From Pseudomonadota bacterium (GTDB taxonomy: Bacteria; Desulfobacterota; Binatia; Binatales; Binataceae), in the NCBI GenBank assembly GCA_021324885.1, contig JAJPIF010000013.1, forward strand, positions 62,001-126,000: a stretch of 64,000 nucleotides of DNA, in the 5' to 3' direction. Under the pieces are notes generated by a model that had not been told where the DNA came from, searched no databases, and saw only the letters and a program-made list of their open reading frames with translations. Below are positions 1 to 64,000 of this stretch, in pieces; position 1 is the stretch's first letter, and every line of letters starts with the position of its first letter. Made by a program: the position numbers and the translations under genes.

Positions 1-70
1 TCAGGCAGATCGAAATGGCTTATCGGTCGCTTGTCAAAAGCGCTGCTGTCTGCAAAACGTGAGAACAGGC

Positions 71-1069
71 ATGAAGGCATACGAACTGCGAAACCAGGCG
101 GGCAGCACCGTGCTGTCGATTGTCGAACGGCCGCAGCCCACGCCCGCGGCCGGCGAGGTCGTGGTCAGGATTCGCGCCGCATCGCTCAATTACCGCGACC
201 TGTTGATCAGCAAGGCGCCACGCCCTGCCCCCCTGATCCCGCTATGCGATGGCGCCGGCGAGGTGGTCGATGTTGGCGTCGGCGTGACCACCGTCAAAGC
301 CGGAGACCATGTCGCCGGCACTTATTTCCAGGATTGGATTTCAGGACCACTCAATCCCCGCATCTTCCGGACCGTTCTCGGTCAAACTGTTAACGGCGTC
401 CTGGCTGAATACGCAACGTTGAAAGAGCATGGCGTCGTCCGCTTCCCAAAACATTTGTCGTTTGAGGAAGCCGCCACCCTGCCCTGCGCCGGACTCACCG
501 CGTGGCAGGCGCTCATAACCGAGGGACGCATCAAGGCGGGCGACACGGTCCTGGTGATGGGAACAGGTGGGGTTTCGATTTTCGCTCTCCAGTTCGCCTT
601 GATGGCGGGCGCCAGGGTAATCGCGACGACGGGCACGGAATCCAAGCTGGATCGGCTGCGATCACTTGGGGCCGACGCAGTCATCAACTACAAGACCACG
701 CCGGAGTGGGACAAAAACGTCCTGGAACTGACCGGTGGAATCGGCGTGGATCATGTGGTCGAAGTGGGAGGCGCGGGAACGCTGCCGCGATCGCTCAAAG
801 CTCTGCGTCACGGCGGATTCATCAGCCTGATTGGCGTGCTGGGCGGCGCCGGCGAGAAGTTCAGCCCCGGCAACATCATCCTCAAAGGAGCGCGACTGCA
901 AGGAATCTTCGTCGGCTCCAGGGAGATGTTCGAGGAAATGAACCGGGCCATCGCACAAAACGGCATGCGTCCGGTGATCGATCGCACCTTCCAGTTCGAA
1001 GAAGCTCCGCAGGCATTGGCATTTCTGGAAAGCGGCCGGCATTTCGGCAAAGTCTGCATCCAGGTGTAG
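71..1069 (+). CDS. Zinc-independent MDR-family NAD(P)-dependent oxidoreductase
   Basis: A 332-residue medium-chain dehydrogenase/reductase. It has an N-terminal GroES-like domain and a Rossmann domain whose nucleotide-binding loop GTGGVS sits at residues 164-169. The usual catalytic-zinc GHE motif is replaced by DGAGE (60-64), which points to the quinone oxidoreductase-like, zinc-independent branch. The protein probably reduces or oxidises a small carbonyl or alkene with NADPH; the substrate is unknown. The in-frame GTG at 59 could add four residues, but the ATG at 71 starts the conserved MKAYEL opening, so I prefer it. The gene stands alone and converges on the hydrolase at 1152-2891. Confidence 0.85.
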   Translation: MKAYELRNQAGSTVLSIVERPQPTPAAGEVVVRIRAASLNYRDLLISKAPRPAPLIPLCDGAGEVVDVGVGVTTVKAGDHVAGTYFQDWISGPLNPRIFRTVLGQTVNGVLAEYATLKEHGVVRFPKHLSFEEAATLPCAGLTAWQALITEGRIKAGDTVLVMGTGGVSIFALQFALMAGARVIATTGTESKLDRLRSLGADAVINYKTTPEWDKNVLELTGGIGVDHVVEVGGAGTLPRSLKALRHGGFISLIGVLGGAGEKFSPGNIILKGARLQGIFVGSREMFEEMNRAIAQNGMRPVIDRTFQFEEAPQALAFLESGRHFGKVCIQV

Positions 1070-1151
1070 GGTCGTTTAGTAATCAGCACCCGACTTCTTC
1101 TCTCATTCTTCGGCCTTGCTCACATGGTGGGGGCCAAAAAGGGCTTCACCC

Positions 1152-2891
1152 TCATCGCGTCGCCGGAATTACAGGCAGCGTCAGGTAGGATGCCGTCCCG
1201 CTCTGATGCATCACGGTTTGCAAGGCCGGGCGTGTCTCAGCGTCGGCGAACAGGTCGTGCCCCGTGTTGGGATTGCGGTCAAAGCGCGGGAAATTGCTCG
1301 ACGCTATTTCCAGCCTGATGCGATGGCCGGCTTTGAAGACGTTGGCGGTCGACCACATGTCGATCGTGTACTCGTACACTTTGCCCGGCGTCAGCAGCAC
1401 CGGATGCGAGCGCGATTCACGGTAGCGCGCCCGGATAATACCATCAGTCAGATTGCGCGCCAGGCATCCGCATTCATCGACATCCACCAGCTTGGCGGTG
1501 AAATCAGTGCCGGGCGCTGAGGAGGACGCATAAAGCGTCAGGCTGACCGGTCCAATCACTTCGACGTCTTCGGTCAGCACCTCGCTGGTGTAGACCAGCA
1601 CGTCGGGGCGCGCCTCGATCGGGCTCTGATCGTACGCGCCGCCCGGCACCACGGCCGCGTAGCAGCACAGTCCGCCTCCGCGCGTGGGCGTCGGATCTAA
1701 CGGATTGTAGAGGAAAGCGTCAGGCGGTTCATAACCGGGCGCCTCCCTGGACAGCACGCCGTCGCCATTGGCGGTATTGGCGCGGCCGCGGCTGTGCAGG
1801 TAATAGCGCTGCCATTGCGTGCGCGCAAGCGGATATTCGTTTTCATCGCGCCACCGGTTGACGCCCATCACGAACAGCTTTACCGGCGGCAGTTCGGTGC
1901 CCTGCTCGATACCTTTCAAATGGCGGTCGAAGAACTTCAGCGCGTGCCCGTCGAGATCGACCGAAACCGCGGCGGCGCGATAACCGTAGTCCACCTCGCC
2001 GACCAGGTTGCCCAACGGAATCATATGCGCCCACGGACCCATCAGCAGGCGCGCCCCTTCGCGGGCTGCTGCCGTGGCACCATGCGCGCGCATCCCGGTG
2101 TAATTGCGAATCGTCCCACCCTGGAAAATGTCGTACCATCCGCCAAAATTCAGCGCCGGTACGTTGATTTTGCTGTGGTAATTTTCGATATCAATCTTCT
2201 GCCAGTAGGAGTCGTAATTGGGATGCTCCAGCCAGTCGAAAAAGAACGGTGCCCCAATCTTAAATAATTCATAGCTCCTAAGCGGCATCACCTCCATCCA
2301 CCTGCGCATATCATCGATGCCGGCCAGCACCGCGCCCAGTTCCGCGGCTGCCGCGCTGTTGTGCTTGCGCTCGCGCATCAGGCGGTCGGGCGCCAGCGCC
2401 GACATCGTCCAGCTCACGTTGAATCCCAGTGCGAACGCCCCGCCCTGGTAGGTCCATCCCTCGTGGTAGTTGGATGCCGTGATGCTCGGCACCATCGCCT
2501 TGAGACTGGGCGGCGTGGTTGTTGCCGTCAGCCATTGCGTCGCGCCCATGTATGAGGGCCCGAAGCTGCCCACTGTCCCGTTTGCCCACGGCTGGCGCGC
2601 GGCCCATTCCACCGTGTCGTAGCCGTCCTGCGGCTCGACCGTGAAACAGTTCCACGTTCCTTCCGAGCTGAACCGGCCTCGGCAGTCAACGATGAGGACG
2701 TTGTAACCATGCGCAGCCGCGCGAATCGGATCCATAACACTGGCCAGCAGCGGTCCACCCTTGCCGTAGGGCGTGCGATTCAGCAGGACCGGCAGTCTCT
2801 CGTTGCTGTCGGGCCGGTACAGATCACCTCTGAGCACCACCCCGTCGCGCATCGGCACCGCTATATCCTTCTCAACAATCACCTTCACCAT
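1152..2891 (-). CDS. CocE/NonD family hydrolase (X-Pro dipeptidyl-peptidase S15 type)
   Basis: A 579-residue alpha/beta hydrolase of the CocE/NonD class, which cleaves esters or acyl-peptide bonds with a Ser-Asp-His triad. The nucleophile elbow GPSYMG places the serine at residue 113, preceded by the family-typical VDCRGRFSSEG stretch (68-78). The C-terminal jelly-roll domain is visible from about residue 400, with AGHRIRLEIASSNFPRFDRN near the end. Full length for the family. The start is supported by an AAGGAG about 8 nt upstream. No partner genes are adjacent; it converges on the MDR gene at 71-1069. The natural substrate cannot be inferred. Confidence 0.88.
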   Translation of the reverse strand: MVKVIVEKDIAVPMRDGVVLRGDLYRPDSNERLPVLLNRTPYGKGGPLLASVMDPIRAAAHGYNVLIVDCRGRFSSEGTWNCFTVEPQDGYDTVEWAARQPWANGTVGSFGPSYMGATQWLTATTTPPSLKAMVPSITASNYHEGWTYQGGAFALGFNVSWTMSALAPDRLMRERKHNSAAAAELGAVLAGIDDMRRWMEVMPLRSYELFKIGAPFFFDWLEHPNYDSYWQKIDIENYHSKINVPALNFGGWYDIFQGGTIRNYTGMRAHGATAAAREGARLLMGPWAHMIPLGNLVGEVDYGYRAAAVSVDLDGHALKFFDRHLKGIEQGTELPPVKLFVMGVNRWRDENEYPLARTQWQRYYLHSRGRANTANGDGVLSREAPGYEPPDAFLYNPLDPTPTRGGGLCCYAAVVPGGAYDQSPIEARPDVLVYTSEVLTEDVEVIGPVSLTLYASSSAPGTDFTAKLVDVDECGCLARNLTDGIIRARYRESRSHPVLLTPGKVYEYTIDMWSTANVFKAGHRIRLEIASSNFPRFDRNPNTGHDLFADAETRPALQTVMHQSGTASYLTLPVIPATR

Positions 2892-3150
2892 TGCCGCACT
2901 CCTTCACACGCAATGGCTTTTGTAGCGCGGGGGGTCGCACTCCATCAAGCGCAATGGCGGGTCGCATGAGGGCAAGGGCACCGCGCAAAAGCCGGATCAT
3001 TTATCGGCATGCCGCGGATTTACACAATTGTCGGCGGTACACCACAGGCTTGCTGGTCTCGATGTCCGAAACCATCGTACCGTGGCGGCATGCTCATCCC
3101 GGCTTGCGACGCCACTCAGGCCCCATGTGCGCCGCTACATCTGCCGTCGG

Positions 3151-3621
3151 TTATTTGTTAATTTGCTGGGCGAGATAGTTGGCTTCACCCACTTGGCTAA
3201 TCAACTCGATCTGGGTCTCCAGCCAATGCAGATGTTTTTCTTCTGACACCAGCATCTCTTCGAGCATCTCGCGGGTGGCGTTGTCGCGCAATTCGACCGC
3301 CAGACCGATTGCTCTGTTAAAGCGCGCCACTGCGGTGTTTTCAAGTTCGAGATCGAGCTTGAACTGCTCGGCGACCTTTTCTCCGACTTTGACCTTTTCA
3401 AGGCGCTGCATGTTGGGCACGCCTTCCAGATGTAGGATGCGCTCGATCAGATCCTCCGCGTGTTTCATCTCTTCGATCGATTCGCCGCGGACCTTTTCGG
3501 CAATACGCTGGTAGCCCCAGTTCTCGCACATTTTGGCGTGGATGAAGTATTGATTAATGCCGGTAAGTTCGCCGGTAAGAATTTCGTTGAGAGCCTCGAT
3601 TAACCGGGTATCTCCCTTCAT
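3151..3621 (-). CDS. bfr: Bacterioferritin
   Basis: A 156-residue haem-containing ferritin, full length for Bfr. All ferroxidase ligands are in their standard places: E18, E51, H54, E94, E127 and H130. The haem-ligating Met52 is also present, so this is a true bacterioferritin and not a Dps or ferritin without haem. It forms 24-mer cytosolic shells that oxidise Fe(II) and store it as mineral. AAGGAG lies upstream of the ATG. The bfd gene lies 46 nt upstream on the same strand, and a Fur-box-like site precedes bfd, suggesting a two-gene iron-controlled operon. Confidence 0.96.
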   Translation of the reverse strand: MKGDTRLIEALNEILTGELTGINQYFIHAKMCENWGYQRIAEKVRGESIEEMKHAEDLIERILHLEGVPNMQRLEKVKVGEKVAEQFKLDLELENTAVARFNRAIGLAVELRDNATREMLEEMLVSEEKHLHWLETQIELISQVGEANYLAQQINK

Positions 3622-3667
3622 GCTCGATGCTCCTTAACAGAGGAGACAGCCGATAGCGGCTGGTGGT

Positions 3668-3874
3668 TTAATGGGCGCAAGGGGCGCTGTTGGAGCTATC
3701 ATAACCCGCGCCGCGGCCTGCGCGATAGAGCATCGATTTGATCTCGGCCTGGCATGGCGCGCAGCGGCGGCCGGCGCCGCAGCTTTTGACGATTGAGCGC
3801 AGGGTCGAGGCACCCTCACTGATAAGCTTTTCGATTGTGGCGTCGGTCACTGCTGAGCACTGACAAAGAATCAT
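3668..3874 (-). CDS. bfd: Bacterioferritin-associated ferredoxin (Bfd-like [2Fe-2S])
   Basis: A 68-residue BFD-like protein with the four cluster ligands in the characteristic spacing: C4 and C6 (CQC), then C38 and C41 (CAPC). In characterised systems Bfd docks on Bfr and passes electrons to the haem to release stored iron. The gene lies directly upstream of bfr on the same strand, which fits that role. The last ~15 residues after the fold are low-complexity. A Fur-box-like dyad sits about 40 nt upstream of the start. Confidence 0.92.
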   Translation of the reverse strand: MILCQCSAVTDATIEKLISEGASTLRSIVKSCGAGRRCAPCQAEIKSMLYRAGRGAGYDSSNSAPCAH

Positions 3875-3915
3875 CGTTTCACCGTCGATGCCGACCAGTT
3901 AGGCATCGTTGATAT

Positions 3916-3930
3916 TGAAACTGATTCTCA
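3916..3930 (-). promoter_or_regulatory. Fur-box-like operator upstream of bfd-bfr
   Basis: Read on the minus strand the site is TGAGAATCAGTTTCA, which matches the 7-1-7 Fur consensus TGATAATnATTATCA at 11 of 14 positions. It lies in an AT-rich patch 42-56 nt upstream of the bfd start codon, where a promoter is expected. Fur or a related iron regulator binding here is inference. Confidence 0.55.
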
Positions 3931-4142
3931 ATTTAATTCCTCCGCCTACCCTTGTCAACCGCACGCGCTCTTCGCCTAGCGCTAGGAACAGGTCGACCAC
4001 GAAAGATTCTCGTTTGTGGTTTCTTTAGGCTAGCCGTGATCCTAACTTTTTTTAATTGCATTTTAACGGCCCGAGGCCAACAATTTGCTGGTCTCAACGG
4101 ACAACGGTCGATATCTTTATCGGAACAGGGAGGTCAGGAAGG

Positions 4143-4820
4143 GTGAAGAGAAAACTTGGTACAGGTTTACTCTGGCTAGCCGCGCTCGCATTGCTGGTTC
4201 CCGGCTGTGCGATGTCGCCAGAACAAAGACAGGGAGCGATGATTGGCGCCGGCACTGGAGCGCTGGTGGGAGGCGCGATCGGTTGCGGCACTGCCGCTGG
4301 AATTGATGATGACGACCCGACGACTTATGCGATCGGATGTGGCGCGGGTGTCGGCGGGGGCGCTCTGATTGGCGCCGTAGCAGGTTACCTGCTCGCAAAA
4401 CCGGCCGCAGCTCCCCCTCCCCCGCCACCACCTCCCCCACCGCCACCGCCACCGCCTCCGCCTCCCCCGGCTCCACAAGAACGCATTATCCTTCGTGGCG
4501 TACACTTCGATTTCAACAAATACAACATCCGGCCTGATGCCGTGCCGATTCTGGATGAAGCCGCGGACATCCTGTCCAAGCATCCCAACGTTACGGTTGA
4601 CGTAAACGGCTACTGCGACGCCATTGGCGGTTACCGCTACAATCTGCGGCTATCGCAGCGGCGCGCCGAGGCGGTGGCGCGATACTTGGAGGACAAGGGC
4701 ATACCTGCCAGCCGCCTGGTCACCCACGGTTATGGCAAAACCCACTTTGTCGCAACCAACCGCACTGCCGAAGGCCGAGCCCAAAACCGACGCGTCGAGT
4801 TAGTGCCACAGCCGCAGTAA
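4143..4820 (+). CDS. OmpA-family peptidoglycan-binding lipoprotein with polyproline linker
   Basis: A 225-residue envelope protein. It starts with a lipoprotein signal (ALLVPGC lipobox, Cys at about residue 22), followed by a glycine-zipper segment rich in GAGTGALVGGAIG-type repeats, then a run of about 19 prolines. The C-terminal OmpA-like domain (roughly 117-222) contains the LSQRRAEAV and NRRVEL motifs that bind diaminopimelate of peptidoglycan. The GTG at 4143 is preferred over the upstream ATG at 4056. It follows GGGAGG by 9 nt, and it puts the signal peptide at the N-terminus. The protein probably ties the outer membrane to the cell wall. A strong hairpin terminator follows. Confidence 0.87.
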   Translation: MKRKLGTGLLWLAALALLVPGCAMSPEQRQGAMIGAGTGALVGGAIGCGTAAGIDDDDPTTYAIGCGAGVGGGALIGAVAGYLLAKPAAAPPPPPPPPPPPPPPPPPPPAPQERIILRGVHFDFNKYNIRPDAVPILDEAADILSKHPNVTVDVNGYCDAIGGYRYNLRLSQRRAEAVARYLEDKGIPASRLVTHGYGKTHFVATNRTAEGRAQNRRVELVPQPQ

Positions 4821-4839
4821 CAGACCACTAACCAACCGA

Positions 4840-4877
4840 GGCCGCGGCGCACCCAAGCGCCGCGGCCCCAACTTTTA
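4840..4877 (+). terminator. Rho-independent terminator after the OmpA-like gene
   Basis: A perfect 11-bp GC-rich stem (4840-4850 paired with 4857-4867) with a 6-nt ACCCAA loop, followed by CCAACTTTT. It lies 20 nt past the stop codon at 4820. Confidence 0.75.
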
Positions 4878-5122
4878 GCCCTTTAAATCGTCACCCAAAA
4901 CTCACGAACCCGTGACGTCCAGCTTGGGAAGCTGGGGGCGGGGCGTTGGAGGGAGTTGGCGGGCGGATGGCCGGATGACGGATAACGTGCTGAATGCTGC
5001 ACAAACGGGCTAAAGTTGTAGCTCATCGAAGCCTCACACGGCAAATGCGATGGCTGCCACAATTTTGCCACCGCGCTGCTGCCACAATTCTGCCATGGTA
5101 GAAATTAGAGAAGTTTCGTGGC
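4878..5122. other. Intergenic region flanking the integrase
   Basis: About 245 nt between the OmpA-like terminator and the integrase stop. I see no gene and no tRNA. The only clear structure is the pair of direct repeats at 5053-5095, annotated separately. Confidence 0.6.
5053..5095. repeat. Direct repeat pair next to the integrase (candidate arm-type sites)
   Basis: Two 18-nt copies of GCTGCCACAATTyTGCCA at 5053-5070 and 5078-5095 differ at a single base and start 25 nt apart. They lie 28-70 nt beyond the integrase stop codon. The integrase has an arm-DNA-binding-type N-terminal domain, so arm-type binding sites near the attachment site are plausible. No second att copy was identified in the window. 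Confidence 0.5.
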
Positions 5123-6259
5123 TTAGAAGCGGGCCACGGCGAGCTCGGATGCTCGAGGGTCGCGCTCGGGTTTGTGGGTCCAACGCGCATAATGCCGAAT
5201 TACCATGGCGAGAGTTGAATGACCCATATGGTGAGCAACGTAATGCGGATTGGCGCCATCCGAGAGCAGGTTGGCGCCATACGTGTGACGGCATTGATAT
5301 GGCGGGCGCATCCGCAGCCCCGCAAGTCGCAGTAAACGGCGCCAGTTGCGCTGGCGAAAATTATTCCAGTCCAGGGGGGCGCCGTTGGGTCCGACAAAAA
5401 CATAATCCTCGATGCGCCGGGGCCCCGAGATGGTGTCGAGTTCGGCGGCCAGCGGCGCGACGATGTCGACTTCGCGTTCGGAAGCTTCAGTTTTGGTCAT
5501 GCCGTCGCCCCATCGAGTGCGCCCGCGACGGACGCTGATGACCGCGCGGTCCAAATCCACGTCGCGCCATCGCAGACCCAAAGCCTCGCTGGGGCGCAAC
5601 CCCGCCAGCAGAAGGGTGGTGAGAAATGCTCGTTCGGTACCTGGCGCGGCCGCGTCGATCAGCGATTGAGTTTCCTGTCTGGTGAAGGGATCAATCGCCG
5701 CGCGCGGCTCGCGCAGGCTCCGAACCAGACGCGCAGGGTTGTCCGCAATCAGGCCCTCCTCTTCGGCAAGGCGAAAGATGGTTTTCAGCCGAGCCAACGC
5801 CATGTTGGCGCGCCGCGGCCCGGTGCCGGCTTGCTGGAGTTCGACCAGCCAGCGGTCGAGGTCGCGGCGGCTGATCTGGTCCAGCGCCTTGCCGCCCAAC
5901 GCGGTTCCTGCGATCTGTTTTTTGATTAAAAGTCCATAATCATAAAAGGTGCCGGCGGTCAGATGCGCCCGGTGGGCTTCCAGCCATTGGCGCGCATAGT
6001 CCGCCAGTTTGGGACTGGGGCCCTGCGCGGGCTGGAGGCCAAGCCGCTGGGGCTTACGGCTGGCGGGAAACCGCACCGCGTATTCAAAAGTGCCAGCGGC
6101 GAGATCGCGCTCGACCTGAGCGGCGATGCGGGCGGCAAGGCGGCGGTTGTCGCGGTTGTCAGCCAGTCCGAGAAATTCGCGGCAGCGGATTTTTGCGCCG
6201 TTGTGTGCCAACTGGAAGGTGAGCAGCAGACGCCCGTTTTGCGCATGTACCCCGGCCAT
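5123..6259 (-). CDS. int: Tyrosine recombinase / phage-type integrase
   Basis: A 378-residue site-specific recombinase. Residues 1-65 resemble the DUF3596-type arm-DNA-binding domain (GRLLLTFQLAHNG opening, ending GTFEYAVRFP). A SAM-like core-binding domain follows at about 85-180. The catalytic domain shows the first Arg in AGLRPSEALGL, a Lys in TKTEASERE, the YQCRHT box, the GHSTLAM His, and the nucleophilic Tyr in RHYARW. All core residues are present, so it may be active. It mediates integration and excision of the mobile element whose control genes lie immediately upstream (6284-6909). Confidence 0.93.
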   Translation of the reverse strand: MAGVHAQNGRLLLTFQLAHNGAKIRCREFLGLADNRDNRRLAARIAAQVERDLAAGTFEYAVRFPASRKPQRLGLQPAQGPSPKLADYARQWLEAHRAHLTAGTFYDYGLLIKKQIAGTALGGKALDQISRRDLDRWLVELQQAGTGPRRANMALARLKTIFRLAEEEGLIADNPARLVRSLREPRAAIDPFTRQETQSLIDAAAPGTERAFLTTLLLAGLRPSEALGLRWRDVDLDRAVISVRRGRTRWGDGMTKTEASEREVDIVAPLAAELDTISGPRRIEDYVFVGPNGAPLDWNNFRQRNWRRLLRLAGLRMRPPYQCRHTYGANLLSDGANPHYVAHHMGHSTLAMVIRHYARWTHKPERDPRASELAVARF

Positions 6260-6283
6260 TGCTATTTTCCGTCAAGCGTTGGG

Positions 6284-6490
6284 TTAGCGTCCCTCGCCAT
6301 GGCTGGGGTCCAGACTGCCGCTGAGCGCCCGCGCCTTCAAAGTAGGCCAATGAAACAGCGTGCGCCGGCGGACCCTGAACAATCCGTCCTCGTAGGTCAA
6401 ACGCCCGTCAGTGATCCAGTTGTAGATGGTATTGACTGCGACGTGCAGACGTTCGGCAGCTTCTTTCACAGTAATGATGTCGGAATCCAT
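6284..6490 (-). CDS. Excisionase / MerR-like HTH DNA-binding protein
   Basis: A 68-residue protein with the small winged-HTH pattern of excisionase-family proteins: ITVKEAAERLHVAVNTIYNWI followed by a short wing ending RRTLFHWP. Members bind att DNA as recombination directionality factors, or act as small regulators. The ATG at 6490 is chosen because the upstream in-frame extension to 6589 starts with TTG and carries no domain. The gene lies 24 nt upstream of int on the same strand, the usual position for xis. Confidence 0.8.
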   Translation of the reverse strand: MDSDIITVKEAAERLHVAVNTIYNWITDGRLTYEDGLFRVRRRTLFHWPTLKARALSGSLDPSHGEGR

Positions 6491-6585
6491 TCTTGGTACC
6501 CCCCGATCGCTTTCTGGTCTTAGCCCGTTTAAATCTCCATCCATGCACAAAGCGCTGTAATCGCAAGCATCGGCTTTATCAAAAG

Positions 6586-6909
6586 TCAACTTCTGATTAG
6601 CAGTTCAACCGGCAAACCGGTCAGTTCGTACACCCGCAGCAGTTCCGCGCCGCGTGCTTCGGCCATGTTTCCGGCGCGACGCCATCGGTAGAGCGTAGGT
6701 TCGCTCACGCCGATAAGCCGGGCGGCGCGCGCCACTTCTCCCGGTCTTGAACCCGCAATTATCCGGATTGCGGTCTTGACGATATTGGTGAGTTCTGGCG
6801 ACCAGGAGGCGGCAGACTTGCTTTTTTCTGCAACAGAAGGTGAATTACGCCTTTTGCCGTTATCCCTGAACTGATTGCGCCAGGCTTCAGATTTTCGCAG
6901 TGGTTTCAT
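6586..6909 (-). CDS. HTH DNA-binding protein of the integrative element (Cro/CI- or YdaS-like)
   Basis: A 107-residue basic protein. Its centre carries a helix-turn-helix: EVARAARLIGVSEPTLYRWRR (about 58-78). The C-terminal segment (ELTGLPVELLIRS) resembles Cro-type small repressors. It is the first gene of a three-gene leftward module (this gene, xis-like, int). The DNA just upstream (6936-7160) holds six TTGAC/GTCAA half-sites, including two dyads, which suggests autoregulation by this protein. Exact family and role (repressor or activator) are not certain. Confidence 0.65.
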   Translation of the reverse strand: MKPLRKSEAWRNQFRDNGKRRNSPSVAEKSKSAASWSPELTNIVKTAIRIIAGSRPGEVARAARLIGVSEPTLYRWRRAGNMAEARGAELLRVYELTGLPVELLIRS

Positions 6910-6935
6910 TGAGCGGCTTCACTTTAAGCCTTTAT

Positions 6936-7160
6936 TTGACTATTCGTCAAGACAAACGCTCTCAATTTTGACAGACATTTTATCCATGATGTCGCGGCGC
7001 AAGACGAGGTGCCGGAGCCGCGGATGTGGATGAATGGCGGTTTTCGGCCGAAAATCCTCGATTTGCGTAAACGCCATGATCCTTGAGATTAACCATTAGC
7101 ACAAAAAACTGTCAATCAGATTTGACAGAAACCGGAATGGCGATTTAAGATAATCGTCAA
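6936..7160. promoter_or_regulatory. Operator-like cluster of TTGAC/GTCAA half-sites
   Basis: Six TTGAC/GTCAA half-sites occur here: 6936-6940, 6946-6950, 6968-6972, 7111-7115, 7122-7126 and 7156-7160. Two pairs form clean dyads: TTGAC-5nt-GTCAA (6936-6950) and CTGTCAA-6nt-TTGACAG (7109-7128). Chance would give roughly half a site in this length. The stretch divides the leftward HTH/xis/int genes from the rightward phage-type gene at 7528, as a lysogeny-type control region would. Confidence 0.55.
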
Positions 7161-7527
7161 CGTACGGGGGGCGCATCCGAAACCCTAGACAGAGTGGAAT
7201 GGGCGGTAGGACACGGCGGAGAGCAGTGGAGCAACGGAGTGAAGACACCGTCGCGCCCACGCAGATGCGAGTGCGGCCGGGGCCGGGGGAGAAGGGCGGA
7301 ATGAGGAATCGGATGGCGGAAACGCTCCCCGGCCCCGCCGGCTCATCCAGATTGAAACTGTGAGCGTGCCACGCGACGGGTCGGACCACGCGTGCATCGC
7401 GCAGGCCATCCAGGGGTCCGCAGGGAAACCGGCATCACCGGCGCAAACTCCAGCGTTGAATGCGGCGCGCATCTGGAGGAAGACGGGGTGAGCGCGGGGC
7501 TGGATTGTGGCGGGAGGTTTTTTTGCA
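7161..7527. other. Leader region upstream of the phage-type gene
   Basis: About 370 nt of GC-rich DNA without a supportable gene. Open frames on the minus strand here are arginine/serine/proline-rich and lack domains. The only functional signal is GGGAGGT at 7512-7518, which serves as ribosome binding site for the GTG at 7528. Confidence 0.5.
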
Positions 7528-8184
7528 GTGAAACGCTCACGCGGCGGCGCGCTGCCAGCCAATCGGCAAGCAGCCAAGCGCAAAAGGCCGGATAGTTCGG
7601 CTCGGCTGTCACGCGGCTCTCGGGGACTGGTATTGGCGGCTCGAAATTTCGCGGCCAGGATTGCGGAACTGGAAGTGACCAATCATCAGGCCGCCGAGCT
7701 GGCGGGCCGATGGCGCCAGGAAATTGACGCGCGCGAGCGAAGGATTCTGCAATGGTTCGCGCCGGCCAAGCAGGCGGCGTTCAAGGCCCACGCGGCGCTC
7801 TGCAGACAGGAGAACGAAGCGCTGGCGCCTTACCGCGAGGCGCGCCGAGCTGTTAATGCCAAACTTGCGGCATGGAGGCTGGCGCTGGGGCATGAGGATG
7901 GATTGACCGGCGGTACGTGCGAGGCCGCGGCAGCGGAAAGATCCGATGGCGCGCAAGACGGGGGGCGCGTTGAAAGCGTCAGTTTTCGCGAGAACTGGCG
8001 CGCGGAGGTGGTGGACAAACTGGCGCTGTTGAAGGCGATCGCGCAGCGGCCGGAACTGGTCAATCTGGTCGATCCCAATCTGAACGCATTGAACCATCTT
8101 GCCCGCGCGCACAAAAACGCGCTCGACCTTCCGGGCGTACGGGTCTGGTGCGATCTGACCGTGGCTGCCTCGCGCCGTCAGTAA
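7528..8184 (+). CDS. Conserved phage-type protein of unknown function
   Basis: A 218-residue protein. The middle (about 60-115) is a charged helical region likely to form a coiled coil. The C-terminus (about 155-215) follows a pattern I associate with prophage proteins: LALLKAIAQRPELVNLVDPN, then ALNHLARAHKNALDLPGVR. Those proteins also end in an alanine/arginine-rich tail after a conserved PGV. The biochemical role is unknown. The GTG at 7528 is preferred over the GTG at 7507 because GGGAGGT precedes it by about 9 nt. Position opposite the int/xis module suggests it belongs to the same element. Confidence 0.6.
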   Translation: MKRSRGGALPANRQAAKRKRPDSSARLSRGSRGLVLAARNFAARIAELEVTNHQAAELAGRWRQEIDARERRILQWFAPAKQAAFKAHAALCRQENEALAPYREARRAVNAKLAAWRLALGHEDGLTGGTCEAAAAERSDGAQDGGRVESVSFRENWRAEVVDKLALLKAIAQRPELVNLVDPNLNALNHLARAHKNALDLPGVRVWCDLTVAASRRQ

Positions 8185-8317
8185 AACGCGCTACAGGCTG
8201 CTTTGGCCCGGCGAAATCGAGATTGGAAAAGCCGCTACCCGCAGACGCCCTCTCGCAAATAGTTGCTTTATCGGCACTGCTGAGCTTAAGTTCGAATTCA
8301 CGGCTAGCGGAGTCAGG

Positions 8318-8992
8318 ATGGAGCAGCGAGCGAGGAAGCCAACGCGGACGGGATCGATCCGGCGCCTGATTGTGGCGCCCGTTGGCTTTTGGGGCGGGCT
8401 GCTTCGCGTCGCTGTCCTCGCGCTGGTGTCGGGCTGCTCGACGTACTCGACTAATCCGATTTCGCGCTCCCCATCCTACTCATCCGCGCCGCTTTCAGCA
8501 GGATCATCCCGCGTTGTTACCGCGTCATGGTACGGAAATGAATTCAAGGGGCATCGTACGAGCAGCGGCGAAATCTTCGATCCCAATGGGCTCACCGCAG
8601 CGTCGCGTTCACTGCCGCTGGGCTCGCATGTCGCAGTGACCAACGTCTCCAATGGCCGGACGGTTGTGGTTCGAATCAACGATCGCGGACCCTATGTTAA
8701 AGGACGCTCCATCGATCTCTCGCGTGCGGCGGCGAAACAAATAGGTCTCGATCGTAAAGGTGTAGGGCGGGTTGAAATCTCCCCCGGCGAATCACCCGGT
8801 GCCGGGGTCTCACGAGTATCCTATACGCCAGGCGCGCCGAGCCCGAGGACCGCCCGATGGTGGTCTTCGGGATGGGAGTCATCGGCGATTGCACCGGTCC
8901 ATCATCGGCGATATCGCCGCAGACGGACGCGGCGCCGGATCGTTCGCAATCCAATCGAACACTGGATCATGTCGGCATTGCCGCGTTTGTGA
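8318..8992 (+). CDS. rlpA: RlpA-like septal ring lipoprotein (double-psi beta-barrel)
   Basis: A 224-residue lipoprotein with a hydrophobic signal ending in the LVSGC lipobox (Cys about 40). The double-psi beta-barrel of RlpA spans about 68-155 and shows ASWYGNEFKGHRTSSGE and the active-site region RINDRGPYVKGRSIDLS. RlpA homologues cleave glycan strands lacking stem peptides at the septum. No SPOR domain is present; instead the C-terminus (about 195-215) is strongly arginine-rich. The gene is followed by about 1.1 kb without recognisable genes. Confidence 0.85.
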   Translation: MEQRARKPTRTGSIRRLIVAPVGFWGGLLRVAVLALVSGCSTYSTNPISRSPSYSSAPLSAGSSRVVTASWYGNEFKGHRTSSGEIFDPNGLTAASRSLPLGSHVAVTNVSNGRTVVVRINDRGPYVKGRSIDLSRAAAKQIGLDRKGVGRVEISPGESPGAGVSRVSYTPGAPSPRTARWWSSGWESSAIAPVHHRRYRRRRTRRRIVRNPIEHWIMSALPRL

Positions 8993-10060
8993 TCAAGCGC
9001 TGCCCAGTCCCAGCTTGTCGTTGAATACAGCAACTATTTTCTCAGTTCCTACTAACTGAGTATTAACGTGGGACTTGTTACGAAGTCTCGCGGCCAAGCG
9101 AATGCATTTGGCACAAGGTCAGCAATTGCGGCTATCGTCGGCGGACTTCGTCCACGCAGCTACCAGATATGGATTTGATCGCTATGCTCTTTAGCGCGCG
9201 ACTATCCACCGAGATTGCGGGCAAACGACTGTAACACCCGATGCCGGGGCCGAATGCACTGTCACCAATTCGGAGGCATGGCCGGCGGAGCTGACAAAGC
9301 AGTCGAATAAACCCGGCGTCGCGCCCGTCGAACAGTCGGAGGGGTTGATGAAATGGTTTCGGCGAATCATCACCGCCTCTTTGCTCAGGCGGCCACGCTC
9401 GTGGCCGCCTGCATATGTCTGTTAGGCGTGGCGCAAGTGCAGCGTCCGTTGCACGCCATCAGCGCGGCGTGCTCGACCGCGATTGCTGTTCAACACCAAC
9501 AGTTGACTCGCCACGCTTTGCAAGAGGTGAGCCGGCGCAGCACGCACCCGCAGGCGCCATCCGCCACGGGTCTGCTGACTGACGCTGGAACCAGCCGGCG
9601 CTTTGTGCGGTTGCGAATGACCTTGTTCGCAGCGCTGTGGCCAATGGAGAATTGGCCGGCGCGCCCGCGCGCATCGTGTGAGGATAGGGACGACCCCGCA
9701 TAACGTCCTTATCGCCGGGCGGCTGCGCGCCCTTGCTCATTTTCGATATTTCGAGACATCTGGCCGCAAAACGCGGGCTGACGGTCAAACCTTCGACGAT
9801 AAGCGACGCGGAGGATACCGATGGCATCGAAGCAACAGCATCGCTGCCTCCAGACGCCAACACTTTGTCTGGTACCAGCAGCCAGCACTATACCGCCTGG
9901 TCATGGCTGCTCTGCGGCCGACACGGAAATGCCATCCGGAGTGACTATTGGCGGCCGGCAGGCGGCGCTTTTCTCATCATGCTGGCAGCGCCGGAACCTC
10001 GCGCAAGAGGCGATCGATCAAATAGAAAGCCGAATTATTCCATGCTGGCGGTAGGGAAAG
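8993..10060. other. Long region without a recognisable gene
   Basis: About 1.07 kb between rlpA and the RND pump. Several open frames of 60-130 codons exist, but they overlap each other, show no domain, and mostly lack ribosome binding sites. The frames at 9353-9703 and 9733-10131 (plus) are the longest and I cannot recognise either. A short hairpin CTCAGTT/AACTGAG lies at 9041-9060 without a T-tract. It may be decayed coding sequence, since a membrane-fusion gene is often found upstream of an RND pump, but I see no homologous motif. Confidence 0.45.
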
Positions 10061-10138
10061 ATGAAAAAGGTTTTGGACGAAGCGCTCAAAATACGCAACA
10101 AGAAAACCAACGCAGCGGGCACACGGGTTGACAGGTAA
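10061..10138 (+). CDS. Possible 25-residue leader ORF before the RND gene
   Basis: A short frame (opening MKKVLDEALK, very lysine-rich) starts with ATG just after a GGGAAAG stretch and stops 5 nt before the RND start codon. Such tight spacing would allow translational coupling. It could equally be the residual tail of a deleted adaptor gene, or chance. There is no homology argument for it. Confidence 0.25.
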   Translation: MKKVLDEALKIRNKKTNAAGTRVDR

Positions 10139-10143
10139 GGACG

Positions 10144-13100
10144 ATGCCAGGCTTTTCGTTGAGAAATCCGTACCTGATCGTAGTAGTGGCGTTGCTGACG
10201 GTTTTGCTAGGGGTGACCGCATTTTACCGGATGCCGGTTGATGTCTTTCCGCGGCTGCATATCAAGGCGGCAGTGGTGGCCACTTTCTATCCGGGGTTTG
10301 CGCCGTTGGCAATGGAGCAGGACATCACCAGCCGTTACGAGCGTTTCTTCACTCTGGGCAGCGGTATCGAGCATATCGAATCGCGTTCGCTTCCTGGCGT
10401 CAGTTTGGTGACGGTGTATTTCCACAGCAACGTCAACATGGACGCCGCGGCGGCGAATCTGGCCACGCTGGCGATGGGGGATCTGGGGCTGATGCCGCCC
10501 GGCACGCTGCCGCCGCTGGTGCTCAAATATAACGCCTCATCGTCCATTCCAGTAATTCTAGTTACCGTCACCGGCCCGTATGGCCAGACCGAACTGCAAA
10601 ACCAGGCGCGCTATAACGTGCGCAATTTCATGGCGACGGTTCAAGGCGCGTCGGTACCCTATCCCTTCGGTGGAAAAATCCGTCAAATCATGGCCTATCT
10701 GCATGGCCAGTCCTTGCAGGTGCTGGGGCTGACGCCGATGGCCGTTGTGCGCGCAATCAACGCGACCAATCAGATCCTGCCGGCCGGCGACGCTAAAATC
10801 GGCAGCTATGACTACTATATCTATGCCAACGCCGAAGTGCCCAAACCAAAGGATATCGATCGCGTGCCGGTTGAACTCGGCCCCGGGCGCGCGCCGGTGA
10901 TGTTCGGCAGTATCGGCGAGGCTAAAGAGGCCGCCGAAATCCAATACAATCTGGTACTGATCAATGGCAAACCCGCGGTATATGTACCCATTTTCAAGCA
11001 GACCGGCGCCAACACACTCGAAGTGATCGAGGGAATCAAAAAGGCGGTTCACGGTGTCACTGGATTAAACGAGGGAGAAAAGGTTAATACCCTGTTCAGC
11101 CAGGAAGACACCATCCTTGACGCCGTCCATTCGCTCGAGCACGAGGCCGCGTCCGGCGCTATTCTCGCTTCGCTGATGATTTTGATTTTTCTTGGCAACT
11201 TCAAATCCACGTTCGCCATATTTCTTTCGATTCCGCTCTCGATCCTGGCAGGAATCATCGGTCTTTATTTCTCAAACGCGACCATCAACATCATGACGCT
11301 GGGCGGCTTCACTCTTGCGATAGGCCGGCTGGTGGACGACTCCACGGTGGTGCTGGAAAACATCAACCGCCATCTGGCCGCCGGCGAAGCGCCCGCAGTG
11401 GCCGCTCGCGCGGGCGCCGAAGAAGTCTCCTACGCGGTGCTCGCTTCCACCATCAGCACGATCGTGGTGTTTTTGCCGGTGATATTCCTTTTCGGCGTTG
11501 CCAAGTATCTGTTCAGCGCGCTCGCCCTTGCGGTTGTGTTCTCGATGGGAGCGTCGTACGTGGTTTCGATGTCAATCATTCCGCTGTTCTGTGCGCGCTA
11601 CCTGACGGCGGACGATGCCCAGGAACATCACGGCGACAACGGCGAGCGCGGGGGTTTTCTCGTTGCCTTCGACCGCGCTTACGAGCGTTTCGCTGAACGG
11701 TTCGCCGCGCTGCTCGACCGCGTGCTCGATCACAAGGCGGTGCTGATCGGGGGAGTGACGGCGCTTTTCGCAGCTTCGATGATGCTGTTTCCGTTGCTTG
11801 GCGAGCGCCTTTTTCCGCGCACCGATGCGGGCAAATTCGTCATCGATATCCGCACCCCGGTCGGTACGCGGCTGGAGCTGACCGAAGCTGCCGCGCGCCG
11901 CCTCAACCGCATCATCCATCAGGTCATCGGGCCGCACGATCTGAAAACAGTGGTTGCCAATCTCGGTGTGGTGCCCAATGTGTCGGCGATCTACACCACC
12001 AATTCGGGCGAAGACACCGGCGAGGTTATGGTGTCGTTGAAAGAAGGCCACAGCAAATCCACTTTATATTACGAAAACCGCCTGCGCCGCGTCCTTGCCA
12101 GACAAATGCCCGAATTGCAGACCTTTTTCGTATCCGGCAGCATCATCGACGCCGTTCTCAACTTTGGCGCGGCCGCGCCAATAGACGTCCAGCTCAGCGC
12201 GCCGATGACCGAGCCCTTTCCGAAGATGTTCAGCTTCGCCCAGAATATCGAGCGGCGCCTGGAACGCCTGCCCGAGGTGCGCCAATCGGAGATCCGTGAA
12301 ATCGCCGACTATCCAACGCTGGTAGTCAACGTCGATCGCACGCGGGCGGCGCGCCTGGGCGTCACTGAGCACCAGGTGGTCACCAACCTGATTACAGCGA
12401 TTGACAACAATGAGATGATCAAACCGTCGATCTGGATCGACCCGATATCAGGCGATGACTACTACTTGAGTGCGCAGTATTTCGAGAAAAACATCAACTC
12501 ACTGGAAACCCTGCTCAACATCCCGGTCGCTCGGCGCGTGGATCCGAACTCGATTTACAGTTCCACTTTTCTACCCAATCCGGGGCGTCCTTCCACCGGC
12601 GAGGGCCATGAACAATCAATACTGTTGCGCGACGTCGCCAGCCTCTCTTATGCCACTTATCCATCAGAGGCTGACCACTACAATATACAGCGCGTGGTTG
12701 ACGTGATGGTCGCGCCGCGCACCTCCGACCTTGGCGGCACGCTTGATGCGGTGCGCCGCGTTGTGAGCAGGCTTGTCCCGCCGCGCAACATCAAAATCTA
12801 CTACCGCGGCTCAGTCGAAATGATGGAAAAGACCTTTGCCAGCTTCAAAAGCGGCTTCCTCCTCGCGATCGTGGTGGTCTACCTGGTCGGCGTGGCCCAG
12901 AGCCGCTCATGGCTGGATCCGTTCATCTTTCTGTTCTCCGTGCCCATGGGGTTAATCGGAGTGGTTTGGATTCTGTGGGCAACCGGCACCACGGTCAACA
13001 TCGAATCCATGATGGGCGTCATTGTCATGATCGGCATCGTCATTTCCAACGCCATCCTGCTGATCGATTTCGCCAACGTCCGGCGTGAACAGGGGATGGC

Positions 13101-13332
13101 GCTGCGGCAGGCTGCGGTCGAGGCGGCGCGCATCCGTATGCGGCCGATTCTGATGACCGCTTTGGCGACGGTGGCCGGCCTGCTGCCGGTCGCGATGAAG
13201 CTGGAGACGGGCTCGGAAGCGTCAGCTCCGCTGGCCCGCTCGGTAATCGGCGGGCTTTCGGTTTCGACGGTAATGACTTTGTTTCTGGTTCCCGCCCTTT
13301 GGGAACTTTTCTACTCGTGGAAAAGGAGGTGA
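10144..13332 (+). CDS. RND family efflux transporter permease (AcrB/CusA-like)
   Basis: A 1062-residue inner-membrane proton-driven exporter. It has the duplicated RND plan: a first transmembrane helix (about 10-28), a large periplasmic porter domain (about 30-330), helices 2-6 (about 335-480), a cytoplasmic loop, a second periplasmic domain, and the terminal helix bundle (about 885-1060). The proton-relay pair D398-D399 lies in GRLVDDSTVVLENI as in characterised pumps. Full length. No membrane-fusion protein or outer-membrane channel is adjacent, so partners must be encoded elsewhere or have been lost. The porter sequence does not reveal the substrate. Confidence 0.93.
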   Translation: MPGFSLRNPYLIVVVALLTVLLGVTAFYRMPVDVFPRLHIKAAVVATFYPGFAPLAMEQDITSRYERFFTLGSGIEHIESRSLPGVSLVTVYFHSNVNMDAAAANLATLAMGDLGLMPPGTLPPLVLKYNASSSIPVILVTVTGPYGQTELQNQARYNVRNFMATVQGASVPYPFGGKIRQIMAYLHGQSLQVLGLTPMAVVRAINATNQILPAGDAKIGSYDYYIYANAEVPKPKDIDRVPVELGPGRAPVMFGSIGEAKEAAEIQYNLVLINGKPAVYVPIFKQTGANTLEVIEGIKKAVHGVTGLNEGEKVNTLFSQEDTILDAVHSLEHEAASGAILASLMILIFLGNFKSTFAIFLSIPLSILAGIIGLYFSNATINIMTLGGFTLAIGRLVDDSTVVLENINRHLAAGEAPAVAARAGAEEVSYAVLASTISTIVVFLPVIFLFGVAKYLFSALALAVVFSMGASYVVSMSIIPLFCARYLTADDAQEHHGDNGERGGFLVAFDRAYERFAERFAALLDRVLDHKAVLIGGVTALFAASMMLFPLLGERLFPRTDAGKFVIDIRTPVGTRLELTEAAARRLNRIIHQVIGPHDLKTVVANLGVVPNVSAIYTTNSGEDTGEVMVSLKEGHSKSTLYYENRLRRVLARQMPELQTFFVSGSIIDAVLNFGAAAPIDVQLSAPMTEPFPKMFSFAQNIERRLERLPEVRQSEIREIADYPTLVVNVDRTRAARLGVTEHQVVTNLITAIDNNEMIKPSIWIDPISGDDYYLSAQYFEKNINSLETLLNIPVARRVDPNSIYSSTFLPNPGRPSTGEGHEQSILLRDVASLSYATYPSEADHYNIQRVVDVMVAPRTSDLGGTLDAVRRVVSRLVPPRNIKIYYRGSVEMMEKTFASFKSGFLLAIVVVYLVGVAQSRSWLDPFIFLFSVPMGLIGVVWILWATGTTVNIESMMGVIVMIGIVISNAILLIDFANVRREQGMALRQAAVEAARIRMRPILMTALATVAGLLPVAMKLETGSEASAPLARSVIGGLSVSTVMTLFLVPALWELFYSWKRR

Positions 13333-13334
13333 GC

Positions 13335-13394
13335 ATGGTGCGTCAAACCCTGCCGGACGAAACTGCAGGCAAGCGACGACGGTTTCATAGATAG
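13335..13394 (+). CDS. Short ORF behind a near-perfect Shine-Dalgarno (truncated gene?)
   Basis: Immediately after the RND stop, AAAGGAGGTGAGC is followed by an ATG at 13335 and a 19-codon frame (MVRQTLPDETAGKRRRFHR). The ribosome binding site is far better than the frame it serves. One reading is that the next gene of the efflux operon began here and was truncated or frameshifted. A functional microprotein is possible but unsupported. Confidence 0.3.
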   Translation: MVRQTLPDETAGKRRRFHR

Positions 13395-13482
13395 GCTCGC
13401 GCGCCCAATGAACCGCGCGAATTACTGGTCACAATGGCTTTTGATGGCAGATTGCCATTTTTATAAGCAAAGGAGAAAGGAG

Positions 13483-13938
13483 ATGAAACCGGGATTTGTT
13501 GTTTCCGCTTTGGCTGGCGCTTTGCTGTTGTCAGCGCCGATCGCTATGGGTGGTGTTTACACCATCCCTACCATGATCGGGCAAAACAGCGCGTCCAGTC
13601 CGCGACCAGCAAGCGGTAATCCTCATGCGATTACCAACAACACTCTCATCACAGGGCCAGGCGTTGGCTTCATGAACCCTGACCAGTGGGCCCGCGCCAA
13701 TGCGGTGTATGTCGAGCATGAGATCGAGAAGGCGAAAGCCAAAGGCCGAGATGTAAGCGTGGCGGACGCTCAGTTCGGACTCGCGATGAACGAGCTGAAT
13801 CATGGTCTGAACAGGGAGAGCGCGCAGCATTTCGACAACGCGCTGATGGCCCTGGGCGTGCAGCCGAACACGCAAGGTCAGAACGCCGGAGAGCCGATGA
13901 AACCGCATTTCCCAATGCCTGGCGAAACCAAACCGTAG
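13483..13938 (+). CDS. Small secreted protein of unknown function
   Basis: A 151-residue protein with a Sec signal peptide (MKPGFVVSALAGALLLSAPIAMG, split here by function at about residue 23) and a hydrophilic mature part without cysteines. The centre (about 70-130) is helical and may carry a tetratricopeptide-like pair of helices around AQFGLAMNELNHGLNRESAQ. The start at 13483 follows GGAGAAAGGAG and puts the signal at the N-terminus; the longer frame from 13408 has no signal. Function unknown. Confidence 0.6.
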   Translation: MKPGFVVSALAGALLLSAPIAMGGVYTIPTMIGQNSASSPRPASGNPHAITNNTLITGPGVGFMNPDQWARANAVYVEHEIEKAKAKGRDVSVADAQFGLAMNELNHGLNRESAQHFDNALMALGVQPNTQGQNAGEPMKPHFPMPGETKP

Positions 13939-14077
13939 GCGCGGACGAACGGATTGTCGCGCAAGAGACGTCCAATCGTTGACAAGGCAGGCGTCCCCGC
14001 GTGGGCTGGACGACGGCTGACCGGCATCGCTGTGGGGCGCACAGCAAAAGCCGCGGCTGGGAGCCACGCCGCATCAA

Positions 14078-14113
14078 CATCAGACCCGCTCCGTGAAGGC
14101 AGCGGGTCTGATG
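14078..14113. repeat. Perfect 13-bp stem-loop between convergent genes
   Basis: CATCAGACCCGCT (14078-14090) pairs exactly with AGCGGGTCTGATG (14101-14113) around a 10-nt loop. It sits between the secreted-protein gene (ends 13938) and the LLM gene (ends 14166), which converge. There is no T-tract on either side, so it may act as a transcript-end stabiliser rather than a classical terminator. Confidence 0.5.
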
Positions 14114-14165
14114 AAAGGTGTCTGCAAGCCGGGCCTTGGCCGCGGCCGCTTTCGGGTGCGATCGT

Positions 14166-15422
14166 TCAGGACGCCCAGCGGGCCTCCTGGGTGGGTATTT
14201 CCGGTTTGACGTTGGCGTAGGCGCGGCTGACCGGCGTGTTCAACTCGAACGGACTGTTGAGGCCCAGCTCCTTGCCCATTTCACGCAGCGCGGGCAGCAC
14301 CTCCTGACCCATCAGCCGGATGTAACTCATCGAGTCTTCGTGGCTGATTCTGCCGTCGTTGCCCCACAGCGCCACGATCGATGGGCGGGTCTCCTCGAGG
14401 TAAATGCGCAGCTTCTCGATGACCTGTTTGGGCGTGCCGGCGATCAGCGTCAGATTCTTGAGCTGATCCTCCAGGGTGACGCGTTCATGTTTGGCCTTGG
14501 TGCGATAGCCGGCGCGCAACTCCGCCATCGGCCGCCGCGCCCATTCGCCCAGGTAGCCGGAGGGCGCCGCCCACACCGGATGGGTCAGCCCGGTGAACTC
14601 GCCCTGCATCCACATGAACTCGCGGGCGTTGCGCAAGGCCTTCTCTTCGGTTTCGTCCACGCGCACCCGCAGCAGATAGCCGCGATATTCGGGGCCGGCC
14701 TGATAACCGGACTTCTCCGCAGTCTCGTCGTAAAGCCGCCACACTTCCTTGCCGGCCGCGATCGGCAGATTGAGCGCGATGTACGGATAGCCGTGCTGCG
14801 CGCACCATACGATGGTTTCGCGGCTGGAGACGCCCGGAACCCAGATGCGCGGATGGGGCTTCTGCATCGGGATTACCCAGGGATTGACCACGCGGAACTG
14901 ATAATGGTTGCCTTCCCAGCGCCAGGGGCCCGGATGGGTCCACGTCTTGATGATCAAATCGTGGGCCTCTTCGAAGCGCTCGCGATTGAAGGCGGGGTTG
15001 GTGTTGCTGGCGAAGGCCTCGACGCCGCCACCACGAACGATTCCGGGGACCAGCCGGCCCTTGGAGAGCAGGTCGATCATCGCCAGTTCCTCGGCCAGGC
15101 GGATGGGATTGTCGGCCACCGGCAAGGGATTTCCCAGCAGTACGATTTTGACCCGCTTGGTCGTGGCCGCGATGGCGGTGGCGAAGATGTTGCATTTGGC
15201 CTGCATGCAGAACGGCGCGTTGTGGTGCTCGTTGAGCATGATGCCGTCCCAACCGCATTCTTCCACGTACTGATATTCTTCGAGCCGTTCGTTATAAAGC
15301 CGGCTTCCGGAAATCGGGTCGAAGAACTTGTTGGGGAACAGCAACGCGGTGTATCCGTAACGGTCGCCTTCCGCGGCCGGATAGGTCGACATCGGTTGCT
15401 CGGTAAAGTACATCAAATGCAT
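14166..15422 (-). CDS. LLM-class flavin-dependent oxidoreductase (luciferase-like)
   Basis: A 418-residue bacterial luciferase-like monooxygenase, a TIM-barrel enzyme that uses reduced FMN or F420. Typical signatures include WDGIMLNEHHN near residue 60, the KIVLLGNPLPVADNPIRLAEE segment near 95, and the LLSKGRLVPGIVRGGG turn near 125. It probably oxidises an organic substrate with O2; the exact substrate and flavin cannot be read from sequence. GAGGAG precedes the ATG. It is divergent from the VOC gene at 15666. A second, more distant LLM enzyme lies at 60389-61603. Confidence 0.9.
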   Translation of the reverse strand: MHLMYFTEQPMSTYPAAEGDRYGYTALLFPNKFFDPISGSRLYNERLEEYQYVEECGWDGIMLNEHHNAPFCMQAKCNIFATAIAATTKRVKIVLLGNPLPVADNPIRLAEELAMIDLLSKGRLVPGIVRGGGVEAFASNTNPAFNRERFEEAHDLIIKTWTHPGPWRWEGNHYQFRVVNPWVIPMQKPHPRIWVPGVSSRETIVWCAQHGYPYIALNLPIAAGKEVWRLYDETAEKSGYQAGPEYRGYLLRVRVDETEEKALRNAREFMWMQGEFTGLTHPVWAAPSGYLGEWARRPMAELRAGYRTKAKHERVTLEDQLKNLTLIAGTPKQVIEKLRIYLEETRPSIVALWGNDGRISHEDSMSYIRLMGQEVLPALREMGKELGLNSPFELNTPVSRAYANVKPEIPTQEARWAS

Positions 15423-15665
15423 CTTTGCGCCTCCTCAATCAGGCCCGGTGCGGCCCGCCGTGGCAGTCGCGCCGCGATCTGCCCGGTTGCGTTTTGCCCA
15501 GTGATAGCAGAATCGCACGCGCTTGTCTCCACATCGGGCGGCCGGTTCCCATATCCCTTTGCGGGAAGTTCGGCCGCGGACAGTCCCGGCTGGCGGGGGT
15601 GGCTTGAGTGGGCGCGGGCGCGGGCGCGAAAATTGAGGGTTAAGATCGCATGAGGAGCAGCGGCC

Positions 15666-16025
15666 ATGGTCAAGGCGCGCAGACTTTATCACATTAATCT
15701 GAACGTCAGCGACATTGAGCGGTCGGTGCGTTTTTACCAAAAGGCGTTCGGCCTGGTCGAGAACTTCCGCCAGGGTCCGCGGATGGTCTTCCTCAGCCCG
15801 CAAGGCGCCGACGACGTGATTACGTTGCATCAGACCGAGCCCGTGGGGCCACAGGGTGTGGCCCATTTCGGCTTCCGGATCGAAGGCGGCAGCCTCGACG
15901 ACGCGGTGGCTGCGGTCGTGGCGGCCGGCGGCAAGTTCCTGAGCAAGGGCCAGCACGCTCCCGGCGTGCTCTATGCCTACGTCCAGGACCCCGACGGCTA
16001 CGTGATCGAGTTGTCGCCGGCCTGA
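15666..16025 (+). CDS. VOC/glyoxalase-fold protein
   Basis: A 119-residue single vicinal-oxygen-chelate module with the paired beta-alpha-beta-beta-beta pattern. Candidate metal ligands are His9 (LYHINLNVSD), His67 (VAHFGFRI) and the Glu near the end (YVIELSPA). VOC proteins act as dioxygenases, glyoxalases, isomerases or resistance proteins, so the activity is open. GAGGAGC precedes the ATG. It is divergent from the LLM gene and ends 17 nt from the end of the oppositely oriented phage cassette, marking that cassette's left border. Confidence 0.85.
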   Translation: MVKARRLYHINLNVSDIERSVRFYQKAFGLVENFRQGPRMVFLSPQGADDVITLHQTEPVGPQGVAHFGFRIEGGSLDDAVAAVVAAGGKFLSKGQHAPGVLYAYVQDPDGYVIELSPA

Positions 16026-16042
16026 AGCGATTGCAATGCGTT

Positions 16043-17131
16043 TTAGCGGGCGGAGCGGAACAGGGCGGCCAGATCACCGCCGTTTTTGTCCACGTAGCGC
16101 TCGTATGCTTCGTCGTCCATGTCGGCGATGTCTTCAAGCGTGACCGGGCCGTCCGGGGGACGCGACGCGATTGCCTGCAGGCTGCTGGAGGCGGCTTTCT
16201 TGCGCTGCAATTCACGGATCTGATCGGCTGCGCTGACGGCGTCGGCGCCTGTGGGCTGCGCCGTTGACGGCGCCGCCATCCTCTTGTAGCCCCACTGCTC
16301 CGACAGTTCGTGCGCAACCATCGCCGGATTGCGGCCCTGGCGGATAGCCCCGCTGACCAGCATCGACGCCTCATTGGCGATTATGCGGGCCCGCTCGGCG
16401 GCGTCGGTGTAGCCCATCAGTTCCAGTTCGCGATTGCGCCGCTCGCGCAGAAATTTGACCCGGTCGTAATAGTCGGGATGGCCCGCAAGGATGAACTCCT
16501 GCTCCAGGCCGCTGAGCACCGCTTGATGGTGCGCGGCCTGGGCTTGCGCGGTATTGAATTGCTGCTGCTGATGCAGGGCTTCGAGCGCGCGCCGATGCTG
16601 GCGCAGTTCCCATTGATAATGCGCCTGGGGATCGGCTGCGGGATCGGGTTCGGGATCGACGGCCGGACGCGCAGCCGCATTGACCTCGGCCGCCGCGCGC
16701 TCCTGGAGCAGACGCAAGCGTTCGCTGACGCGATTCCATTTCTCCTCGTGCTCGGCCAGCTTGCGGTTCAACTCCTCCAGATGGCGCTTGAGCGAGCGGT
16801 TCTCCTGCCGCTCCTTGACCAGCGACCACGCCGGGACACTGTCGTTGGGAGCCATCTTGCGGACCTGTTCATCCGACAATGGCGCGGCGCCGTCGTCGTG
16901 GCTGTCATCGTCGCCGGCCTGCTCGACCTGGCGGACGGTCCGCTCCTGCGCCGGGTCAACGCGCTGCGCCGCGTCCTGCTCCGGGGGCTGAGCATCTGCG
17001 GCATTACCGGAAGCGAGCGCGGCCTCCTCGGCGGGGTCAAGCAGTTCCGGGTCCTCGCCAAAGGAAGCAATATTGGCGGGTTCCATCGATTCCATGGCCG
17101 CCCGATCGGCGTCCTTCTTCTTCATCGCCAT
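16043..17131 (-). CDS. Phage scaffolding-like protein
   Basis: A 362-residue acidic, alanine- and glutamate-rich protein. Residues about 100-165 contain VPAWSLVKERQENRSLKRHL and a long coiled coil. A valine-proline-x-x-x-L-x-x-E-R start to a coiled coil is common in head scaffolding proteins of tailed phages. The C-terminus (about 325-362) has EDIADMDDEAYERYVDK, also of a type seen at the end of scaffold proteins. Such proteins direct procapsid assembly. It is the last gene of the minus-strand cassette that begins with the portal; no major coat gene follows, which is unexpected. GAGGAG precedes the ATG. Confidence 0.6.
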   Translation of the reverse strand: MAMKKKDADRAAMESMEPANIASFGEDPELLDPAEEAALASGNAADAQPPEQDAAQRVDPAQERTVRQVEQAGDDDSHDDGAAPLSDEQVRKMAPNDSVPAWSLVKERQENRSLKRHLEELNRKLAEHEEKWNRVSERLRLLQERAAAEVNAAARPAVDPEPDPAADPQAHYQWELRQHRRALEALHQQQQFNTAQAQAAHHQAVLSGLEQEFILAGHPDYYDRVKFLRERRNRELELMGYTDAAERARIIANEASMLVSGAIRQGRNPAMVAHELSEQWGYKRMAAPSTAQPTGADAVSAADQIRELQRKKAASSSLQAIASRPPDGPVTLEDIADMDDEAYERYVDKNGGDLAALFRSAR

Positions 17132-17188
17132 CTCACAACTCCTCTAACTTGTGCTTTTGCGAACCGATTTCGCGCGGATAGCTGATTT

Positions 17189-17581
17189 TCAAAGCCGCTG
17201 GACTGCGCGGCTGTATTGCGCCCATTGGACTTCAAGTTCGCGCGCCACGAGGCGTTCGACGCGCTCGGCGAATTGATGCTCGCGGCGGTAGGGCGCCTGA
17301 ATCGAGTCGCCGGGTTCAATTGGTTCACCTTTGCGCCGCTTGCTTTCGTACTCGATATCGAAGCGGGTGATCTGGCTGAAAGGAATACGCCGCCAGTCAC
17401 ACAAAAACGCCTCAATCAGCTCGTGCAGGGCGACCAGAAATTCGTAGCGGCGGTCGCCCATGCGCGAGACCCGGATCTGCAGACACTCGCCTCCGGCTTC
17501 ATCCAGGTCGCGCCAGTAATTGCCAACCGTATCGTATTCCTGAAAATGATGAGGAATTGTCCTGATCTGCACGTTGAGCAT
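17189..17581 (-). CDS. Phage-type small protein with a HELIE motif
   Basis: A 130-residue protein with the pattern YEFLVALHELIEAFLC at about 46-61. His53, Glu54 and Glu57 form an HExxE arrangement. A further His102 lies in PYRREHQFAE, giving three possible metal ligands. I associate this architecture with small phage proteins of unknown function often found near head genes. Whether it binds a metal or cleaves a peptide is unproven. It lies between the ATP-grasp gene (35 nt upstream) and the scaffold-like gene (57 nt downstream), all on the minus strand. Confidence 0.6.
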   Translation of the reverse strand: MLNVQIRTIPHHFQEYDTVGNYWRDLDEAGGECLQIRVSRMGDRRYEFLVALHELIEAFLCDWRRIPFSQITRFDIEYESKRRKGEPIEPGDSIQAPYRREHQFAERVERLVARELEVQWAQYSRAVQRL

Positions 17582-17615
17582 GTCGCTGACGAAATTTCCT
17601 TGGCGCCGGCGTGAT

Positions 17616-18863
17616 TTACCAGTCGATACCGAACTGCTGTCCCTGTTCGATCGAATCCATCACCGAGTTGAGCGCGTCGCGATCGAACTCCAGCTCCAGT
17701 CCCTGGACGGCTTGCGCATGCTCGAGGGCGGCGTTTACCGCATCCTCCAGGGAATTGCCCAAACCGATCGCAGCGCCGACCTCCCGAATCCCCAGCGGCG
17801 CCGCGTAGTCGCGTCCCTCGATCCGGCAATGGCCGTGAATTTTGATGAAGCGGCGCACTGAATCCGGTATGTCGAGGGCCAGGAAATGCTTGGTTGCCCA
17901 TTGCGAGCGCAGGATGATTTCGGCGGCATAGAGCGCGACTGGTTTGAATTCGGCAACTTCGCCGTCGGCGCCGGCCCAGATCACCTCGTCCCAATTGGAA
18001 AACAGCTCGATATAGGCTTCGGAGGGCGGGGAGCCGGCGCGCATCGCGGGATCCATCAGATAAGGTTGGCGGTCGGGCCCGACTCGGACCTCGGTTGAAA
18101 AAAAGCTGCGGCACCCCAGCGCCGCCATCGCCGGCGCCAATTTCGTGTTCACCTCCTTCAAGGGCGGCGGCAGATCCTCATAGTCAACCACCCTGCCGAT
18201 ATAGCCCGCGTCCTTGGCCTCGTAACCGAAGCAGGCAACGGAGGGAAAGCGGCCGTCGATACAGGCGCCGTCATACCCGGTTTCAACGCCTTCAATCGGA
18301 TCCTCGACCACGAATACGGTGGAGGCTTGCCGCGGCCCGAGTCGGCTCGCGAGATCATCGAGCAGCGGCTGCGTCACTACCCAGTTGGTATTGCGGAAGG
18401 TTTCCACGTCGCCGCGAAAGACATTGCCCTTGACGTAAACTCCGGGGTTGTCCCTGAGGTAATCGCGCAATGCGTCAATTCCGACGATAATACGGTAGGG
18501 CGCTACCGGCAGGCCGGCGCTCTTCATCACGGTCTTGAGTTCGTCGCGGTAAAGCTCGAGAATTTCGGCATGTCCCGAACCCCAGACCCGCTTGCCCTGA
18601 CGGCGCAAAAATGCCTGCTCACCGGCGAAATAGGTATCGGGAAACACTATGAGGTCAGCGTTCTCGACATGGTCCCAGGCGTTGGGAACGCGCTGGATTC
18701 CCTCCAGGCCCGCGCCAACGTTGAACCGTTCGGAAACGGGAAACGCCGTTCGCCATCCATTGCAGTAGTAGAGCACGCGCCCGAATGATTGCGCGAGCCG
18801 CTGCGCGACATGGACGTAGAGTCCCTGGTCGATAACCAGTGCGGTTTGTTTCGAAAAGTCCAT
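17616..18863 (-). CDS. Phage-cassette ATP-grasp-like ligase (GAR synthetase/PurD-like fold)
   Basis: A 415-residue protein whose central part resembles ATP-grasp ligases. An N-terminal Rossmann-like domain ends near DLIVFPDTYFAGEQ. A lysine-bearing strand VYVKGNVFRGDVET lies near residue 145, and an acidic metal-binding strand near 270 has STEVRVGPDRQPYLMDPAMR. ATP-grasp enzymes join a carboxylate to an amine through an acyl-phosphate. The classic ligand Asn of ExNxR is replaced here by a DPAMR version, so catalysis should not be assumed. It is embedded among phage head genes, a place where purine biosynthesis would be unexpected. Confidence 0.55.
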   Translation of the reverse strand: MDFSKQTALVIDQGLYVHVAQRLAQSFGRVLYYCNGWRTAFPVSERFNVGAGLEGIQRVPNAWDHVENADLIVFPDTYFAGEQAFLRRQGKRVWGSGHAEILELYRDELKTVMKSAGLPVAPYRIIVGIDALRDYLRDNPGVYVKGNVFRGDVETFRNTNWVVTQPLLDDLASRLGPRQASTVFVVEDPIEGVETGYDGACIDGRFPSVACFGYEAKDAGYIGRVVDYEDLPPPLKEVNTKLAPAMAALGCRSFFSTEVRVGPDRQPYLMDPAMRAGSPPSEAYIELFSNWDEVIWAGADGEVAEFKPVALYAAEIILRSQWATKHFLALDIPDSVRRFIKIHGHCRIEGRDYAAPLGIREVGAAIGLGNSLEDAVNAALEHAQAVQGLELEFDRDALNSVMDSIEQGQQFGIDW

Positions 18864-18920
18864 CTGGCGTGGAGAAGGTCAGCGCAATATCATTGCCTGC
18901 CCGGGTAAATGGCGGCGCTC

Positions 18921-19670
18921 CTACAGGTAGCGGCGCAAGGTCCAGAAATCCGAGGCCAGCTCCGGATTTTCAAGGTAAGCATACGGCATCGTGAAGTAGC
19001 CGCGCATGCCCCAATGCATACCCCACGAGTTGCGTACGATGAATCGTTTTTCCCGATCATCGTAGCCGGCGGCCATCACGGCGTGTCCGCCAATCACGGA
19101 CTCGTCGGCGGCGGGCAGATTGAGTATGCCGCTGGCGGCGACTTCGGCGCTCTCAAAGGCGTCATACACCGTAAAGCCGAACACGAAGGGATAGCCGGCG
19201 GCCAAACAGGATTTGAGCGCAAAAAGCTCTTGCGGCACGCGAAAGTAATTGCGCGCCAAATCCCGCCGCGCTTCCCGGTAACAGACGGCTGCGGGTTTGA
19301 CGAACAAAAGATTCTGCAGGTACGGCCACTGTGGTTCCGGACACACGCCTGCGGTGGCGACGCTTTTGCATCCGTCGCGCAACTGCGCGCCGCTGTCGGA
19401 GCCGACACTGCCTTCGATCGCGCGCTCGTTGTAATAGATAAACAAGCGCGACGGGGTGAACGCCTCCCTTCCCTCCTTTATCAAATCAAATTCGAGGGCC
19501 GCCGCGATTGCATTGGCGGTGCACGAGCCGATTTCGCCCTGATCGTAAATCGCCGGACACTTCGGGCGCAAATCGACCTTTTCCGGCAGCTCGGCCAGGG
19601 TCGGACGCAGGCGCTGGTCGCGCGCATCCGGCAAATCGCGTCTCCAACCGTAACGCTGAACTTTCCTCAT
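18921..19670 (-). CDS. Papain-like cysteine peptidase (C1 family) in phage cassette
   Basis: A 249-residue C1A-type peptidase. The oxyanion Gln44 and nucleophile Cys50 lie in DQGEIGSCTANA, the catalytic His196 in GGHAVMAAGYDD, and Asn214 in RNSWG. All catalytic residues are intact. There is no signal peptide and practically no propeptide: the mature fold begins about 30 residues in. It would therefore act in the cytoplasm, or be carried in a virion. GGGGGGAG precedes the ATG. The gene lies between the glycosyltransferase-like and ATP-grasp genes. Confidence 0.88.
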   Translation of the reverse strand: MRKVQRYGWRRDLPDARDQRLRPTLAELPEKVDLRPKCPAIYDQGEIGSCTANAIAAALEFDLIKEGREAFTPSRLFIYYNERAIEGSVGSDSGAQLRDGCKSVATAGVCPEPQWPYLQNLLFVKPAAVCYREARRDLARNYFRVPQELFALKSCLAAGYPFVFGFTVYDAFESAEVAASGILNLPAADESVIGGHAVMAAGYDDREKRFIVRNSWGMHWGMRGYFTMPYAYLENPELASDFWTLRRYL

Positions 19671-19714
19671 CTCTCCCCCCGATTTCCGGTCTCCGCCTGA
19701 GCGCGGACCTGTGG

Positions 19715-20692
19715 TTATTGCAGCGAATTGACGTCCTCGTTGCGCTGGCGGAAATACACGTCGAGGTCGTGCTGAAGCCCCGGCTTGTTGCCGGCCAGCT
19801 CCAGAACTCCGAAAGAATTGCGCTTGATATCGGTGTCCGGATCAAATTGATGTTCGATCATTATCTGCCATCGATCGACATACCTGCGATCGAACTTGCG
19901 ACCGTGGAAGTAATGTTCAATCGTTCCCGGCACAAAGCCGATATTGAGGTTTACATGATGAAGCGCGCGTTCCTGCCAGCGCTTGAGATGCTTCCAATAC
20001 GGCGGCGTAACTCCCCGCCTGGTGCCCGGCAGTCCTGGAATTGAGTATTCGGCTCTGCCGATCAGCGCGTAGGCCATATGGTGGTCTCCGGCGCCCATCA
20101 CAGCCAGTTCGAACAGTCCGCCGAGCCATTCATACGCCGCGCGCGTGCACGCCCACGCATAGCCGGAGTGCGGATAATGGTAAGGGCCGCCCGCAAATTT
20201 CCACCATACCGGGCCGCGGGGACATACCGCGGCGGTCCCGTTCATCCACCATTCATGGCAAAACGACTTATGCGCCTGGATATGCTCGTCGTTGGGCCCG
20301 AGATCATAGGCGTCAACCCAGGGCTGCACGACTTCATACTGTTGCAGAGCTTGGATGGTTTCGGTCGCCCATCCCGCTTTGCGAAACCGGATATCGCCGT
20401 CGCACCAGCACAGGTACTTCCAATCGGGAAATTTGCGCGCGATGTCCCGCACGCCGAGATTGATCAGGCATTCCTTATTCCACAGCAGGGTTTTGGCGCG
20501 AACGCCGACATGGTTGATACCCGGTTGATCGGCCAGTTCGAACGGGCGTTCGCCATATTGGCATTCCACCACCGTCACTCTCACCCCTGCCTCACGCATC
20601 CCGTTCAGGAACAGATGGAAAAGCCTCATTCGACTTTTCCATCGCACCGGATTAGCTACCACACTGACTACATGAAGCAGACTGGCATCCAT
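19715..20692 (-). CDS. Glycosyltransferase-like protein of the phage cassette
   Basis: A 325-residue protein that looks like a GT-A-type glycosyltransferase. It opens with a Rossmann-like strand (LLHVVSVVANP), and about residue 98 carries YLCWCDGDIRF, where DGD fits the metal and nucleotide-sugar binding DxD motif. An Asp-His-His segment (GAGDHHMAYALIG) follows near 200. The start at 20692 is chosen because GGAGAG lies 9 nt upstream; the longer frame to 20815 would overlap the previous gene. It might modify virion proteins, DNA or the host surface. The acceptor is unknown. Confidence 0.65.
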   Translation of the reverse strand: MDASLLHVVSVVANPVRWKSRMRLFHLFLNGMREAGVRVTVVECQYGERPFELADQPGINHVGVRAKTLLWNKECLINLGVRDIARKFPDWKYLCWCDGDIRFRKAGWATETIQALQQYEVVQPWVDAYDLGPNDEHIQAHKSFCHEWWMNGTAAVCPRGPVWWKFAGGPYHYPHSGYAWACTRAAYEWLGGLFELAVMGAGDHHMAYALIGRAEYSIPGLPGTRRGVTPPYWKHLKRWQERALHHVNLNIGFVPGTIEHYFHGRKFDRRYVDRWQIMIEHQFDPDTDIKRNSFGVLELAGNKPGLQHDLDVYFRQRNEDVNSLQ

Positions 20693-20762
20693 GCGTTCTC
20701 TCCGAGACGGAAATGATTGGCAAATCGCCGCTAATGACTCCGCAGACGCCAAAGCGGCGCCG

Positions 20763-21161
20763 TTATCCGGCAATTCGCAGCTCTTTGCGAATCGCCTTAC
20801 GCAGCTCGTCGTCAACCGTGCCTATTCTCATCCCGCTGGCATACAGGTATTTGTAGGCGATTGCGCGCTCGGCGTCGCTGAGATTGCCGATCAGTTCGGC
20901 GACGCGGTCCTCGTGGATTTTAAGCGCCGATTCGAAGCTGTCGCCGCCGGCTTTTCCATCCGCAGTAGTGTTCTGCTGGGCGGCGGCGCTGCCGAAGGGT
21001 GGAAACCAGATTGCGGCAAACGGATAATTACCGGCCGCGCCGACTATACAATCATTGATGCTCATGCGGTTGCCCTCCGCGGCGGCGATATTGGAGAAAA
21101 GAGAAAAGGATAAAAGAGAGCAGGCAAAGGGCACGAAGCCGGTCTCCCGCCCGTTGCTCAT
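20763..21161 (-). CDS. Small phage-cassette protein of unknown function
   Basis: A 132-residue protein whose ATG overlaps the portal stop codon (ATGA), indicating translational coupling. The C-terminal part (about 75-130) is helical and charged: FESALKIHEDRVAELIGNLS, then a YKYLYASGMRIG segment. An internal start at Met33 (21065) is possible and would drop a hydrophobic N-terminus. I recognise no family. The position between portal and glycosyltransferase suggests a structural or modification role. Confidence 0.5.
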   Translation of the reverse strand: MSNGRETGFVPFACSLLSFSLFSNIAAAEGNRMSINDCIVGAAGNYPFAAIWFPPFGSAAAQQNTTADGKAGGDSFESALKIHEDRVAELIGNLSDAERAIAYKYLYASGMRIGTVDDELRKAIRKELRIAG

Positions 21162-23149
21162 TTTCCCTGCCTCATGGCGCCCAATGCACTTAGCGCAGCG
21201 CCCAGCTGCCTCATCCGCGACTGGCTGTCGATCGCCCGCGCTCGCGCGCGCGACAACTCCGCCGCCGCGGTTTTCTGTGCGACCGTGGCTTGTATTTCTG
21301 CCGGATTCTTCGCGCCCGGCCGGGCGGTTGGCGGCGGAGCGGGGGAATTCATGCGGGCCGCAAGCTGCTGCTTGAGTTTGGACGCAATTGACGCAGGGAA
21401 GGGACTGTAGTCCAGAATCTCGGGAAGGAAGGCATTGGCCTTGACCAGCATCGGCAGAATCGGCGCCATCTTCTCCCAGAACACTTCTTTCGCGTTGGGC
21501 GATTTGGCCGGCTCGTCGATCACCAGATCGTAATCAAGCGGCAGATGCTGGCGCAGCAGCGGGATCGCGCGTGAATCGTAAGGGCCGCCCAGGCGCACCA
21601 GCCGCCCGTCGGCAACGAAGTTGCGGATGAACTCGAAGACGCATCGCGCCTCCTCGCGCAGGTAGCGCGTTAGCGCGCTGAAATAGCCCGCGTTAATGGT
21701 CATCCCCTGGATTTGACGCTGGCGCTGCGCCACGCCCGGAACATCGCCGGTAGTCGCGCCCAGCAGTTCCGGATTGATCCCCGACACGCCACCCAGCGCG
21801 TCGATACACCATTTGAGCATCACGAACGTGCCGTCGGGCAAAGTCGGCCGGCTGCGTTCCTGGATCCGGGGGCGGTCACTGGAGAGGGCGCCGTCCTCCA
21901 GCAATATCAGGGCGCTGGGATTGGCCCAGTCCTGCTCCGCCTTGACCGGATCGGCGAAAGCGGTGGCCTCGGCCAGCAGGCCCCCCTTGGCATTGCTGTT
22001 GATGATGTGGAGGGTCTGGCTGAAGAACTTGTTGGCGAAACGCTGCGGATCCATTAAAACGTGCAGCAACCCGCGCCACACCTTGTCGTGCGCGTCGAAG
22101 CCGCCGGTCATCGCCTTGTAGGTAAAGCCGACGCCCTGAACCGGCAACGGCCCCGCCTCCAGTTCGATCGGACCCGCGGTAAAGCAGCGTTTGTACACGC
22201 GTCGTTCCTGGCGCACATACGGAATTACGGTGCCCTGCGTCTGCGAGGACGCGGACGCCTCCTCAACCAGAACCATCCCCGCCTGCTCCAGGCGCCGGCG
22301 CAGGGTATCGAATTGGGGCTCGTTGAGTTCCCGGATCTGGTTGGTCTGGGGATCGGCGACGCGGTAAATGGGCTCGACCTCGTAATACTGGTACTCGACC
22401 ACCCGGACATATCCCGAGGGCGGACCGCCGGGAATTATGGTCTGATTTTCGGGCTGATATTCGATTGGAGTCGCGTGTTCGACGACATCGGGCTCGTCCT
22501 GCGGATTGTCCTGGCGTAAAAACTCCGCCACTTTCAGTTCGCGCTCGCGGGAGGGCCATCGCCGGCAGGCCTCGCGCAGCGGAATCTCCTCTTCGCACGC
22601 CACCCAGCGCGCATCCTCGAGGTTTTGCTTGCGCGCGGCGGGATCCCAATGCATCTTCATGCCGTCGACGCGTTCGAGCACGATTTTGCCGTCGGCGGTC
22701 TGCTCCATGTCGAGGCGGCAGTTGGTCCAACCCATGCCGCGCACCAGCATGTCCTCGAACGCCTGCGAGCGCTCCTCGGGACCGTTGCAGGCGTCGATTA
22801 CGGAGCTATAGATGGCGGTGCTGAGTTCGCCCAGCGCATTAGCCAGTTCCATCTGGGGCATGCGCGGGACGAATACTATTTCCTGGCGATTGTATTTTTC
22901 GGTGCCGGCAACGATGCGGATATATTTCTGGGCGAAATTGAAAACCGCGGTGGGCCGGTCTTCCTCGTTGAGGCGGGCCTCGTCCGCGGGATGCCATTGA
23001 CGGCCGGACAAAAAGCGATCCGCCTCGCGCGCTTCGCGCCGCCAGCGGCCGATGGCGGCCGCCGCCCTGCTCAGGTCCCGCCCCACGCGCGCGGCCAGTT
23101 CGCTGCCTAACGCAAATGTCGCCTCTCCGCCCTGCTCACCCGCCTCCAC
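21158..23149 (-). CDS. P22-like phage portal protein
   Basis: A 663-residue protein with the hallmarks of P22-type portals. Near the start it has an acidic/aromatic FLSGRQWHPADEARL stretch, then PTAVFNFAQKYIRIVAGTEKYNRQE. The fold core continues through the middle, with VRQERRVYKRCFTAGPIELE, and a long C-terminal helical tail (about 595-663) is rich in alanine and arginine. Portals form the dodecameric DNA channel at one capsid vertex. P22 gp1 is about 725 residues, so this one is near full length. It is the first gene of the cassette; no terminase genes precede it. Confidence 0.85.
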   Translation of the reverse strand: MEAGEQGGEATFALGSELAARVGRDLSRAAAAIGRWRREAREADRFLSGRQWHPADEARLNEEDRPTAVFNFAQKYIRIVAGTEKYNRQEIVFVPRMPQMELANALGELSTAIYSSVIDACNGPEERSQAFEDMLVRGMGWTNCRLDMEQTADGKIVLERVDGMKMHWDPAARKQNLEDARWVACEEEIPLREACRRWPSRERELKVAEFLRQDNPQDEPDVVEHATPIEYQPENQTIIPGGPPSGYVRVVEYQYYEVEPIYRVADPQTNQIRELNEPQFDTLRRRLEQAGMVLVEEASASSQTQGTVIPYVRQERRVYKRCFTAGPIELEAGPLPVQGVGFTYKAMTGGFDAHDKVWRGLLHVLMDPQRFANKFFSQTLHIINSNAKGGLLAEATAFADPVKAEQDWANPSALILLEDGALSSDRPRIQERSRPTLPDGTFVMLKWCIDALGGVSGINPELLGATTGDVPGVAQRQRQIQGMTINAGYFSALTRYLREEARCVFEFIRNFVADGRLVRLGGPYDSRAIPLLRQHLPLDYDLVIDEPAKSPNAKEVFWEKMAPILPMLVKANAFLPEILDYSPFPASIASKLKQQLAARMNSPAPPPTARPGAKNPAEIQATVAQKTAAAELSRARARAIDSQSRMRQLGAALSALGAMRQGK

Positions 23150-23473
23150 GTAAACTCCCCCGCACAGCCGCGCTGCGGCGTGGCCGCCGCATTAGCTATT
23201 GCTGACGATTCATCAAAGACAAACCGGTACGCATACGAGACGCGCCAATTGAGTATCAATTAAGATATCATGTCCGCAGTTCGGATTTCCAGTTCGGGCC
23301 GAACCGCCTGTGGCGCGGCGCGCTTTGAAAGCTGTTGCCTGTCAATGGGTTGGCAAAAACCTCAGGCGGCCGCCACCTGCCGCATTCACTGATCGCCGGC
23401 CCTGGCGACTATCGCCGATCGCTGACTTGCCTGATTGTCGCCGTCCCGGGGCCGGGCGGGTCAGCCGGGTCCG
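23150..23473. other. Region upstream of the phage cassette
   Basis: About 320 nt between the portal start and the enoyl-CoA hydratase stop. I see no terminase fragment or other gene. It contains an AT-rich patch around 23240-23275 that could hold the cassette promoter, with the dyad at 23247-23261. Confidence 0.5.
23247..23261. promoter_or_regulatory. Dyad in the AT-rich patch upstream of the portal gene
   Basis: AATTGA-GTA-TCAATT is a perfect 6-bp inverted repeat about 100 nt upstream of the portal start, in the only AT-rich stretch of this intergenic region. A regulator site or part of a promoter is possible. It does not match the TTGAC operators at 6936-7160 beyond the shared TTGA. Confidence 0.3.
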
Positions 23474-24250
23474 CTATTCGATCTTCCACTGCGGCTTGCG
23501 CTTTTGCGCAAACGCGCGGGGGCCTTCGACAACATCATGGGAATGCAGCAGTTTGTGCAGCCCGGGGAATTTCTCGTCCACCGCCCGTTCCAGCGGCATA
23601 TCGAGTCCCTTCAGCGCGGCTTCCTTGGTCGCCTGCACGGCCAACGGAGAGCATTCCATGATTTCGGCCGCCCAGCGCTCCACGGCCGGGAAGAGATCCT
23701 TAAGCGGGACGACTTCATTGACGATGCCGTAGGCGTGGGCTTGCTGCGCCGTGATATGCCGGCCGGTCAGCATCATGCCCATCGCGAGTTTCAGCGGAAT
23801 CTGACGCGGCAAACGATGGACTCCGCCGCCCATCGCGATCAGGCCGACCCGCGGCTCGGGCAGGCCGAAGCGGGCATGGTCGGCGGCGACGACAATATCG
23901 CAGGCCATCGCGATTTCGAAGCCGCCGCCCAGCGCGAAGCCGTTGACGGCCGCAATCAGCGGCTTGTTGATGTCGAAGCGGGCGACGAATCCGCCGAAGC
24001 CGCCCCGCGTTTTGGTCCCCTTCATCGAATGGGTAGCCGTGTATTTAAGGTCGTTGCCGGCGGAAAAGGCCTTTTCCCCCGCGCCGGTCACCACGGCTAT
24101 CCAGACATTATTGTCAGCTGCGAAATCATCCAGCACCTGGCCCATTTCCTCGGCGGTCGGCGGATGGATGGAATTCATGACCTCGGGCCGGTTGATGGTT
24201 ATGTAAGCGAGGCGATCGCGCTTTTCGTATTTCAGGAATTTCAAATCCAT
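23474..24250 (-). CDS. Enoyl-CoA hydratase/isomerase (crotonase family)
   Basis: A 258-residue crotonase-fold enzyme. The first oxyanion-hole segment is KAFSAGNDLK (60-69) and the second is NGFALGGGFEIAMACD (103-118). Both Glu positions used for acid/base catalysis in hydratases are present (E112 in FEIAMACD, E132 in FGLPEPRVG), which favours a true hydratase. It would hydrate 2-enoyl-CoA in fatty-acid or aromatic-acid degradation. The start at 24250 is preferred; the extension to 24310 is unlike the family and overlaps the next gene. Confidence 0.9.
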   Translation of the reverse strand: MDLKFLKYEKRDRLAYITINRPEVMNSIHPPTAEEMGQVLDDFAADNNVWIAVVTGAGEKAFSAGNDLKYTATHSMKGTKTRGGFGGFVARFDINKPLIAAVNGFALGGGFEIAMACDIVVAADHARFGLPEPRVGLIAMGGGVHRLPRQIPLKLAMGMMLTGRHITAQQAHAYGIVNEVVPLKDLFPAVERWAAEIMECSPLAVQATKEAALKGLDMPLERAVDEKFPGLHKLLHSHDVVEGPRAFAQKRKPQWKIE

Positions 24251-24278
24251 CTCAGCAATTAACCTCTCAGTACGCCCT

Positions 24279-24509
24279 TCATTCGTCCAACAATTCGAAA
24301 AACGCGTCAACGCTGCGCATCAACTGGCTGCGAATCTGCGCCCGGGTGCCTTCGATAACGTGCATGGTTATACGCGAGGCGCTGCCGTCGGCAAGCCGCA
24401 CCACCGCGTTTTCCACCGCGGTTATCTGTTGCGGGGCGAATGTCCTCATGCCATAGACCAGCGTCGCCCTGCGGCCAGCGCCTTTGACCAGCTTGAGCCT
24501 GCGCGCCAT
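24279..24509 (-). CDS. Small protein of unknown function
   Basis: A 76-residue protein. It begins with a basic stretch (MARRLKLVKGAGRR), has a regular alternation of hydrophobic residues through the middle, and ends with FFELLDE. AAGGAG about 7 nt before the ATG at 24509 supports expression and selects this start over the upstream one at 24539. It ends 28 nt before the crotonase start, so the two may be cotranscribed. I do not recognise the family. Confidence 0.5.
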   Translation of the reverse strand: MARRLKLVKGAGRRATLVYGMRTFAPQQITAVENAVVRLADGSASRITMHVIEGTRAQIRSQLMRSVDAFFELLDE

Positions 24510-24780
24510 CCGATGCTCCTTGACAGTGGTTGTGCGCAACTATACCACAGCCGCGCGTGCGCAGCGGCAATCGTGTCCAGCCTGGCGCAACCTTGCATTT
24601 CATCAGCCACCCCGCGAAGCGGACGGCCAGGGTTGTTTTGGTTGCGCCAAAGGCAGGATTTCGCCGCGGCCACTTCGTCTGATTCGGGTTGTGAAGCGCC
24701 CGGCCGGCGCCGTCGAGATGGGGCGGTGAGGGCGCCCGCGTTGACAAAGGCCCGCGGACGCGCTGACAATCTACCGCGTC

Positions 24781-25191
24781 ATGACCAAGCGTTGCCTGCT
24801 GATTTGCATATTGGCGTGGACAGCCGCCGGATGCGGGGCCGCGTATCAGGCCTCCACCGAAATCCGCTCCCATCGCATGATGGACTCGCTCAAACCCGGC
24901 CAGACGATGCCCGAAGTCCGCCACGATTACGGGCAGCCCGATATCATCACCGATCAGGACCAGAGGACCGAGATTTGGAGCTATGCCAGCCGTCCCAACA
25001 GCAACGATATTGCGGCCACGCTCTTGTACACGGCGGCCAAGGAGGGTGACTCGGGACAGTTCCTGGACCTCAAGTTCGTGGACGGCAAGCTGGTGTCATG
25101 GAGCAAGCAGGAGCACACGATGCCGGCCAAACGCCAGAGTTTTGGCTTTGGTTTCGGGATGGCCAATCCGCACGATGCCACCCATTTCTAG
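24781..25191 (+). CDS. BamE/SmpA-like lipoprotein
   Basis: A 136-residue protein with a lipoprotein signal (lipobox AAGC, Cys at about 18). It is followed by a BamE/SmpA/OmlA-type domain: a helical SLKPGQTMPEVRHDYGQPD then a two-strand TEIWSYAS. BamE is an accessory of outer-membrane protein insertion, but many small lipoproteins share the fold. The C-terminal tail has a short glycine/phenylalanine repeat (FGFGFGMAN). It is a single gene upstream of the secretion operon and probably unrelated to it. Confidence 0.7.
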   Translation: MTKRCLLICILAWTAAGCGAAYQASTEIRSHRMMDSLKPGQTMPEVRHDYGQPDIITDQDQRTEIWSYASRPNSNDIAATLLYTAAKEGDSGQFLDLKFVDGKLVSWSKQEHTMPAKRQSFGFGFGMANPHDATHF

Positions 25192-25363
25192 AAGAAATTG
25201 CCTGCTGTGATCGATCAAAGCGGTTTTTTATAACAGATTTGGTTATATTCATGCCAAAAGACTTGCCGGCGGGGGTTGCGTTGGGGTTCACTAATACACA
25301 GACTAATAGGCGGTGATAAGCGTTGAGCTCAAATAGCCTGTTCGGCTCGGATTCAGGCTGATT

Positions 25364-27121
25364 TTGAGTGGATTGGACGACTGGCTTTACGAATGGTCCA
25401 CGGTGGCGACTGCACACAAGAGCTTTGAATCGATCCTCCTCGATCGCTCCTGGGTTTCGGCCCAGGATTTGGAGAAGGCCCGCCAGCGCAAAAAGCCGGG
25501 CCAGGAGTTGGCGGCTGCCCTGGTTGAGATGGGTGCTTTGGAGCCGCAGCGCCTGGCTCGCGCCCTCGCCCAGCAGTACCGCCTGCCCTTTCAGGCTCAT
25601 ATCGACGAACACACCCTGGACAGCAAGCTGGTCCTGAAGGTCCCGATCAACTACGCCAAGAAGAATGCGCTCCTGCCGCTGGGCAGCGACGGCAAGGCGA
25701 TCACCGTTGCGATCGCCGACCCTGCCAATTTCGAGCCGCTCGACGACCTGCGGATGCTCTTCGGTCAGCCGATCAACGCCGTGGTCGCTCCGCTGGAGGT
25801 AATCAACGAGGCCATCAATCGCGCCTATGACCAGGCCACCAGCACGCCCCATGACCTGATGATCGATCTGGGCGAAGAGCGCCTGGACGTGATGGCCAGC
25901 GAACTGGCGCAGGAACCCAAGGACCTGCTGGAATCCGACGACGCCGCCCCGATCATCAGGCTGGTCAACGGGCTGCTGTCGCAGGCGGTCAAGGATCGGG
26001 CCAGTGATATCCATATCGAACCGTTCGAGACCGACCTGGTGGTGCGCTTCCGCGTCGACGGCATGATGTACGACGTGATTAATCCGCCCAAGTACGTGCA
26101 GTCGGCCATCACCTCGCGCATCAAGGTCATGTCGGGCCTCAACATCGCGGAAAAGCGCCTGCCGCAGGACGGGCGGATCCGGTTGCGCATAGCAGGACGC
26201 GACATCGATGTCCGCGTATCGATCATCCCGACCGCTTTTGGCGAAAGGATCGTGCTGCGTTTGCTCGACCAGGCTCAGAACCTGGTCGATTTGGAACTGG
26301 ATCGGCTGGGGTTCGGGGGAGAGAACCTGCGCCGGCTCAATCGGTTAATCCGCCAAAGTCACGGTATCATCCTGGTTACCGGGCCGACCGGATCAGGCAA
26401 AACCACGACCCTGTACGCCTGCCTCAAACAGATCAATTCGCCGGAAAAGAACATCATCACGATCGAGGACCCGATCGAGTACCAGCTCCATGGCATCGGG
26501 CAGATGCAGGTCAATCCGAAGATCGATCTCACCTTTGCCAGCGGCTTGCGCTCGATCCTGCGTCAGGATCCCAACGTCATAATGGTGGGGGAAATCCGCG
26601 ACGCGGAAACCGCCGAAATTGCGATCCATGCGGCTCTGACCGGCCATCTGGTGTTCTCAACCCTGCATACCAACGATTCCTTCGGCGCAGTCACGCGCCT
26701 GGTCGACATGGGCATCGAGCCGTTCCTGGTATCGTCCTCGATTCTTGCCGTCATCGCGCAGCGCCTGGTGCGTCTGCTGTGCAAAAACTGCCGCGAGCCC
26801 TACACGCCGACCGCCGAAGAACTGGCCCGCATCGGTTGCAAGATGTCCGATGTGCCGGGGCAAATCTACCGCGCGGCGGCCAACGGATGCAGAGCATGCC
26901 GGGGTACGGGCTATCGCGGACGCACCTCGATTCATGAGTTGATGATGATGGACGACGAGGTGCGTTCGCTGGTGATGAAAAACGCCGATGCGGCGACGAT
27001 TCGCCGCGCCTGCACCTCCAGGGACATGAGGCTGTTGCGGGAAGACGGCGCAGACCGTATTATCGCAGGGCTCACCACGATCGAGGAACTGCTCACCGTC
27101 ACCCAGGAAGAAATCGATTGA
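25364..27121 (+). CDS. gspE: Type II secretion system ATPase GspE
   Basis: A 585-residue secretion ATPase. An N-terminal GspE/MshEN-type domain is followed by the ATPase with Walker A GPTGSGKTT at about 340-348, the Asp box (IITIEDPIEYQ), Walker B (IMVGEIRDAETAEIA) and a His box. The C-terminal zinc element CKNC...CRAC (about 473-514) distinguishes GspE and PilB from PilT. It powers pseudopilus growth from the cytoplasm. The TTG at 25364 is the only start found in the track for this frame; a nearby start cannot be excluded. It is the first gene of a ten-gene operon. Confidence 0.93.
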   Translation: MSGLDDWLYEWSTVATAHKSFESILLDRSWVSAQDLEKARQRKKPGQELAAALVEMGALEPQRLARALAQQYRLPFQAHIDEHTLDSKLVLKVPINYAKKNALLPLGSDGKAITVAIADPANFEPLDDLRMLFGQPINAVVAPLEVINEAINRAYDQATSTPHDLMIDLGEERLDVMASELAQEPKDLLESDDAAPIIRLVNGLLSQAVKDRASDIHIEPFETDLVVRFRVDGMMYDVINPPKYVQSAITSRIKVMSGLNIAEKRLPQDGRIRLRIAGRDIDVRVSIIPTAFGERIVLRLLDQAQNLVDLELDRLGFGGENLRRLNRLIRQSHGIILVTGPTGSGKTTTLYACLKQINSPEKNIITIEDPIEYQLHGIGQMQVNPKIDLTFASGLRSILRQDPNVIMVGEIRDAETAEIAIHAALTGHLVFSTLHTNDSFGAVTRLVDMGIEPFLVSSSILAVIAQRLVRLLCKNCREPYTPTAEELARIGCKMSDVPGQIYRAAANGCRACRGTGYRGRTSIHELMMMDDEVRSLVMKNADAATIRRACTSRDMRLLREDGADRIIAGLTTIEELLTVTQEEID

Positions 27122-27261
27122 GTGGGGCCTCTTTAAGGCATGAAGTTGATGCCGCCGCGGCGTAAATTATTCAGTTATCCGGGGCTGATTGAACGGTAGA
27201 AATCCGGTCATGAAAGCCGTTTTCCAATCGTCCCCACGGAGCGTGTGAGGGTCAGGACGTC

Positions 27262-28485
27262 ATGCCGGTTTACGGTTATCGCGGACTGGCTGCCGACGGC
27301 CGCACGGTCAGCGGAGTCATCGACGCCGACAGCGCGCGCGGCGCCCGCGGCAAATTGCGCGGGCTGGGGATTTTTCCCACCGACGTTAAGGAGGAAGTCT
27401 CCGCTGCTCCGCGGCTTTCCCTGGCCCAGCGGCTGCCCGGTCTCAAGCGCAAAATGCCGGCTACGGAGCTGTCGATGCTCACCCGGCAGTTGGCGTCGCT
27501 GCTGGGCGGCGGCGTTCCGCTGCTCGACGCGTTGACCGTTCTTACCGACCAGGCCGCCAAGCCGGCCACCAAGAAGATGCTGTCGCAGGTGCGCGAGCGC
27601 GTGCGTGAGGGGATTTCCCTGGCCGACGCCATGAAGGCCCATCCTGAATGCTTCTCCAATCTGTATGTCCATATGGTCGGGGCGGGCGAACAGGCGGGCG
27701 CGCTGGAAACCGTCCTGGAACGTCTGTCCGATTATGGCGAAGCTCAGGCCGAATTGATCCGCAAGGTGCGCGGCGCCCTGACCTACCCGGCGATCATGAT
27801 GCTGGTGGGGACCGCGATCATGGGCTTTCTGGTTACCTACGTGATTCCCCAGGTCGCCACCGTCTTTTCGCAAAGCAACCAGGCGCTGCCGATCACCACG
27901 CAAATCCTGGTGGCCTTTTCAGGGTTCCTGGTCACCTACTGGTGGTTGATTTTGCTCACCCTGCTGACTATCGCCGCCGCGGTCTCCTACTGGTTGAGCA
28001 CCAGCCGTGGACGCTACACTTACGACACCTGGATCCTCAAGGTGCCGTATCTCGGCCCCACAATTACCAAGATCATCACCGCGCGCTTTGCCCGCACTTT
28101 GGCCACGCTGCTGGCCAGCGGAGTCCAGGTGCTGACGGCGCTGGACGCGGTCAAGCTGGTGATAACCAACCGCCGCCTGGCCGAGGCGGTTCAGGAAAGC
28201 CGTGACAGCATCCGCGAAGGCAGCGGCATCGGCAACACCCTGGCGCGCTCGCAGTTGTTCCCGCCGATGCTGGTGGAGATGATCCGGGTCGGCGAGCGTT
28301 CCGGCGAGCTGGAGCCGATGCTGGAGAAAGCCGCGCTGGCCTACGAACGCGAGGTCGCCGCTTCCCTGGCCCAGATGACGACGCTGCTCGAGCCGATCAT
28401 GACCATTGCGATGGCGGGCATGATTGTTTTTATGATCCTGGCAGTGCTTATGCCAATCTTTCAGCTCAACCAACTTATGCAGTAG
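27262..28485 (+). CDS. gspF: Type II secretion system inner-membrane protein GspF
   Basis: A 407-residue polytopic protein with the duplicated GspF domain. The first copy has TELSMLTRQLASLLGGGVPLL near residue 70; the second has TARFARTLATLLASGVQ near 275. Each is followed by membrane helices near 170-190, 220-245 and 370-400. GspF couples GspE and GspL to the pseudopilus. The gene starts 140 nt after gspE. Length is normal for the family. Confidence 0.95.
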   Translation: MPVYGYRGLAADGRTVSGVIDADSARGARGKLRGLGIFPTDVKEEVSAAPRLSLAQRLPGLKRKMPATELSMLTRQLASLLGGGVPLLDALTVLTDQAAKPATKKMLSQVRERVREGISLADAMKAHPECFSNLYVHMVGAGEQAGALETVLERLSDYGEAQAELIRKVRGALTYPAIMMLVGTAIMGFLVTYVIPQVATVFSQSNQALPITTQILVAFSGFLVTYWWLILLTLLTIAAAVSYWLSTSRGRYTYDTWILKVPYLGPTITKIITARFARTLATLLASGVQVLTALDAVKLVITNRRLAEAVQESRDSIREGSGIGNTLARSQLFPPMLVEMIRVGERSGELEPMLEKAALAYEREVAASLAQMTTLLEPIMTIAMAGMIVFMILAVLMPIFQLNQLMQ

Positions 28486-28502
28486 TCGGGACGAGTGAGC
28501 CA

Positions 28503-28919
28503 ATGAACGCACGAATTAAGCAGCAGGAAGGATTCACCCTGATCGAGATCATGGTGGTAATCCTGATTCTCGGCCTTCTGGCCACCCTGGTGGTCCAAAG
28601 TCTGCGCGGCGCCACTGACAAAGCCAAGCGGACCAAGGCGATGGCCGACATTGCGGAACTCAAAACCGCCCTGGACCGCTACTATATCGATAACGGTTCC
28701 TATCCGACCACGGCGCAGGGGTTGCAAGCCCTGGTGACGCCGCCCTCGCAAAACGGCGGAGACCCGGACGGCTATGTGCCGCGCATCCCCAACGATCCCT
28801 GGAACAACCCCTACGTTTATCAAAGCGACGGCACCACCTACACCTTGAAATCCTATGGAGCCGACGGCGCCGAAGGGGGAACCGGCAAGAACGCCGATAT
28901 CGACGCTTCGCAATTCTAA
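28503..28919 (+). CDS. gspG: Major pseudopilin GspG
   Basis: A 138-residue pseudopilin. The short leader ends QQEG and the mature protein begins FTLIEIMVV, the prepilin peptidase site with Glu at position 5. The family calcium and tail region shows YPTTAQGLQALV, then PNDPWNNPYVY. It is the main subunit of the pseudopilus that pushes substrates through the outer-membrane channel. Spacing to gspF is 17 nt. Confidence 0.96.
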   Translation: MNARIKQQEGFTLIEIMVVILILGLLATLVVQSLRGATDKAKRTKAMADIAELKTALDRYYIDNGSYPTTAQGLQALVTPPSQNGGDPDGYVPRIPNDPWNNPYVYQSDGTTYTLKSYGADGAEGGTGKNADIDASQF

Positions 28920-28927
28920 GGACGGAG

Positions 28928-29485
28928 TTGGCAGCTATTCAGCGGCGGCGCACAATTCTTCGGACGGCCGGCGGCTTCACCCTGATCGAAGTCGCCGTAG
29001 TGCTGGTGCTGATGGCCTTGATGGCGCTGTTGGTGCTCCCCTCCGTCAAGGGACTTCGCATCTCGCGGCTCAAGCACGAAACCCGCCGTTTGGCTGGGCG
29101 CGCAAACTTCCTGTACGAGCAGGCCGCGGCTAACAAGGTGGTGCTGCGGCTTATCTTTAATCTCGACCAGCAGAGTTATTCCGTCAGCCGTATGGATCCG
29201 CACTCGTCCAATCCCCTCTTCCTTCCCGACCTCGAAAACGGCGCCGCTCCGGTCATCCTGCCCAGGGACGTGCGGATCCGCGACGTGACGGTCGAAGGCA
29301 AGGGGACTTTCACCAAAGGCACGGTGAGCTGCGATTTCTACCCCGAGGGCTACGTCGACGCGACCGTGGTGCATATGCTCGATCGCGGCGGCGCCATTTT
29401 CACTCTCACCTTTCAGCCGCTCACCGGCCGCGTCAAAATCGCCGCCGGCGACCTGTCTGCGAAGGCGGCTCAGATCAACTCATGA
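28928..29485 (+). CDS. gspH: Minor pseudopilin GspH
   Basis: A 185-residue pseudopilin with a class III leader (RTAGGFTLIEVAVVLV) and an extracellular globular part from about residue 45. In T2SS, GspH is part of the pseudopilus tip. The TTG start at 28928 follows AAGGACGGAG. No alternative start gives a sensible leader. The C-terminal stop overlaps the gspI start codon (ATGA), indicating coupled translation. Confidence 0.87.
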   Translation: MAAIQRRRTILRTAGGFTLIEVAVVLVLMALMALLVLPSVKGLRISRLKHETRRLAGRANFLYEQAAANKVVLRLIFNLDQQSYSVSRMDPHSSNPLFLPDLENGAAPVILPRDVRIRDVTVEGKGTFTKGTVSCDFYPEGYVDATVVHMLDRGGAIFTLTFQPLTGRVKIAAGDLSAKAAQINS

Positions 29486-29925
29486 GCGATCTCCGTCTGC
29501 ATAAGCCTCTGAGCTCCCACCTGCGCCGTGCAAACAGTCCCGGCTTCACCCTGATCGAAGTGATGGTAGCCCTGGCCGTCGTTGCAATCGCGCTGATGGG
29601 CCTGTTGTCGCTGCAACATTCCAGTTTGGAAAGCGTGGTGCGCGCCAGCGACATGACCAAGGCCGCCCTGCTCGCCCAGGAGATAATGACCCGGACTGAA
29701 ATCGGGCCATTCCCCACTGTCGGAGTCACCAACGGCAATTTCGAAAGCATGCACCCCCGCAGCTTTGCCAATTTCCGATGGGAGCGCCGGGTTGAACCGT
29801 CAGCGGTATTTCCCGAGGTTCGCAAGGTCACCGTTCTGATCCATTATGGCCCGCGGCTGCGGCGCACCTTCGAGTTGACCGAGATGATTCGAAACCCGCT
29901 GATGATTGCGCAGCCGGGAACCTGA
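29482..29925 (+). CDS. gspI: Minor pseudopilin GspI
   Basis: A 147-residue pseudopilin. The leader ends with ANSPG and the mature helix is FTLIEVMVALAVVAIALMG, typical of GspI. It initiates the pseudopilus tip complex with GspJ and GspK. Start overlaps the gspH stop by 4 nt. Confidence 0.9.
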   Translation: MSDLRLHKPLSSHLRRANSPGFTLIEVMVALAVVAIALMGLLSLQHSSLESVVRASDMTKAALLAQEIMTRTEIGPFPTVGVTNGNFESMHPRSFANFRWERRVEPSAVFPEVRKVTVLIHYGPRLRRTFELTEMIRNPLMIAQPGT

Positions 29926-29929
29926 GACG

Positions 29930-30595
29930 ATGACTCACTTGCATCAACGCGCGATGCGAGCGGGCTTTACGCTGGTGGAGCTGATGCTGTCGCTGGCCCT
30001 GTGCGCGCTCATCATGATCATCGTTTACGGCTCTTTTCATGCGGTTGCCCAAAGCAAATTGCAGGCTGAAGTCCGCGTGGAAACGGATCGGCAGGCGCGC
30101 ACGCTGATGTGGATGATGTGCCGGGAACTGCGCGGCACGGTCTTCACACCGCTTATACCAAGTCACGTCCTGATGGTTGGTCAGGCCTCGCGTCAGGGCG
30201 GAATGCCGATGGATTCGATCACCTTCGCCACCATCGACCCCAGCCATCGCCGGGCGCTGGACGGATTTGGCGCGGAGGAGATCGTAACCTACGCGGCCGC
30301 GCCCAATCCAAACCATCGCGGATGGTTCCTGTGGACCCGGATCGAACGCAGCGGCTTGTTGCAGACCGTCAATATTCCCAGCATGCCGCCCACGGTCCTG
30401 GCCACCAATGTTTTGAGCGTCCACTTCCGCTACTATAACGGGTTTCAATGGCTGGAAAGCTGGGATTCGACCTCGTCGCCCGCCGGGCAGTCCTTGCCGC
30501 AGGCCATCTCGATCGAGCTGACGATGGCGTCGGGGCGCCGGCCGACCTACCTCTCAACCATGATCTCGCTGCCGATGTCGGTGATTCAGAAGTAG
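29930..30595 (+). CDS. gspJ: Minor pseudopilin GspJ
   Basis: A 221-residue minor pseudopilin. The leader ends RAMRAG and the mature helix begins FTLVELMLSLALCALI. The start at 29930 places the leader at the usual length; an upstream start at 29906 would overlap gspI. The globular region is typical of the I-J-K tip. The gene follows gspI by 4 nt. Confidence 0.9.
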   Translation: MTHLHQRAMRAGFTLVELMLSLALCALIMIIVYGSFHAVAQSKLQAEVRVETDRQARTLMWMMCRELRGTVFTPLIPSHVLMVGQASRQGGMPMDSITFATIDPSHRRALDGFGAEEIVTYAAAPNPNHRGWFLWTRIERSGLLQTVNIPSMPPTVLATNVLSVHFRYYNGFQWLESWDSTSSPAGQSLPQAISIELTMASGRRPTYLSTMISLPMSVIQK

Positions 30596-30607
30596 CCGCG
30601 ACACGGG

Positions 30608-31600
30608 ATGAAGATGAGCATCGCGCCGACAAAGCATCGCGCCGCATCGCGAACCGCCCCGCGCCGTCAGCGGGGAGTGGCGTTGCTGGCCACCATGATG
30701 GCGGTGGCGCTGCTCACCATCCTGATCATGGATTTCACCACTTCGACCAGTCTCGCCTATCGCTCGGCGGCCAACCAGGCCAACCAGTTGCGCGCCTATT
30801 ACCTCGCACGCTCCGCCGTCAACGTCGGTATCGCCCTGATCGCCCAGGACGCGCGCCAGGCCGCGCTGTCCAACGCTCCGCGGGTGGACAGTCTGCTGTC
30901 CATCTGGGCGCTGCCGCTGCCCTCGATGCCGATTGGGGGCGGCTGGGCGCGGGTCTCGGTGGTTGACGAAGCCCGCAAACTGAATATCAACCAGTTGGTC
31001 GCGCCCAATGGCCAGGTCAATCAGGCCTTCGCCGAAACCCTGACCCGCCTGCTCACTATCCTGGGCATCGACCCTTCCATCATCGTACCTTCGCTGATCG
31101 ACTGGCTGGACCCCGACAGTGTGCTGACCCCGAACGGGGCGGAATCGGATTACTATCTTCAACTGATACCGCCGTACGAAGCGCGCAACGGTCCGATGCC
31201 GACGATCGGCGATTTGCGGATGGTGCGCGGCATCAATGAAGCCATCTTTCATCAGTTGCGTAAATTCATTACGACCACCCCTTCGGTGCAAATTAACATC
31301 AATACCGCCCCGCCGGAGGTCTTGATGGCGGTGGCGCCGCAGCTTCAGGAGTCCCCCTCCTCGCTGCAGGCAATCCTGGAAGAGCGCGTCAACCAACCCT
31401 TCACCAATCTCACCGAAGTCAGCCAGTTAATCGGGCAAACCAATGGCGCCTCTACGCTGCCCGCAAACTTGAGCACCACCAGCGATTATTTTACGGTCGA
31501 AGGCGCCGGTTCCTTCGCCGGGACTCGCAGCTTCGTTTACGCCGTAATCAGACGCACCGGTCCCGGGCCTCAATTGCTTTTGAGCTGGAACGAGGATTAG
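30608..31600 (+). CDS. gspK: Minor pseudopilin GspK
   Basis: A 330-residue tip pseudopilin with a leader ending RRQRG and mature start VALLATMMAVALLTILI. The hydrophobic residue at mature position 5 replaces the usual Glu, as expected for GspK. The alpha-helical insertion domain is visible at about 130-235 (IDWLDPDS, then INTAPPEVLMA near 233). It caps the pseudopilus together with GspI and GspJ. Confidence 0.92.
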   Translation: MKMSIAPTKHRAASRTAPRRQRGVALLATMMAVALLTILIMDFTTSTSLAYRSAANQANQLRAYYLARSAVNVGIALIAQDARQAALSNAPRVDSLLSIWALPLPSMPIGGGWARVSVVDEARKLNINQLVAPNGQVNQAFAETLTRLLTILGIDPSIIVPSLIDWLDPDSVLTPNGAESDYYLQLIPPYEARNGPMPTIGDLRMVRGINEAIFHQLRKFITTTPSVQININTAPPEVLMAVAPQLQESPSSLQAILEERVNQPFTNLTEVSQLIGQTNGASTLPANLSTTSDYFTVEGAGSFAGTRSFVYAVIRRTGPGPQLLLSWNED

Positions 31601-31609
31601 CTAGTCGCG

Positions 31610-33049
31610 ATGGCGCAGAGGATTTTAGCGCTCGAATTGGCCGACGATCGGGTCGAGGCCGCGCTCGCCGAGCGGGCGTGGAGTTCCTTCGCCGTGCTGG
31701 GAACTTATGAGTCCGAGCGGGCTGAAGACGAAAACGACTTGGTTCCGGCTCTGCGGCGGCTGCTGACGAAAACCGGCGTTCCCGACCTGGTGGTATCCGC
31801 CATTCCCGGTGAGTTGGTCGCCAAGCGCCTGCTCAATCTCCCCTTCACTGATCGCCGCAAGCTGGATCAGGCGGTGCCTTTTGCACTGGAGGAGCATCTC
31901 CCCTTCAGCATAGACGAAGCGGTGGTCGCGTATATCCCGCTGCTGCGCGATGCAGGCAGTACCGTGGTTCTGGCCGCAATGGTGCGCCGCGAGGATTTGC
32001 GCGCGCACCTCGATCAGCTCGCCGGCGCCGGACTGGATCCCAAGACCGTCACCCTGAGTTCCCTGGCACTGAGCACGCTGGTCAATCGAACCCGCAACGG
32101 CAACGGGGCCGCCTCCCACCTGCTGGTCGAATTCGAGCAGCGGCGCACCTCGGTTATCCTGATGGACGGCGGTGTGCCGCGCGCCTTGCGCACCTTGCCG
32201 GTCGGAATCGATCCCGGGGTCGAAAGCGCCAGCGCCGACGTTTCCGCCGATGCTATCATCGCGGCGGTGCGTCAGACACTGCTTTCCCACAGCCCCGAGC
32301 CCGGCTCGACGGATCTGATTGTCAGCGGACCGGCGGCGGCTTCGCCCGCCGTGCGCGATCGTTTCTCGCGCGAACTGTCGCTCCCAATTCACGGGGTGGA
32401 GGATCTCGACTGCTCCCAAATTCTGGGCGGCAGCGGGCGGGAGTGGATGCGTCAGGCGAGCTGCGTCGCGATGCTGCTGGGAGAGATGCCCAATCAACCG
32501 GTGCCGCTGATCAACTTCCGCGTCGGCGAATTCGCATTTCATGGCCGCACCGGCGACCTCACGCCCTTTTATACCTCGGCCATGATCGCGGCGGCGCTCG
32601 GCTTTCTGATGCTCCTGCACGTCGGGCTCGGTATTGCGGGCAACCTGCATCATTTGCGATTGCTCAACCGCGCAATTGTGGCCGCGGCGGCGCCCGTGGT
32701 CACCGGCGTGCCTGCGGAGCAGGCCGAACGGGCCGTCGCTTCGCATCTGGCGGCCGCACGCAAACGTCTGGGCCTGCTCGGCGGCAGCGGCGGACCGCCT
32801 TCGCCGCTGGACACGCTGCTGTTTCTTTCGCGCGCGCTCCCCGACGGGATGGCTATCGATATCGACGAGATGGATCTGGACGAAACCGGATTGAAACTCA
32901 GCGGCAAGGCCGATTCCTATGCCAGCGTCGAGCGGTTGAGAAGCGCCCTGGCCGCCACTCATCGCCTCAACGACGTCCAGGTCTCGGAAGAAGGAGCGGC
33001 CGAAGGTCACAAGGTGGTTTTTCATCTCTCGGCGGGAGTCAAAGAATAG
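31610..33049 (+). CDS. gspL: Type II secretion protein GspL
   Basis: A 479-residue bitopic protein. The cytoplasmic half (about 1-300) has an actin-like, PilM-type fold and binds GspE. A single transmembrane helix follows near 322-345 (YTSAMIAAALGFLMLLH). The periplasmic part ends with a ferredoxin-like domain (about 400-479) that pairs with GspM. A long open frame on the opposite strand is a shadow. Confidence 0.88.
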   Translation: MAQRILALELADDRVEAALAERAWSSFAVLGTYESERAEDENDLVPALRRLLTKTGVPDLVVSAIPGELVAKRLLNLPFTDRRKLDQAVPFALEEHLPFSIDEAVVAYIPLLRDAGSTVVLAAMVRREDLRAHLDQLAGAGLDPKTVTLSSLALSTLVNRTRNGNGAASHLLVEFEQRRTSVILMDGGVPRALRTLPVGIDPGVESASADVSADAIIAAVRQTLLSHSPEPGSTDLIVSGPAAASPAVRDRFSRELSLPIHGVEDLDCSQILGGSGREWMRQASCVAMLLGEMPNQPVPLINFRVGEFAFHGRTGDLTPFYTSAMIAAALGFLMLLHVGLGIAGNLHHLRLLNRAIVAAAAPVVTGVPAEQAERAVASHLAAARKRLGLLGGSGGPPSPLDTLLFLSRALPDGMAIDIDEMDLDETGLKLSGKADSYASVERLRSALAATHRLNDVQVSEEGAAEGHKVVFHLSAGVKE

Positions 33050-33064
33050 GTTGGAGCGGCGGAT

Positions 33065-33706
33065 ATGGCTTTGATTGATAACCTGCTTGCCAGGCTGCGC
33101 GCTTCGGCGGCGTTCCAGTATCTGGAACAGGCGCAGGCATGGGTTTCGCCGCGCTATCGCGAGGTGCGCGCGCGCTATTACAAACTGGAAAAGCGCGAAC
33201 GCCTGCTGCTGCAGGTTGCCGCCCTTGTCATCGTCCTGTTCCTCGGCTACGACCTGATCTATTCGTCGATCGTTTCCTACCAGGCCGGCTTGCAGGACGA
33301 AATTGCCGCCCGCCAGCGTGATCTCGCCGAAGTGCGGCGAATGGCCGCCTTCTGGCAGCGAGTGGAAACGGAACTTGGCACCCTGGAAAGAAAAACCACT
33401 CTCCCCAGCAGCGATTTCTCCCTCACCGCAACCTTGAGCACGGCTTTGAACGGCGTGGTCGAAACCGAGAAGATCGCGGGCATCAGCCCGATTCCCAACA
33501 AGCCGGTCTCCGAACATCTGACCCAGTACGGAGCCGACCTGCGGCTCAACGGCGTGACGCTGGCGCAAATCGTCGATACGCTTTACAGAATCAAATCGAT
33601 CAAGGAGCCCGTCGTGATCTCCAATATGAGCATCAGAAAGCGCCCCACTGACCCTCATGCTTACGACGTCGATATGACCTGCTCGGTACTGGGGAAAAAT
33701 GCCTGA
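33065..33706 (+). CDS. gspM: Type II secretion protein GspM
   Basis: A 213-residue bitopic protein. A short cytoplasmic segment precedes a transmembrane helix at about 46-65 (LLLQVAALVIVLFLGYDLIY), then a coiled coil and a periplasmic ferredoxin-like domain (about 120-213). It assembles with GspL in the inner-membrane platform. Start is 15 nt after gspL; its end overlaps gspN by 8 nt. Confidence 0.85.
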   Translation: MALIDNLLARLRASAAFQYLEQAQAWVSPRYREVRARYYKLEKRERLLLQVAALVIVLFLGYDLIYSSIVSYQAGLQDEIAARQRDLAEVRRMAAFWQRVETELGTLERKTTLPSSDFSLTATLSTALNGVVETEKIAGISPIPNKPVSEHLTQYGADLRLNGVTLAQIVDTLYRIKSIKEPVVISNMSIRKRPTDPHAYDVDMTCSVLGKNA

Positions 33707-34550
33707 GTTCGGCGAAATTCTCAGCCTCGATTACTGGCGCGAACACCTCACCGGCCTGCTCTACGGCCTCACCGCCGTGGTCCTGTTCGTAATCTTCACA
33801 ATCGGAACCTTTCCCTATGACCAGGCGCTAAGCGGCGCGCTTCTGCCGATGGGTCTGAAGGTTTCCTACGGCTCGGAGCATCCGGCATTTCCGATCGGCG
33901 CGGTGCTCGAAGATGTGACCGTGGTAAACCTTGATCGGCCCTCGCCCCCGCTGATGCAAAGCGAGGCGCTCAAACTCACTCCCGGCCTTCAGACCCTCAT
34001 TGGCCGTCCCGCCATTGCTATTCGCGCGGACATGTACGGCGGCCGGGTGTGGATCAAAATCCGCCGCCATGGCGACCTGACAGGACTCAATCTCGGCCTG
34101 TCCAACGTGAATCTTTCGCGCTATCCGACCGCGTCGCTGCTGGGCATGCCGCTTACCGGAACAATTTCCGGCCAGGCTGAATTTGAAGACGGCGGCCCGT
34201 CAGCTCAAAAGGGGGATTTCGCGCTCGACGGCCGCAGTATCGAATTCACTCTCATACGGGGATTTCCCTCGTTTCATTTCACCATATTGAAGGCCAACTG
34301 CACGATCGAGGGGCGCACTCTGCGCGTCAACGCGCTTGAGGGCAGTGGTCCCGACATGGCGGTAAATGGCAGCGGCGTCATCCACCTCGCGCCAACGATG
34401 GCCCAGACGATGATCGAGATGACCCTGCGCATCTCGCCAACCATCGCCGGCCGCGCGCGACTGGGCCTGCTGTTCAACTTCCTGCCCCATCCCCCGGACA
34501 ACCGCCCATACATTTTCCACGGTCCCCTGCTGATGCCCCAGGTCAGTTGA
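33699..34550 (+). CDS. gspN: Type II secretion protein GspN
   Basis: A 283-residue protein with one N-terminal transmembrane helix (about 17-40) and a beta-rich periplasmic domain. It is the GspN seen at the end of several T2SS operons, often in delta-proteobacterial lineages, where its role is not well defined. Start overlaps gspM by 8 nt and the stop overlaps the oppositely oriented hydrolase gene by 8 nt. No gspC or gspD follows. Confidence 0.75.
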   Translation: MPEFGEILSLDYWREHLTGLLYGLTAVVLFVIFTIGTFPYDQALSGALLPMGLKVSYGSEHPAFPIGAVLEDVTVVNLDRPSPPLMQSEALKLTPGLQTLIGRPAIAIRADMYGGRVWIKIRRHGDLTGLNLGLSNVNLSRYPTASLLGMPLTGTISGQAEFEDGGPSAQKGDFALDGRSIEFTLIRGFPSFHFTILKANCTIEGRTLRVNALEGSGPDMAVNGSGVIHLAPTMAQTMIEMTLRISPTIAGRARLGLLFNFLPHPPDNRPYIFHGPLLMPQVS

Positions 34551-35772
34551 TTTCCTTTGACCACGACGCCATCAGGGTATTCGACGGCCGGCTCGGATCC
34601 ATCAGCTTCTTCGCCGTCTCCACACCCGCAACCGGCAGTCCCCTGGGGTCGAGCAATCCCAACTGCACCAGCGCGGTCGCCTGCTCCCAATAAATGTGTT
34701 CATGCGCGACCTTGTTGCCGCGGAAATGCACTACGGCGATATGCGGCACCTCGATATATCTGCCGGTCGGTGGAACTCCCGGCAGCATGAAATCGATTTC
34801 AGTATCGTGCGTGCAGCAGAATAAAAACTCATCGACGAGAGTATTGGCGCCGATAGTACGCGAAATCGGAACGATCCTGGTATCTTTCGGAAGCCTGGGA
34901 ATGAAGTGGTTTTTGTAAAACCGGTACAACTCCCGATACCCATACCCGCCGGTCATCACCGGAACATGATTCACATACGGCTCGGCCACCATCGTCCGCA
35001 TCGTCTCATCGGCGCTGCGCGTGGCGAACTCACACTCGACGTGCTTTTCCCATAAAGCCTCCAGGTCATACCGAGGTCCGATTGCGCGATGGAGCAGGCC
35101 GATAGTCCGCGAATGAGCCAGGGTAGCGGCGGCTTTGTCAAAACTGCCGCGTTCGGAATTGTTGAAACCGTGGTCCGCGCCCACATAGACATAGACCTCG
35201 GCATCTGCGCGGCCGGCAAATGCTCCGCGCACCGCTTCCCAAACCGCCGGCGGCGTGTAACCGTCAGCCGCGCCGAAATGAAAAGCGATCGGACAATGAA
35301 CGCAGTGGGCCTCATCCAGATGCTTTTCCAGTTCGGCTGCGTAATAGCTCACCGCTGCGTCGATCTTGAGCCGCGCGGCTGCAAGGTAGGCCAGACGTCC
35401 GCCCAAATCGAATCCCAACACGGCAACCTTGCCGTTGCATTCCGGCCTCGAGCGCAAGGCCCGAATCGCATCATTGATATCGTTGACGCCCTGATCGATC
35501 CCGAACCGCTCGTGGAATGAAAACGCCCTCTCGAGATCCACTCCCTCGTATCCAAGCTCGACGCCCGCCGATAGCCGCCAGAACAGGTCGGGCGCGATGA
35601 CCACGTAACCTTCTTCGGCATAAAGATCCGCGATCTCGCGCATGTGGCGATTAAGGCCGAAGATTTCCTGCGCGAGAATCAGCCCGGGGCCTGACCCACC
35701 CTCCGGCAGCGCCAGGTATCCGTCGAACACTCCGCCGTCAGCCGCGTTGATTTTTACCGTGGTTCCCGCCAT
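34543..35772 (-). CDS. Dienelactone hydrolase-like domain fused to a SnoaL/NTF2-like domain
   Basis: A 409-residue two-domain protein. Residues 1-235 match the dienelactone hydrolase fold: LAQEIFGL with Glu36, the nucleophile elbow VLGFDLGGR, the acidic loop FGAADGYTP, and GADHGFNN with the catalytic His. The nucleophile position is Asp122 where carboxymethylenebutenolidases have Cys. Residues about 260-400 form an NTF2-like module starting near MAEPYVNHVPVMTGGYG. The start at 35772 has GGGGAG 8 nt upstream. With Asp at the elbow the enzyme may be inactive as a hydrolase, or may use another mechanism. Confidence 0.8.
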   Translation of the reverse strand: MAGTTVKINAADGGVFDGYLALPEGGSGPGLILAQEIFGLNRHMREIADLYAEEGYVVIAPDLFWRLSAGVELGYEGVDLERAFSFHERFGIDQGVNDINDAIRALRSRPECNGKVAVLGFDLGGRLAYLAAARLKIDAAVSYYAAELEKHLDEAHCVHCPIAFHFGAADGYTPPAVWEAVRGAFAGRADAEVYVYVGADHGFNNSERGSFDKAAATLAHSRTIGLLHRAIGPRYDLEALWEKHVECEFATRSADETMRTMVAEPYVNHVPVMTGGYGYRELYRFYKNHFIPRLPKDTRIVPISRTIGANTLVDEFLFCCTHDTEIDFMLPGVPPTGRYIEVPHIAVVHFRGNKVAHEHIYWEQATALVQLGLLDPRGLPVAGVETAKKLMDPSRPSNTLMASWSKEIN

Positions 35773-35918
35773 GCAAAAGTTCTCCCCTTCCCATTGGATT
35801 GCGCTTGAGCTTGCGCCCATCGAGCCGCCGGACGCAACGCCGATCTTTGAAAATCGGCACCGGGCGGGCTATTAATAGCCAGGCGTTTTCAAGCAATCGT
35901 CTCTGAGGAGGATAAACG

Positions 35919-36377
35919 ATGCGCGCGATTTCACACGTTGCGATCGGGGTCAGCGACATGAACCGATCCCTGCCCTTCTATCGGGACCTGCTCGGGCTCA
36001 AGGTTTCACTCGATACCGAAGAGACGATCAAGTTCAGCTCGAAATCCGGCGAGCCTGCCGAAGTCAAACGCCGCGCGGTCTACATGCGATGGGAAGACGG
36101 TCCCGACGCCACCTTCATCGTGCTGTCACAAAACCATCCCAAACCCACCGGTGAGCCGTTGAAACTTAACCAGGTCGGAATCCATCACTTCTCGTTCTGG
36201 GTGGACGATCTGCGCAAAAGAGTCGAGAAGCTGAAGGCGGCGGGCGTTACCTTTGTCGTCGAGCCCAACGAATCAGCGGGAGAAGCCTACGGCGAGCCGC
36301 ACGAAAAACGCATCCTCACCACCATCTTCAAAGATCCCGACGGCACCATGATCCAATTCGACCAGCGGCTGAATTAA
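35919..36377 (+). CDS. VOC/glyoxalase family protein
   Basis: A 152-residue vicinal-oxygen-chelate protein. His6 (ISHVAIGV), His89-90 region (VGIHHFSFWV) and the C-terminal Glu/Gln region (DGTMIQFDQ) mark the metal-site positions; the last ligand is Gln rather than Glu. GAGGAGG lies upstream. It is divergent from the fusion hydrolase. Substrate unknown. Confidence 0.85.
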   Translation: MRAISHVAIGVSDMNRSLPFYRDLLGLKVSLDTEETIKFSSKSGEPAEVKRRAVYMRWEDGPDATFIVLSQNHPKPTGEPLKLNQVGIHHFSFWVDDLRKRVEKLKAAGVTFVVEPNESAGEAYGEPHEKRILTTIFKDPDGTMIQFDQRLN

Positions 36378-36416
36378 ACATGCAGTTGGCTTAGCGCCGC
36401 TTCGACACCGTGACGC

Positions 36417-37385
36417 TCACGGAATCAGCAGCAGTTTGCCCACCGAGCGGCGCGACTGGATTAGCCGATGGGCCGCCGCGGCTTGCGCCAGGGGAAAGCT
36501 GGCGCCGATCGGAACCGTCAACCTGCCTTCGCGGGCCAACTGGAACACCGCGTTCACCGCGCGCTGGTGGATGTCGTGGAAGGCGTAAATCATCGTCACC
36601 GCGAATCCACTGACCTTGATCGATTTGCCCAGCAGTTCCGTCGGACTCAAGCGCTCGGGCAGACCGCCGGCCCGGCCGAACAATACCAGATGGCCCAATG
36701 GCGCCAGGCAGCGCAGACCCTTGAGGAAGGTCGGCTTGCCCACCGCGTCCAGGATCAGATCGACGCCGCGTCCCTGCGTAATCCGCATCGCCTCCTGGGC
36801 GAAGTCGTGGGTTTCATAATTGATTACGTGCTCGGCGCCGAAGCGCCGCACCACTTCGATCTTGTCGTCACTCGAAACCGTGCCGATCACCTGGGCGCCC
36901 GCGGCCCTGGCAATCTGCACCGCGGCAATCCCGACGCCGCCGGCCGCCGAATGGACCATCACCACGTTTCCTGGCCTGGTGTCGTTGCAGGTATGCAGCA
37001 TATGCCAGGCAGTCAGGACCGCTACCGGGAACGCCGCCGCCTGCTCGAAGCTCATGTCGTCGGGCAGCACCATCACGCGCGACGCCCGAATGCGCGTAAA
37101 TTCCGCATACGATCCCATCCCGATATACGCCACGCGCATCCCCGGCTTGAGGTCGTGGACGTCGGGAGCGACTTCCTCGATCACGCCAGCCGCTTCCATT
37201 CCGGGGATATCGGGAAACACGGGCTTGACCAGATAGGTGCCGCGGATAAAGAACGTATCGCCGTAATTGACTGCGATCACATGATTGCGCACCAGCACGG
37301 TTGCGGGCCGCAGCTCAGGCCTGGGGAACTCCCGGTATTCCATCACCTCGGGTCCGCCGAGCCGCTCGAAGACGATGGCTTTCAT
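36417..37385 (-). CDS. Zinc-independent quinone oxidoreductase (MDR superfamily)
   Basis: A 322-residue NADPH-dependent oxidoreductase. The GroES-like domain opens MKAIVFERLGGPEV. The Rossmann loop AAGGVG follows near 148 in HSAAGGVGIAAVQIARAAGA. Zinc ligands are absent. The ATG at 37385 is favoured because GGGGAGG lies about 10 nt upstream and the short extension to 37403 lacks conservation. The enzyme is likely to reduce quinones, alkenals or polyketide intermediates. It is 17 nt upstream of nothing on its strand and lies 34 nt from the glycosyltransferase gene, so they may share a transcript. Confidence 0.88.
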   Translation of the reverse strand: MKAIVFERLGGPEVMEYREFPRPELRPATVLVRNHVIAVNYGDTFFIRGTYLVKPVFPDIPGMEAAGVIEEVAPDVHDLKPGMRVAYIGMGSYAEFTRIRASRVMVLPDDMSFEQAAAFPVAVLTAWHMLHTCNDTRPGNVVMVHSAAGGVGIAAVQIARAAGAQVIGTVSSDDKIEVVRRFGAEHVINYETHDFAQEAMRITQGRGVDLILDAVGKPTFLKGLRCLAPLGHLVLFGRAGGLPERLSPTELLGKSIKVSGFAVTMIYAFHDIHQRAVNAVFQLAREGRLTVPIGASFPLAQAAAAHRLIQSRRSVGKLLLIP

Positions 37386-37419
37386 CCGTCCATACCTCCC
37401 CAAGTCGAACCGCCCGCCG

Positions 37420-38940
37420 TCACTTCTCCACGAAATGCCGCAGCAGCACGGGTTTGCGTCTTCCTTCCGAAGACCGCATCACCAGCAGATACCCGCGCAG
37501 GTAACCCTTATGCGTGTCCCACAGTTTCTCCGGCACGATAATATAACCGGGCGGCGCTTTGGCCAGATCGGGCGGGAGAAACGGCGCATCCCGATCCAGA
37601 TAAAACAGCAGTGGAGCGAAATCCTCGTCCACGAACCCGGCAGCGTACAGTGGCTGCGAGGGCCCCACGATATTGCGGATTGCGGCGGCCGTCGCGCGAT
37701 AACTGTAGCGCGCGCATTCGCGCCTCTCCTGATGGGGAATGTAGAACAGATTGAAAATCGCGACTGCGGCGCAAACAGCCGCGAAGCCACCCTCAATCAG
37801 CCGGCTCCCGTAAAGCGCGCCGATTCGCCTGATCCACCACGCCAGGATCACCGCCGCCGAGGGCCACAGCGGCAGCAGGTACCATCGGCTCTTGTACGCG
37901 GCGATACTGAAGAAGGCCACTGTAACCAGCCAAAATATCGCCAGCAGTTCGATCGCATCCTGGCCGCGGACGCTTGCTTGCGGTTGTTGCGGCCCGCGCT
38001 TGAGCAACGCCGCGGCGACTGCGATTGGTATCAGCAAGCTCACGGGGAGCGAACTGAACAGCAGCGGACCCAGGTAAAACCATGGCGGCGCGCTGCCCAA
38101 CGCGCCAAAAAAGCGGCCGAAATTCTCGCTGCCCAGTTGGCGGCTGAGCAGCGCGTGGCGCGCGTCGATGTATCCGGCGGCGTACCAGCTTGCGCCGATT
38201 ATAACGGCCAGCACTGCCGCAGCCGCCGGAATCCGGCGCAGCACGTCGCCCAGCCTGCCCTCGGCGACCAGGAAGATCGCAATCGCCAACCCCGGCAGCA
38301 GCATCCCGACCGGGCCTTTCGCCAGCACCGCCAGACCGGATGCTGCCGCCGCAACATAAATCATAGTGTTGGGACGGCGCGCTTGCGCAGCTGACTTCAA
38401 ACCATCCAACCACCACCAGAAGGCGAACAGCGCCAAAGTCTCGAAAAACGTCAGCGCCATATCGACGCGGCCCATCCGCCCCAGCCGGATGTATTGATGG
38501 GCCGACAACAGGATCAGCCCTGCCACAATGGCTCCCTCGCCGCCGATCACTCCGTACGCGAAAACCATCGTCAATCCGACGCCGGCGACAGTGTAAAGGG
38601 CGGCTGGCAGGCGGAAATTAAACGCAGTGACTTTACGCACGCCGGCCAGATGGTCCAGCGCAGTCGCGGTCCAATGGTATAGCGGCGGCTTGTACATCGG
38701 CGAGCCGCCATTGACCGCCGGGAACAGCACCTTACCGTGCTCAACCATCTGCTGGATGAAAACCGCCTCGACCGCCTCATTACCCTTGCAGATTCCGCAT
38801 GAGCCGAGACGGTAAAACGTCAACGCCACGGCGCCCGCCAGGATCATCACAAAACCAATCCAGAGCCGCCGTTGATGAAACGCCTCCGGCAAAGCCTTGG
38901 CCGGCGCGGACTCGATATTGTCTGGCTGTGCTGACACCAC
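37420..38940 (-). CDS. GT39/ArnT-like membrane glycosyltransferase
   Basis: A 506-residue polytopic protein with about ten to twelve hydrophobic helices. It shows the dolichyl-phosphate-mannose mannosyltransferase/ArnT pattern: an acidic loop near residue 55 (CKGNEAVEAVFIQQM), PPLYHWTATAL near 85, and the RLGRMGRVDMALTFFE segment near 153. GT-C enzymes transfer a sugar from a polyprenyl-phosphate donor to an acceptor facing the periplasm. The start codon is GTG. The acceptor (lipid A, protein or cell-wall polymer) is unknown. Confidence 0.85.
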   Translation of the reverse strand: MVSAQPDNIESAPAKALPEAFHQRRLWIGFVMILAGAVALTFYRLGSCGICKGNEAVEAVFIQQMVEHGKVLFPAVNGGSPMYKPPLYHWTATALDHLAGVRKVTAFNFRLPAALYTVAGVGLTMVFAYGVIGGEGAIVAGLILLSAHQYIRLGRMGRVDMALTFFETLALFAFWWWLDGLKSAAQARRPNTMIYVAAAASGLAVLAKGPVGMLLPGLAIAIFLVAEGRLGDVLRRIPAAAAVLAVIIGASWYAAGYIDARHALLSRQLGSENFGRFFGALGSAPPWFYLGPLLFSSLPVSLLIPIAVAAALLKRGPQQPQASVRGQDAIELLAIFWLVTVAFFSIAAYKSRWYLLPLWPSAAVILAWWIRRIGALYGSRLIEGGFAAVCAAVAIFNLFYIPHQERRECARYSYRATAAAIRNIVGPSQPLYAAGFVDEDFAPLLFYLDRDAPFLPPDLAKAPPGYIIVPEKLWDTHKGYLRGYLLVMRSSEGRRKPVLLRHFVEK

Positions 38941-39192
38941 CGCAACTGCAGCGGCTCACCCTGCTTTGGGCAACACCGCGAGGACAGATTACATCGATTG
39001 TCGGGGCTCAACCAATTGCCATCCGCGCCCGTTGGCCTGCGGTCAACGGCCTTTAATAAGAGGCTTGTTTCTCCATAAGCGCCTGCGGACCCTCGCGCGC
39101 ATCTTCGGATTGCTCGACGCACCTCGCCGGACAATCACCGATTTACAGCTCATCGGTGCGTTGGCTATTTTTTGACGACGAAAGGAGCCCAC

Positions 39193-39681
39193 ATGAAACG
39201 CTCGTTGGCGTCCGCAGGTGGCGCCGTGTTGGTCTTTGTCCTGGTCTCGATAGCGTGGCCGCAGAGCTTTGGCCGGTCGGCCGACATTCGGCGCCCGTTT
39301 GACCGGGTTCGCGCGTCTATGTTGAATTACTTCTCACCCGCCGGCATGCATGATTTTCAAATCGTGTCGCAAAGCTCGACGAAGTCCAGGGCCGAGATCG
39401 TGGCCCGACGCACCGTGCGGGACAAGCTGGAATGGCCGGAATTGGCCTACTGCAAGTTGCCCGGAATGCAGATGATGTACACACTGCAGCAGGGCAACGT
39501 CACGGTCCGCGTCAAAATGGATCGGGAAAGCGCCAATCGCACCTATGTCAGCGTGATTCCGCAATTCGAGGGCGTCTACCAATTCGCCGGCAACCAAACG
39601 ACCCTTAAATGCACCTCCCAAGGCGCGCTGGAAAAGGACATCCTGAGCGCCGCCGGCGCCAGCGCGGCCGATCTGAATTAA
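39193..39681 (+). CDS. Small secreted protein of unknown function
   Basis: A 162-residue protein with an N-terminal hydrophobic signal or anchor (MKRSLASAGGAVLVFVLVSI) and a mature beta-rich region with two cysteines that could form a disulphide (in YCKLPGMQ and LKCTSQG). GAAAGGAG lies upstream of the ATG at 39193. It has no recognisable domain. It may be translationally independent from the ATP-grasp gene that starts about 160 nt downstream. Confidence 0.55.
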   Translation: MKRSLASAGGAVLVFVLVSIAWPQSFGRSADIRRPFDRVRASMLNYFSPAGMHDFQIVSQSSTKSRAEIVARRTVRDKLEWPELAYCKLPGMQMMYTLQQGNVTVRVKMDRESANRTYVSVIPQFEGVYQFAGNQTTLKCTSQGALEKDILSAAGASAADLN

Positions 39682-39842
39682 ATCGACATCGTTTGGTTGC
39701 GGGCTTTTGCGAAATTCAGCTCGTTCTTATCCAAACGCGCGCGGAGGAGTGGACGCTGCTCTTGATCCGCGCAATGCCGAAGCCTGCTATTCGCGTGCTT
39801 GTCAGATTGCAATTTTGTATACTTTGTGTGATCGCAACGTTA

Positions 39843-41006
39843 ATGGAAAGGGCGCTGGTTCTCGATAAACGGGCCGGGACTCTGGCAATTCAGGCTTGCC
39901 GTGCGCTGGCCCGCCGAGGATATCGCGTTGATATCTTCGGTATGGACGGATCCATCGCTTTCAACTCGAAGTATTGCTCGCGCAGCCTGGCACTGCCCTT
40001 CTGGGAGCCGCAACGCGTCGCAGATTGCCTCAAACAGATATTTGCGGCTACCCGCTACGACGCCATCTATTTATGTAACGAGGAAATCCTCGCGATTATC
40101 CCGCTGTTGGAGTCGGTCCCCGCAGCTCTCCCCATACCTGAAGCTCCGGCAATCCGGACGCTGCTCAGCAAGCATGAAACTCTGGATCGGGTACGCCAGC
40201 ACGGTGTCCCTGCCCCGTTCACTGTCGTCCCTAAAGACGAAAAGGAAGCGCAAGAGGCTGCCCGCGAGATGAAGCTGCCGTTCCTGATCAAAGGTGAGCG
40301 CGGCGATAACGGCAAGAATCTGCGGATGGTACGCAACCTCAGGAGTCTTGCACCCCTTTACCGGGAGATTGCGCGGATCGAGGAGCCTTACGGCGGCAGG
40401 CCGGCACTCCAGCAGATTGTCAAAGGCCAGGCCTACTCAGTGGGTGGTCTCTTCCACCAGGGACGCCCGCTTAGACTGTGCGCCCATCGAAAGCTCCTCA
40501 CCTATCCGCGCGACGGCGGCGTGACCGTCAAGGGCGTAACCGAAAGGCCCGATCAGCTGCTGGAAGAAACCGGCAAGGCTTTCGCTGCTTTTCAATACAC
40601 CGGGCTGGGACATGCCGAGTTCATCCGGGATCAGAACGATGGTGATTTCAAATTTATCGAGATCAATCCCAGGGTGTGGGGCAGTATCGGGATTGCCGAG
40701 CACGCCGGCGTTGACCTCTATGGCGCCTACCATGAACTCGTCGCGGGACGGCCGGTCGCGCAAAACCTCGATTACCGCGAAGGTATTGTCTACCATCGCT
40801 TCTCCGCGGAAATGCAGCTAATCGCCGAAAGTCCCGCGCGCCTGCCCGGATTCCTCAAGGATGCGATAAACCCGCGCGTCACTTCCGACTTTTGCTGGTC
40901 CGATCTCGGCCCCTACGTAGCCGCGATACGTTCGCGCTACTCCCACAGGAAGCCCGGAGCTTCATCGCTTCAGGTGATCGAATTGGATCGGGCTGCGCGC
41001 CAGTGA
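39843..41006 (+). CDS. ATP-grasp family protein (carboxylate-amine ligase-like)
   Basis: A 387-residue protein with an ATP-grasp domain at about 100-310. The lid-strand Lys is in FLIKGERGDNGKN near 150, the hinge is near PALQQIVKGQAY, and the metal-binding motif FIEINPRVWGSIG (about 280) carries the canonical E-x-N-x-R. So the ligase site looks intact. The N-terminal Rossmann-like domain (MERALVLDKRAG) begins at the ATG 39843; further upstream codons are basic and unlike the family. The substrate and product cannot be read. It is a different protein from the phage-cassette ATP-grasp at 17616-18863. Confidence 0.75.
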   Translation: MERALVLDKRAGTLAIQACRALARRGYRVDIFGMDGSIAFNSKYCSRSLALPFWEPQRVADCLKQIFAATRYDAIYLCNEEILAIIPLLESVPAALPIPEAPAIRTLLSKHETLDRVRQHGVPAPFTVVPKDEKEAQEAAREMKLPFLIKGERGDNGKNLRMVRNLRSLAPLYREIARIEEPYGGRPALQQIVKGQAYSVGGLFHQGRPLRLCAHRKLLTYPRDGGVTVKGVTERPDQLLEETGKAFAAFQYTGLGHAEFIRDQNDGDFKFIEINPRVWGSIGIAEHAGVDLYGAYHELVAGRPVAQNLDYREGIVYHRFSAEMQLIAESPARLPGFLKDAINPRVTSDFCWSDLGPYVAAIRSRYSHRKPGASSLQVIELDRAARQ

Positions 41007-41242
41007 CGTTGTCTTTGCTTCCCTCTCCCGCGGTCACGATCACCTCCGCGCCCGACCTGCATCCTCATTGATGACGCCTATTCATCCGGATGTTGCGGTA
41101 AATAGCGAAGCAACTGTGTTTGGATCGAGTCGCAGCCGGCTTACCGGCCCAAGCCGGCGCGCTCGCGAGCCGCGATCGCAAATGGCAGCCTTCGAAGTAA
41201 AATCACCCAAGCCGCGATGCCAGCTGGGATTTGACTCACGGG
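41007..41242. other. Intergenic region between convergent genes
   Basis: About 236 nt between the ATP-grasp stop and the FmdB-like stop. I see no gene, RNA or terminator hairpin here. Confidence 0.4.
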
Positions 41243-41617
41243 TTAGAGATCATCATCATCGCCGCCGCCAAAGTCACTGTCACCCTCGTCCCCCAGATCG
41301 CCGCCGCGCTCCAGTTCTTCGACCGCCTGATCGAACTCGGGACCGCCGAATTCGTCGCCCATCTCCTTGCCCATCTTCCTCATCAAACGGGCTACGCTCC
41401 TGGGATCGTTTTCGTCAAGGTCGCCGAAATTGGACGGATCGCCAAGGGCGTCAAGCCGGGCCTCTTCACTGCGCGGCATCGCAAAACGCGACATCAAACG
41501 CCGCAGCTTGCGGCCCCCGCAATGGCGGCACACCTCATCCACCTTCTCGCTGACCCGCAGCGTCAGGATACTGCTGCGTTTACCGCAATTTCCGCATTCG
41601 TACTCATAGATCGGCAT
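41243..41617 (-). CDS. FmdB-type zinc ribbon protein
   Basis: A 124-residue protein with a zinc ribbon in the first 40 residues: C8 and C11 (ECGNCG), C30 and C33 (CRHCGG). The remainder is acidic and glycine-rich, ending GGGDDDDL. FmdB-like proteins are widespread and their roles are often regulatory, but the function of this one is not established. AAGGAG precedes the ATG at 41617. Confidence 0.85.
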   Translation of the reverse strand: MPIYEYECGNCGKRSSILTLRVSEKVDEVCRHCGGRKLRRLMSRFAMPRSEEARLDALGDPSNFGDLDENDPRSVARLMRKMGKEMGDEFGGPEFDQAVEELERGGDLGDEGDSDFGGGDDDDL

Positions 41618-42009
41618 ACGCCTGACTCCTTCCTGAGAAAACCCAATCCCTGCACTCACCCATCAGACGGGGAAACCCGGCGCAGACTCTCCGCGAGCCA
41701 CTAAAAGTGTTCCCCAGCCAACAAACATAAGCAAGTTCCCGGTTTTGTGCTGCTCGCCGGGCGCCGGACCGAGAAACAACGCGCCTTCGTCCCTCGCCGG
41801 TCAGTGGATCGGAAAGGCGCACCCGTTGCCGGAACTATAATCGGCCAGGCCTTGCGTCCGCGCGCGTTCGCCAATGCCTTCGACGCCGCGATAAGGCCGG
41901 CAATCCCCAATTGGATTGGACAAGCAGGCTTGGCATACTCAATAGTCGTGAGTTCGCGCCTTTTTCCGTTAATAGCGGAGCCGCTTGCGCGTATCGGGAA
42001 CCCGTCGCC
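41618..42009. other. Region upstream of the ECF transporter operon
   Basis: About 390 nt between the divergent FmdB gene and the ECF S component. I looked for TPP, cobalamin, preQ1 and purine riboswitch cores and found none. A minus-strand frame (41701-41910) is weak. Confidence 0.4.
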
Positions 42010-42795
42010 GTGAGTGAACTGCGCTCGATGTGGAGCAACACCCGCATGGTGGTGCTCAGCGCGATTTGTGCCGCACTGTATGCCGCCGTGCTGGTGCCGT
42101 TCAAAGTGGTGCCCCTGATTCCCGGCGTAACGGAAATGCGCCCAGCCAACGCAATTCCCGTGGTCTGCTCATTCATGTTCGGCCCGGCCGCCGCCTGGGG
42201 CGCCGGTATCGGCAACATGATTGGCGATTTCTTCGGCGGCGTCGGACCCGCCGACATCTTCGGCTTCTTCGCCAATGTCGTTTACGGTTACGTGCCCTAC
42301 AAGGTGTGGCAGGTGATGGCGCCGGGTGAACCGCCAATCATTCGCTCCCCCCTTACGGCGGCGAAATTCGTTATCGCCTGCCTGCTGGCGAGCACGTTTT
42401 GCGCGGACATCGTCGGATGGGGCGAGAACCTCCTTGCTCTGCGGCCGTTCCTGATGTTGGGCAATGCGATCGTTTTCAACAATATGCTCGCCGCGATCTT
42501 GCTGGGTCCTTTTCTGCTCGCCGCGATTTACCCGCGCGTCAAAGCAGGCCACCTGTTGTACGAGGACTTGATGCCCGAACATCAGGTGCTGCCGTCAAAA
42601 ACGGCATGGCTGGGAATGCTGCTCCTTACCGCCGGCGTGCTGGGTGCATGGCTGACCGGCAACCTGATCTCGACCGGCTACTGGAGGCCGCATACGCTGC
42701 CCGCCAGCATGACGCAGCCGCCCTACGATCGCGCCATTGCTATCGTCGTGACTCCATTGGTCGGGTTGGCCACCCTCGGATTGGCCTTGATGTAA
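42010..42795 (+). CDS. ECF transporter S component (substrate-binding membrane subunit)
   Basis: A 261-residue integral membrane protein with about six hydrophobic helices. An early motif MRPANAIPVVCSFMFGPAAA leads to IGNMIGDFFGGVGPADI, which resembles the N-terminal half of QueT-like S components. The GTG at 42010 is chosen; an ATG at 42028 is also possible. The substrate is not identified. The operon order S, double ATPase, EcfT is complete, so this is likely to be a dedicated or paired vitamin or cofactor importer. Confidence 0.7.
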   Translation: MSELRSMWSNTRMVVLSAICAALYAAVLVPFKVVPLIPGVTEMRPANAIPVVCSFMFGPAAAWGAGIGNMIGDFFGGVGPADIFGFFANVVYGYVPYKVWQVMAPGEPPIIRSPLTAAKFVIACLLASTFCADIVGWGENLLALRPFLMLGNAIVFNNMLAAILLGPFLLAAIYPRVKAGHLLYEDLMPEHQVLPSKTAWLGMLLLTAGVLGAWLTGNLISTGYWRPHTLPASMTQPPYDRAIAIVVTPLVGLATLGLALM

Positions 42796-42807
42796 AAAGT
42801 CGCCGAC

Positions 42808-44580
42808 GTGAACGCCACCAACGTCAAAACCGCATTGCCAAGCGAAGGCGCAAAGGATTTGGCCGCCCTTGCCGAACCTGCCGATGCGGTCGCCCTGGAA
42901 GACGTCAGCTTCACCTATCGATCGGCCGGGCGTCCCGCCCTCGCCGAGGTGTGCTTTACCCAGCGCGCGGGCGAGATGATCGGCATTATGGGCGCATCGG
43001 GCGCGGGCAAATCCAGCCTCGTCAAATGCCTCAACGCGATCATCCCCGGTTTCGAACACGGCCACTTCCGCGGGGTCGTGCAAATCCATGGCCGCGCGGT
43101 CAAAGACGTCACGGTTGGCCAGATGGCGCCGATAGTCGGAATGGTTTTCCAGGACTTCGAGGCGCAGCTCTTTTCCACCAATGTTGCCCATGAAGTCGCC
43201 TTTGCAATGGAACAAATCGGGCTGCCGCCAGACGAAATCCGCAGGCGCCTGGAACCTGCGCTGGCCGCAGTCGGCCTGGCCGGTTTCGCGGATCGCGATC
43301 CGACCTCGCTGTCGGGCGGCGAAAAGCAGCGCCTGGCAATCGCCTCGGTGCTTGCTTTGCGCCCCTCCGTGATCGCGCTGGACGAGCCGACCACCGATCT
43401 CGATCCCGAGGGCCGCGCCGAGGTTTTCGCCCTGATCCGCAAGCTTCGCGAAACCGGAATCAGCCTGATTGTCGTCGAGCACGAAACCGAGGAGATGCGC
43501 GAATGCGACCGCATCGTGGTGCTGCGCGACGCCCAAATCATTATCGATCAGCCGCCGGATCGAGTGCTGTCGGATGCGGCCCTGCTGGCTGGCTGTGGTA
43601 TTCGCCCACCAGGGCTCAATCAGGCTCTGTGGGCGCTGGGGATTGACGCGCACGCCCGCAGCGTCGACGAAGCCGAAGCCCTGATTCGCCGCTCATTCCC
43701 CTCGCTCCCGCCCCTCGAATGGGCCGCGGATCAATCCAGTTCGGCCCCGGAGTGCATCAGCTCAGATGGCGGCAGCGCGCCGGCGCTGGTCGAGGTCGAG
43801 AATATTACGCATGTATATGGCGGAACAGTACGCGCCCTGGATCAGGTCAGCCTGACCATAAATGAGGGTGACTTCGTCGCGATCATCGGCCAGAACGGGT
43901 CGGGCAAGACCACCCTCGCCAAGCATATCGCCGGCCTGCTCAAACCCGCTTCCGGACGTGTCAAGCTTGCAGGCCGCGACCGCGCCTCGATGCGTCCGGT
44001 CGAGGCGGCCTCGCTGGTCGGATACGTGTTCCAAAATCCCGACCATCAGATTTTCGCCGGCACCGTCGGCGAGGAAGTGGCATTCGGCCCGCGCAATTTC
44101 GGCCTGCCCGCCAGCGAGATCGAGCGCCGCTGCGAACGGGTGCTCAAGGCGGTGGGGCTCGAGTCGATGCGCGACAGGGACCCGTTCCTGCTCGGACGCG
44201 GCGAGCGCCAGCGCCTGGCCGTCGCCAGTATCCTCGTCCTGGAACCGCGGCTGCTGATCCTCGATGAGCCCACCACCGGGCTGGATTATCCGCAGCAGCG
44301 CCGCATGATGGAATTGATCGGCGAACTCAACCGCACCGGCACGGCGATCGTGATTATCACTCATACGCCATGGCTGGTGGCCGAATATGCCCGCCGCGCA
44401 ATCCTGATGCGCAAGGGCCGCAAGTTGTTCGACGGTGCCGTGCGCGACCTCTTCAGCCGCGAGGATTTGCTCGCCAGCGCCGCCTTCAGAGTCCCCGAGG
44501 TCACGCAACTGGCGCGCCGTTTCGGCGTCAGCGCTTTGACCGCCGCTGAACTGGCAGCCGCGCTGCGCGGGAGCCGTTGA
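42808..44580 (+). CDS. Fused ECF transporter ATPase (EcfA1-EcfA2)
   Basis: A 590-residue protein with two ABC ATPase domains on one chain. The first has Walker A GASGAGKSS (62-70) and signature LSGGEKQRL near 170, with DEPTTDLDP. The second has Walker A GQNGSGKTT (about 362-370), a variant signature LLGRGERQRL, and DEPTTGLDY. Fused pairs are known in YkoD-type ECF systems. It energises the S component via EcfT. The start is GTG, 12 nt after the S gene stop. Confidence 0.93.
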   Translation: MNATNVKTALPSEGAKDLAALAEPADAVALEDVSFTYRSAGRPALAEVCFTQRAGEMIGIMGASGAGKSSLVKCLNAIIPGFEHGHFRGVVQIHGRAVKDVTVGQMAPIVGMVFQDFEAQLFSTNVAHEVAFAMEQIGLPPDEIRRRLEPALAAVGLAGFADRDPTSLSGGEKQRLAIASVLALRPSVIALDEPTTDLDPEGRAEVFALIRKLRETGISLIVVEHETEEMRECDRIVVLRDAQIIIDQPPDRVLSDAALLAGCGIRPPGLNQALWALGIDAHARSVDEAEALIRRSFPSLPPLEWAADQSSSAPECISSDGGSAPALVEVENITHVYGGTVRALDQVSLTINEGDFVAIIGQNGSGKTTLAKHIAGLLKPASGRVKLAGRDRASMRPVEAASLVGYVFQNPDHQIFAGTVGEEVAFGPRNFGLPASEIERRCERVLKAVGLESMRDRDPFLLGRGERQRLAVASILVLEPRLLILDEPTTGLDYPQQRRMMELIGELNRTGTAIVIITHTPWLVAEYARRAILMRKGRKLFDGAVRDLFSREDLLASAAFRVPEVTQLARRFGVSALTAAELAAALRGSR

Positions 44581-45365
44581 TGCCGATTTATCTGTACCTG
44601 GATCGCCGCACCTTTATCCATCGGCTCCATCCGACGGTGAAAATCCTCGCCGTCGTCGCAATTTTCTGGTCGGTGTACTGGGTGGACAATCCGCTCTGGC
44701 TGCTGCCGTTGGGCGTCCTCTTGATGGCCGGGGCGCAGCTCACCCGCGCATGGCCTAATTTTTACAGTCTGCGATGGCTCTTCGTGCTGCTGGTCTTCGC
44801 CACCACGCTGACTTGGACTATTTTCTACCGCCAGGGCAAACCGCTGCTTCACCTGGGGCCCCTGTTCGTGAGCCGCGCCTCGTTGGAGTACGGATTGGGC
44901 CGGGGAATCAAACTGGCGGAACTGCTGGCCACCTCGGTGTTGTTCCTCTCCACCACCAAGGTCGAAGAGTTCGCCTTTGGCCTTGGGGAGCTCGGAGTTC
45001 CCTACCGCGTCGGCTTCGCGATCACGCTGGCATTCCGTCTGGTCCCGCTCTTTATCGATTCAGCCCTCACCGTGGTCCAGGCTCAGTCGCTGCGCGGATA
45101 TGATTTCGATAGCGGCAGCCTGATTACCAGGGTCAGGCGTTACGTGCCGGTCACGGTGCCGGTCTTCATGGGCGCCCTGCGCAAGGCCAACAACATGGCG
45201 ATGGCGCTGGAGGCGCGCGGGTTCGGCTATGGCACGCGTCCGACCAGCCACGTCCATTACGAAATCCGCCCACTCGATATTCTGACGCTAATCGGCGTAA
45301 TCCTGCTGGGCGCCGCCTATTTCCTGATCTATTACACCGGCCACGGCGCGATAGCGCCGGGCTAG
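44580..45365 (+). CDS. ecfT: ECF transporter T component (EcfT)
   Basis: A 261-residue membrane protein with four to five helices. The two coupling Arg motifs are seen: QSLRGYD near 160 and EARGFGYG near 205, which contact the ATPases. The start ATG overlaps the stop codon of the ATPase gene, so translation is coupled. It completes a three-gene ECF operon. Confidence 0.9.
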   Translation: MPIYLYLDRRTFIHRLHPTVKILAVVAIFWSVYWVDNPLWLLPLGVLLMAGAQLTRAWPNFYSLRWLFVLLVFATTLTWTIFYRQGKPLLHLGPLFVSRASLEYGLGRGIKLAELLATSVLFLSTTKVEEFAFGLGELGVPYRVGFAITLAFRLVPLFIDSALTVVQAQSLRGYDFDSGSLITRVRRYVPVTVPVFMGALRKANNMAMALEARGFGYGTRPTSHVHYEIRPLDILTLIGVILLGAAYFLIYYTGHGAIAPG

Positions 45366-46397
45366 TCTCCTGAGCCTCGCGCAAATCATCCGCGCATTCC
45401 ACACCCCTTCTCCAGGCAACCAATCGCTCATCGGCTTGTAGCGGTCGAGCCCGCTCCGCGCTGGCGGCCGCGGACCCCGGCGGTGCTCCGCCGCGCTATT
45501 TCGCGGTACCAACGAGCGGCGTTCCAGGCATCATGAGGTTTTCTCAAAATCAGGACGGATTTTGACGTCGTTCTTCTCAGAAGTGAAAACGGGCTGCATA
45601 TTTGCGATTTCGATACCGGCATCCAAACCATAAATTCGGAAGGCTTTTTATTCTGAACTTCAGCAGGGTGCGGAAAAAGTCGAGATGCGCGTTTATCTAT
45701 AGATGCTGCGTTCCGCACCCTCGATAAAAGATGGCTGCTTTCCGTTACTTGTCTCCCCCTGGGACAGACCAGAGTGAGGTGAGCAGTCCGCAGAAAATCT
45801 TTTTGCGGCAACCTGCTGGAAGTTTGGTTGAACTCGTCGGCAATTGACTAATTGCAAAATAACGTTCGGCAGGTTTAATCGCAGCTTTTGAGGTATTTAG
45901 AGGGGTATTCAGATTCAAGAGTCGGCACGCCACGTGCTCAAGAATTTGCAGCGCCAGGAGCGGGCGACGTCTGTTCGCTGCCCGCAGGGAGCACTGCCAG
46001 ATGCGAGGAGAAGTTGTCAGTTTGCCACGACGGCGGCGCGAAACCAGATCCGAATGGTTGTCCTCTCCTCGTGGAGAGAACGCGTGGGGGAGGCGGCGGC
46101 GCTCTGCCGTTGTCCTAACACTCAAGCCCACAGCACTGAAACACCGCGTCTCTTTCGCCTCGCTCACGCAGACAGCGGCTCGTGTCGCATTATCTGTGTT
46201 GGTAGCCGCATTATTGTTTTGGATGACTTTTACGATCGCCGGGAACCTGGCTGAGAGGTGGCGTGTCGATATTCCCCAACTCGTCCAACTGTGGTGAATT
46301 GCGTCGCTTTGCCGTGCACAGAGCCATAGAAACCAACCTCTGAGAAGAAGAGCAACCGAATCGAAGAAGAGATTTGCATGACCTTAAGGAGACAGCC
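45366..46397. other. Gene-poor region downstream of the ECF operon
   Basis: About 1.03 kb. Several overlapping frames of 75-140 codons occur on both strands, but none has a domain or a convincing start. It contains an 11-bp inverted repeat at 45665-45721. I do not support a gene here. Confidence 0.45.
45665..45721. repeat. 11-bp inverted repeat (possible small transposon end or MITE)
   Basis: AGGGTGCGGAA (45665-45675) and its exact reverse complement TTCCGCACCCT (45711-45721) flank 35 nt. The termini resemble the ends of insertion sequences, but no transposase lies between them. A solo-end or very short nonautonomous element is possible. Confidence 0.35.
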
Positions 46398-46625
46398 ATG
46401 AACCGCATGAGAATTCTGGGCAAATCCGGCGACACTGAATTCAGGTGGGATCCGACAACCGGTCAGGGCCTGAGGGCGGCCAAGCTTGTGTTCGATGAAA
46501 AGACCCGCAGCTCACGCTACCTGGCGTTCATCGAAGGTCCGAGCGGGGACGGTGTCAGGATGATCCGACAGTTCGACCCGGACGCCGAATCTATCATTCT
46601 GACGCCGCGGCTGATCGGAGGTTGA
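46398..46625 (+). CDS. Small protein of unknown function
   Basis: A 75-residue protein with an AAGGAGACAGCC ribosome binding site directly before the ATG at 46398, which selects this start over the one at 46374. The sequence is charged with a regular strand pattern (FRWDPTTGQGL, then RMIRQFDPDAES). No known domain. Expression is plausible from the ribosome binding site. Confidence 0.5.
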   Translation: MNRMRILGKSGDTEFRWDPTTGQGLRAAKLVFDEKTRSSRYLAFIEGPSGDGVRMIRQFDPDAESIILTPRLIGG

Positions 46626-46837
46626 ATCTGGAACTTGCACACAGCCGCGCGCTTGATCTCTCGGTGCGCGCCCCTCGCACCTACCTGGTTGTGGGAGTCG
46701 CGGTCCAAACCGACCGGTACAACTAACCTGTGCAAATCCACAGATAACCCATGGGGACAGGGCGGAGTGTTCCACAGCGCGGAGAAGCGCTTATTCGGCG
46801 AGAATGGCCCACCACCCTGACGGCTGCGTGGGCGCAG

Positions 46838-46865
46838 CTCGGCACGCGCGCGAGCGCGTGCCGAG
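46838..46865. repeat. 12-bp perfect palindromic hairpin between convergent genes
   Basis: CTCGGCACGCGC pairs exactly with GCGCGTGCCGAG around a GCGA loop. It lies between the stop of the small gene (46625) and the stop of the membrane protein gene (46877). No T-tract follows in either direction, so a terminator role is uncertain. Confidence 0.5.
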
Positions 46866-46876
46866 AGAGGCACCCG

Positions 46877-47506
46877 TCAACCGATCAGATCGGCGAGCAA
46901 ACCTGAACTGGCGGCGCTGTCCAAAAGCAGGTAGGTCCCCAGCGCCAGGAAGGCCGCAGCGGCCAGGATGGTGGGCTGCAAATGGGCAAGGCCGAGGATG
47001 CCGAGCGTAATCAGGGCAATGCCGACCAGGATTGAGGCCGTGTTGTCCGATCCCCCCACCAACGCCGTCCGTTCGGAATCGGCCATTCCGAGCGCTCTGA
47101 TCTGAGCCTTGGCGGCAAAGTCCAAAAGAACCGCCGCACCGAAGACAACCAACGCGATCGGGATCAAAGTGTCGGTCGCAATCCCCAGAATTGCCAGGAT
47201 TCCCAGCACCACGCCTGCAGCCCCACCCAGAGCCCCGGCATTCAGCCCGCCCGATGACTGTCGAACCGGCTCCTCACGTGCCTGTAGGCGGAGCATTCTG
47301 GCATATCTGACGCTTAAACTTGCGCCCTCCGTCATTAATGCGACGCCGCCTACGATCACGGCGATCGAGTCCAAAACAGCGGGATCGAGGGCAGCCAGAG
47401 CCAAAATCCCCAAGACAATCAAGGCGACCCCCGCGCCCGACTGCTCGCTCATAATACCCGGGCCAGCTTCGAGAAACCCTCGTTTGGCGGTTTCTGTCAT
47501 TGCCAT
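46877..47506 (-). CDS. Hypothetical multi-pass membrane protein
   Basis: A 209-residue protein with two similar halves, each with hydrophobic helices rich in small residues (GVALIVLGILALAALDP near 26; ILVGIALITLGILGLAHLQP near 160). The pattern suggests four to five membrane helices and an internal duplication. AGGAGG lies 10 nt before the ATG. No family is recognised. It forms a possible unit with the small membrane protein at 47556-47723. Confidence 0.6.
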   Translation of the reverse strand: MAMTETAKRGFLEAGPGIMSEQSGAGVALIVLGILALAALDPAVLDSIAVIVGGVALMTEGASLSVRYARMLRLQAREEPVRQSSGGLNAGALGGAAGVVLGILAILGIATDTLIPIALVVFGAAVLLDFAAKAQIRALGMADSERTALVGGSDNTASILVGIALITLGILGLAHLQPTILAAAAFLALGTYLLLDSAASSGLLADLIG

Positions 47507-47555
47507 GATTTTTTAACCTCCTATTTCAGCTACTGCTATAAATTGTTTGGCCTTG

Positions 47556-47723
47556 TCACGTGCTAAACCTTCGCCACACCAAAAGCGCGCTTCCGATAAC
47601 CACCGATGCGACCAGCGCCGCACCCCATCGATTCCATCCCAGGGGCCAGGACCTTCCTTTTGTTACTGAGGCCCGGTCCTTCTCGTCGTTTCCAGCGTTC
47701 CTTATCTCCGCGTCACTCGCCAT
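47556..47723 (-). CDS. Small single-pass membrane protein
   Basis: A 55-residue protein with a charged N-terminus and one C-terminal hydrophobic helix (WGAALVASVVIGSALLVW). GGAGGT lies 6 nt before the ATG at 47723. It lies 49 nt upstream of the membrane protein gene on the same strand and may be cotranscribed. Function unknown. Confidence 0.5.
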   Translation of the reverse strand: MASDAEIRNAGNDEKDRASVTKGRSWPLGWNRWGAALVASVVIGSALLVWRRFST

Positions 47724-48083
47724 TGTTGTAAACCTCCGTGCTGATTGTCGAAGACCGCTACTGATGAAGTAGTTGAGCATCGAACGTGCCAGCCTGCTGC
47801 ACGAAGACATGCCCCAGTCCGCTCAGCGAGGACACGAGGGCTTTAAGCTCTAAAAAAAACCGCTGTTCATCGAAAAGGTGCGCGGCATCGCGGGCCTGTA
47901 TCTCAACCCGCCAGACAGGGCGCTGGTCTTGTGCGTGGTTTAAGTCAGCCAGGTCTGACGTGCTTTGCAACCGGACCGGGTGAAATCGTCTTCGCGGCGC
48001 GCGCGACAAGCCCCGAGTCGGCTCCCGCTCCGTTCAGCGTGGGCTATGGACTTACACCGCCATAAGTTTTACAAGCATCCAAT
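47724..48083. other. Intergenic region holding a transposase remnant
   Basis: About 360 nt between the small membrane protein and the YciI-like gene. Apart from the IS630-like fragment at 47854-47943, I see no gene. The two overlapping frames at 47758-48009 (minus) and 47786-47983 (plus) are not supported. Confidence 0.45.
47854..47943 (+). pseudogene. IS630-family transposase fragment
   Basis: Read in frame from about 47857, the plus strand encodes PLFIEKVRGIAGLYLNPP and then DRALVLCVV before a stop at 47941-47943. This matches the conserved IS630 core EKVRDIVGLYLNPP...ALVLCVDEKSQIQ. The gene is cut just where the catalytic Asp of DEKSQ would follow; the codon after CV is GTT and then TAA. 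No upstream start or domain is found. It is a relic of an insertion sequence. Confidence 0.8.
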
Positions 48084-48356
48084 ATGTTATTTGTTATAAT
48101 CGGTCACGATGGACCTGACGGCGCGCGGCTGCGGCCGCAGGTCCGGCAGGCTCACCTTGACAATCTTCGCCCTTTGGTCGAGCAGGGAAAGGTAGCGCTG
48201 GCCGGACCGTTTACCGACGGCAGCGGCAGTCTGATCGTGATTGATGTGGAAGACGAAGCGCGGGCGTTGGAGTTTGCGCGAAACGACCCTTATGCCACGC
48301 GCGGCGTTTTCGAAAAAGTTGAAGTAAAACCATTCCGCAAGGTTTTTCCCGAATAA
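48084..48356 (+). CDS. YciI-like protein
   Basis: A 90-residue YCII-family protein with the ferredoxin-like fold: an opening LFVIIGHDG strand, a helix HLDNLRPLVEQGKV, the glycine-rich AGPFTDGSGS turn, and the FARNDPYATRGVF segment. Family members are small enzymes or regulators; the specific role is unknown. It is 19 nt upstream of the first CoA-transferase and may share its transcript. No clear ribosome binding site is visible. Confidence 0.85.
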   Translation: MLFVIIGHDGPDGARLRPQVRQAHLDNLRPLVEQGKVALAGPFTDGSGSLIVIDVEDEARALEFARNDPYATRGVFEKVEVKPFRKVFPE

Positions 48357-48375
48357 ATGGAAGTGAAAACAAGGC

Positions 48376-49584
48376 ATGAGCGGCCCCTTTTCCAGTCTTA
48401 AAGTTGTCGAGGTCGGCGAGCTGACCTCGGCCCCGTATGCCGCCAAGTTGCTCGCTGATCTCGGCGCCGACGTGATCAAGGTCGAGCCGCCGGGCCGCGG
48501 CGACCGCGCCCGCCACCGCGGCCCCTATCCCAAAAACGAGCCGAATCCCGAAAAGAGCGGCCTTTTCCTTTATCTCAACACCAACAAACTCGGCGTAACT
48601 CTCGACATCTTCCGGCCCGAGGGGATGGCGCTGCTCGAACGGCTGGTTGCCGATGCCGACGTGCTGATTCACAACCTCGCGCCGCCCGAGATGGATCGCG
48701 CCGGCTTTAACTGGGAACGCTTCCGCCAGATCAACCCGCGCCTGGTGATGACCTCGATTACTCCATATGGCCTGAGCGGCCCTTACCGCAACCGCGAGGC
48801 CGAGGAACTCACTATCTGGTCGCAGGGCGGACTCACTTACCTCAACGGCGCCGGACCCGACACGCGCGAGATTCCCCCGCTCAAGGTATTCGGTCAGCAG
48901 TCGGGCTACCAGGGCGGAATCCATGGCGCGGTCGCCACCACCGGCGCGCTGATGGCCCAGTTGCGCGACGGTGAAGGCCAGCATATTGACGTTTCAGTTT
49001 ACGAGGTCTGCGCCTCGATGCTGGAGCTGACGTACGTGTACTGGCCCTACGCTCAACGGGTTGCCTCACGGCTGGGGGCCAAGCCGGTCCAGCCGTTGGA
49101 AGCGCTGGAATGCAAGGACGGCATCATCTTTCTGTGCGCAATCGAAGACCATCAGTGGAAGGCCTTCGTCGAGCTGATGGGCAATCCGGCATGGACCGAG
49201 GAGGAGCTGTTTCGCGGACGGGGACGGCGCACCGCCAACTGGGACGCGGCCCGGCTGTTCGTGCAGGAATGGCTCAACGAGCAAACGGTTCAGGACCTCT
49301 ACCACAAGGCTCAGGCCGCGCGCATCCCGTTCGCGCCGGTTTCCACGATGGGCGATCTGTTGAGCTCGGATCATCTCAAGGCGCGCGGCTTTTTCGTTGA
49401 AATTCGCCATCCTGTGGCCGGCACCTTGAAGTATCCCGGCCCGCTTTTTCAAATGAGCCGGACCCCGTGGGAGATCCGCCGCCCGGCCCCGACCCTGGGT
49501 CAGCACAACCACGAGGTTTTTGTCGAGCGCCTCAAGTTGCCGCAGGGCGAATTGGCGCAACTCCAAGAGAAAGGCGTGATTTGA
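48376..49584 (+). CDS. CaiB/BaiF-family CoA-transferase, catalytic Asp absent
   Basis: A 402-residue class III CoA-transferase-like protein with the typical opening LKVVEVGELTSAPYAAKLLADLGADVIKVE. The segment that carries the catalytic Asp in FRC and in its neighbour is SGYQGGIHGA here; Gly177 occupies the Asp position. Family relatives with other residues at this position exist. Whether it still transfers CoA, or acts with the second protein, is open. It sits upstream of the next CoA-transferase by 1 nt. Confidence 0.85.
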   Translation: MSGPFSSLKVVEVGELTSAPYAAKLLADLGADVIKVEPPGRGDRARHRGPYPKNEPNPEKSGLFLYLNTNKLGVTLDIFRPEGMALLERLVADADVLIHNLAPPEMDRAGFNWERFRQINPRLVMTSITPYGLSGPYRNREAEELTIWSQGGLTYLNGAGPDTREIPPLKVFGQQSGYQGGIHGAVATTGALMAQLRDGEGQHIDVSVYEVCASMLELTYVYWPYAQRVASRLGAKPVQPLEALECKDGIIFLCAIEDHQWKAFVELMGNPAWTEEELFRGRGRRTANWDAARLFVQEWLNEQTVQDLYHKAQAARIPFAPVSTMGDLLSSDHLKARGFFVEIRHPVAGTLKYPGPLFQMSRTPWEIRRPAPTLGQHNHEVFVERLKLPQGELAQLQEKGVI

Positions 49585-49585
49585 A

Positions 49586-50827
49586 ATGGCTGCAGCTCCG
49601 CTCGATGGTATCCGTGTCGCGGACTTCACCTGGGTGTGGGCCGGACCATACTGCACCTTGCAGCTTGGCTATATGGGCGCCGAGGTGATCCGGGTCGAAA
49701 CCCGCACCCGCCTGTGCGTTACCCGGCATATGACCCCGATGGCCGACGGCAAGCCCGGACCAAACCGCTCCGGATATTTCAACCAGTACAACCAGAACAA
49801 GAAATCGGTCTCGATCAACCTCCATTCACCCGAAGGGCGCGCCGTAGCCAAACGCCTGGCGCTCGCCAGCGACGTGGTCGCCAACAACTTCGCCGCCGGC
49901 GTCATGGATCGGCTCGGACTCGGCTATGAGGAACTGCGCAAGGACAAACCTGACATCATCATGATCACGATGTCCGGTTTCGGCGAGACCGGGCCGCTGC
50001 GCGAGTACGTCGCCTACGGACCTTCGCAGGTGCCGCTTTCGGGACTGTCGGCCTTGACCGGCTACAGAGGCGGGCCGCCGCTGCATGCCGGCTTCAGCTA
50101 CGGCGACCCCAACGGCGGAATCCATGGCGCCTTCGCCGTGCTCGCCGCGCTCTACCATCGCGCCAGGACCGGCGAGGGGCAGTACATCGACCTCAGCCAG
50201 TGGGAAGCATCAGTCGCGATGGTCGCGGAGGGAATTCTCGAATATCAGATGACCGGGCGCGAACCCGAGCGCAACGGCAACCGGGACCATTGGATGGCGC
50301 CGCACGGACTGTTCCGCTGCAAGGACATGGCCGAGAAGGTCGCTGGACGCTCGATCGACATGTGGGTGTCGATCGCAGTTCCCGACGACGAACACTGGCG
50401 CAGGCTGGCCGCAGCCATCGGCCGCCCGGAATTGGGCACGGACCCGCGCTTCGCGACCCTTGCGGCCCGCAAGCATAACGAGGATGAACTCGAGGCACTC
50501 ATCACCCAGTGGACCTCGCAGCGTTACGCGCGCGAGGCCGAAGAGGCATTGCAGAAAGCCGGTGTTGCCGCGGCCATCGCCTCGACCAACAAGGACCTCT
50601 TCGAGGATCCTCATCTCCAGGAACGCAACTTTTTTGTCGAACTCGACCATCCCGAGGTCGGCGTCCGCCGGCATACCGGGCCGCCGTGGCGGATGACGCG
50701 CACGCCCAGCGGGGTCAAACGGCCCGCGCCCCTGCTCGGCCAGGACACCGACGAGGTGCTGGCGCGGGTTTTGGGCTACAGCCCCGAAGAAATAGCCAAA
50801 CTGCATGAAGTCGGCGCGCTGAAGTAA
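49586..50827 (+). CDS. CaiB/BaiF-family CoA-transferase
   Basis: A 413-residue class III CoA-transferase with the same opening plan and the expected catalytic Asp174 in SYGDPNGGIHGA. It would move CoA between acyl-CoA and a free acid via an aspartyl-CoA intermediate. AGAAAGG precedes the ATG. The start is 1 nt after the previous stop, suggesting coupled expression and perhaps a heterodimer. Substrates cannot be inferred. Confidence 0.93.
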   Translation: MAAAPLDGIRVADFTWVWAGPYCTLQLGYMGAEVIRVETRTRLCVTRHMTPMADGKPGPNRSGYFNQYNQNKKSVSINLHSPEGRAVAKRLALASDVVANNFAAGVMDRLGLGYEELRKDKPDIIMITMSGFGETGPLREYVAYGPSQVPLSGLSALTGYRGGPPLHAGFSYGDPNGGIHGAFAVLAALYHRARTGEGQYIDLSQWEASVAMVAEGILEYQMTGREPERNGNRDHWMAPHGLFRCKDMAEKVAGRSIDMWVSIAVPDDEHWRRLAAAIGRPELGTDPRFATLAARKHNEDELEALITQWTSQRYAREAEEALQKAGVAAAIASTNKDLFEDPHLQERNFFVELDHPEVGVRRHTGPPWRMTRTPSGVKRPAPLLGQDTDEVLARVLGYSPEEIAKLHEVGALK

Positions 50828-50870
50828 CCATCGCTTTCGTGTCGGCCGCGATGGTTCTAGAATTGGAAGC

Positions 50871-52181
50871 GTGAAGATCCCACGCGAGGTGTTCGTCGGC
50901 CGCCGCAAGCGCTTCATGGCCGCAATCGAGGACGGAGTGGCGGTCCTCCCCAGCGCCCCGGTTTCGGTGCGCTCCAACGACGTCGAATACATCTACCGTC
51001 AGGACAACGACTTCTATTACCTGACCGGCTTTGCCGAGCCTGAATCGGTGGCGGTCTTCGCGCCCGGCAACCCCGACGGCGAGTTCATACTTTTTGTACG
51101 CCCGCGCGACCGCGAGCGCGAGATCTGGACGGGCAGGCGCGCCGGCGTGGAGGGCGCGGTCGCCGATTTCGGCGCGGACCGCGCCTACCAAATCGACGAA
51201 CTCGATCGCGTGCTGCCGGAAATCCTGGCCCGTGTCGAGAAGATCTATTACCCGCTGGGCAACAACGAGCCCATGAATCAGCGGATGGTCGGATGGCTGC
51301 GGCAGTGCCAGGCGATGCGTCCGCGCAGCGGCGCCGGCGCCAACTCCCTGCTCGATCCGCGCGAAATTCTGCACGAGATGCGCCTGTTCAAGGAACCCGA
51401 AGAGCTGGAGGTGATGCGCCGCGCAATCGCGATCTCCAACCTCGCTCATCAGCGGGCGATGCGCGAGGCGCGCGGCGGCAAAGGCGAATGGACGGTGGAG
51501 GCGGCGATTGAATACACGTTTCGCTCCGAAGGCGCCGCCGGTCCGTCGTATCCTTCGATCGTGGCCAGCGGCCCAAACGCCACCATCCTGCACTACATCC
51601 ACAATGACCGCGAGATGCGCCGCGGTGAATTACTGCTGATCGACGCGGGCTGCGAATACGATTTTTACGCCTCCGACATCACTCGCACGTTCCCCATCGG
51701 CGCGCGCTTCAGTCCGGTGCAGCGCGACCTTTATCAATTGGTGCTCGATGCGCAGCTCAAGGGAATCGAAATCGTCCGCCCCGGCATCAGTATCGACGAC
51801 GTGCATGAAGCCGCGCTCAAGGTCCTGGTCGAAGGCATGCGGTCGCTGAAAATGCTCGAAGGCAGCGCCGATGAAATCCTGGCAAAGGGCACCTATCGGC
51901 GCTTTTACATGCATCGCACCAGCCACTGGCTGGGGATGGACGTCCACGACGTCGGCAATTACCGCAAGGGCGGCAAACCGCGACTGCTCGAACCCGGGAT
52001 GGTCCTGACCTGCGAACCCGGTATCTATATCGCGCCTGACGATGAGGAAGCCCCCGAAGAAATGCGCGGCATCGGTATCCGGATCGAGGACGACGTGCTG
52101 GTAACACCCGACGGCCACGAGGTGCTCTCCGCCGCTGTCCCCAAACAAATTTCGGAGATAGAAGCGCTGACGACCGCTTGA
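50871..52181 (+). CDS. pepP: Xaa-Pro aminopeptidase (M24B)
   Basis: A 436-residue metallopeptidase with an N-terminal AMP_N domain (1-145) and a pita-bread catalytic domain. Metal ligands are visible: two Asp in LLIDAGCEYDFYASDITRTF (about 257 and 268), His in HRTSHWLGMDVHDVG (about 350), Glu in CEPGIYI, and Glu in GIRIEDDVLV. It removes N-terminal residues preceding proline. The start is GTG preceded by GGAAG. It follows the CoA-transferase pair by 43 nt. Confidence 0.93.
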   Translation: MKIPREVFVGRRKRFMAAIEDGVAVLPSAPVSVRSNDVEYIYRQDNDFYYLTGFAEPESVAVFAPGNPDGEFILFVRPRDREREIWTGRRAGVEGAVADFGADRAYQIDELDRVLPEILARVEKIYYPLGNNEPMNQRMVGWLRQCQAMRPRSGAGANSLLDPREILHEMRLFKEPEELEVMRRAIAISNLAHQRAMREARGGKGEWTVEAAIEYTFRSEGAAGPSYPSIVASGPNATILHYIHNDREMRRGELLLIDAGCEYDFYASDITRTFPIGARFSPVQRDLYQLVLDAQLKGIEIVRPGISIDDVHEAALKVLVEGMRSLKMLEGSADEILAKGTYRRFYMHRTSHWLGMDVHDVGNYRKGGKPRLLEPGMVLTCEPGIYIAPDDEEAPEEMRGIGIRIEDDVLVTPDGHEVLSAAVPKQISEIEALTTA

Positions 52182-52440
52182 AGCAGCCGGAAGTATGCGC
52201 CTGTTTGCGCAAGCGAACGCGGCCACCACCGCTGCCGCCGACGGACCAGCTCAGCATCGGCACTATCCGGTCAACCAGAAATTTCCGATTACGTCTTAAC
52301 CGGCGATCTGCGACAGTTTCCAATGTATTATCGACAAAACACCTCTGCTTTTGGGACAAGACGCAAAATGCGCAGGTCGGGCAGCCAAATCCGCGCAAAC
52401 AGATACGCAACTGAGGGATGCCCTGTACACACGGAAGAAA
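52182..52440. other. Intergenic region upstream of the DUF2844 gene
   Basis: About 260 nt. A short in-frame extension of the DUF2844 gene reaches 52351 but lacks conservation. No other gene is seen. Confidence 0.4.
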
Positions 52441-52944
52441 ATGAAGCTGAAGACGATATCCGGGCCTGAATTGGGGCCGGCGAGTTTGGCGACTGGCGCG
52501 CTCCGGCTTGCTTTTGGCGTCATCATTTTGGCAGTGTTCTGCCCCCGTTCTGCAGGCGCAGTCCTTGGCCAACCGGCGGCTTCGGTCAGGATGGATCAGG
52601 CCAGGATGTCAGGCACGATGACCTCCACGCCGCACGCCAATTACACGCTGGAGCGGATTTCGACCCCGTGGGGCACCGTCGTCAACGAATATGTTTCCGC
52701 CGACGGCACCGTATTCGCCATTTCGTGGCGCGGGCCGCGGCCTCCCGACCTGTCCCAGATGCTCGGTTCCTACTTTTCCGATTATCAGACCGCTCTCGCC
52801 CAGACCCGTCAGATGCGCCGGCAGCTTCGGGTCGATACCAGGAGCGTCGTTGTGCAAACCGGGGGACATATGCGCGATCTCTGGGGTCGCGCGTTCGTCC
52901 CCTCATTGATGCCGTCCGGCGTGTCGACGGAAGAGATACGATGA
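52441..52944 (+). CDS. DUF2844 family secreted protein
   Basis: A 167-residue protein with a hydrophobic signal region (about 12-40) and a DUF2844-type domain: YTLERISTPWGTVVNEYVSADGTVFAISWRG, then PPDLSQMLGSYFSDYQTA. Its molecular function is unknown. The start at 52441 is preferred because it keeps the signal at the N-terminus. The stop overlaps the next start by 4 nt (ATGA), and DUF2844/DUF3443 pairs recur in other genomes, so the products probably work together. Confidence 0.75.
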   Translation: MKLKTISGPELGPASLATGALRLAFGVIILAVFCPRSAGAVLGQPAASVRMDQARMSGTMTSTPHANYTLERISTPWGTVVNEYVSADGTVFAISWRGPRPPDLSQMLGSYFSDYQTALAQTRQMRRQLRVDTRSVVVQTGGHMRDLWGRAFVPSLMPSGVSTEEIR

Positions 52945-54167
52945 AACATCGCGTTGCCGCATTCCTGCTGCTCTTATCCCTGGTTTTTTGTGCGGCTTGC
53001 GGAGGCGGAGGAGGCGGCGGCGTCAGCGCCCTGGCGGTTTCGACGCCAACTCCGGTGGCAAGCCCGACCCCGGCGCCGGGCAACGTGCAGCCGGCCAGTG
53101 TAAATCCAGGTCCTGACGGCAATTACGTCAATGGGCTGTTTACCACGGTCACGGTATGCGTTCCGGGAACCACCACTTGCCAGAACGTGGATAGCGTTTT
53201 GGTCGATACCGGCTCCTACGGTCTGCGCATTCTTGGATCCGAATTGAGTTTTTCACTGCCCCCGCAAACTGCCGCGGGTCAGACGGTCGCGGAATGCGCG
53301 ATGTTTGCGAACGCGTTCACCTGGGGGCCGGTTGCGATGGCCGACGTTCAGATCGCCGGCGAGGCCGCGCACAATATCCCGATCCAGGTAATCGGCGAGC
53401 CTGGCTTCACGGGGCCGCCCGGCGGATGCACCAGCAGCGGTCTTAAGGAGGAGGACACGCTGGCGACCCTCGGCGCCAAAGGGATACTTGGAATAGGTAC
53501 GTTTATCCAGGATTGCGGGACCGCCTGCACCCTTCCGGGTCCGACCAATCCGGGCTTTTACTACATCTGCTCGGGATCGTCGTGCTCGGTGACTGGCGAA
53601 AGCCTCGCCAATCAGGTGCAGAATCCAATTGTGTTTTTTGCCGCGGACAACAACGGAGTTCTTATAAGCCTTCCTGCAATTGGCGCAACCGGAGCGCCAA
53701 CGGTTCCCGGGTCATTGATTTTCGGCATCGGCACCCAGTCCAACAACGGCCTGGGCGCCGCCAAGGTCTATGGTGTGGATGCCAACGGCAATTTTACCAC
53801 CAACTTTCAGGGCAACAGTTATCCCAACAGCTTTATCGATAGCGGCTCCAACGGCATTTTCTTTCTGAGTTCTTCAGCCACAGGCATCCCGAGCTGTCCC
53901 GACAATCCCGGCTTTTATTGCCCGAGCGCGCCGCAATCCCTGAGCGCCACCAACGTCGGTGCGAACGGCCAGTCTGGCAGCGTGGCGTTCGTCATCGCCA
54001 ATGCTGACAGTCTGTTTTCGACTTCCAACTCGGCGTTCAACGACCTCGGCGGCGATTCTCCCGGTCTTTTCGATTGGGGTCTGCCCTTCTTTTTCGGACG
54101 CAATCTGTTCGTGGCTATCGAGGGAAAATCGACTCCAGGCGGCCCCGGTCCGTACTGGGCGTACTGA
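52941..54167 (+). CDS. DUF3443 family lipoprotein-like protein, pepsin-like motifs
   Basis: A 408-residue protein. A signal region with a likely lipobox (CAAC, Cys20) is followed by a glycine run and a proline/threonine linker. The remainder has two aspartic-peptidase-like segments: VDTGSYGLRI with Asp89 and IDSGSNGIFF with Asp300, each strand followed by a hydrophobic pair. Such paired D-T/S-G motifs are the active-site signature of pepsin-like proteases. DUF3443 is annotated by domain, and proteolysis is not proven. Spacing with DUF2844 is an ATGA overlap. Confidence 0.75.
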   Translation: MKHRVAAFLLLLSLVFCAACGGGGGGGVSALAVSTPTPVASPTPAPGNVQPASVNPGPDGNYVNGLFTTVTVCVPGTTTCQNVDSVLVDTGSYGLRILGSELSFSLPPQTAAGQTVAECAMFANAFTWGPVAMADVQIAGEAAHNIPIQVIGEPGFTGPPGGCTSSGLKEEDTLATLGAKGILGIGTFIQDCGTACTLPGPTNPGFYYICSGSSCSVTGESLANQVQNPIVFFAADNNGVLISLPAIGATGAPTVPGSLIFGIGTQSNNGLGAAKVYGVDANGNFTTNFQGNSYPNSFIDSGSNGIFFLSSSATGIPSCPDNPGFYCPSAPQSLSATNVGANGQSGSVAFVIANADSLFSTSNSAFNDLGGDSPGLFDWGLPFFFGRNLFVAIEGKSTPGGPGPYWAY

Positions 54168-54250
54168 TAGGACGCGGAAAAAAAAAGGCGGCGCCTTCAC
54201 TGGAAAAGCTGCGTTCGGACCTGCTGAGCAACCGCGCCGCCGGCAAGCGC

Positions 54251-55780
54251 TCAGACGCTGATTCGATCGAGCGAGCGGTACTGGATCGCCTCACTGATAT
54301 GATGTCCGGCGATCGCGCGGGAGGCGTCGAGATCGGCGATAGTGCGGGCAACCTTCAGGATGCGCGTATAGGCGCGCGCGCTCAGCCCCAACCGGTTGAT
54401 AGCCAATTCCAGCAGACGCTCGCCCGCGCCGTCCACCGCGCAGTATTCGGTGATCTCGCGCGCGCCCATCTGGGCATTGCAGAATATGCGCTTGCCCCGA
54501 AAGCGCTCCAACTGCACCTTGCGCGCGCGATCCACGCGCTCGCGGATGGCCTGCGACGGTTCCGCGGATCGCTTTTCGATCAAATCCTTGTACTTGACCG
54601 CGGGCACCTCGACGTGAATGTCGATACGGTCCAGCAGCGGCCCGGATATGCGGGATCGATAGCGCTGCACCGCGTCGGCCGAACAGGAGCATTCGTGGGT
54701 CATATCGCCGTAAAAGCCGCACGGACACGGATTCATCGCGGCAACCAGCATGATACTGGCGGGAAACGTCAAGGTCCCCATCACGCGCGAGATGGTAATC
54801 TTCAGATCCTCCAGCGGCTGGCGCAGCACCTCCAGCACGTTCTTGCGAAATTCGGGCAGCTCGTCCAAAAACAGCACGCCATGATGCGCCAGGCTGACTT
54901 CGCCAGGACGCGGATAAGGCCCGCCGCCAATCAGTCCGGCGTCGGAGATGGTATGATGGGGCGAACGAAACGGCCGCGTGCAGATCATTGCGTTTCCGTT
55001 AAGCAGACCCATCACACTGTGCACCTTGGTGGCTTCGATCGCCTCCTGAAAGGTCATCTCGGGCAGAATCGTGGGCAGCCGCTTGGCCAGCATGGTTTTG
55101 CCCGAACCTGGCGGACCCACCATCAGCACGTTGTGGCCGCCGGCGGCGGCGACCTCTAGAGCGCGTTTGGCCTGCTCCTGCCCGCGCACCTCGCTGAAAT
55201 CCACATCGTACCGATTGGCCGTGGCAAAAACCTGCTCGATATCCGCTTTAACCGGCGTAAGGTGGCGCAGGTCTTCGAGGAATTCCACCGTTTCCTGCAA
55301 ACTTTCCACCCCGTAGATCGAGATGCCTTCGCCGGCGACCGCCGCTTCCATCGCGTTTTCACGCGGCAGCACCACCCCGGCAAAGTTTTGCGCGCGCGCC
55401 AGAAGCGCCGTCGGCAGGCCGCCCTTGATACTCTTGACCCGGCCGTCCAACGATAATTCGCCGAGAATCAGGTAGTCATGCAGATGGTCGCGCTTGAGCG
55501 CATTGACCGCCGCAATCAGGCCCAGCGCGATCGGCAGATCGAACGCCGAACCTTCCTTGCGAGTGTCGGCGGGCGCCAGATTCACCGTCAGACGGCGATT
55601 GGGAAATTCGTAGCCGGAGTTCCTGATCGCCGCTTTAACCCGGTCCAGCGATTCGCGCGCGGCTCCTTCCGCCAGACCCACCGTGGTGAAGCGCGCCATT
55701 CCGTTTGAAATATCGACTTCAACTTCAACCGGGAACGCGTCCACGCCTGCAAGCGCACTGGACATCACACTGGCGAGCAA
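54251..55780 (-). CDS. comM: YifB/ComM-like Mg-chelatase-type AAA+ ATPase
   Basis: A 509-residue protein. An N-terminal Lon-substrate-like domain (about 1-165, opening VMSSALAGVDAFPVEVEVD) precedes the AAA+ module with Walker A GPPGSGKT at 222-229 and the Mg-chelatase-like insertion. The C-terminus carries the typical CPCGFYGD and sensor helices. ComM-type proteins promote branch migration in natural transformation. The gene converges on DUF3443 with a gap of about 83 nt. Confidence 0.92.
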   Translation of the reverse strand: MLASVMSSALAGVDAFPVEVEVDISNGMARFTTVGLAEGAARESLDRVKAAIRNSGYEFPNRRLTVNLAPADTRKEGSAFDLPIALGLIAAVNALKRDHLHDYLILGELSLDGRVKSIKGGLPTALLARAQNFAGVVLPRENAMEAAVAGEGISIYGVESLQETVEFLEDLRHLTPVKADIEQVFATANRYDVDFSEVRGQEQAKRALEVAAAGGHNVLMVGPPGSGKTMLAKRLPTILPEMTFQEAIEATKVHSVMGLLNGNAMICTRPFRSPHHTISDAGLIGGGPYPRPGEVSLAHHGVLFLDELPEFRKNVLEVLRQPLEDLKITISRVMGTLTFPASIMLVAAMNPCPCGFYGDMTHECSCSADAVQRYRSRISGPLLDRIDIHVEVPAVKYKDLIEKRSAEPSQAIRERVDRARKVQLERFRGKRIFCNAQMGAREITEYCAVDGAGERLLELAINRLGLSARAYTRILKVARTIADLDASRAIAGHHISEAIQYRSLDRISV

Positions 55781-55903
55781 ACCCAGGATCCCCCCTTCGG
55801 CCGCTGATGCGGCGCTCTCTGAAAAACATAGACGCTTATCGCATCAATTTGCAATTGGCGCGGCAGTTCCAATAATCGCCTTATCCGCCGTCAGGAGCCA
55901 CGG

Positions 55904-56722
55904 ATGAAGGTGAAAGCCGTCAGAATTTTCAAGCTCGTTGCGCTGTCTTTGTGCCTTGCGCTGCGGACGTTCGCGCCACCCGCGTATGCTCAGGGCGGAT
56001 CGCTGGCTGAGGCTTACAAAATCATCTCTTCCAAACGCTTCGTCGATCTGACCCATTCCTTCAGCCCGCTGACGCCGGTATGGAAAGGGTTCGGTCAGGC
56101 TACCTTCTCCGCCGCGGCCGATCCGGAAAGCGGGCGGCCCTACACGATCGCGAAAGATGGTTTCCGCGCCTGCTTTTATTCGATGGTCGGACAGTACGGC
56201 ACCCACATCGATCCGCCCGCTCATTTCGATCCCAACGGCCGTACGATGGATGAGATCCCGGTCACGCAGATGATCCTCCCGCTGGTCGTGTTCGATATAA
56301 CGCCGATACTCAAGAAGGAGCCCGATCATGCGCTCACGGTGGCTGACATCCTGAATTGGGAAAAGGTCCACGGCCGCGTTCCCGCCGGATCCTTCGCCGC
56401 GCTGCGCACCGACATGTACCGGGATTGGGAAACCAACCCCCGGCGCTTCAAACGCTACCCGTTTCCGGCCTGGTCATTGGAAGCAATCAAGTTCCTCTAC
56501 GAGCGGCGCGGCATCATCGCCAACGGCCATGAATCGATGGATACGGACATCACCAGTGACATGAAATCCGAGACCTGGCTGCTGCGCCACGGCCATTGGC
56601 AGATCGAGGTGATGGCGCACCTGGACCAGGTGCCGGCCACCGGCGCGCTGATCGTCGTAAGCTGGCCGAAACCAAAACACGGCCTCGGCTTCCCCGCCCG
56701 CGCCTTCGCAATTCTGCCGTAG
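55904..56722 (+). CDS. Secreted cyclase-family enzyme (metal-dependent hydrolase)
   Basis: A 272-residue protein with a signal peptide (cleavage near AYA at residue 29) and a cyclase/kynurenine formamidase-like fold. The metal-site motif GTHIDPPAHF lies at 99-108, and a second set of acidic and His residues near 205-210 (ANGHESMDTD). AGGAG precedes the ATG at 55904. It acts in the periplasm. Substrate unknown. Confidence 0.85.
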   Translation: MKVKAVRIFKLVALSLCLALRTFAPPAYAQGGSLAEAYKIISSKRFVDLTHSFSPLTPVWKGFGQATFSAAADPESGRPYTIAKDGFRACFYSMVGQYGTHIDPPAHFDPNGRTMDEIPVTQMILPLVVFDITPILKKEPDHALTVADILNWEKVHGRVPAGSFAALRTDMYRDWETNPRRFKRYPFPAWSLEAIKFLYERRGIIANGHESMDTDITSDMKSETWLLRHGHWQIEVMAHLDQVPATGALIVVSWPKPKHGLGFPARAFAILP

Positions 56723-56750
56723 CCCGCCAGCGCACTGGACGTCCTGACGG

Positions 56751-57536
56751 TTAATCGAGCGAATGCGGATATTCGGCCCAGTCATCCGGGTCGTGGTTGA
56801 TCCACAGACGAGCGGATTCCGTCCGCGCCATCTCCACCACCCGTTTGACCGAGTCCGCCGCCTGCTCCTTGTCATAGTCGCCGCCCATCGCGGCCAGCGT
56901 CTTGATCTGCATCCGCAAATGCAGCGTGTCGCCGGTCAGCAGCACGGTTTCGTTCCTCAGCCGCACCTTCAACGAACATTCACCCGGGGTATGCCCGGGC
57001 GTTTTGAGAATCACCACGGTGCCGTCGCCGAACAGATCGTGATCGGCGTCAGGTTCGTTCCAGTTAAACGCGCGCGTCGCGGCGATTTCGGTGGATTTGA
57101 AGCCGAGATTGACGTGACGCGCGTCGGGCCAGGCCGCATAGCGCATCTCGCCCGCAATCGCATAAATCTGCGCATGCGCAAACAGCCCGACCGAACCCGC
57201 ATGATCGTAATGGCCGTGTGACACCACGACGTGGCTCACCCTGGCGGGATCGTAGCCGTGATGGCGCAGTTGCTCGTCCACCACCAGGTCGCGCGTAAAC
57301 GGCCGATGCTTGACGATTAACTTGAGCTTGGCGAGCTCCTCCATATACGCCTCGAGGTCTTCCGCCATCTTCCAGCTATAGCCGGTATCGAACAGCACCA
57401 GCCCCTTGGGATGCTCGACCAGAAAGGTCGGAGTCACCATCTCCAGGTAGCGTGTGTCCTCCGGCGCCATCAGCGAGGCGTCGATTCCGAAAACACCGCC
57501 AGGCATCGCGATCAGCTTATCCGCGGTTTTGGCCAT
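56751..57536 (-). CDS. MBL-fold metallo-hydrolase (lactonase-like)
   Basis: A 261-residue metallo-beta-lactamase-fold protein. The signature HGHYDH occupies residues 107-112, with a further His in LKTPGHTPGE and Asp in LLTGDTLH, which complete a dinuclear zinc site. The arrangement is seen in AHL lactonase-like enzymes, though the fold alone does not set the substrate. GGAGGAG precedes the ATG. It converges on the cyclase gene. Confidence 0.9.
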   Translation of the reverse strand: MAKTADKLIAMPGGVFGIDASLMAPEDTRYLEMVTPTFLVEHPKGLVLFDTGYSWKMAEDLEAYMEELAKLKLIVKHRPFTRDLVVDEQLRHHGYDPARVSHVVVSHGHYDHAGSVGLFAHAQIYAIAGEMRYAAWPDARHVNLGFKSTEIAATRAFNWNEPDADHDLFGDGTVVILKTPGHTPGECSLKVRLRNETVLLTGDTLHLRMQIKTLAAMGGDYDKEQAADSVKRVVEMARTESARLWINHDPDDWAEYPHSLD

Positions 57537-57907
57537 TTAACTCCTCCGCGGCGCTCCGGGAAGGCCGCAATCAGGGCAAAAATAAGCGCCCGCCTCGCGT
57601 TTTGCAACGAGCACGCTATTGCACTTTTGGTTGGTCTCGGCTAATCGCTGTGGGCGGCTAATATCGATTATTCCTGATAACCATCATTGCCACGCAACCG
57701 TGCAAAAATGGCATGGTTTCTTAAAATTTAATGAAGTTAAGTCGCAGAACTTGCTATCGGCGCAGTAGGCTGATAGTAACCGATAGGAAGAAAATTAGCC
57801 AATCAGGATTAGAGCAGAAATCAAAGGAGAGGAGCAAAGGAACATTATCTGAAATCACCAAACAACTCGCGTGGAAAGGGGAAAACATTTTTAACAGGAG
57901 GACGGGT
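57537..57907. other. Leader region of the cysteine-rich secreted protein gene
   Basis: About 370 nt. It is AT-richer than its surroundings from about 57650 onward. I looked for c-di-GMP and other riboswitch cores and found no match. AGGAGG at 57896-57901 is the ribosome binding site of the downstream gene. Confidence 0.45.
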
Positions 57908-58780
57908 ATGAACACACTTATGAGGATCGTTTTCGGGGTAATCATCGCGGTTGGTTTGGGAAGCAGCGCTTTCGCGCAAAGCAGCGGCAGCTTCCAGTAT
58001 TCGAACGCGGGCGGATTGACCGGCTGCGTGCTTAACAGCAGCAACGGGAGCATCACTGGCGGCGTTGACTGCGGACCGATTTCTTCGGGCGGAGCCCAGT
58101 GCAGCCTTAACAGCGACTGCGGGAGCGGCCAGACCTGCCAAGGAGTTGTCACTTGCAGCGCCGCGGACACCACCTGCCCGTCTGGCTCGACCTGCGACAC
58201 CGTCAATGATGTCTGTTCGGATACCGGTATCTGCTCCGGCACCGCATCGACTTCGTGTATCGGCAGCACCAATGTCGCGATCAAGACTTCCAGTGGCAAC
58301 GGCAATGTCTTCGTGGTGAGGCCCTCGGCGGTAATCGGTCTGCTGACCGACGCGACCATCAATTCCAAACAACTCAACGCGTCAAGCTCATCTTTTGCCG
58401 GGGTTGACTTCACCGTCAGCATCACCAGCGAGCCGAGCGGCGCGTCCACGAAGGTCACTCCGAGCTTCCCCGTCACTTACGACTCGCGTTTCATCCAGAT
58501 CAGCACCAACCTGTTCCAGGGGCTGCAGGCCAACTGTATGTCGTCGGCTGGCGGATGCTATATCCAGTTCAACGAGAGCACGGTTTCAGCCCATAGTTTT
58601 GACTGGGTGCTGGGTCCTCTGAGTTCGGGCGTTTACGACGTTAATGCTCAATGGACATCGTCTTTGGCCGATTCCGGCATCGCCAATTCGATGACCTGTG
58701 TGGGTCCGGTGAACCTGACCATCCAGCAGAACAAGATCTTCCAGCCGAGCCAAAAGGCCCAGAGCAGCCTTAGCTTCTAA
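57908..58780 (+). CDS. Cysteine-rich secreted protein
   Basis: A 290-residue protein with a Sec signal cleaved near AFA (residue 23). Residues 40-117 hold eleven cysteines, at 40, 55, 65, 71, 77, 83, 90, 96, 103, 109 and 117. They include a C-x-x-N-S-D-C-x-S-G-Q-x-C unit like the Dickkopf-type or myxobacterial cysteine-rich repeats. A beta-rich C-terminal domain with further cysteines follows. The ATG at 57908 has AGGAGG upstream. The protein likely acts outside the cell or in the periplasm with several disulphides. Confidence 0.65.
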   Translation: MNTLMRIVFGVIIAVGLGSSAFAQSSGSFQYSNAGGLTGCVLNSSNGSITGGVDCGPISSGGAQCSLNSDCGSGQTCQGVVTCSAADTTCPSGSTCDTVNDVCSDTGICSGTASTSCIGSTNVAIKTSSGNGNVFVVRPSAVIGLLTDATINSKQLNASSSSFAGVDFTVSITSEPSGASTKVTPSFPVTYDSRFIQISTNLFQGLQANCMSSAGGCYIQFNESTVSAHSFDWVLGPLSSGVYDVNAQWTSSLADSGIANSMTCVGPVNLTIQQNKIFQPSQKAQSSLSF

Positions 58781-58800
58781 ATCTGTGGGCGCTACAAGGC

Positions 58801-58837
58801 GGGCCTCGAGCAGGTTGCTTGAGGCCCCCTTTCTTTT
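58801..58837 (+). terminator. Rho-independent terminator after the cysteine-rich gene
   Basis: A 12-bp stem with one mismatch, GGGCCTCGAGCA (58801-58812) and TGCTTGAGGCCC (58816-58827), around a GGT loop, followed by CCTTTCTTTT. It lies 20 nt past the stop codon. Confidence 0.85.
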
Positions 58838-58907
58838 GGTGTAATCGATCTGTGCGGCTCTGCTTCGATTCCTGCCGCGTTCACGAGAGCAAGGAAAGGA
58901 ATTTGCG

Positions 58908-59540
58908 ATGGGTTTGAGGTTGCGAGGCTGGTTGCTGTGCGCCCTGGTTATCCTGATCGCCGCGCAATTCGCCGTGGCGGGCGACCTTACCTCCGCCGAG
59001 CAGGCTTACAAGAAAAAGGATTACACCACTGCGCTTAAGGAATTTACTCCCGCGGCGCAGCATGGCGATGCCATCGCGCAGCTTTATCTTGGAAAAATGT
59101 ACATGCTGGGCCAGGGGGTTGGAGCAAACCGCGACCAGGCGATCAAATGGTTCAAGGCATCCGGCAATCAGGGCAACGCGGACGCGCAATTTTTTCTCGG
59201 CACCATTTATCTCCTGCCCCACAAAGACATCCTGCAGGGATTGATGTGGATGCGTCTGTCCGCCGAGCAGGGCAACCAGGATGCTCAATTGCTGCTCGGC
59301 GAGACTTATATGCAGGATCTCAAGGAACTGCCCCACGATCCGGTTCAGGCGGACAAATGGCTGCGGCTGGCCGCCAAAGATAATTTGCCTTTTTACCAGC
59401 TCCAACTGGAGACCGCCGAGCGGCAGATGAACGCCGCCCAGATCGCGAAGGGCAAGGAGCTGGCGGCCGCGTGGAAACCCAAACACGGTCTGCGCCCTGA
59501 TTCCGGCCAAAGCAAGCCCGAAACCTCAGGCAGCCGCTGA
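58908..59540 (+). CDS. Sel1-repeat-containing secreted protein
   Basis: A 210-residue protein with a signal peptide (cut near AVAG, about 25) and Sel1-like repeats. Units include AAQHGDAIAQLYLGKMYMLGQG, AGNQGNADAQFFLGT and SAEQGNQDAQLLLGE; only fragments are given. Sel1 repeats are alpha-alpha hairpins used for protein contacts. AAGGA precedes the ATG. Function in this context is unknown. Confidence 0.8.
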   Translation: MGLRLRGWLLCALVILIAAQFAVAGDLTSAEQAYKKKDYTTALKEFTPAAQHGDAIAQLYLGKMYMLGQGVGANRDQAIKWFKASGNQGNADAQFFLGTIYLLPHKDILQGLMWMRLSAEQGNQDAQLLLGETYMQDLKELPHDPVQADKWLRLAAKDNLPFYQLQLETAERQMNAAQIAKGKELAAAWKPKHGLRPDSGQSKPETSGSR

Positions 59541-59643
59541 CCACGTCATTGCGCAAGGCCCTCCACTTACTCCACCGATTTGCGCGCCGGGCACCGCTGA
59601 TGGTATTGGCGCAGGAAAACGCTGTCTGCCGGGAGCCTTCGCC

Positions 59644-60312
59644 ATGCACATAATGATGGTCACGTTCGACTTCCAGGGATCCGACCTCGCCGCTCAGGAG
59701 CGCCATTACCGCGACGTTCACATGGCGCTGGCCAAACAGTTCACCGGCGTCAACATGTACCTGGCAGGCAGGATCCGCGATACACAGTTGCCCTTCACAC
59801 CCGCACCGGAAATAACCGCCAGGCCCTACCGCACCGCGATCATGTGGTTCAACAGCACCCAGGACTTCATGAATTCCATCAGCAGTCCAGCGGGCGCCCA
59901 AGTCCTCGCCGACACCCAGGCCCATCTGCAAAACGTCGCCATGATTCACGTGGACGGCGAAGCGGTAGTGCCCTTTGATACCCGCAGGCCGGGCCAGCCC
60001 TGTTTTCTGGTCGCCGCTCACGTCAATTACAAATCCTCGTTCGGCGCCGCCGCCGAAGCGGAGCGCCATTACCTTGACGTCCACACCAAACTGGCCTGTC
60101 GCGTCGAAGGCCTGCGCGGTTACTACATCGGAAAAACCATGGCACTGGGCGATAAACCCGACTCGATCCGCGCCGTGTTCCAGATGTACGACGACTACGA
60201 CGCCTTCCAGCGCGCGATGACTTCAAAAGCGGGCCAGGAACTGCTCGAGGACGATGCGCGCTTGATCGCGGTCAAGCGGCTGTACTTCGTTGACGCGATG
60301 GTAGAATCGTAA
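59644..60312 (+). CDS. Tandem EthD-domain protein
   Basis: A 222-residue protein with two EthD-like ferredoxin folds. The first carries ERHYRDVHMALAK near residue 19 and the second ERHYLDVHTKLA near 139, the family His-containing helix. EthD proteins aid ether or aromatic catabolism or bind small ligands. The duplication is on a single chain. GGGAG precedes the ATG at 59644. Confidence 0.8.
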   Translation: MHIMMVTFDFQGSDLAAQERHYRDVHMALAKQFTGVNMYLAGRIRDTQLPFTPAPEITARPYRTAIMWFNSTQDFMNSISSPAGAQVLADTQAHLQNVAMIHVDGEAVVPFDTRRPGQPCFLVAAHVNYKSSFGAAAEAERHYLDVHTKLACRVEGLRGYYIGKTMALGDKPDSIRAVFQMYDDYDAFQRAMTSKAGQELLEDDARLIAVKRLYFVDAMVES

Positions 60313-60345
60313 GATCAAAAGAGCAATGAGAGGCAGATAAAGAGA

Positions 60346-60377
60346 GGGGAGGTAGCTGCGAGCCCCCTCCCCTTTCT
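60346..60377 (+). terminator. Terminator after the EthD gene
   Basis: GGGGAGG (60346-60352) pairs with CCTCCCC (60366-60372) around a 13-nt loop and is followed by TTTCTTC. It lies between the EthD gene and the convergent LLM gene and may serve both directions. Confidence 0.5.
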
Positions 60378-60388
60378 TCTATTTTTCT

Positions 60389-61603
60389 CTACTTCGTGTT
60401 GGCCGGCTCGGCCGAGAAGATGCCGAACTTGCCATAGGCGCGGATAACGGTCTTTTCCCTGGGCGGCTCGACCTTCTTTTTGCGTTTGAGCGCGCGCTCG
60501 ATTGCGGGAGCGAGGCGGGCGGCTTTTTCCTTCTGGCGCTTTTCCTCGCGCTCATGGTATTCCGGCGCGATTTCCTTGAAGAATAGCTCGTGCGAGGAGC
60601 AGATCGCTTCATGCGGAACGTTGCCGTTTTGCGCCAGCAGCAGAATCTGATCGACTCCCGTCTCTTCCCATTGCTTGAGGTAGCTGCGGATTTCGTCGGG
60701 CGTTCCGAAGCCGTCCTGCGCCGTGGGGGCGGGAAGACCGCCGGACGCGCGGTAATTGTCGTAGATACTGGTCCTGCCCGGTTCGTGTTCGCCGAACAAA
60801 TAATGATGGCCGAAGGAATGGAAGAAAAACCCAGCGCCGTCGCGACCGATCCGACGCGCCTTGTCACCGTCGCGATCGCACAGATAAAACATCGTGAAGG
60901 CGATATTGGCGTTGACGCTGAAGCCCACCGGTTCGCATTCAGTCTCGATAATCCGGTAGTACTCCTCGGTGTATTGGCGGGCTTCCTCGGGCGAGACAAA
61001 GCCGAAGGTCAGCGCGCCGATTCCCAGTTTCGCCGCGACGCGGATCATTTCGAGTTGCGAGCAGGCGACCCACAGCGGCGGATGGGGCTTCTGCAGCGGC
61101 TTGGGAACGACATTGCGCACGGGCGCCTGGATATACTTTCCGTTATGGCCCTGGAACGGCTCCTCGACCATCATGCGCGCGACCACTTCCAGCGCCTCGC
61201 GCCACATCGGCCGCTTTTCCTCCCTGGGCACGTGGAAGGCCTCGATTTCCGCATTCGATGACGTCTCGCCGGTGCCGAACTCCACCCGTCCGCCGGAAAC
61301 CAGATCGAGCATCGCGATCCGCTCGGCCACGCGATAGGTCGGATTCATCGCCGGCGGCAGCGCGACGATGCCGTGGCCAAGCCTGATATTCCTGGTGCGC
61401 TGGCTGGCGGCGGCCAGAAAAACTTCGGGCGCCGAACTGTGCGCGTACTCCTCCAGAAAATGATGCTCAACCGCCCACGCCGAAGTCGCGCCAAAACGGT
61501 CCGCCACTTCGATCTGTTCCAATGCATTCTGGACCAGTTTGTATTCCGCGTCGGGCGCCCATGGACGTGGAAGTTGAAGTTCGTACAAAAGGCCAAATTT
61601 CAT
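60389..61603 (-). CDS. LLM-class flavin-dependent oxidoreductase (luciferase-like)
   Basis: A 404-residue bacterial luciferase-like enzyme. Signatures are the MKFGLLYELQLPRP opening, WAVEHHFLEEYAHSS near residue 43, HGIVALPPAMNPTYRVAERIAMLD near 77, and VSGGRVEFGTGETSS near 102. The C-terminal ~60 residues are a basic tail rich in lysine. It probably uses reduced flavin and O2. It is related at family level to the LLM gene at 14166-15422 but is clearly distinct. GGAG precedes the ATG. Confidence 0.9.
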   Translation of the reverse strand: MKFGLLYELQLPRPWAPDAEYKLVQNALEQIEVADRFGATSAWAVEHHFLEEYAHSSAPEVFLAAASQRTRNIRLGHGIVALPPAMNPTYRVAERIAMLDLVSGGRVEFGTGETSSNAEIEAFHVPREEKRPMWREALEVVARMMVEEPFQGHNGKYIQAPVRNVVPKPLQKPHPPLWVACSQLEMIRVAAKLGIGALTFGFVSPEEARQYTEEYYRIIETECEPVGFSVNANIAFTMFYLCDRDGDKARRIGRDGAGFFFHSFGHHYLFGEHEPGRTSIYDNYRASGGLPAPTAQDGFGTPDEIRSYLKQWEETGVDQILLLAQNGNVPHEAICSSHELFFKEIAPEYHEREEKRQKEKAARLAPAIERALKRKKKVEPPREKTVIRAYGKFGIFSAEPANTK

Positions 61604-61785
61604 AGTTAAGCTCCGCGGCGCTTTTCAACACCTGTGTAAATCGAGTTCCGATCTGTACCACAATACCGATATGGTACAGCCGATGCCATAAGGCTGCGGA
61701 AGACCGGGGGAATCCCCGAGGCTTCCTGAAGAGCAGGCCCGGCCGCCCTACTACCGCAGCAGCAGGATTTCACTCGTGGGCAATC

Positions 61786-63462
61786 TTAATCGACGCCGGA
61801 GCGCAGCACCCGGCCCGGCAGGTCACCGCTATGGTTGCCATGCTTGTACAGCACCCGGCCGTTGACGATTGTGTATTCGATGCCCTGCGCGGTCATCACC
61901 AGGCGCCGGCCGCCCCCGGGTAGATCCCTGCGCATCTCGGCCCGCCTGGCTGAATCGACCGTGTTGTAGTCGAAAATCACGATGTCTGCGGCCTTACCCG
62001 GTTGCAGTCGGCCGCGCCCCTTGATGCCATAGAAGTCCGCCGGCTCCGACGTAATCCGTTTGATCGCGAACTCCAAATCCACCGCCTGGCGCTCGCGCAC
62101 CCACTTGCCCAGCAGGTAGGTGCAATAACCGGCGTCGCACAGCATATCGACATGGGCGCCGCCGTCGGACAGCCCGATCATGGTGCGGGAATCCTTGACC
62201 AGCTCTTCGATTCCCTCTTCATGAAACTGCGCCATCGTGTACTGGATATTGAGGTCGTCTTCGAGCGCCAGGTCGAGGAAGGTATCGAGCGGATCGGCGC
62301 CGCGTTGTTCGGCCACTTCGGCGACGCTCTTGCGTTCCAGCGATTTCATGGCCGGATTGCTGACTTCGAGAATCTCGACGCGATGCCATTTGCCGTTGAA
62401 CAGATGGGGCTTCCTCAGTTCCTCGCGAAATGCCTGGCGGAAAGCCGGATCGGAGTAGATTTGCTTCTGCACCTCGGCCGGCTGATTGAAAACCCGGTTC
62501 CAGGCGTCCATGTCGGCGAAGGTGAAGGGATTGCGCAGGTCGATTTGCACCACGAAGGGACGGCAGGTGATCTGCGGCATCGCACCGCGCTTGAGCAACG
62601 GCTCCAGGCGGCGCAAAGTTTCTCCGGCCGCCTCGGGACGCTTGGGATTTGCGGCCATCGCCAGAAAAGTCACCGGCCGCCGGCTTTCAGCCAGCAGAAA
62701 ATCGAGCAGTTCGTATTCGTCTTCCATCACCCGGCCGACGCGCTTGGTGAGCGCAACTTCAACCGCTCCTTTGCCCAAATCGCGCAGAACGTTGCCGTAA
62801 GCTTTGAGTTCGTCGCGGCTGGCCAAACGGCAGGCCAGTGGATGGCCCTGGTAGCCGATATGCTGGGCCAGCACGGTGGTGGTGAATCCCCATGCGCCGG
62901 CGGCGACGGCTTCGCGCAGCAGGTCCGCGATTTTGGCGGTCTCCTCGGCGGTAGCCGCCCGCTCCATCGACTCCTGACCCATCACGAAATGGCGAAACGG
63001 AGTCAGCGGCGCCATAAAGCCGAGGTTGATCCCGCTATGGCGACGGCTGGCCGCGTCCATGAATTCGGGAAAGGTCACCCAGTCCCAGGTCACGCCTTTG
63101 CTCAGCACGTCGAACGGAATCGCCTCGACGTTGACCAGGTCCCACGCCGCGATTTCGCGCACTTCGGGCTTGCAGGGCGCGATACCCACGCCGCAGTTGC
63201 CCATCAGCACCGTGGTAACGCCGTGCCATGACGAGCAGCTGACCAGCGGGTCCCAGCAAATCTGGGCATCGTAATGGGTATGGTGGTCGATAAAGCCGGG
63301 CGCGACGATCAGGTCGGAGGCGTCGATCACTTTGGCGGCGCCTGCGGTTACCTTGCCGATTTCGGCGATCGTTGCGCCGGCGATTGCAACATCGGCGCGG
63401 CGCCGAGGCGCGCCGGTACCATCGACCACGGTCCCGTTTTTGATCAAAAGGTCGTACGCCAT
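61786..63462 (-). CDS. Amidohydrolase, N-acyl-D-amino-acid deacylase-like
   Basis: A 558-residue amidohydrolase of the Amidohydro_3/D-aminoacylase type. It has the early metal motif HTH with His61 and His63 (FIDHHTHYD), Cys90 in MGNCGVGIAPC, which is a metal ligand in D-aminoacylases, and a later Asp in IGLSDGGAHVD. The protein ends with a small beta domain (GKAADIVIFD). It hydrolyses N-acyl or related amide bonds; the substrate is not certain. The ATG at 63462 is preferred over the upstream one at 63549. Confidence 0.9.
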   Translation of the reverse strand: MAYDLLIKNGTVVDGTGAPRRRADVAIAGATIAEIGKVTAGAAKVIDASDLIVAPGFIDHHTHYDAQICWDPLVSCSSWHGVTTVLMGNCGVGIAPCKPEVREIAAWDLVNVEAIPFDVLSKGVTWDWVTFPEFMDAASRRHSGINLGFMAPLTPFRHFVMGQESMERAATAEETAKIADLLREAVAAGAWGFTTTVLAQHIGYQGHPLACRLASRDELKAYGNVLRDLGKGAVEVALTKRVGRVMEDEYELLDFLLAESRRPVTFLAMAANPKRPEAAGETLRRLEPLLKRGAMPQITCRPFVVQIDLRNPFTFADMDAWNRVFNQPAEVQKQIYSDPAFRQAFREELRKPHLFNGKWHRVEILEVSNPAMKSLERKSVAEVAEQRGADPLDTFLDLALEDDLNIQYTMAQFHEEGIEELVKDSRTMIGLSDGGAHVDMLCDAGYCTYLLGKWVRERQAVDLEFAIKRITSEPADFYGIKGRGRLQPGKAADIVIFDYNTVDSARRAEMRRDLPGGGRRLVMTAQGIEYTIVNGRVLYKHGNHSGDLPGRVLRSGVD

Positions 63463-63734
63463 GATTGTGCCCTCATCCTGATTCGTGCGCCCGCTGCGGT
63501 CCTCTGATTGCCCCGATTTTTTCACAGCCTGGCCGCGGCTTACAAGCACCGGTTAAAACGCTGTGGGCAGGAAGGCGCGCCGTCCTTCGATGGCAGCAAT
63601 AGGGGCCCGCCCTCCCACCCGCGGCCGACGGCGTTACATAAAAATGAGAATTTCTTATCGTTGCTCCCCATTTAATGGCGGCGGCGCTATGGTTAAGGCG
63701 GCCGCCGGCTCGCGGCCCGGAAAGGACTGCATCA

Positions 63735-64000
63735 ATGATCAAGTCGATTTTTCACGTCAATATCAACGTCAAGGATTTCGATCGGTCGCTCGCGTTTTAC
63801 CAGATGCTGGGTTTCAAGGTGGCGTTCAACATCGGCGAAGGTGGAAATCCGGCCTTCGAAGAGGGGCTGCGGATTCCCAACAACCGCGGCAAGGCCGCCC
63901 TGCTGATTCTGGGCGATGACCCGCGCGCCACGCGCATTGACCTGATCGAATGGAAGCAGCCCAAAACCGAAGGCGAACCCTATCCGCATCTGTGGCATAC
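63735..64000 (+). CDS. VOC/glyoxalase family protein, cut by the window end
   Basis: The first 88 residues of a vicinal-oxygen-chelate protein, opening MIKSIFHVNINVKDFDRSLAFY with the metal-site His at residue 7. AAAGGA precedes the ATG. The gene runs off the window edge without a stop. Full length for a single VOC module would be about 120-150 residues. Substrate unknown. Confidence 0.75.
   Translation, partial: MIKSIFHVNINVKDFDRSLAFYQMLGFKVAFNIGEGGNPAFEEGLRIPNNRGKAALLILGDDPRATRIDLIEWKQPKTEGEPYPHLWH

Follow-up and report, generated by a model that had tools for sequence, protein, structure and literature searches.

Gene transfer agents (GTAs) are the described systems closest to the locus analyzed here. 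By definition they are phage-like particles formed by proteins derived from tailed phages, with the derivation recognized by sequence similarity or images (PMC9662315). The particles mostly package random pieces of host DNA, which reach other cells, and, owing to the size of the head, full packaging of the GTA genome itself does not occur or is not possible; GTA genes have become completely endogenous to the host, often at multiple loci, and are mostly inherited vertically (PMC9662315). In the same paper, three independently exapted groups are evaluated, few GTAs have a known genetic basis, and RcGTA and its relatives and the Bartonella and Brachyspira GTAs are treated as viriforms (PMC9662315).

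The window, a 64,000-nucleotide stretch of contig JAJPIF010000013.1 (assembly GCA_021324885.1), contains seven co-directional genes whose reading frames are all open on the minus strand, as initially annotated. They run in the order portal, small gene, glycosyltransferase (GT)-like gene, C1 peptidase, ATP-grasp, HELIE and scaffold-like gene. Judged from its genes, this block probably represents locus 1 of a GTA-like element, a short-tailed phage particle that the host has domesticated. The most notable property of the element is that its virion genes are split: coat, terminase and tail genes occupy a second locus in the chromosome, which the initial annotation missed because that locus lies outside the window. 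Like RcGTA and the Bartonella and Brachyspira GTAs, the element comprises chromosomal phage virion and packaging genes at more than one locus, is found clade-wide and is under purifying selection. It differs from them in combining a P22-type portal with an SU10-type adaptor and in carrying enzyme genes between portal and scaffold, and its DNA packaging and transfer are putative. RcGTA is long-tailed; Desulfovibrio Dd1 looks short-tailed, and we know of no genes for it. On a literature search alone, which returned no GTA of such a kind or from such a host group, a short-tailed, split-locus GTA-like element in this host group is undescribed.

The genome with the block (G000) was compared with two others of the same genus (G001 and G002) and one of a sister genus (G004), all of them in many contigs. 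G002 has the full set of seven genes, G001 has six, lacking the C1 peptidase, and G004 has three (portal, ATP-grasp and scaffold); the order is the same in G002 and, minus C1, in G001. Internal stops are absent from the aligned parts of the compared genes in the four genomes, and this recurrence of open genes indicates that the block is more than a chance arrangement. A virion-associated or host-modifying pathway had been suggested for the block. The portal, the scaffold-like gene and the mostly enzyme-like block between them held up, and the order recurs within the genus; a fixed pathway did not hold up, as G004 keeps ATP-grasp alone between portal and scaffold. Because only ATP-grasp, among the five inserted genes, occurs in all four genomes, the proposed pathway is better described as variable cargo.

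The portal gene (21158..23149, minus strand) matches the Pfam P22_portal family (PF16510, E 1.6e-81) over residues 27-637 of 663. Its score of 275 bits, against a cut-off of 26.1, places it in the family, in agreement with its original P22-like label, and it also matches the PHROG 156 portal (E 5.4e-80). It is 85-86% identical to its counterparts in G001 and G002 and 71-74% to that in G004. The small gene overlapping the portal end (20763..21161, minus strand) has homologues in G001 and G002 (54-60% identical) and none in G004; neither it nor the HELIE protein (17189..17581, minus strand) matched a family in Pfam, PHROG or NCBIfam. The HELIE sequence of the latter, initially annotated as an HExxE motif, is invariant in three genomes, and the phage collection contained no relative of this protein.

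The papain-family (C1) cysteine peptidase (18921..19670, minus strand) was borne out by a Peptidase_C1 match (PF00112, E 8.1e-15) and by its GSC, GGHA and RNSWG motifs, which we take to be catalytic. Its best solved relative, matched over nearly the full length (E 7.2e-68), is PDB 3ois, named 'Cysteine protease' and presumably xylellain; unlike 3ois, the peptidase is placed inside a phage head gene block. The gene is present in G002 and was not found in G001 or G004. The GT-like gene (19715..20815, minus strand) more likely starts near 20692, because the conserved part begins at Met42. The DGD motif behind its glycosyltransferase label is there, but it reads DAD in the 36%-identical protein of Xanthomonas phage XaC1, and no family was matched in Pfam, PHROG or NCBIfam. 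Further relatives are found on four IMG/VR contigs (48-60% identity). A structure model built on an alignment of three sequences reached a pLDDT of 36, and its GT fold is putative. Both the GT-like protein and the C1 peptidase look like phage-borne cargo.

The ATP-grasp protein (17616..18863, minus strand) is the one constant insert, with 80-82% identity within the genus and 67% to G004. It has no match in Pfam, PHROG or NCBIfam, but a profile of the four sequences aligns with PurD (2yw2) from position 8 to position 382 of 415 (E 2.2e-4). Identity to PurD, the phosphoribosylamine-glycine ligase of the ATP-grasp superfamily, is 26-30%, with most of the length covered by the profile match, which supports a predicted fold related to PurD. 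The PurD motif ExN, presumably a metal site, reads DPA in all four sequences. Because the PurD stretch EFNVRFGDPE is replaced by DPAMRAGSPP, catalysis of the PurD reaction is unlikely, and membership in the PurD family was rejected on the motif and the lack of a Pfam or NCBIfam match. Weak ATP-grasp matches in four further family genomes look like host PurD by sequence; those in G012 and G016 are PurD-like and each lies beside a PurH-like gene. No ATP-grasp relative was found in the phage collection or, by pattern, in IMG/VR, and a structure model from four aligned sequences reached a pLDDT of 41.

The scaffold-like gene (16043..17131, minus strand) is named mainly by its position, together with partial similarity to the gene that separates portal from coat in each of four free phages: MW202512, Rhizobium phage RHph_Y1_10, Microcystis phage Mae-JY35 and Paracoccus phage vB_PmaP_KLEP18-1. 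Direct comparison with the low-complexity filter off gave 26-33% identity; with the filter on, the similarity nearly vanished, leaving one short match (E 0.002), and a search of the whole phage collection gave none. The portals of these short-tailed phages are 30-34% and their coats 39-52% identical to those of the element, and adaptor and nozzle-like genes match in some. They share the order portal, scaffold-like gene, coat, which agrees with the P22-type order invoked in the initial annotation, except that some carry homing or HNH endonuclease insertions in it. Unlike the split loci, their genes lie in one stretch of a 39-44 kb genome. No match to the inserted cargo genes or to this terminase was found in the stretches compared.

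No coat or terminase gene is found near the seven-gene block. Each of the four genomes has one coat and one Terminase_6N match, and in all three genomes of the genus the two lie on a different contig from the portal. In G000 this is contig C6, where locus 2 also carries adaptor, nozzle-like and ejection genes and has host genes to either side. The same host genes border locus 2 at both ends, in synteny, in 3/3 genomes of the genus. In G004 the terminase is on one contig and the portal-to-tail genes, with an inserted VWA gene, on another. An ordinary prophage would hold its virion genes in one contiguous cluster, whereas here portal and coat are split in 3/3 genomes and the terminase stands apart in G004. 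In G000, locus 1 lies at least 70,954 bases from either contig end, which puts the same minimum distance between the two loci, compared with the 39-44 kb genomes of the nearest phages. Portal, coat, terminase, adaptor and ejection protein match phage families by sequence similarity, the kind of evidence that the GTA definition accepts. With its P22-type portal and its SU10-type adaptor, the element has a putative origin in a short-tailed phage. The multiple endogenized loci described for GTAs have their counterpart in two host-flanked loci in three genomes and two contigs in the fourth.

Portal and coat were found in 4/41 family genomes, which form one clade (support 98); among 395 genomes of the phylum, three besides G000 match the portal weakly (best E 9.9e-13 to 1.1e-8). 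In the host PurH+PurD tree, G000 groups with G002 (95); for portal and coat, the smallest distances are those separating G001 from G002, and host and element relationships agree at genus level. The dN/dS values of the virion genes were 0.115-0.151, compared with 0.127-0.150 for six host neighbours, and dS was 0.74-1.10 compared with 0.84-0.92, where values near 1 approach saturation; active phages are likewise under purifying selection. TamB and an HprK-like gene, both host or near-host, diverge faster. The same positions in three species, a single clade and dS near that of host neighbours indicate that the element is probably inherited mostly vertically, the mode given in the GTA definition. 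Split and inherited in this manner, the phage-derived particle genes suggest a new GTA lineage, not a prophage of the ordinary kind.

Six contigs that IMG/VR lists as viral carry the coat at 85-93% identity and, over the stretch each covers, have their genes in the order of locus 2. Together with the fragmented state of the metagenome-assembled genomes, they would fit a phage or prophage that is still infectious, the split being an assembly or binning error. We regard this as quite improbable, since in three genomes both loci have host genes as neighbours inside their contigs and dS is near that of host neighbours. The portal is also seen in none of the six contigs, only two of which extend further than 800 bases upstream of the coat, and a pattern search, which needs exact short patterns, found no portal relative in IMG/VR. 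Upstream of the coat, L048 resembles locus 2 in having an HprK-like gene, and L050 has a kelch-repeat gene. Such viral-collection contigs may be pieces of fixed host loci.

Locus 1 is bordered by host-type genes. A glyoxalase-family gene (15666..16025, plus strand; PF00903, E 1.2e-14) lies 17 bases from the scaffold stop, at the same place in G001, and a luciferase-like monooxygenase gene (14166..15422, minus strand; PF00296, E 2.8e-40) is on the same side in G001 and G002. On the other side are an enoyl-CoA hydratase gene (23474..24310, minus strand; PF00378, E 2.6e-65), found on the same side in G002, and then type II secretion genes (T2SSE, T2SSF, T2SSK). The flanks have turned over in part: those of G001 match on one side only, and G002 has a CBS gene in place of glyoxalase and other genes before enoyl-CoA hydratase.

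Beyond host-type genes including an AcrB-family transporter, 8-11 kb from locus 1, lies a region (5123..8184) with an integrase (5123-6259; PF00589, E 8e-20; PHROG 1, E 1.3e-61), two HTH/excisionase-like genes (6284-6589 and 6586-6909; PHROG 66 and 2907, E about 1e-6) and an exonuclease-family-like gene (7507-8184; PHROG 10477, E 9.3e-18). It is possibly a remnant of a prophage early region or an unrelated mobile element. The genome has nine integrase-family matches, one 9.8 kb from locus 1 and none on contig C6; the contigs of G001 and G002 end short of this region. An integrase and early-type genes so near locus 1 weaken the GTA-like reading. They favour a decaying prophage broken by rearrangement, whose functionless remnants would be both loci and the 5123-8184 genes, as does the putative status of the particles. 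Even so, this explanation appears unlikely: the aligned genes of four genomes are free of internal stops, dN/dS is 0.115-0.151, positions are shared by three species, terminase motifs are conserved, and the AcrB-family transporter and other host-type genes separate the early-type genes from locus 1.

The terminase keeps PPQHGKS, which we take to be its Walker A motif, and the VDPA/IDPA and HDDMLDA stretches, presumably with functional roles, in 4/4 genomes. Its dN/dS of 0.10 equals the constraint on the portal (0.10-0.11 within the genus). This bears on another reading, in which the domesticated particle was kept for a role other than DNA transfer, such as killing competitors or delivering the peptidase. 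Enzyme-like genes in the head operon are compatible with that role, and any useful particle could show vertical inheritance and selection. However, the constraint on the terminase is hard to account for in a particle that packages no DNA, and the cargo differs between species, so that we consider it as unlikely as prophage decay. The GTA-like reading is preferred because the loci are split with host flanks, clade-restricted and under purifying selection, and the terminase motifs are kept.

Under the GTA-like reading, we infer an ancestral phage, its genes running terminase, portal, scaffold, coat, adaptor, nozzle, ejection protein, that reached fixation before the two sister genera diverged. 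Its virion genes would then have scattered, portal-to-scaffold giving locus 1 and terminase plus coat-to-fibre-like genes giving locus 2, and phage replication would have been lost. Both loci may be switched on in some cells; scaffold and coat would build a head on the portal, the terminase would pump in chromosomal DNA, and after lysis short-tailed particles would hand the DNA to relatives. The genes between portal and scaffold would be accessory, and the constant ATP-grasp protein may modify a particle or host component. More tentatively, and somewhat short of what we would call probable, the element may be an independently domesticated short-tailed GTA of uncultured soil bacteria, with at least two loci, a head-operon ATP-grasp in both genera and a tandem-pseudoknot coat leader RNA seen in this element only. 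If true, enzyme cargo would tune particle or recipient for DNA transfer, which to our knowledge is not known for other GTAs. A further GTA origin, from a short-tailed phage with a P22 portal, would widen the range of phage bodies kept by bacteria. The two split patterns in sister genera let one follow the dismantling of a prophage, and the question is raised why one head-operon enzyme, the ATP-grasp, stays in every host.

Within the window, no tRNA or Rfam match was found, and a promoter and terminator scan stayed at chance level. An AT-rich motif upstream of the portal (23250..23269, minus strand), a possible promoter, is conserved in three genomes; with three mismatches allowed, its pattern has one match in its own genome, as does the reversed control. 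The motifs upstream of portal and coat have modest similarity, weakest in G000, and form a candidate shared promoter.

The seven genes at 16043-23149 of the window (locus 1) were all open, lay on the minus strand and followed the order of the initial annotation, from portal to scaffold-like gene. A Pfam search identified the P22-like portal as a clear P22_portal member and placed the peptidase in the papain family, with 3ois as its nearest solved relative. The ATP-grasp-like protein owes its name to a PurD profile match (E 2.2e-4), but its PurD-type ExN site is altered to DPA, in 4/4 sequences, which argues that it is probably not the glycine ligase of purine synthesis. The DxD motif, retained in a 36%-identical phage protein, is the basis for naming the GT-like protein. 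Searches of Pfam, PHROGs and NCBIfam gave no match for the HELIE protein or the small gene, and the scaffold-like protein is named from its position and a faint, composition-sensitive similarity.

A conserved portal-to-scaffold module had been proposed, and this held only in part. Five genes are inserted in the window's genome (G000) and in its congener G002, but four in the third genome of the genus (G001) and one in the sister genus (G004); thus, the ATP-grasp gene is the constant part. Within the genus, it was about as constrained as the portal (dN/dS 0.09-0.13). The most similar portals and coats belong to short-tailed phages of 39-44 kb in which, unlike here, portal, scaffold-like gene and coat are contiguous; no match to the inserted genes was found in the stretches of these phages compared. 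Relatives of the GT-like protein were found on four IMG/VR contigs. In L084, the relative lies among the head genes of a phage whose coat is of the Phage_capsid type (PF05065). In L085:8001-10116 and L086:8031-9796, a papain-like protein, recognized by eye, lies close downstream of the relative, as the C1 peptidase follows the GT-like gene in locus 1; a Pfam search returned no match for either.

In G004, the portal, ATP-grasp and scaffold genes are followed by an opposite-strand VWA gene and then by the coat and further virion genes. Searching with this coat revealed one coat per genome of the window's genus, on a contig other than the portal's (C6 in G000, C67 in G001, C42 in G002), and the sole Terminase_6N match adjoins it. 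This second locus comprises, in G000, terminase, a weakly HprK-like gene, coat, SU10-type adaptor, a PHROG 3287 protein resembling the KLEP18-1 gene called nozzle, several unknowns, a PHROG 4287 'DNA ejection' protein, a 1121-aa protein and a 147-aa protein. By eye, the 1121-aa protein appears fibre-like, because only its start is common to G004; the 147-aa protein had no match in family searches. At a similar place in G004, a glycosyl hydrolase 108 family endolysin-like gene adjoins the virion genes (L021:13144-13653). The HprK-like gene (L022:17388-18395, on C6; E 4.8e-4, far under the model's cut-off) evolved faster than the virion genes and occupies the terminase-coat gap, where free phages carry portal and scaffold. 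Two locus-2 proteins (L022:5184-8549 and L022:11667-12575) have N-termini that by eye resemble export signals, unusual for virion proteins. In G004, the terminase is located roughly 380 bases from an end of contig C22, together with two genes whose relatives in G002 lie no more than about 15 kb from the terminase there. Six IMG/VR contigs also carry this coat, with 85-93% identity, and each continues downstream in the order of locus 2. The portal was absent from these six, only two of which extend more than 800 bases upstream of the coat; there, L048 carries the HprK-like gene and L050 a kelch-repeat gene.

Both loci are embedded among host genes. Locus 2 has the same flanks in all three genomes of the genus: OmpA, enoyl-CoA hydratase and SDR border one end, and enoyl-CoA hydratase, MFS, Omp85 and TamB the other. 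Locus 1, on a 156 kb contig (C4) of a 4.5 Mb genome, is flanked on the scaffold side by a glyoxalase-family gene, 17 bases from the scaffold stop, and a luciferase-like monooxygenase (LLM), and on the opposite side by an enoyl-CoA hydratase gene followed by genes for type II secretion. G000 and G002 share the host genes on both sides of it, apart from local turnover, and G001 matches on one side. Divergence was estimated by the Nei-Gojobori method, excluding matches below 40% identity and reporting TamB and the HprK-like gene separately; LLM and glyoxalase were complete enough for the G000-G001 comparison only. Ten locus-2 genes gave dS 0.90-1.10 and dN/dS 0.115-0.139, portal and scaffold 0.74-0.94 and 0.137-0.151, four inserted genes 0.81-1.19 and 0.110-0.142, and six host neighbours 0.84-0.92 and 0.127-0.150. 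Portal and coat occurred in 4 of the 41 family genomes, which represent the whole order sampled: all three of the genus and the one of the sister genus. A PurH+PurD tree built from 18 members of the family and two outgroups placed these four in one clade (support 98); three of the family members and one outgroup were included without PurD, and genus g5 was left out because its PurH is in two pieces. Within the genus, the tree conflicts with the virion genes: it pairs G000 with G002 (95), whereas the portal and coat of G001 and G002 are the most alike.

Split, host-flanked and clade-shared, with neighbour-like divergence, purifying selection and conserved terminase motifs, the virion gene set fits a gene transfer agent (GTA) better than a prophage or remnant. 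The GTA definition of PMC9662315 can be set out as seven features, three of which the element shows: virion genes similar in sequence to those of tailed phages, integration into the host genome at more than one locus, and mostly vertical inheritance. Hence, we call the element GTA-like, a likely reading, and not a proven GTA. More tentatively, at somewhat under even chances, it may be an independently domesticated short-tailed GTA with at least two chromosomal loci and an ATP-grasp enzyme in the head operon. One result counts against this picture and slightly lowers our confidence in both readings: a small group of genes at 5123-8184, lying 8-11 kb from locus 1 and made up of an integrase, two excisionase-like genes and an exonuclease-family-like gene. 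This group may be the early region of the ancestral prophage or an unrelated mobile element. Its integrase (5123-6259) is one of nine integrase-family matches in the genome, and an RlpA-like gene, an AcrB-type transporter and the luciferase-like monooxygenase separate the group from locus 1. It had no match in the loci compared from other genomes, among which the G001 and G002 contigs stop short of the expected place.

The coat is preceded by a leader of about 230 bases, conserved in the three genomes of the genus, G004 and three IMG/VR contigs. It contains two copies of a unit predicted to fold as an H-type pseudoknot (L022:17064-17183 in G000; L024:7974-8100; L026:11251-11369; L013:7999-8134; L050:1657-1791), the two copies being distinguished by a swap of G-C for C-G. 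Across nine distinct sequences, 93% of the pairs form, versus 26-49% when slid. The covariation score was reached by 1 of 500 shuffles, but 269 of 500 also reached the observed count of pairs altered on both sides, and a single swap drives the signal. An Rfam search gave no match; the exact pattern occurred in four IMG/VR stretches, all on contigs with this coat. AT-rich motifs upstream of the portal (23250-23269) and of the coat (L022, about 17184-17205), alike in G001 and G002 and less so in G000, are candidates for a possible shared promoter.
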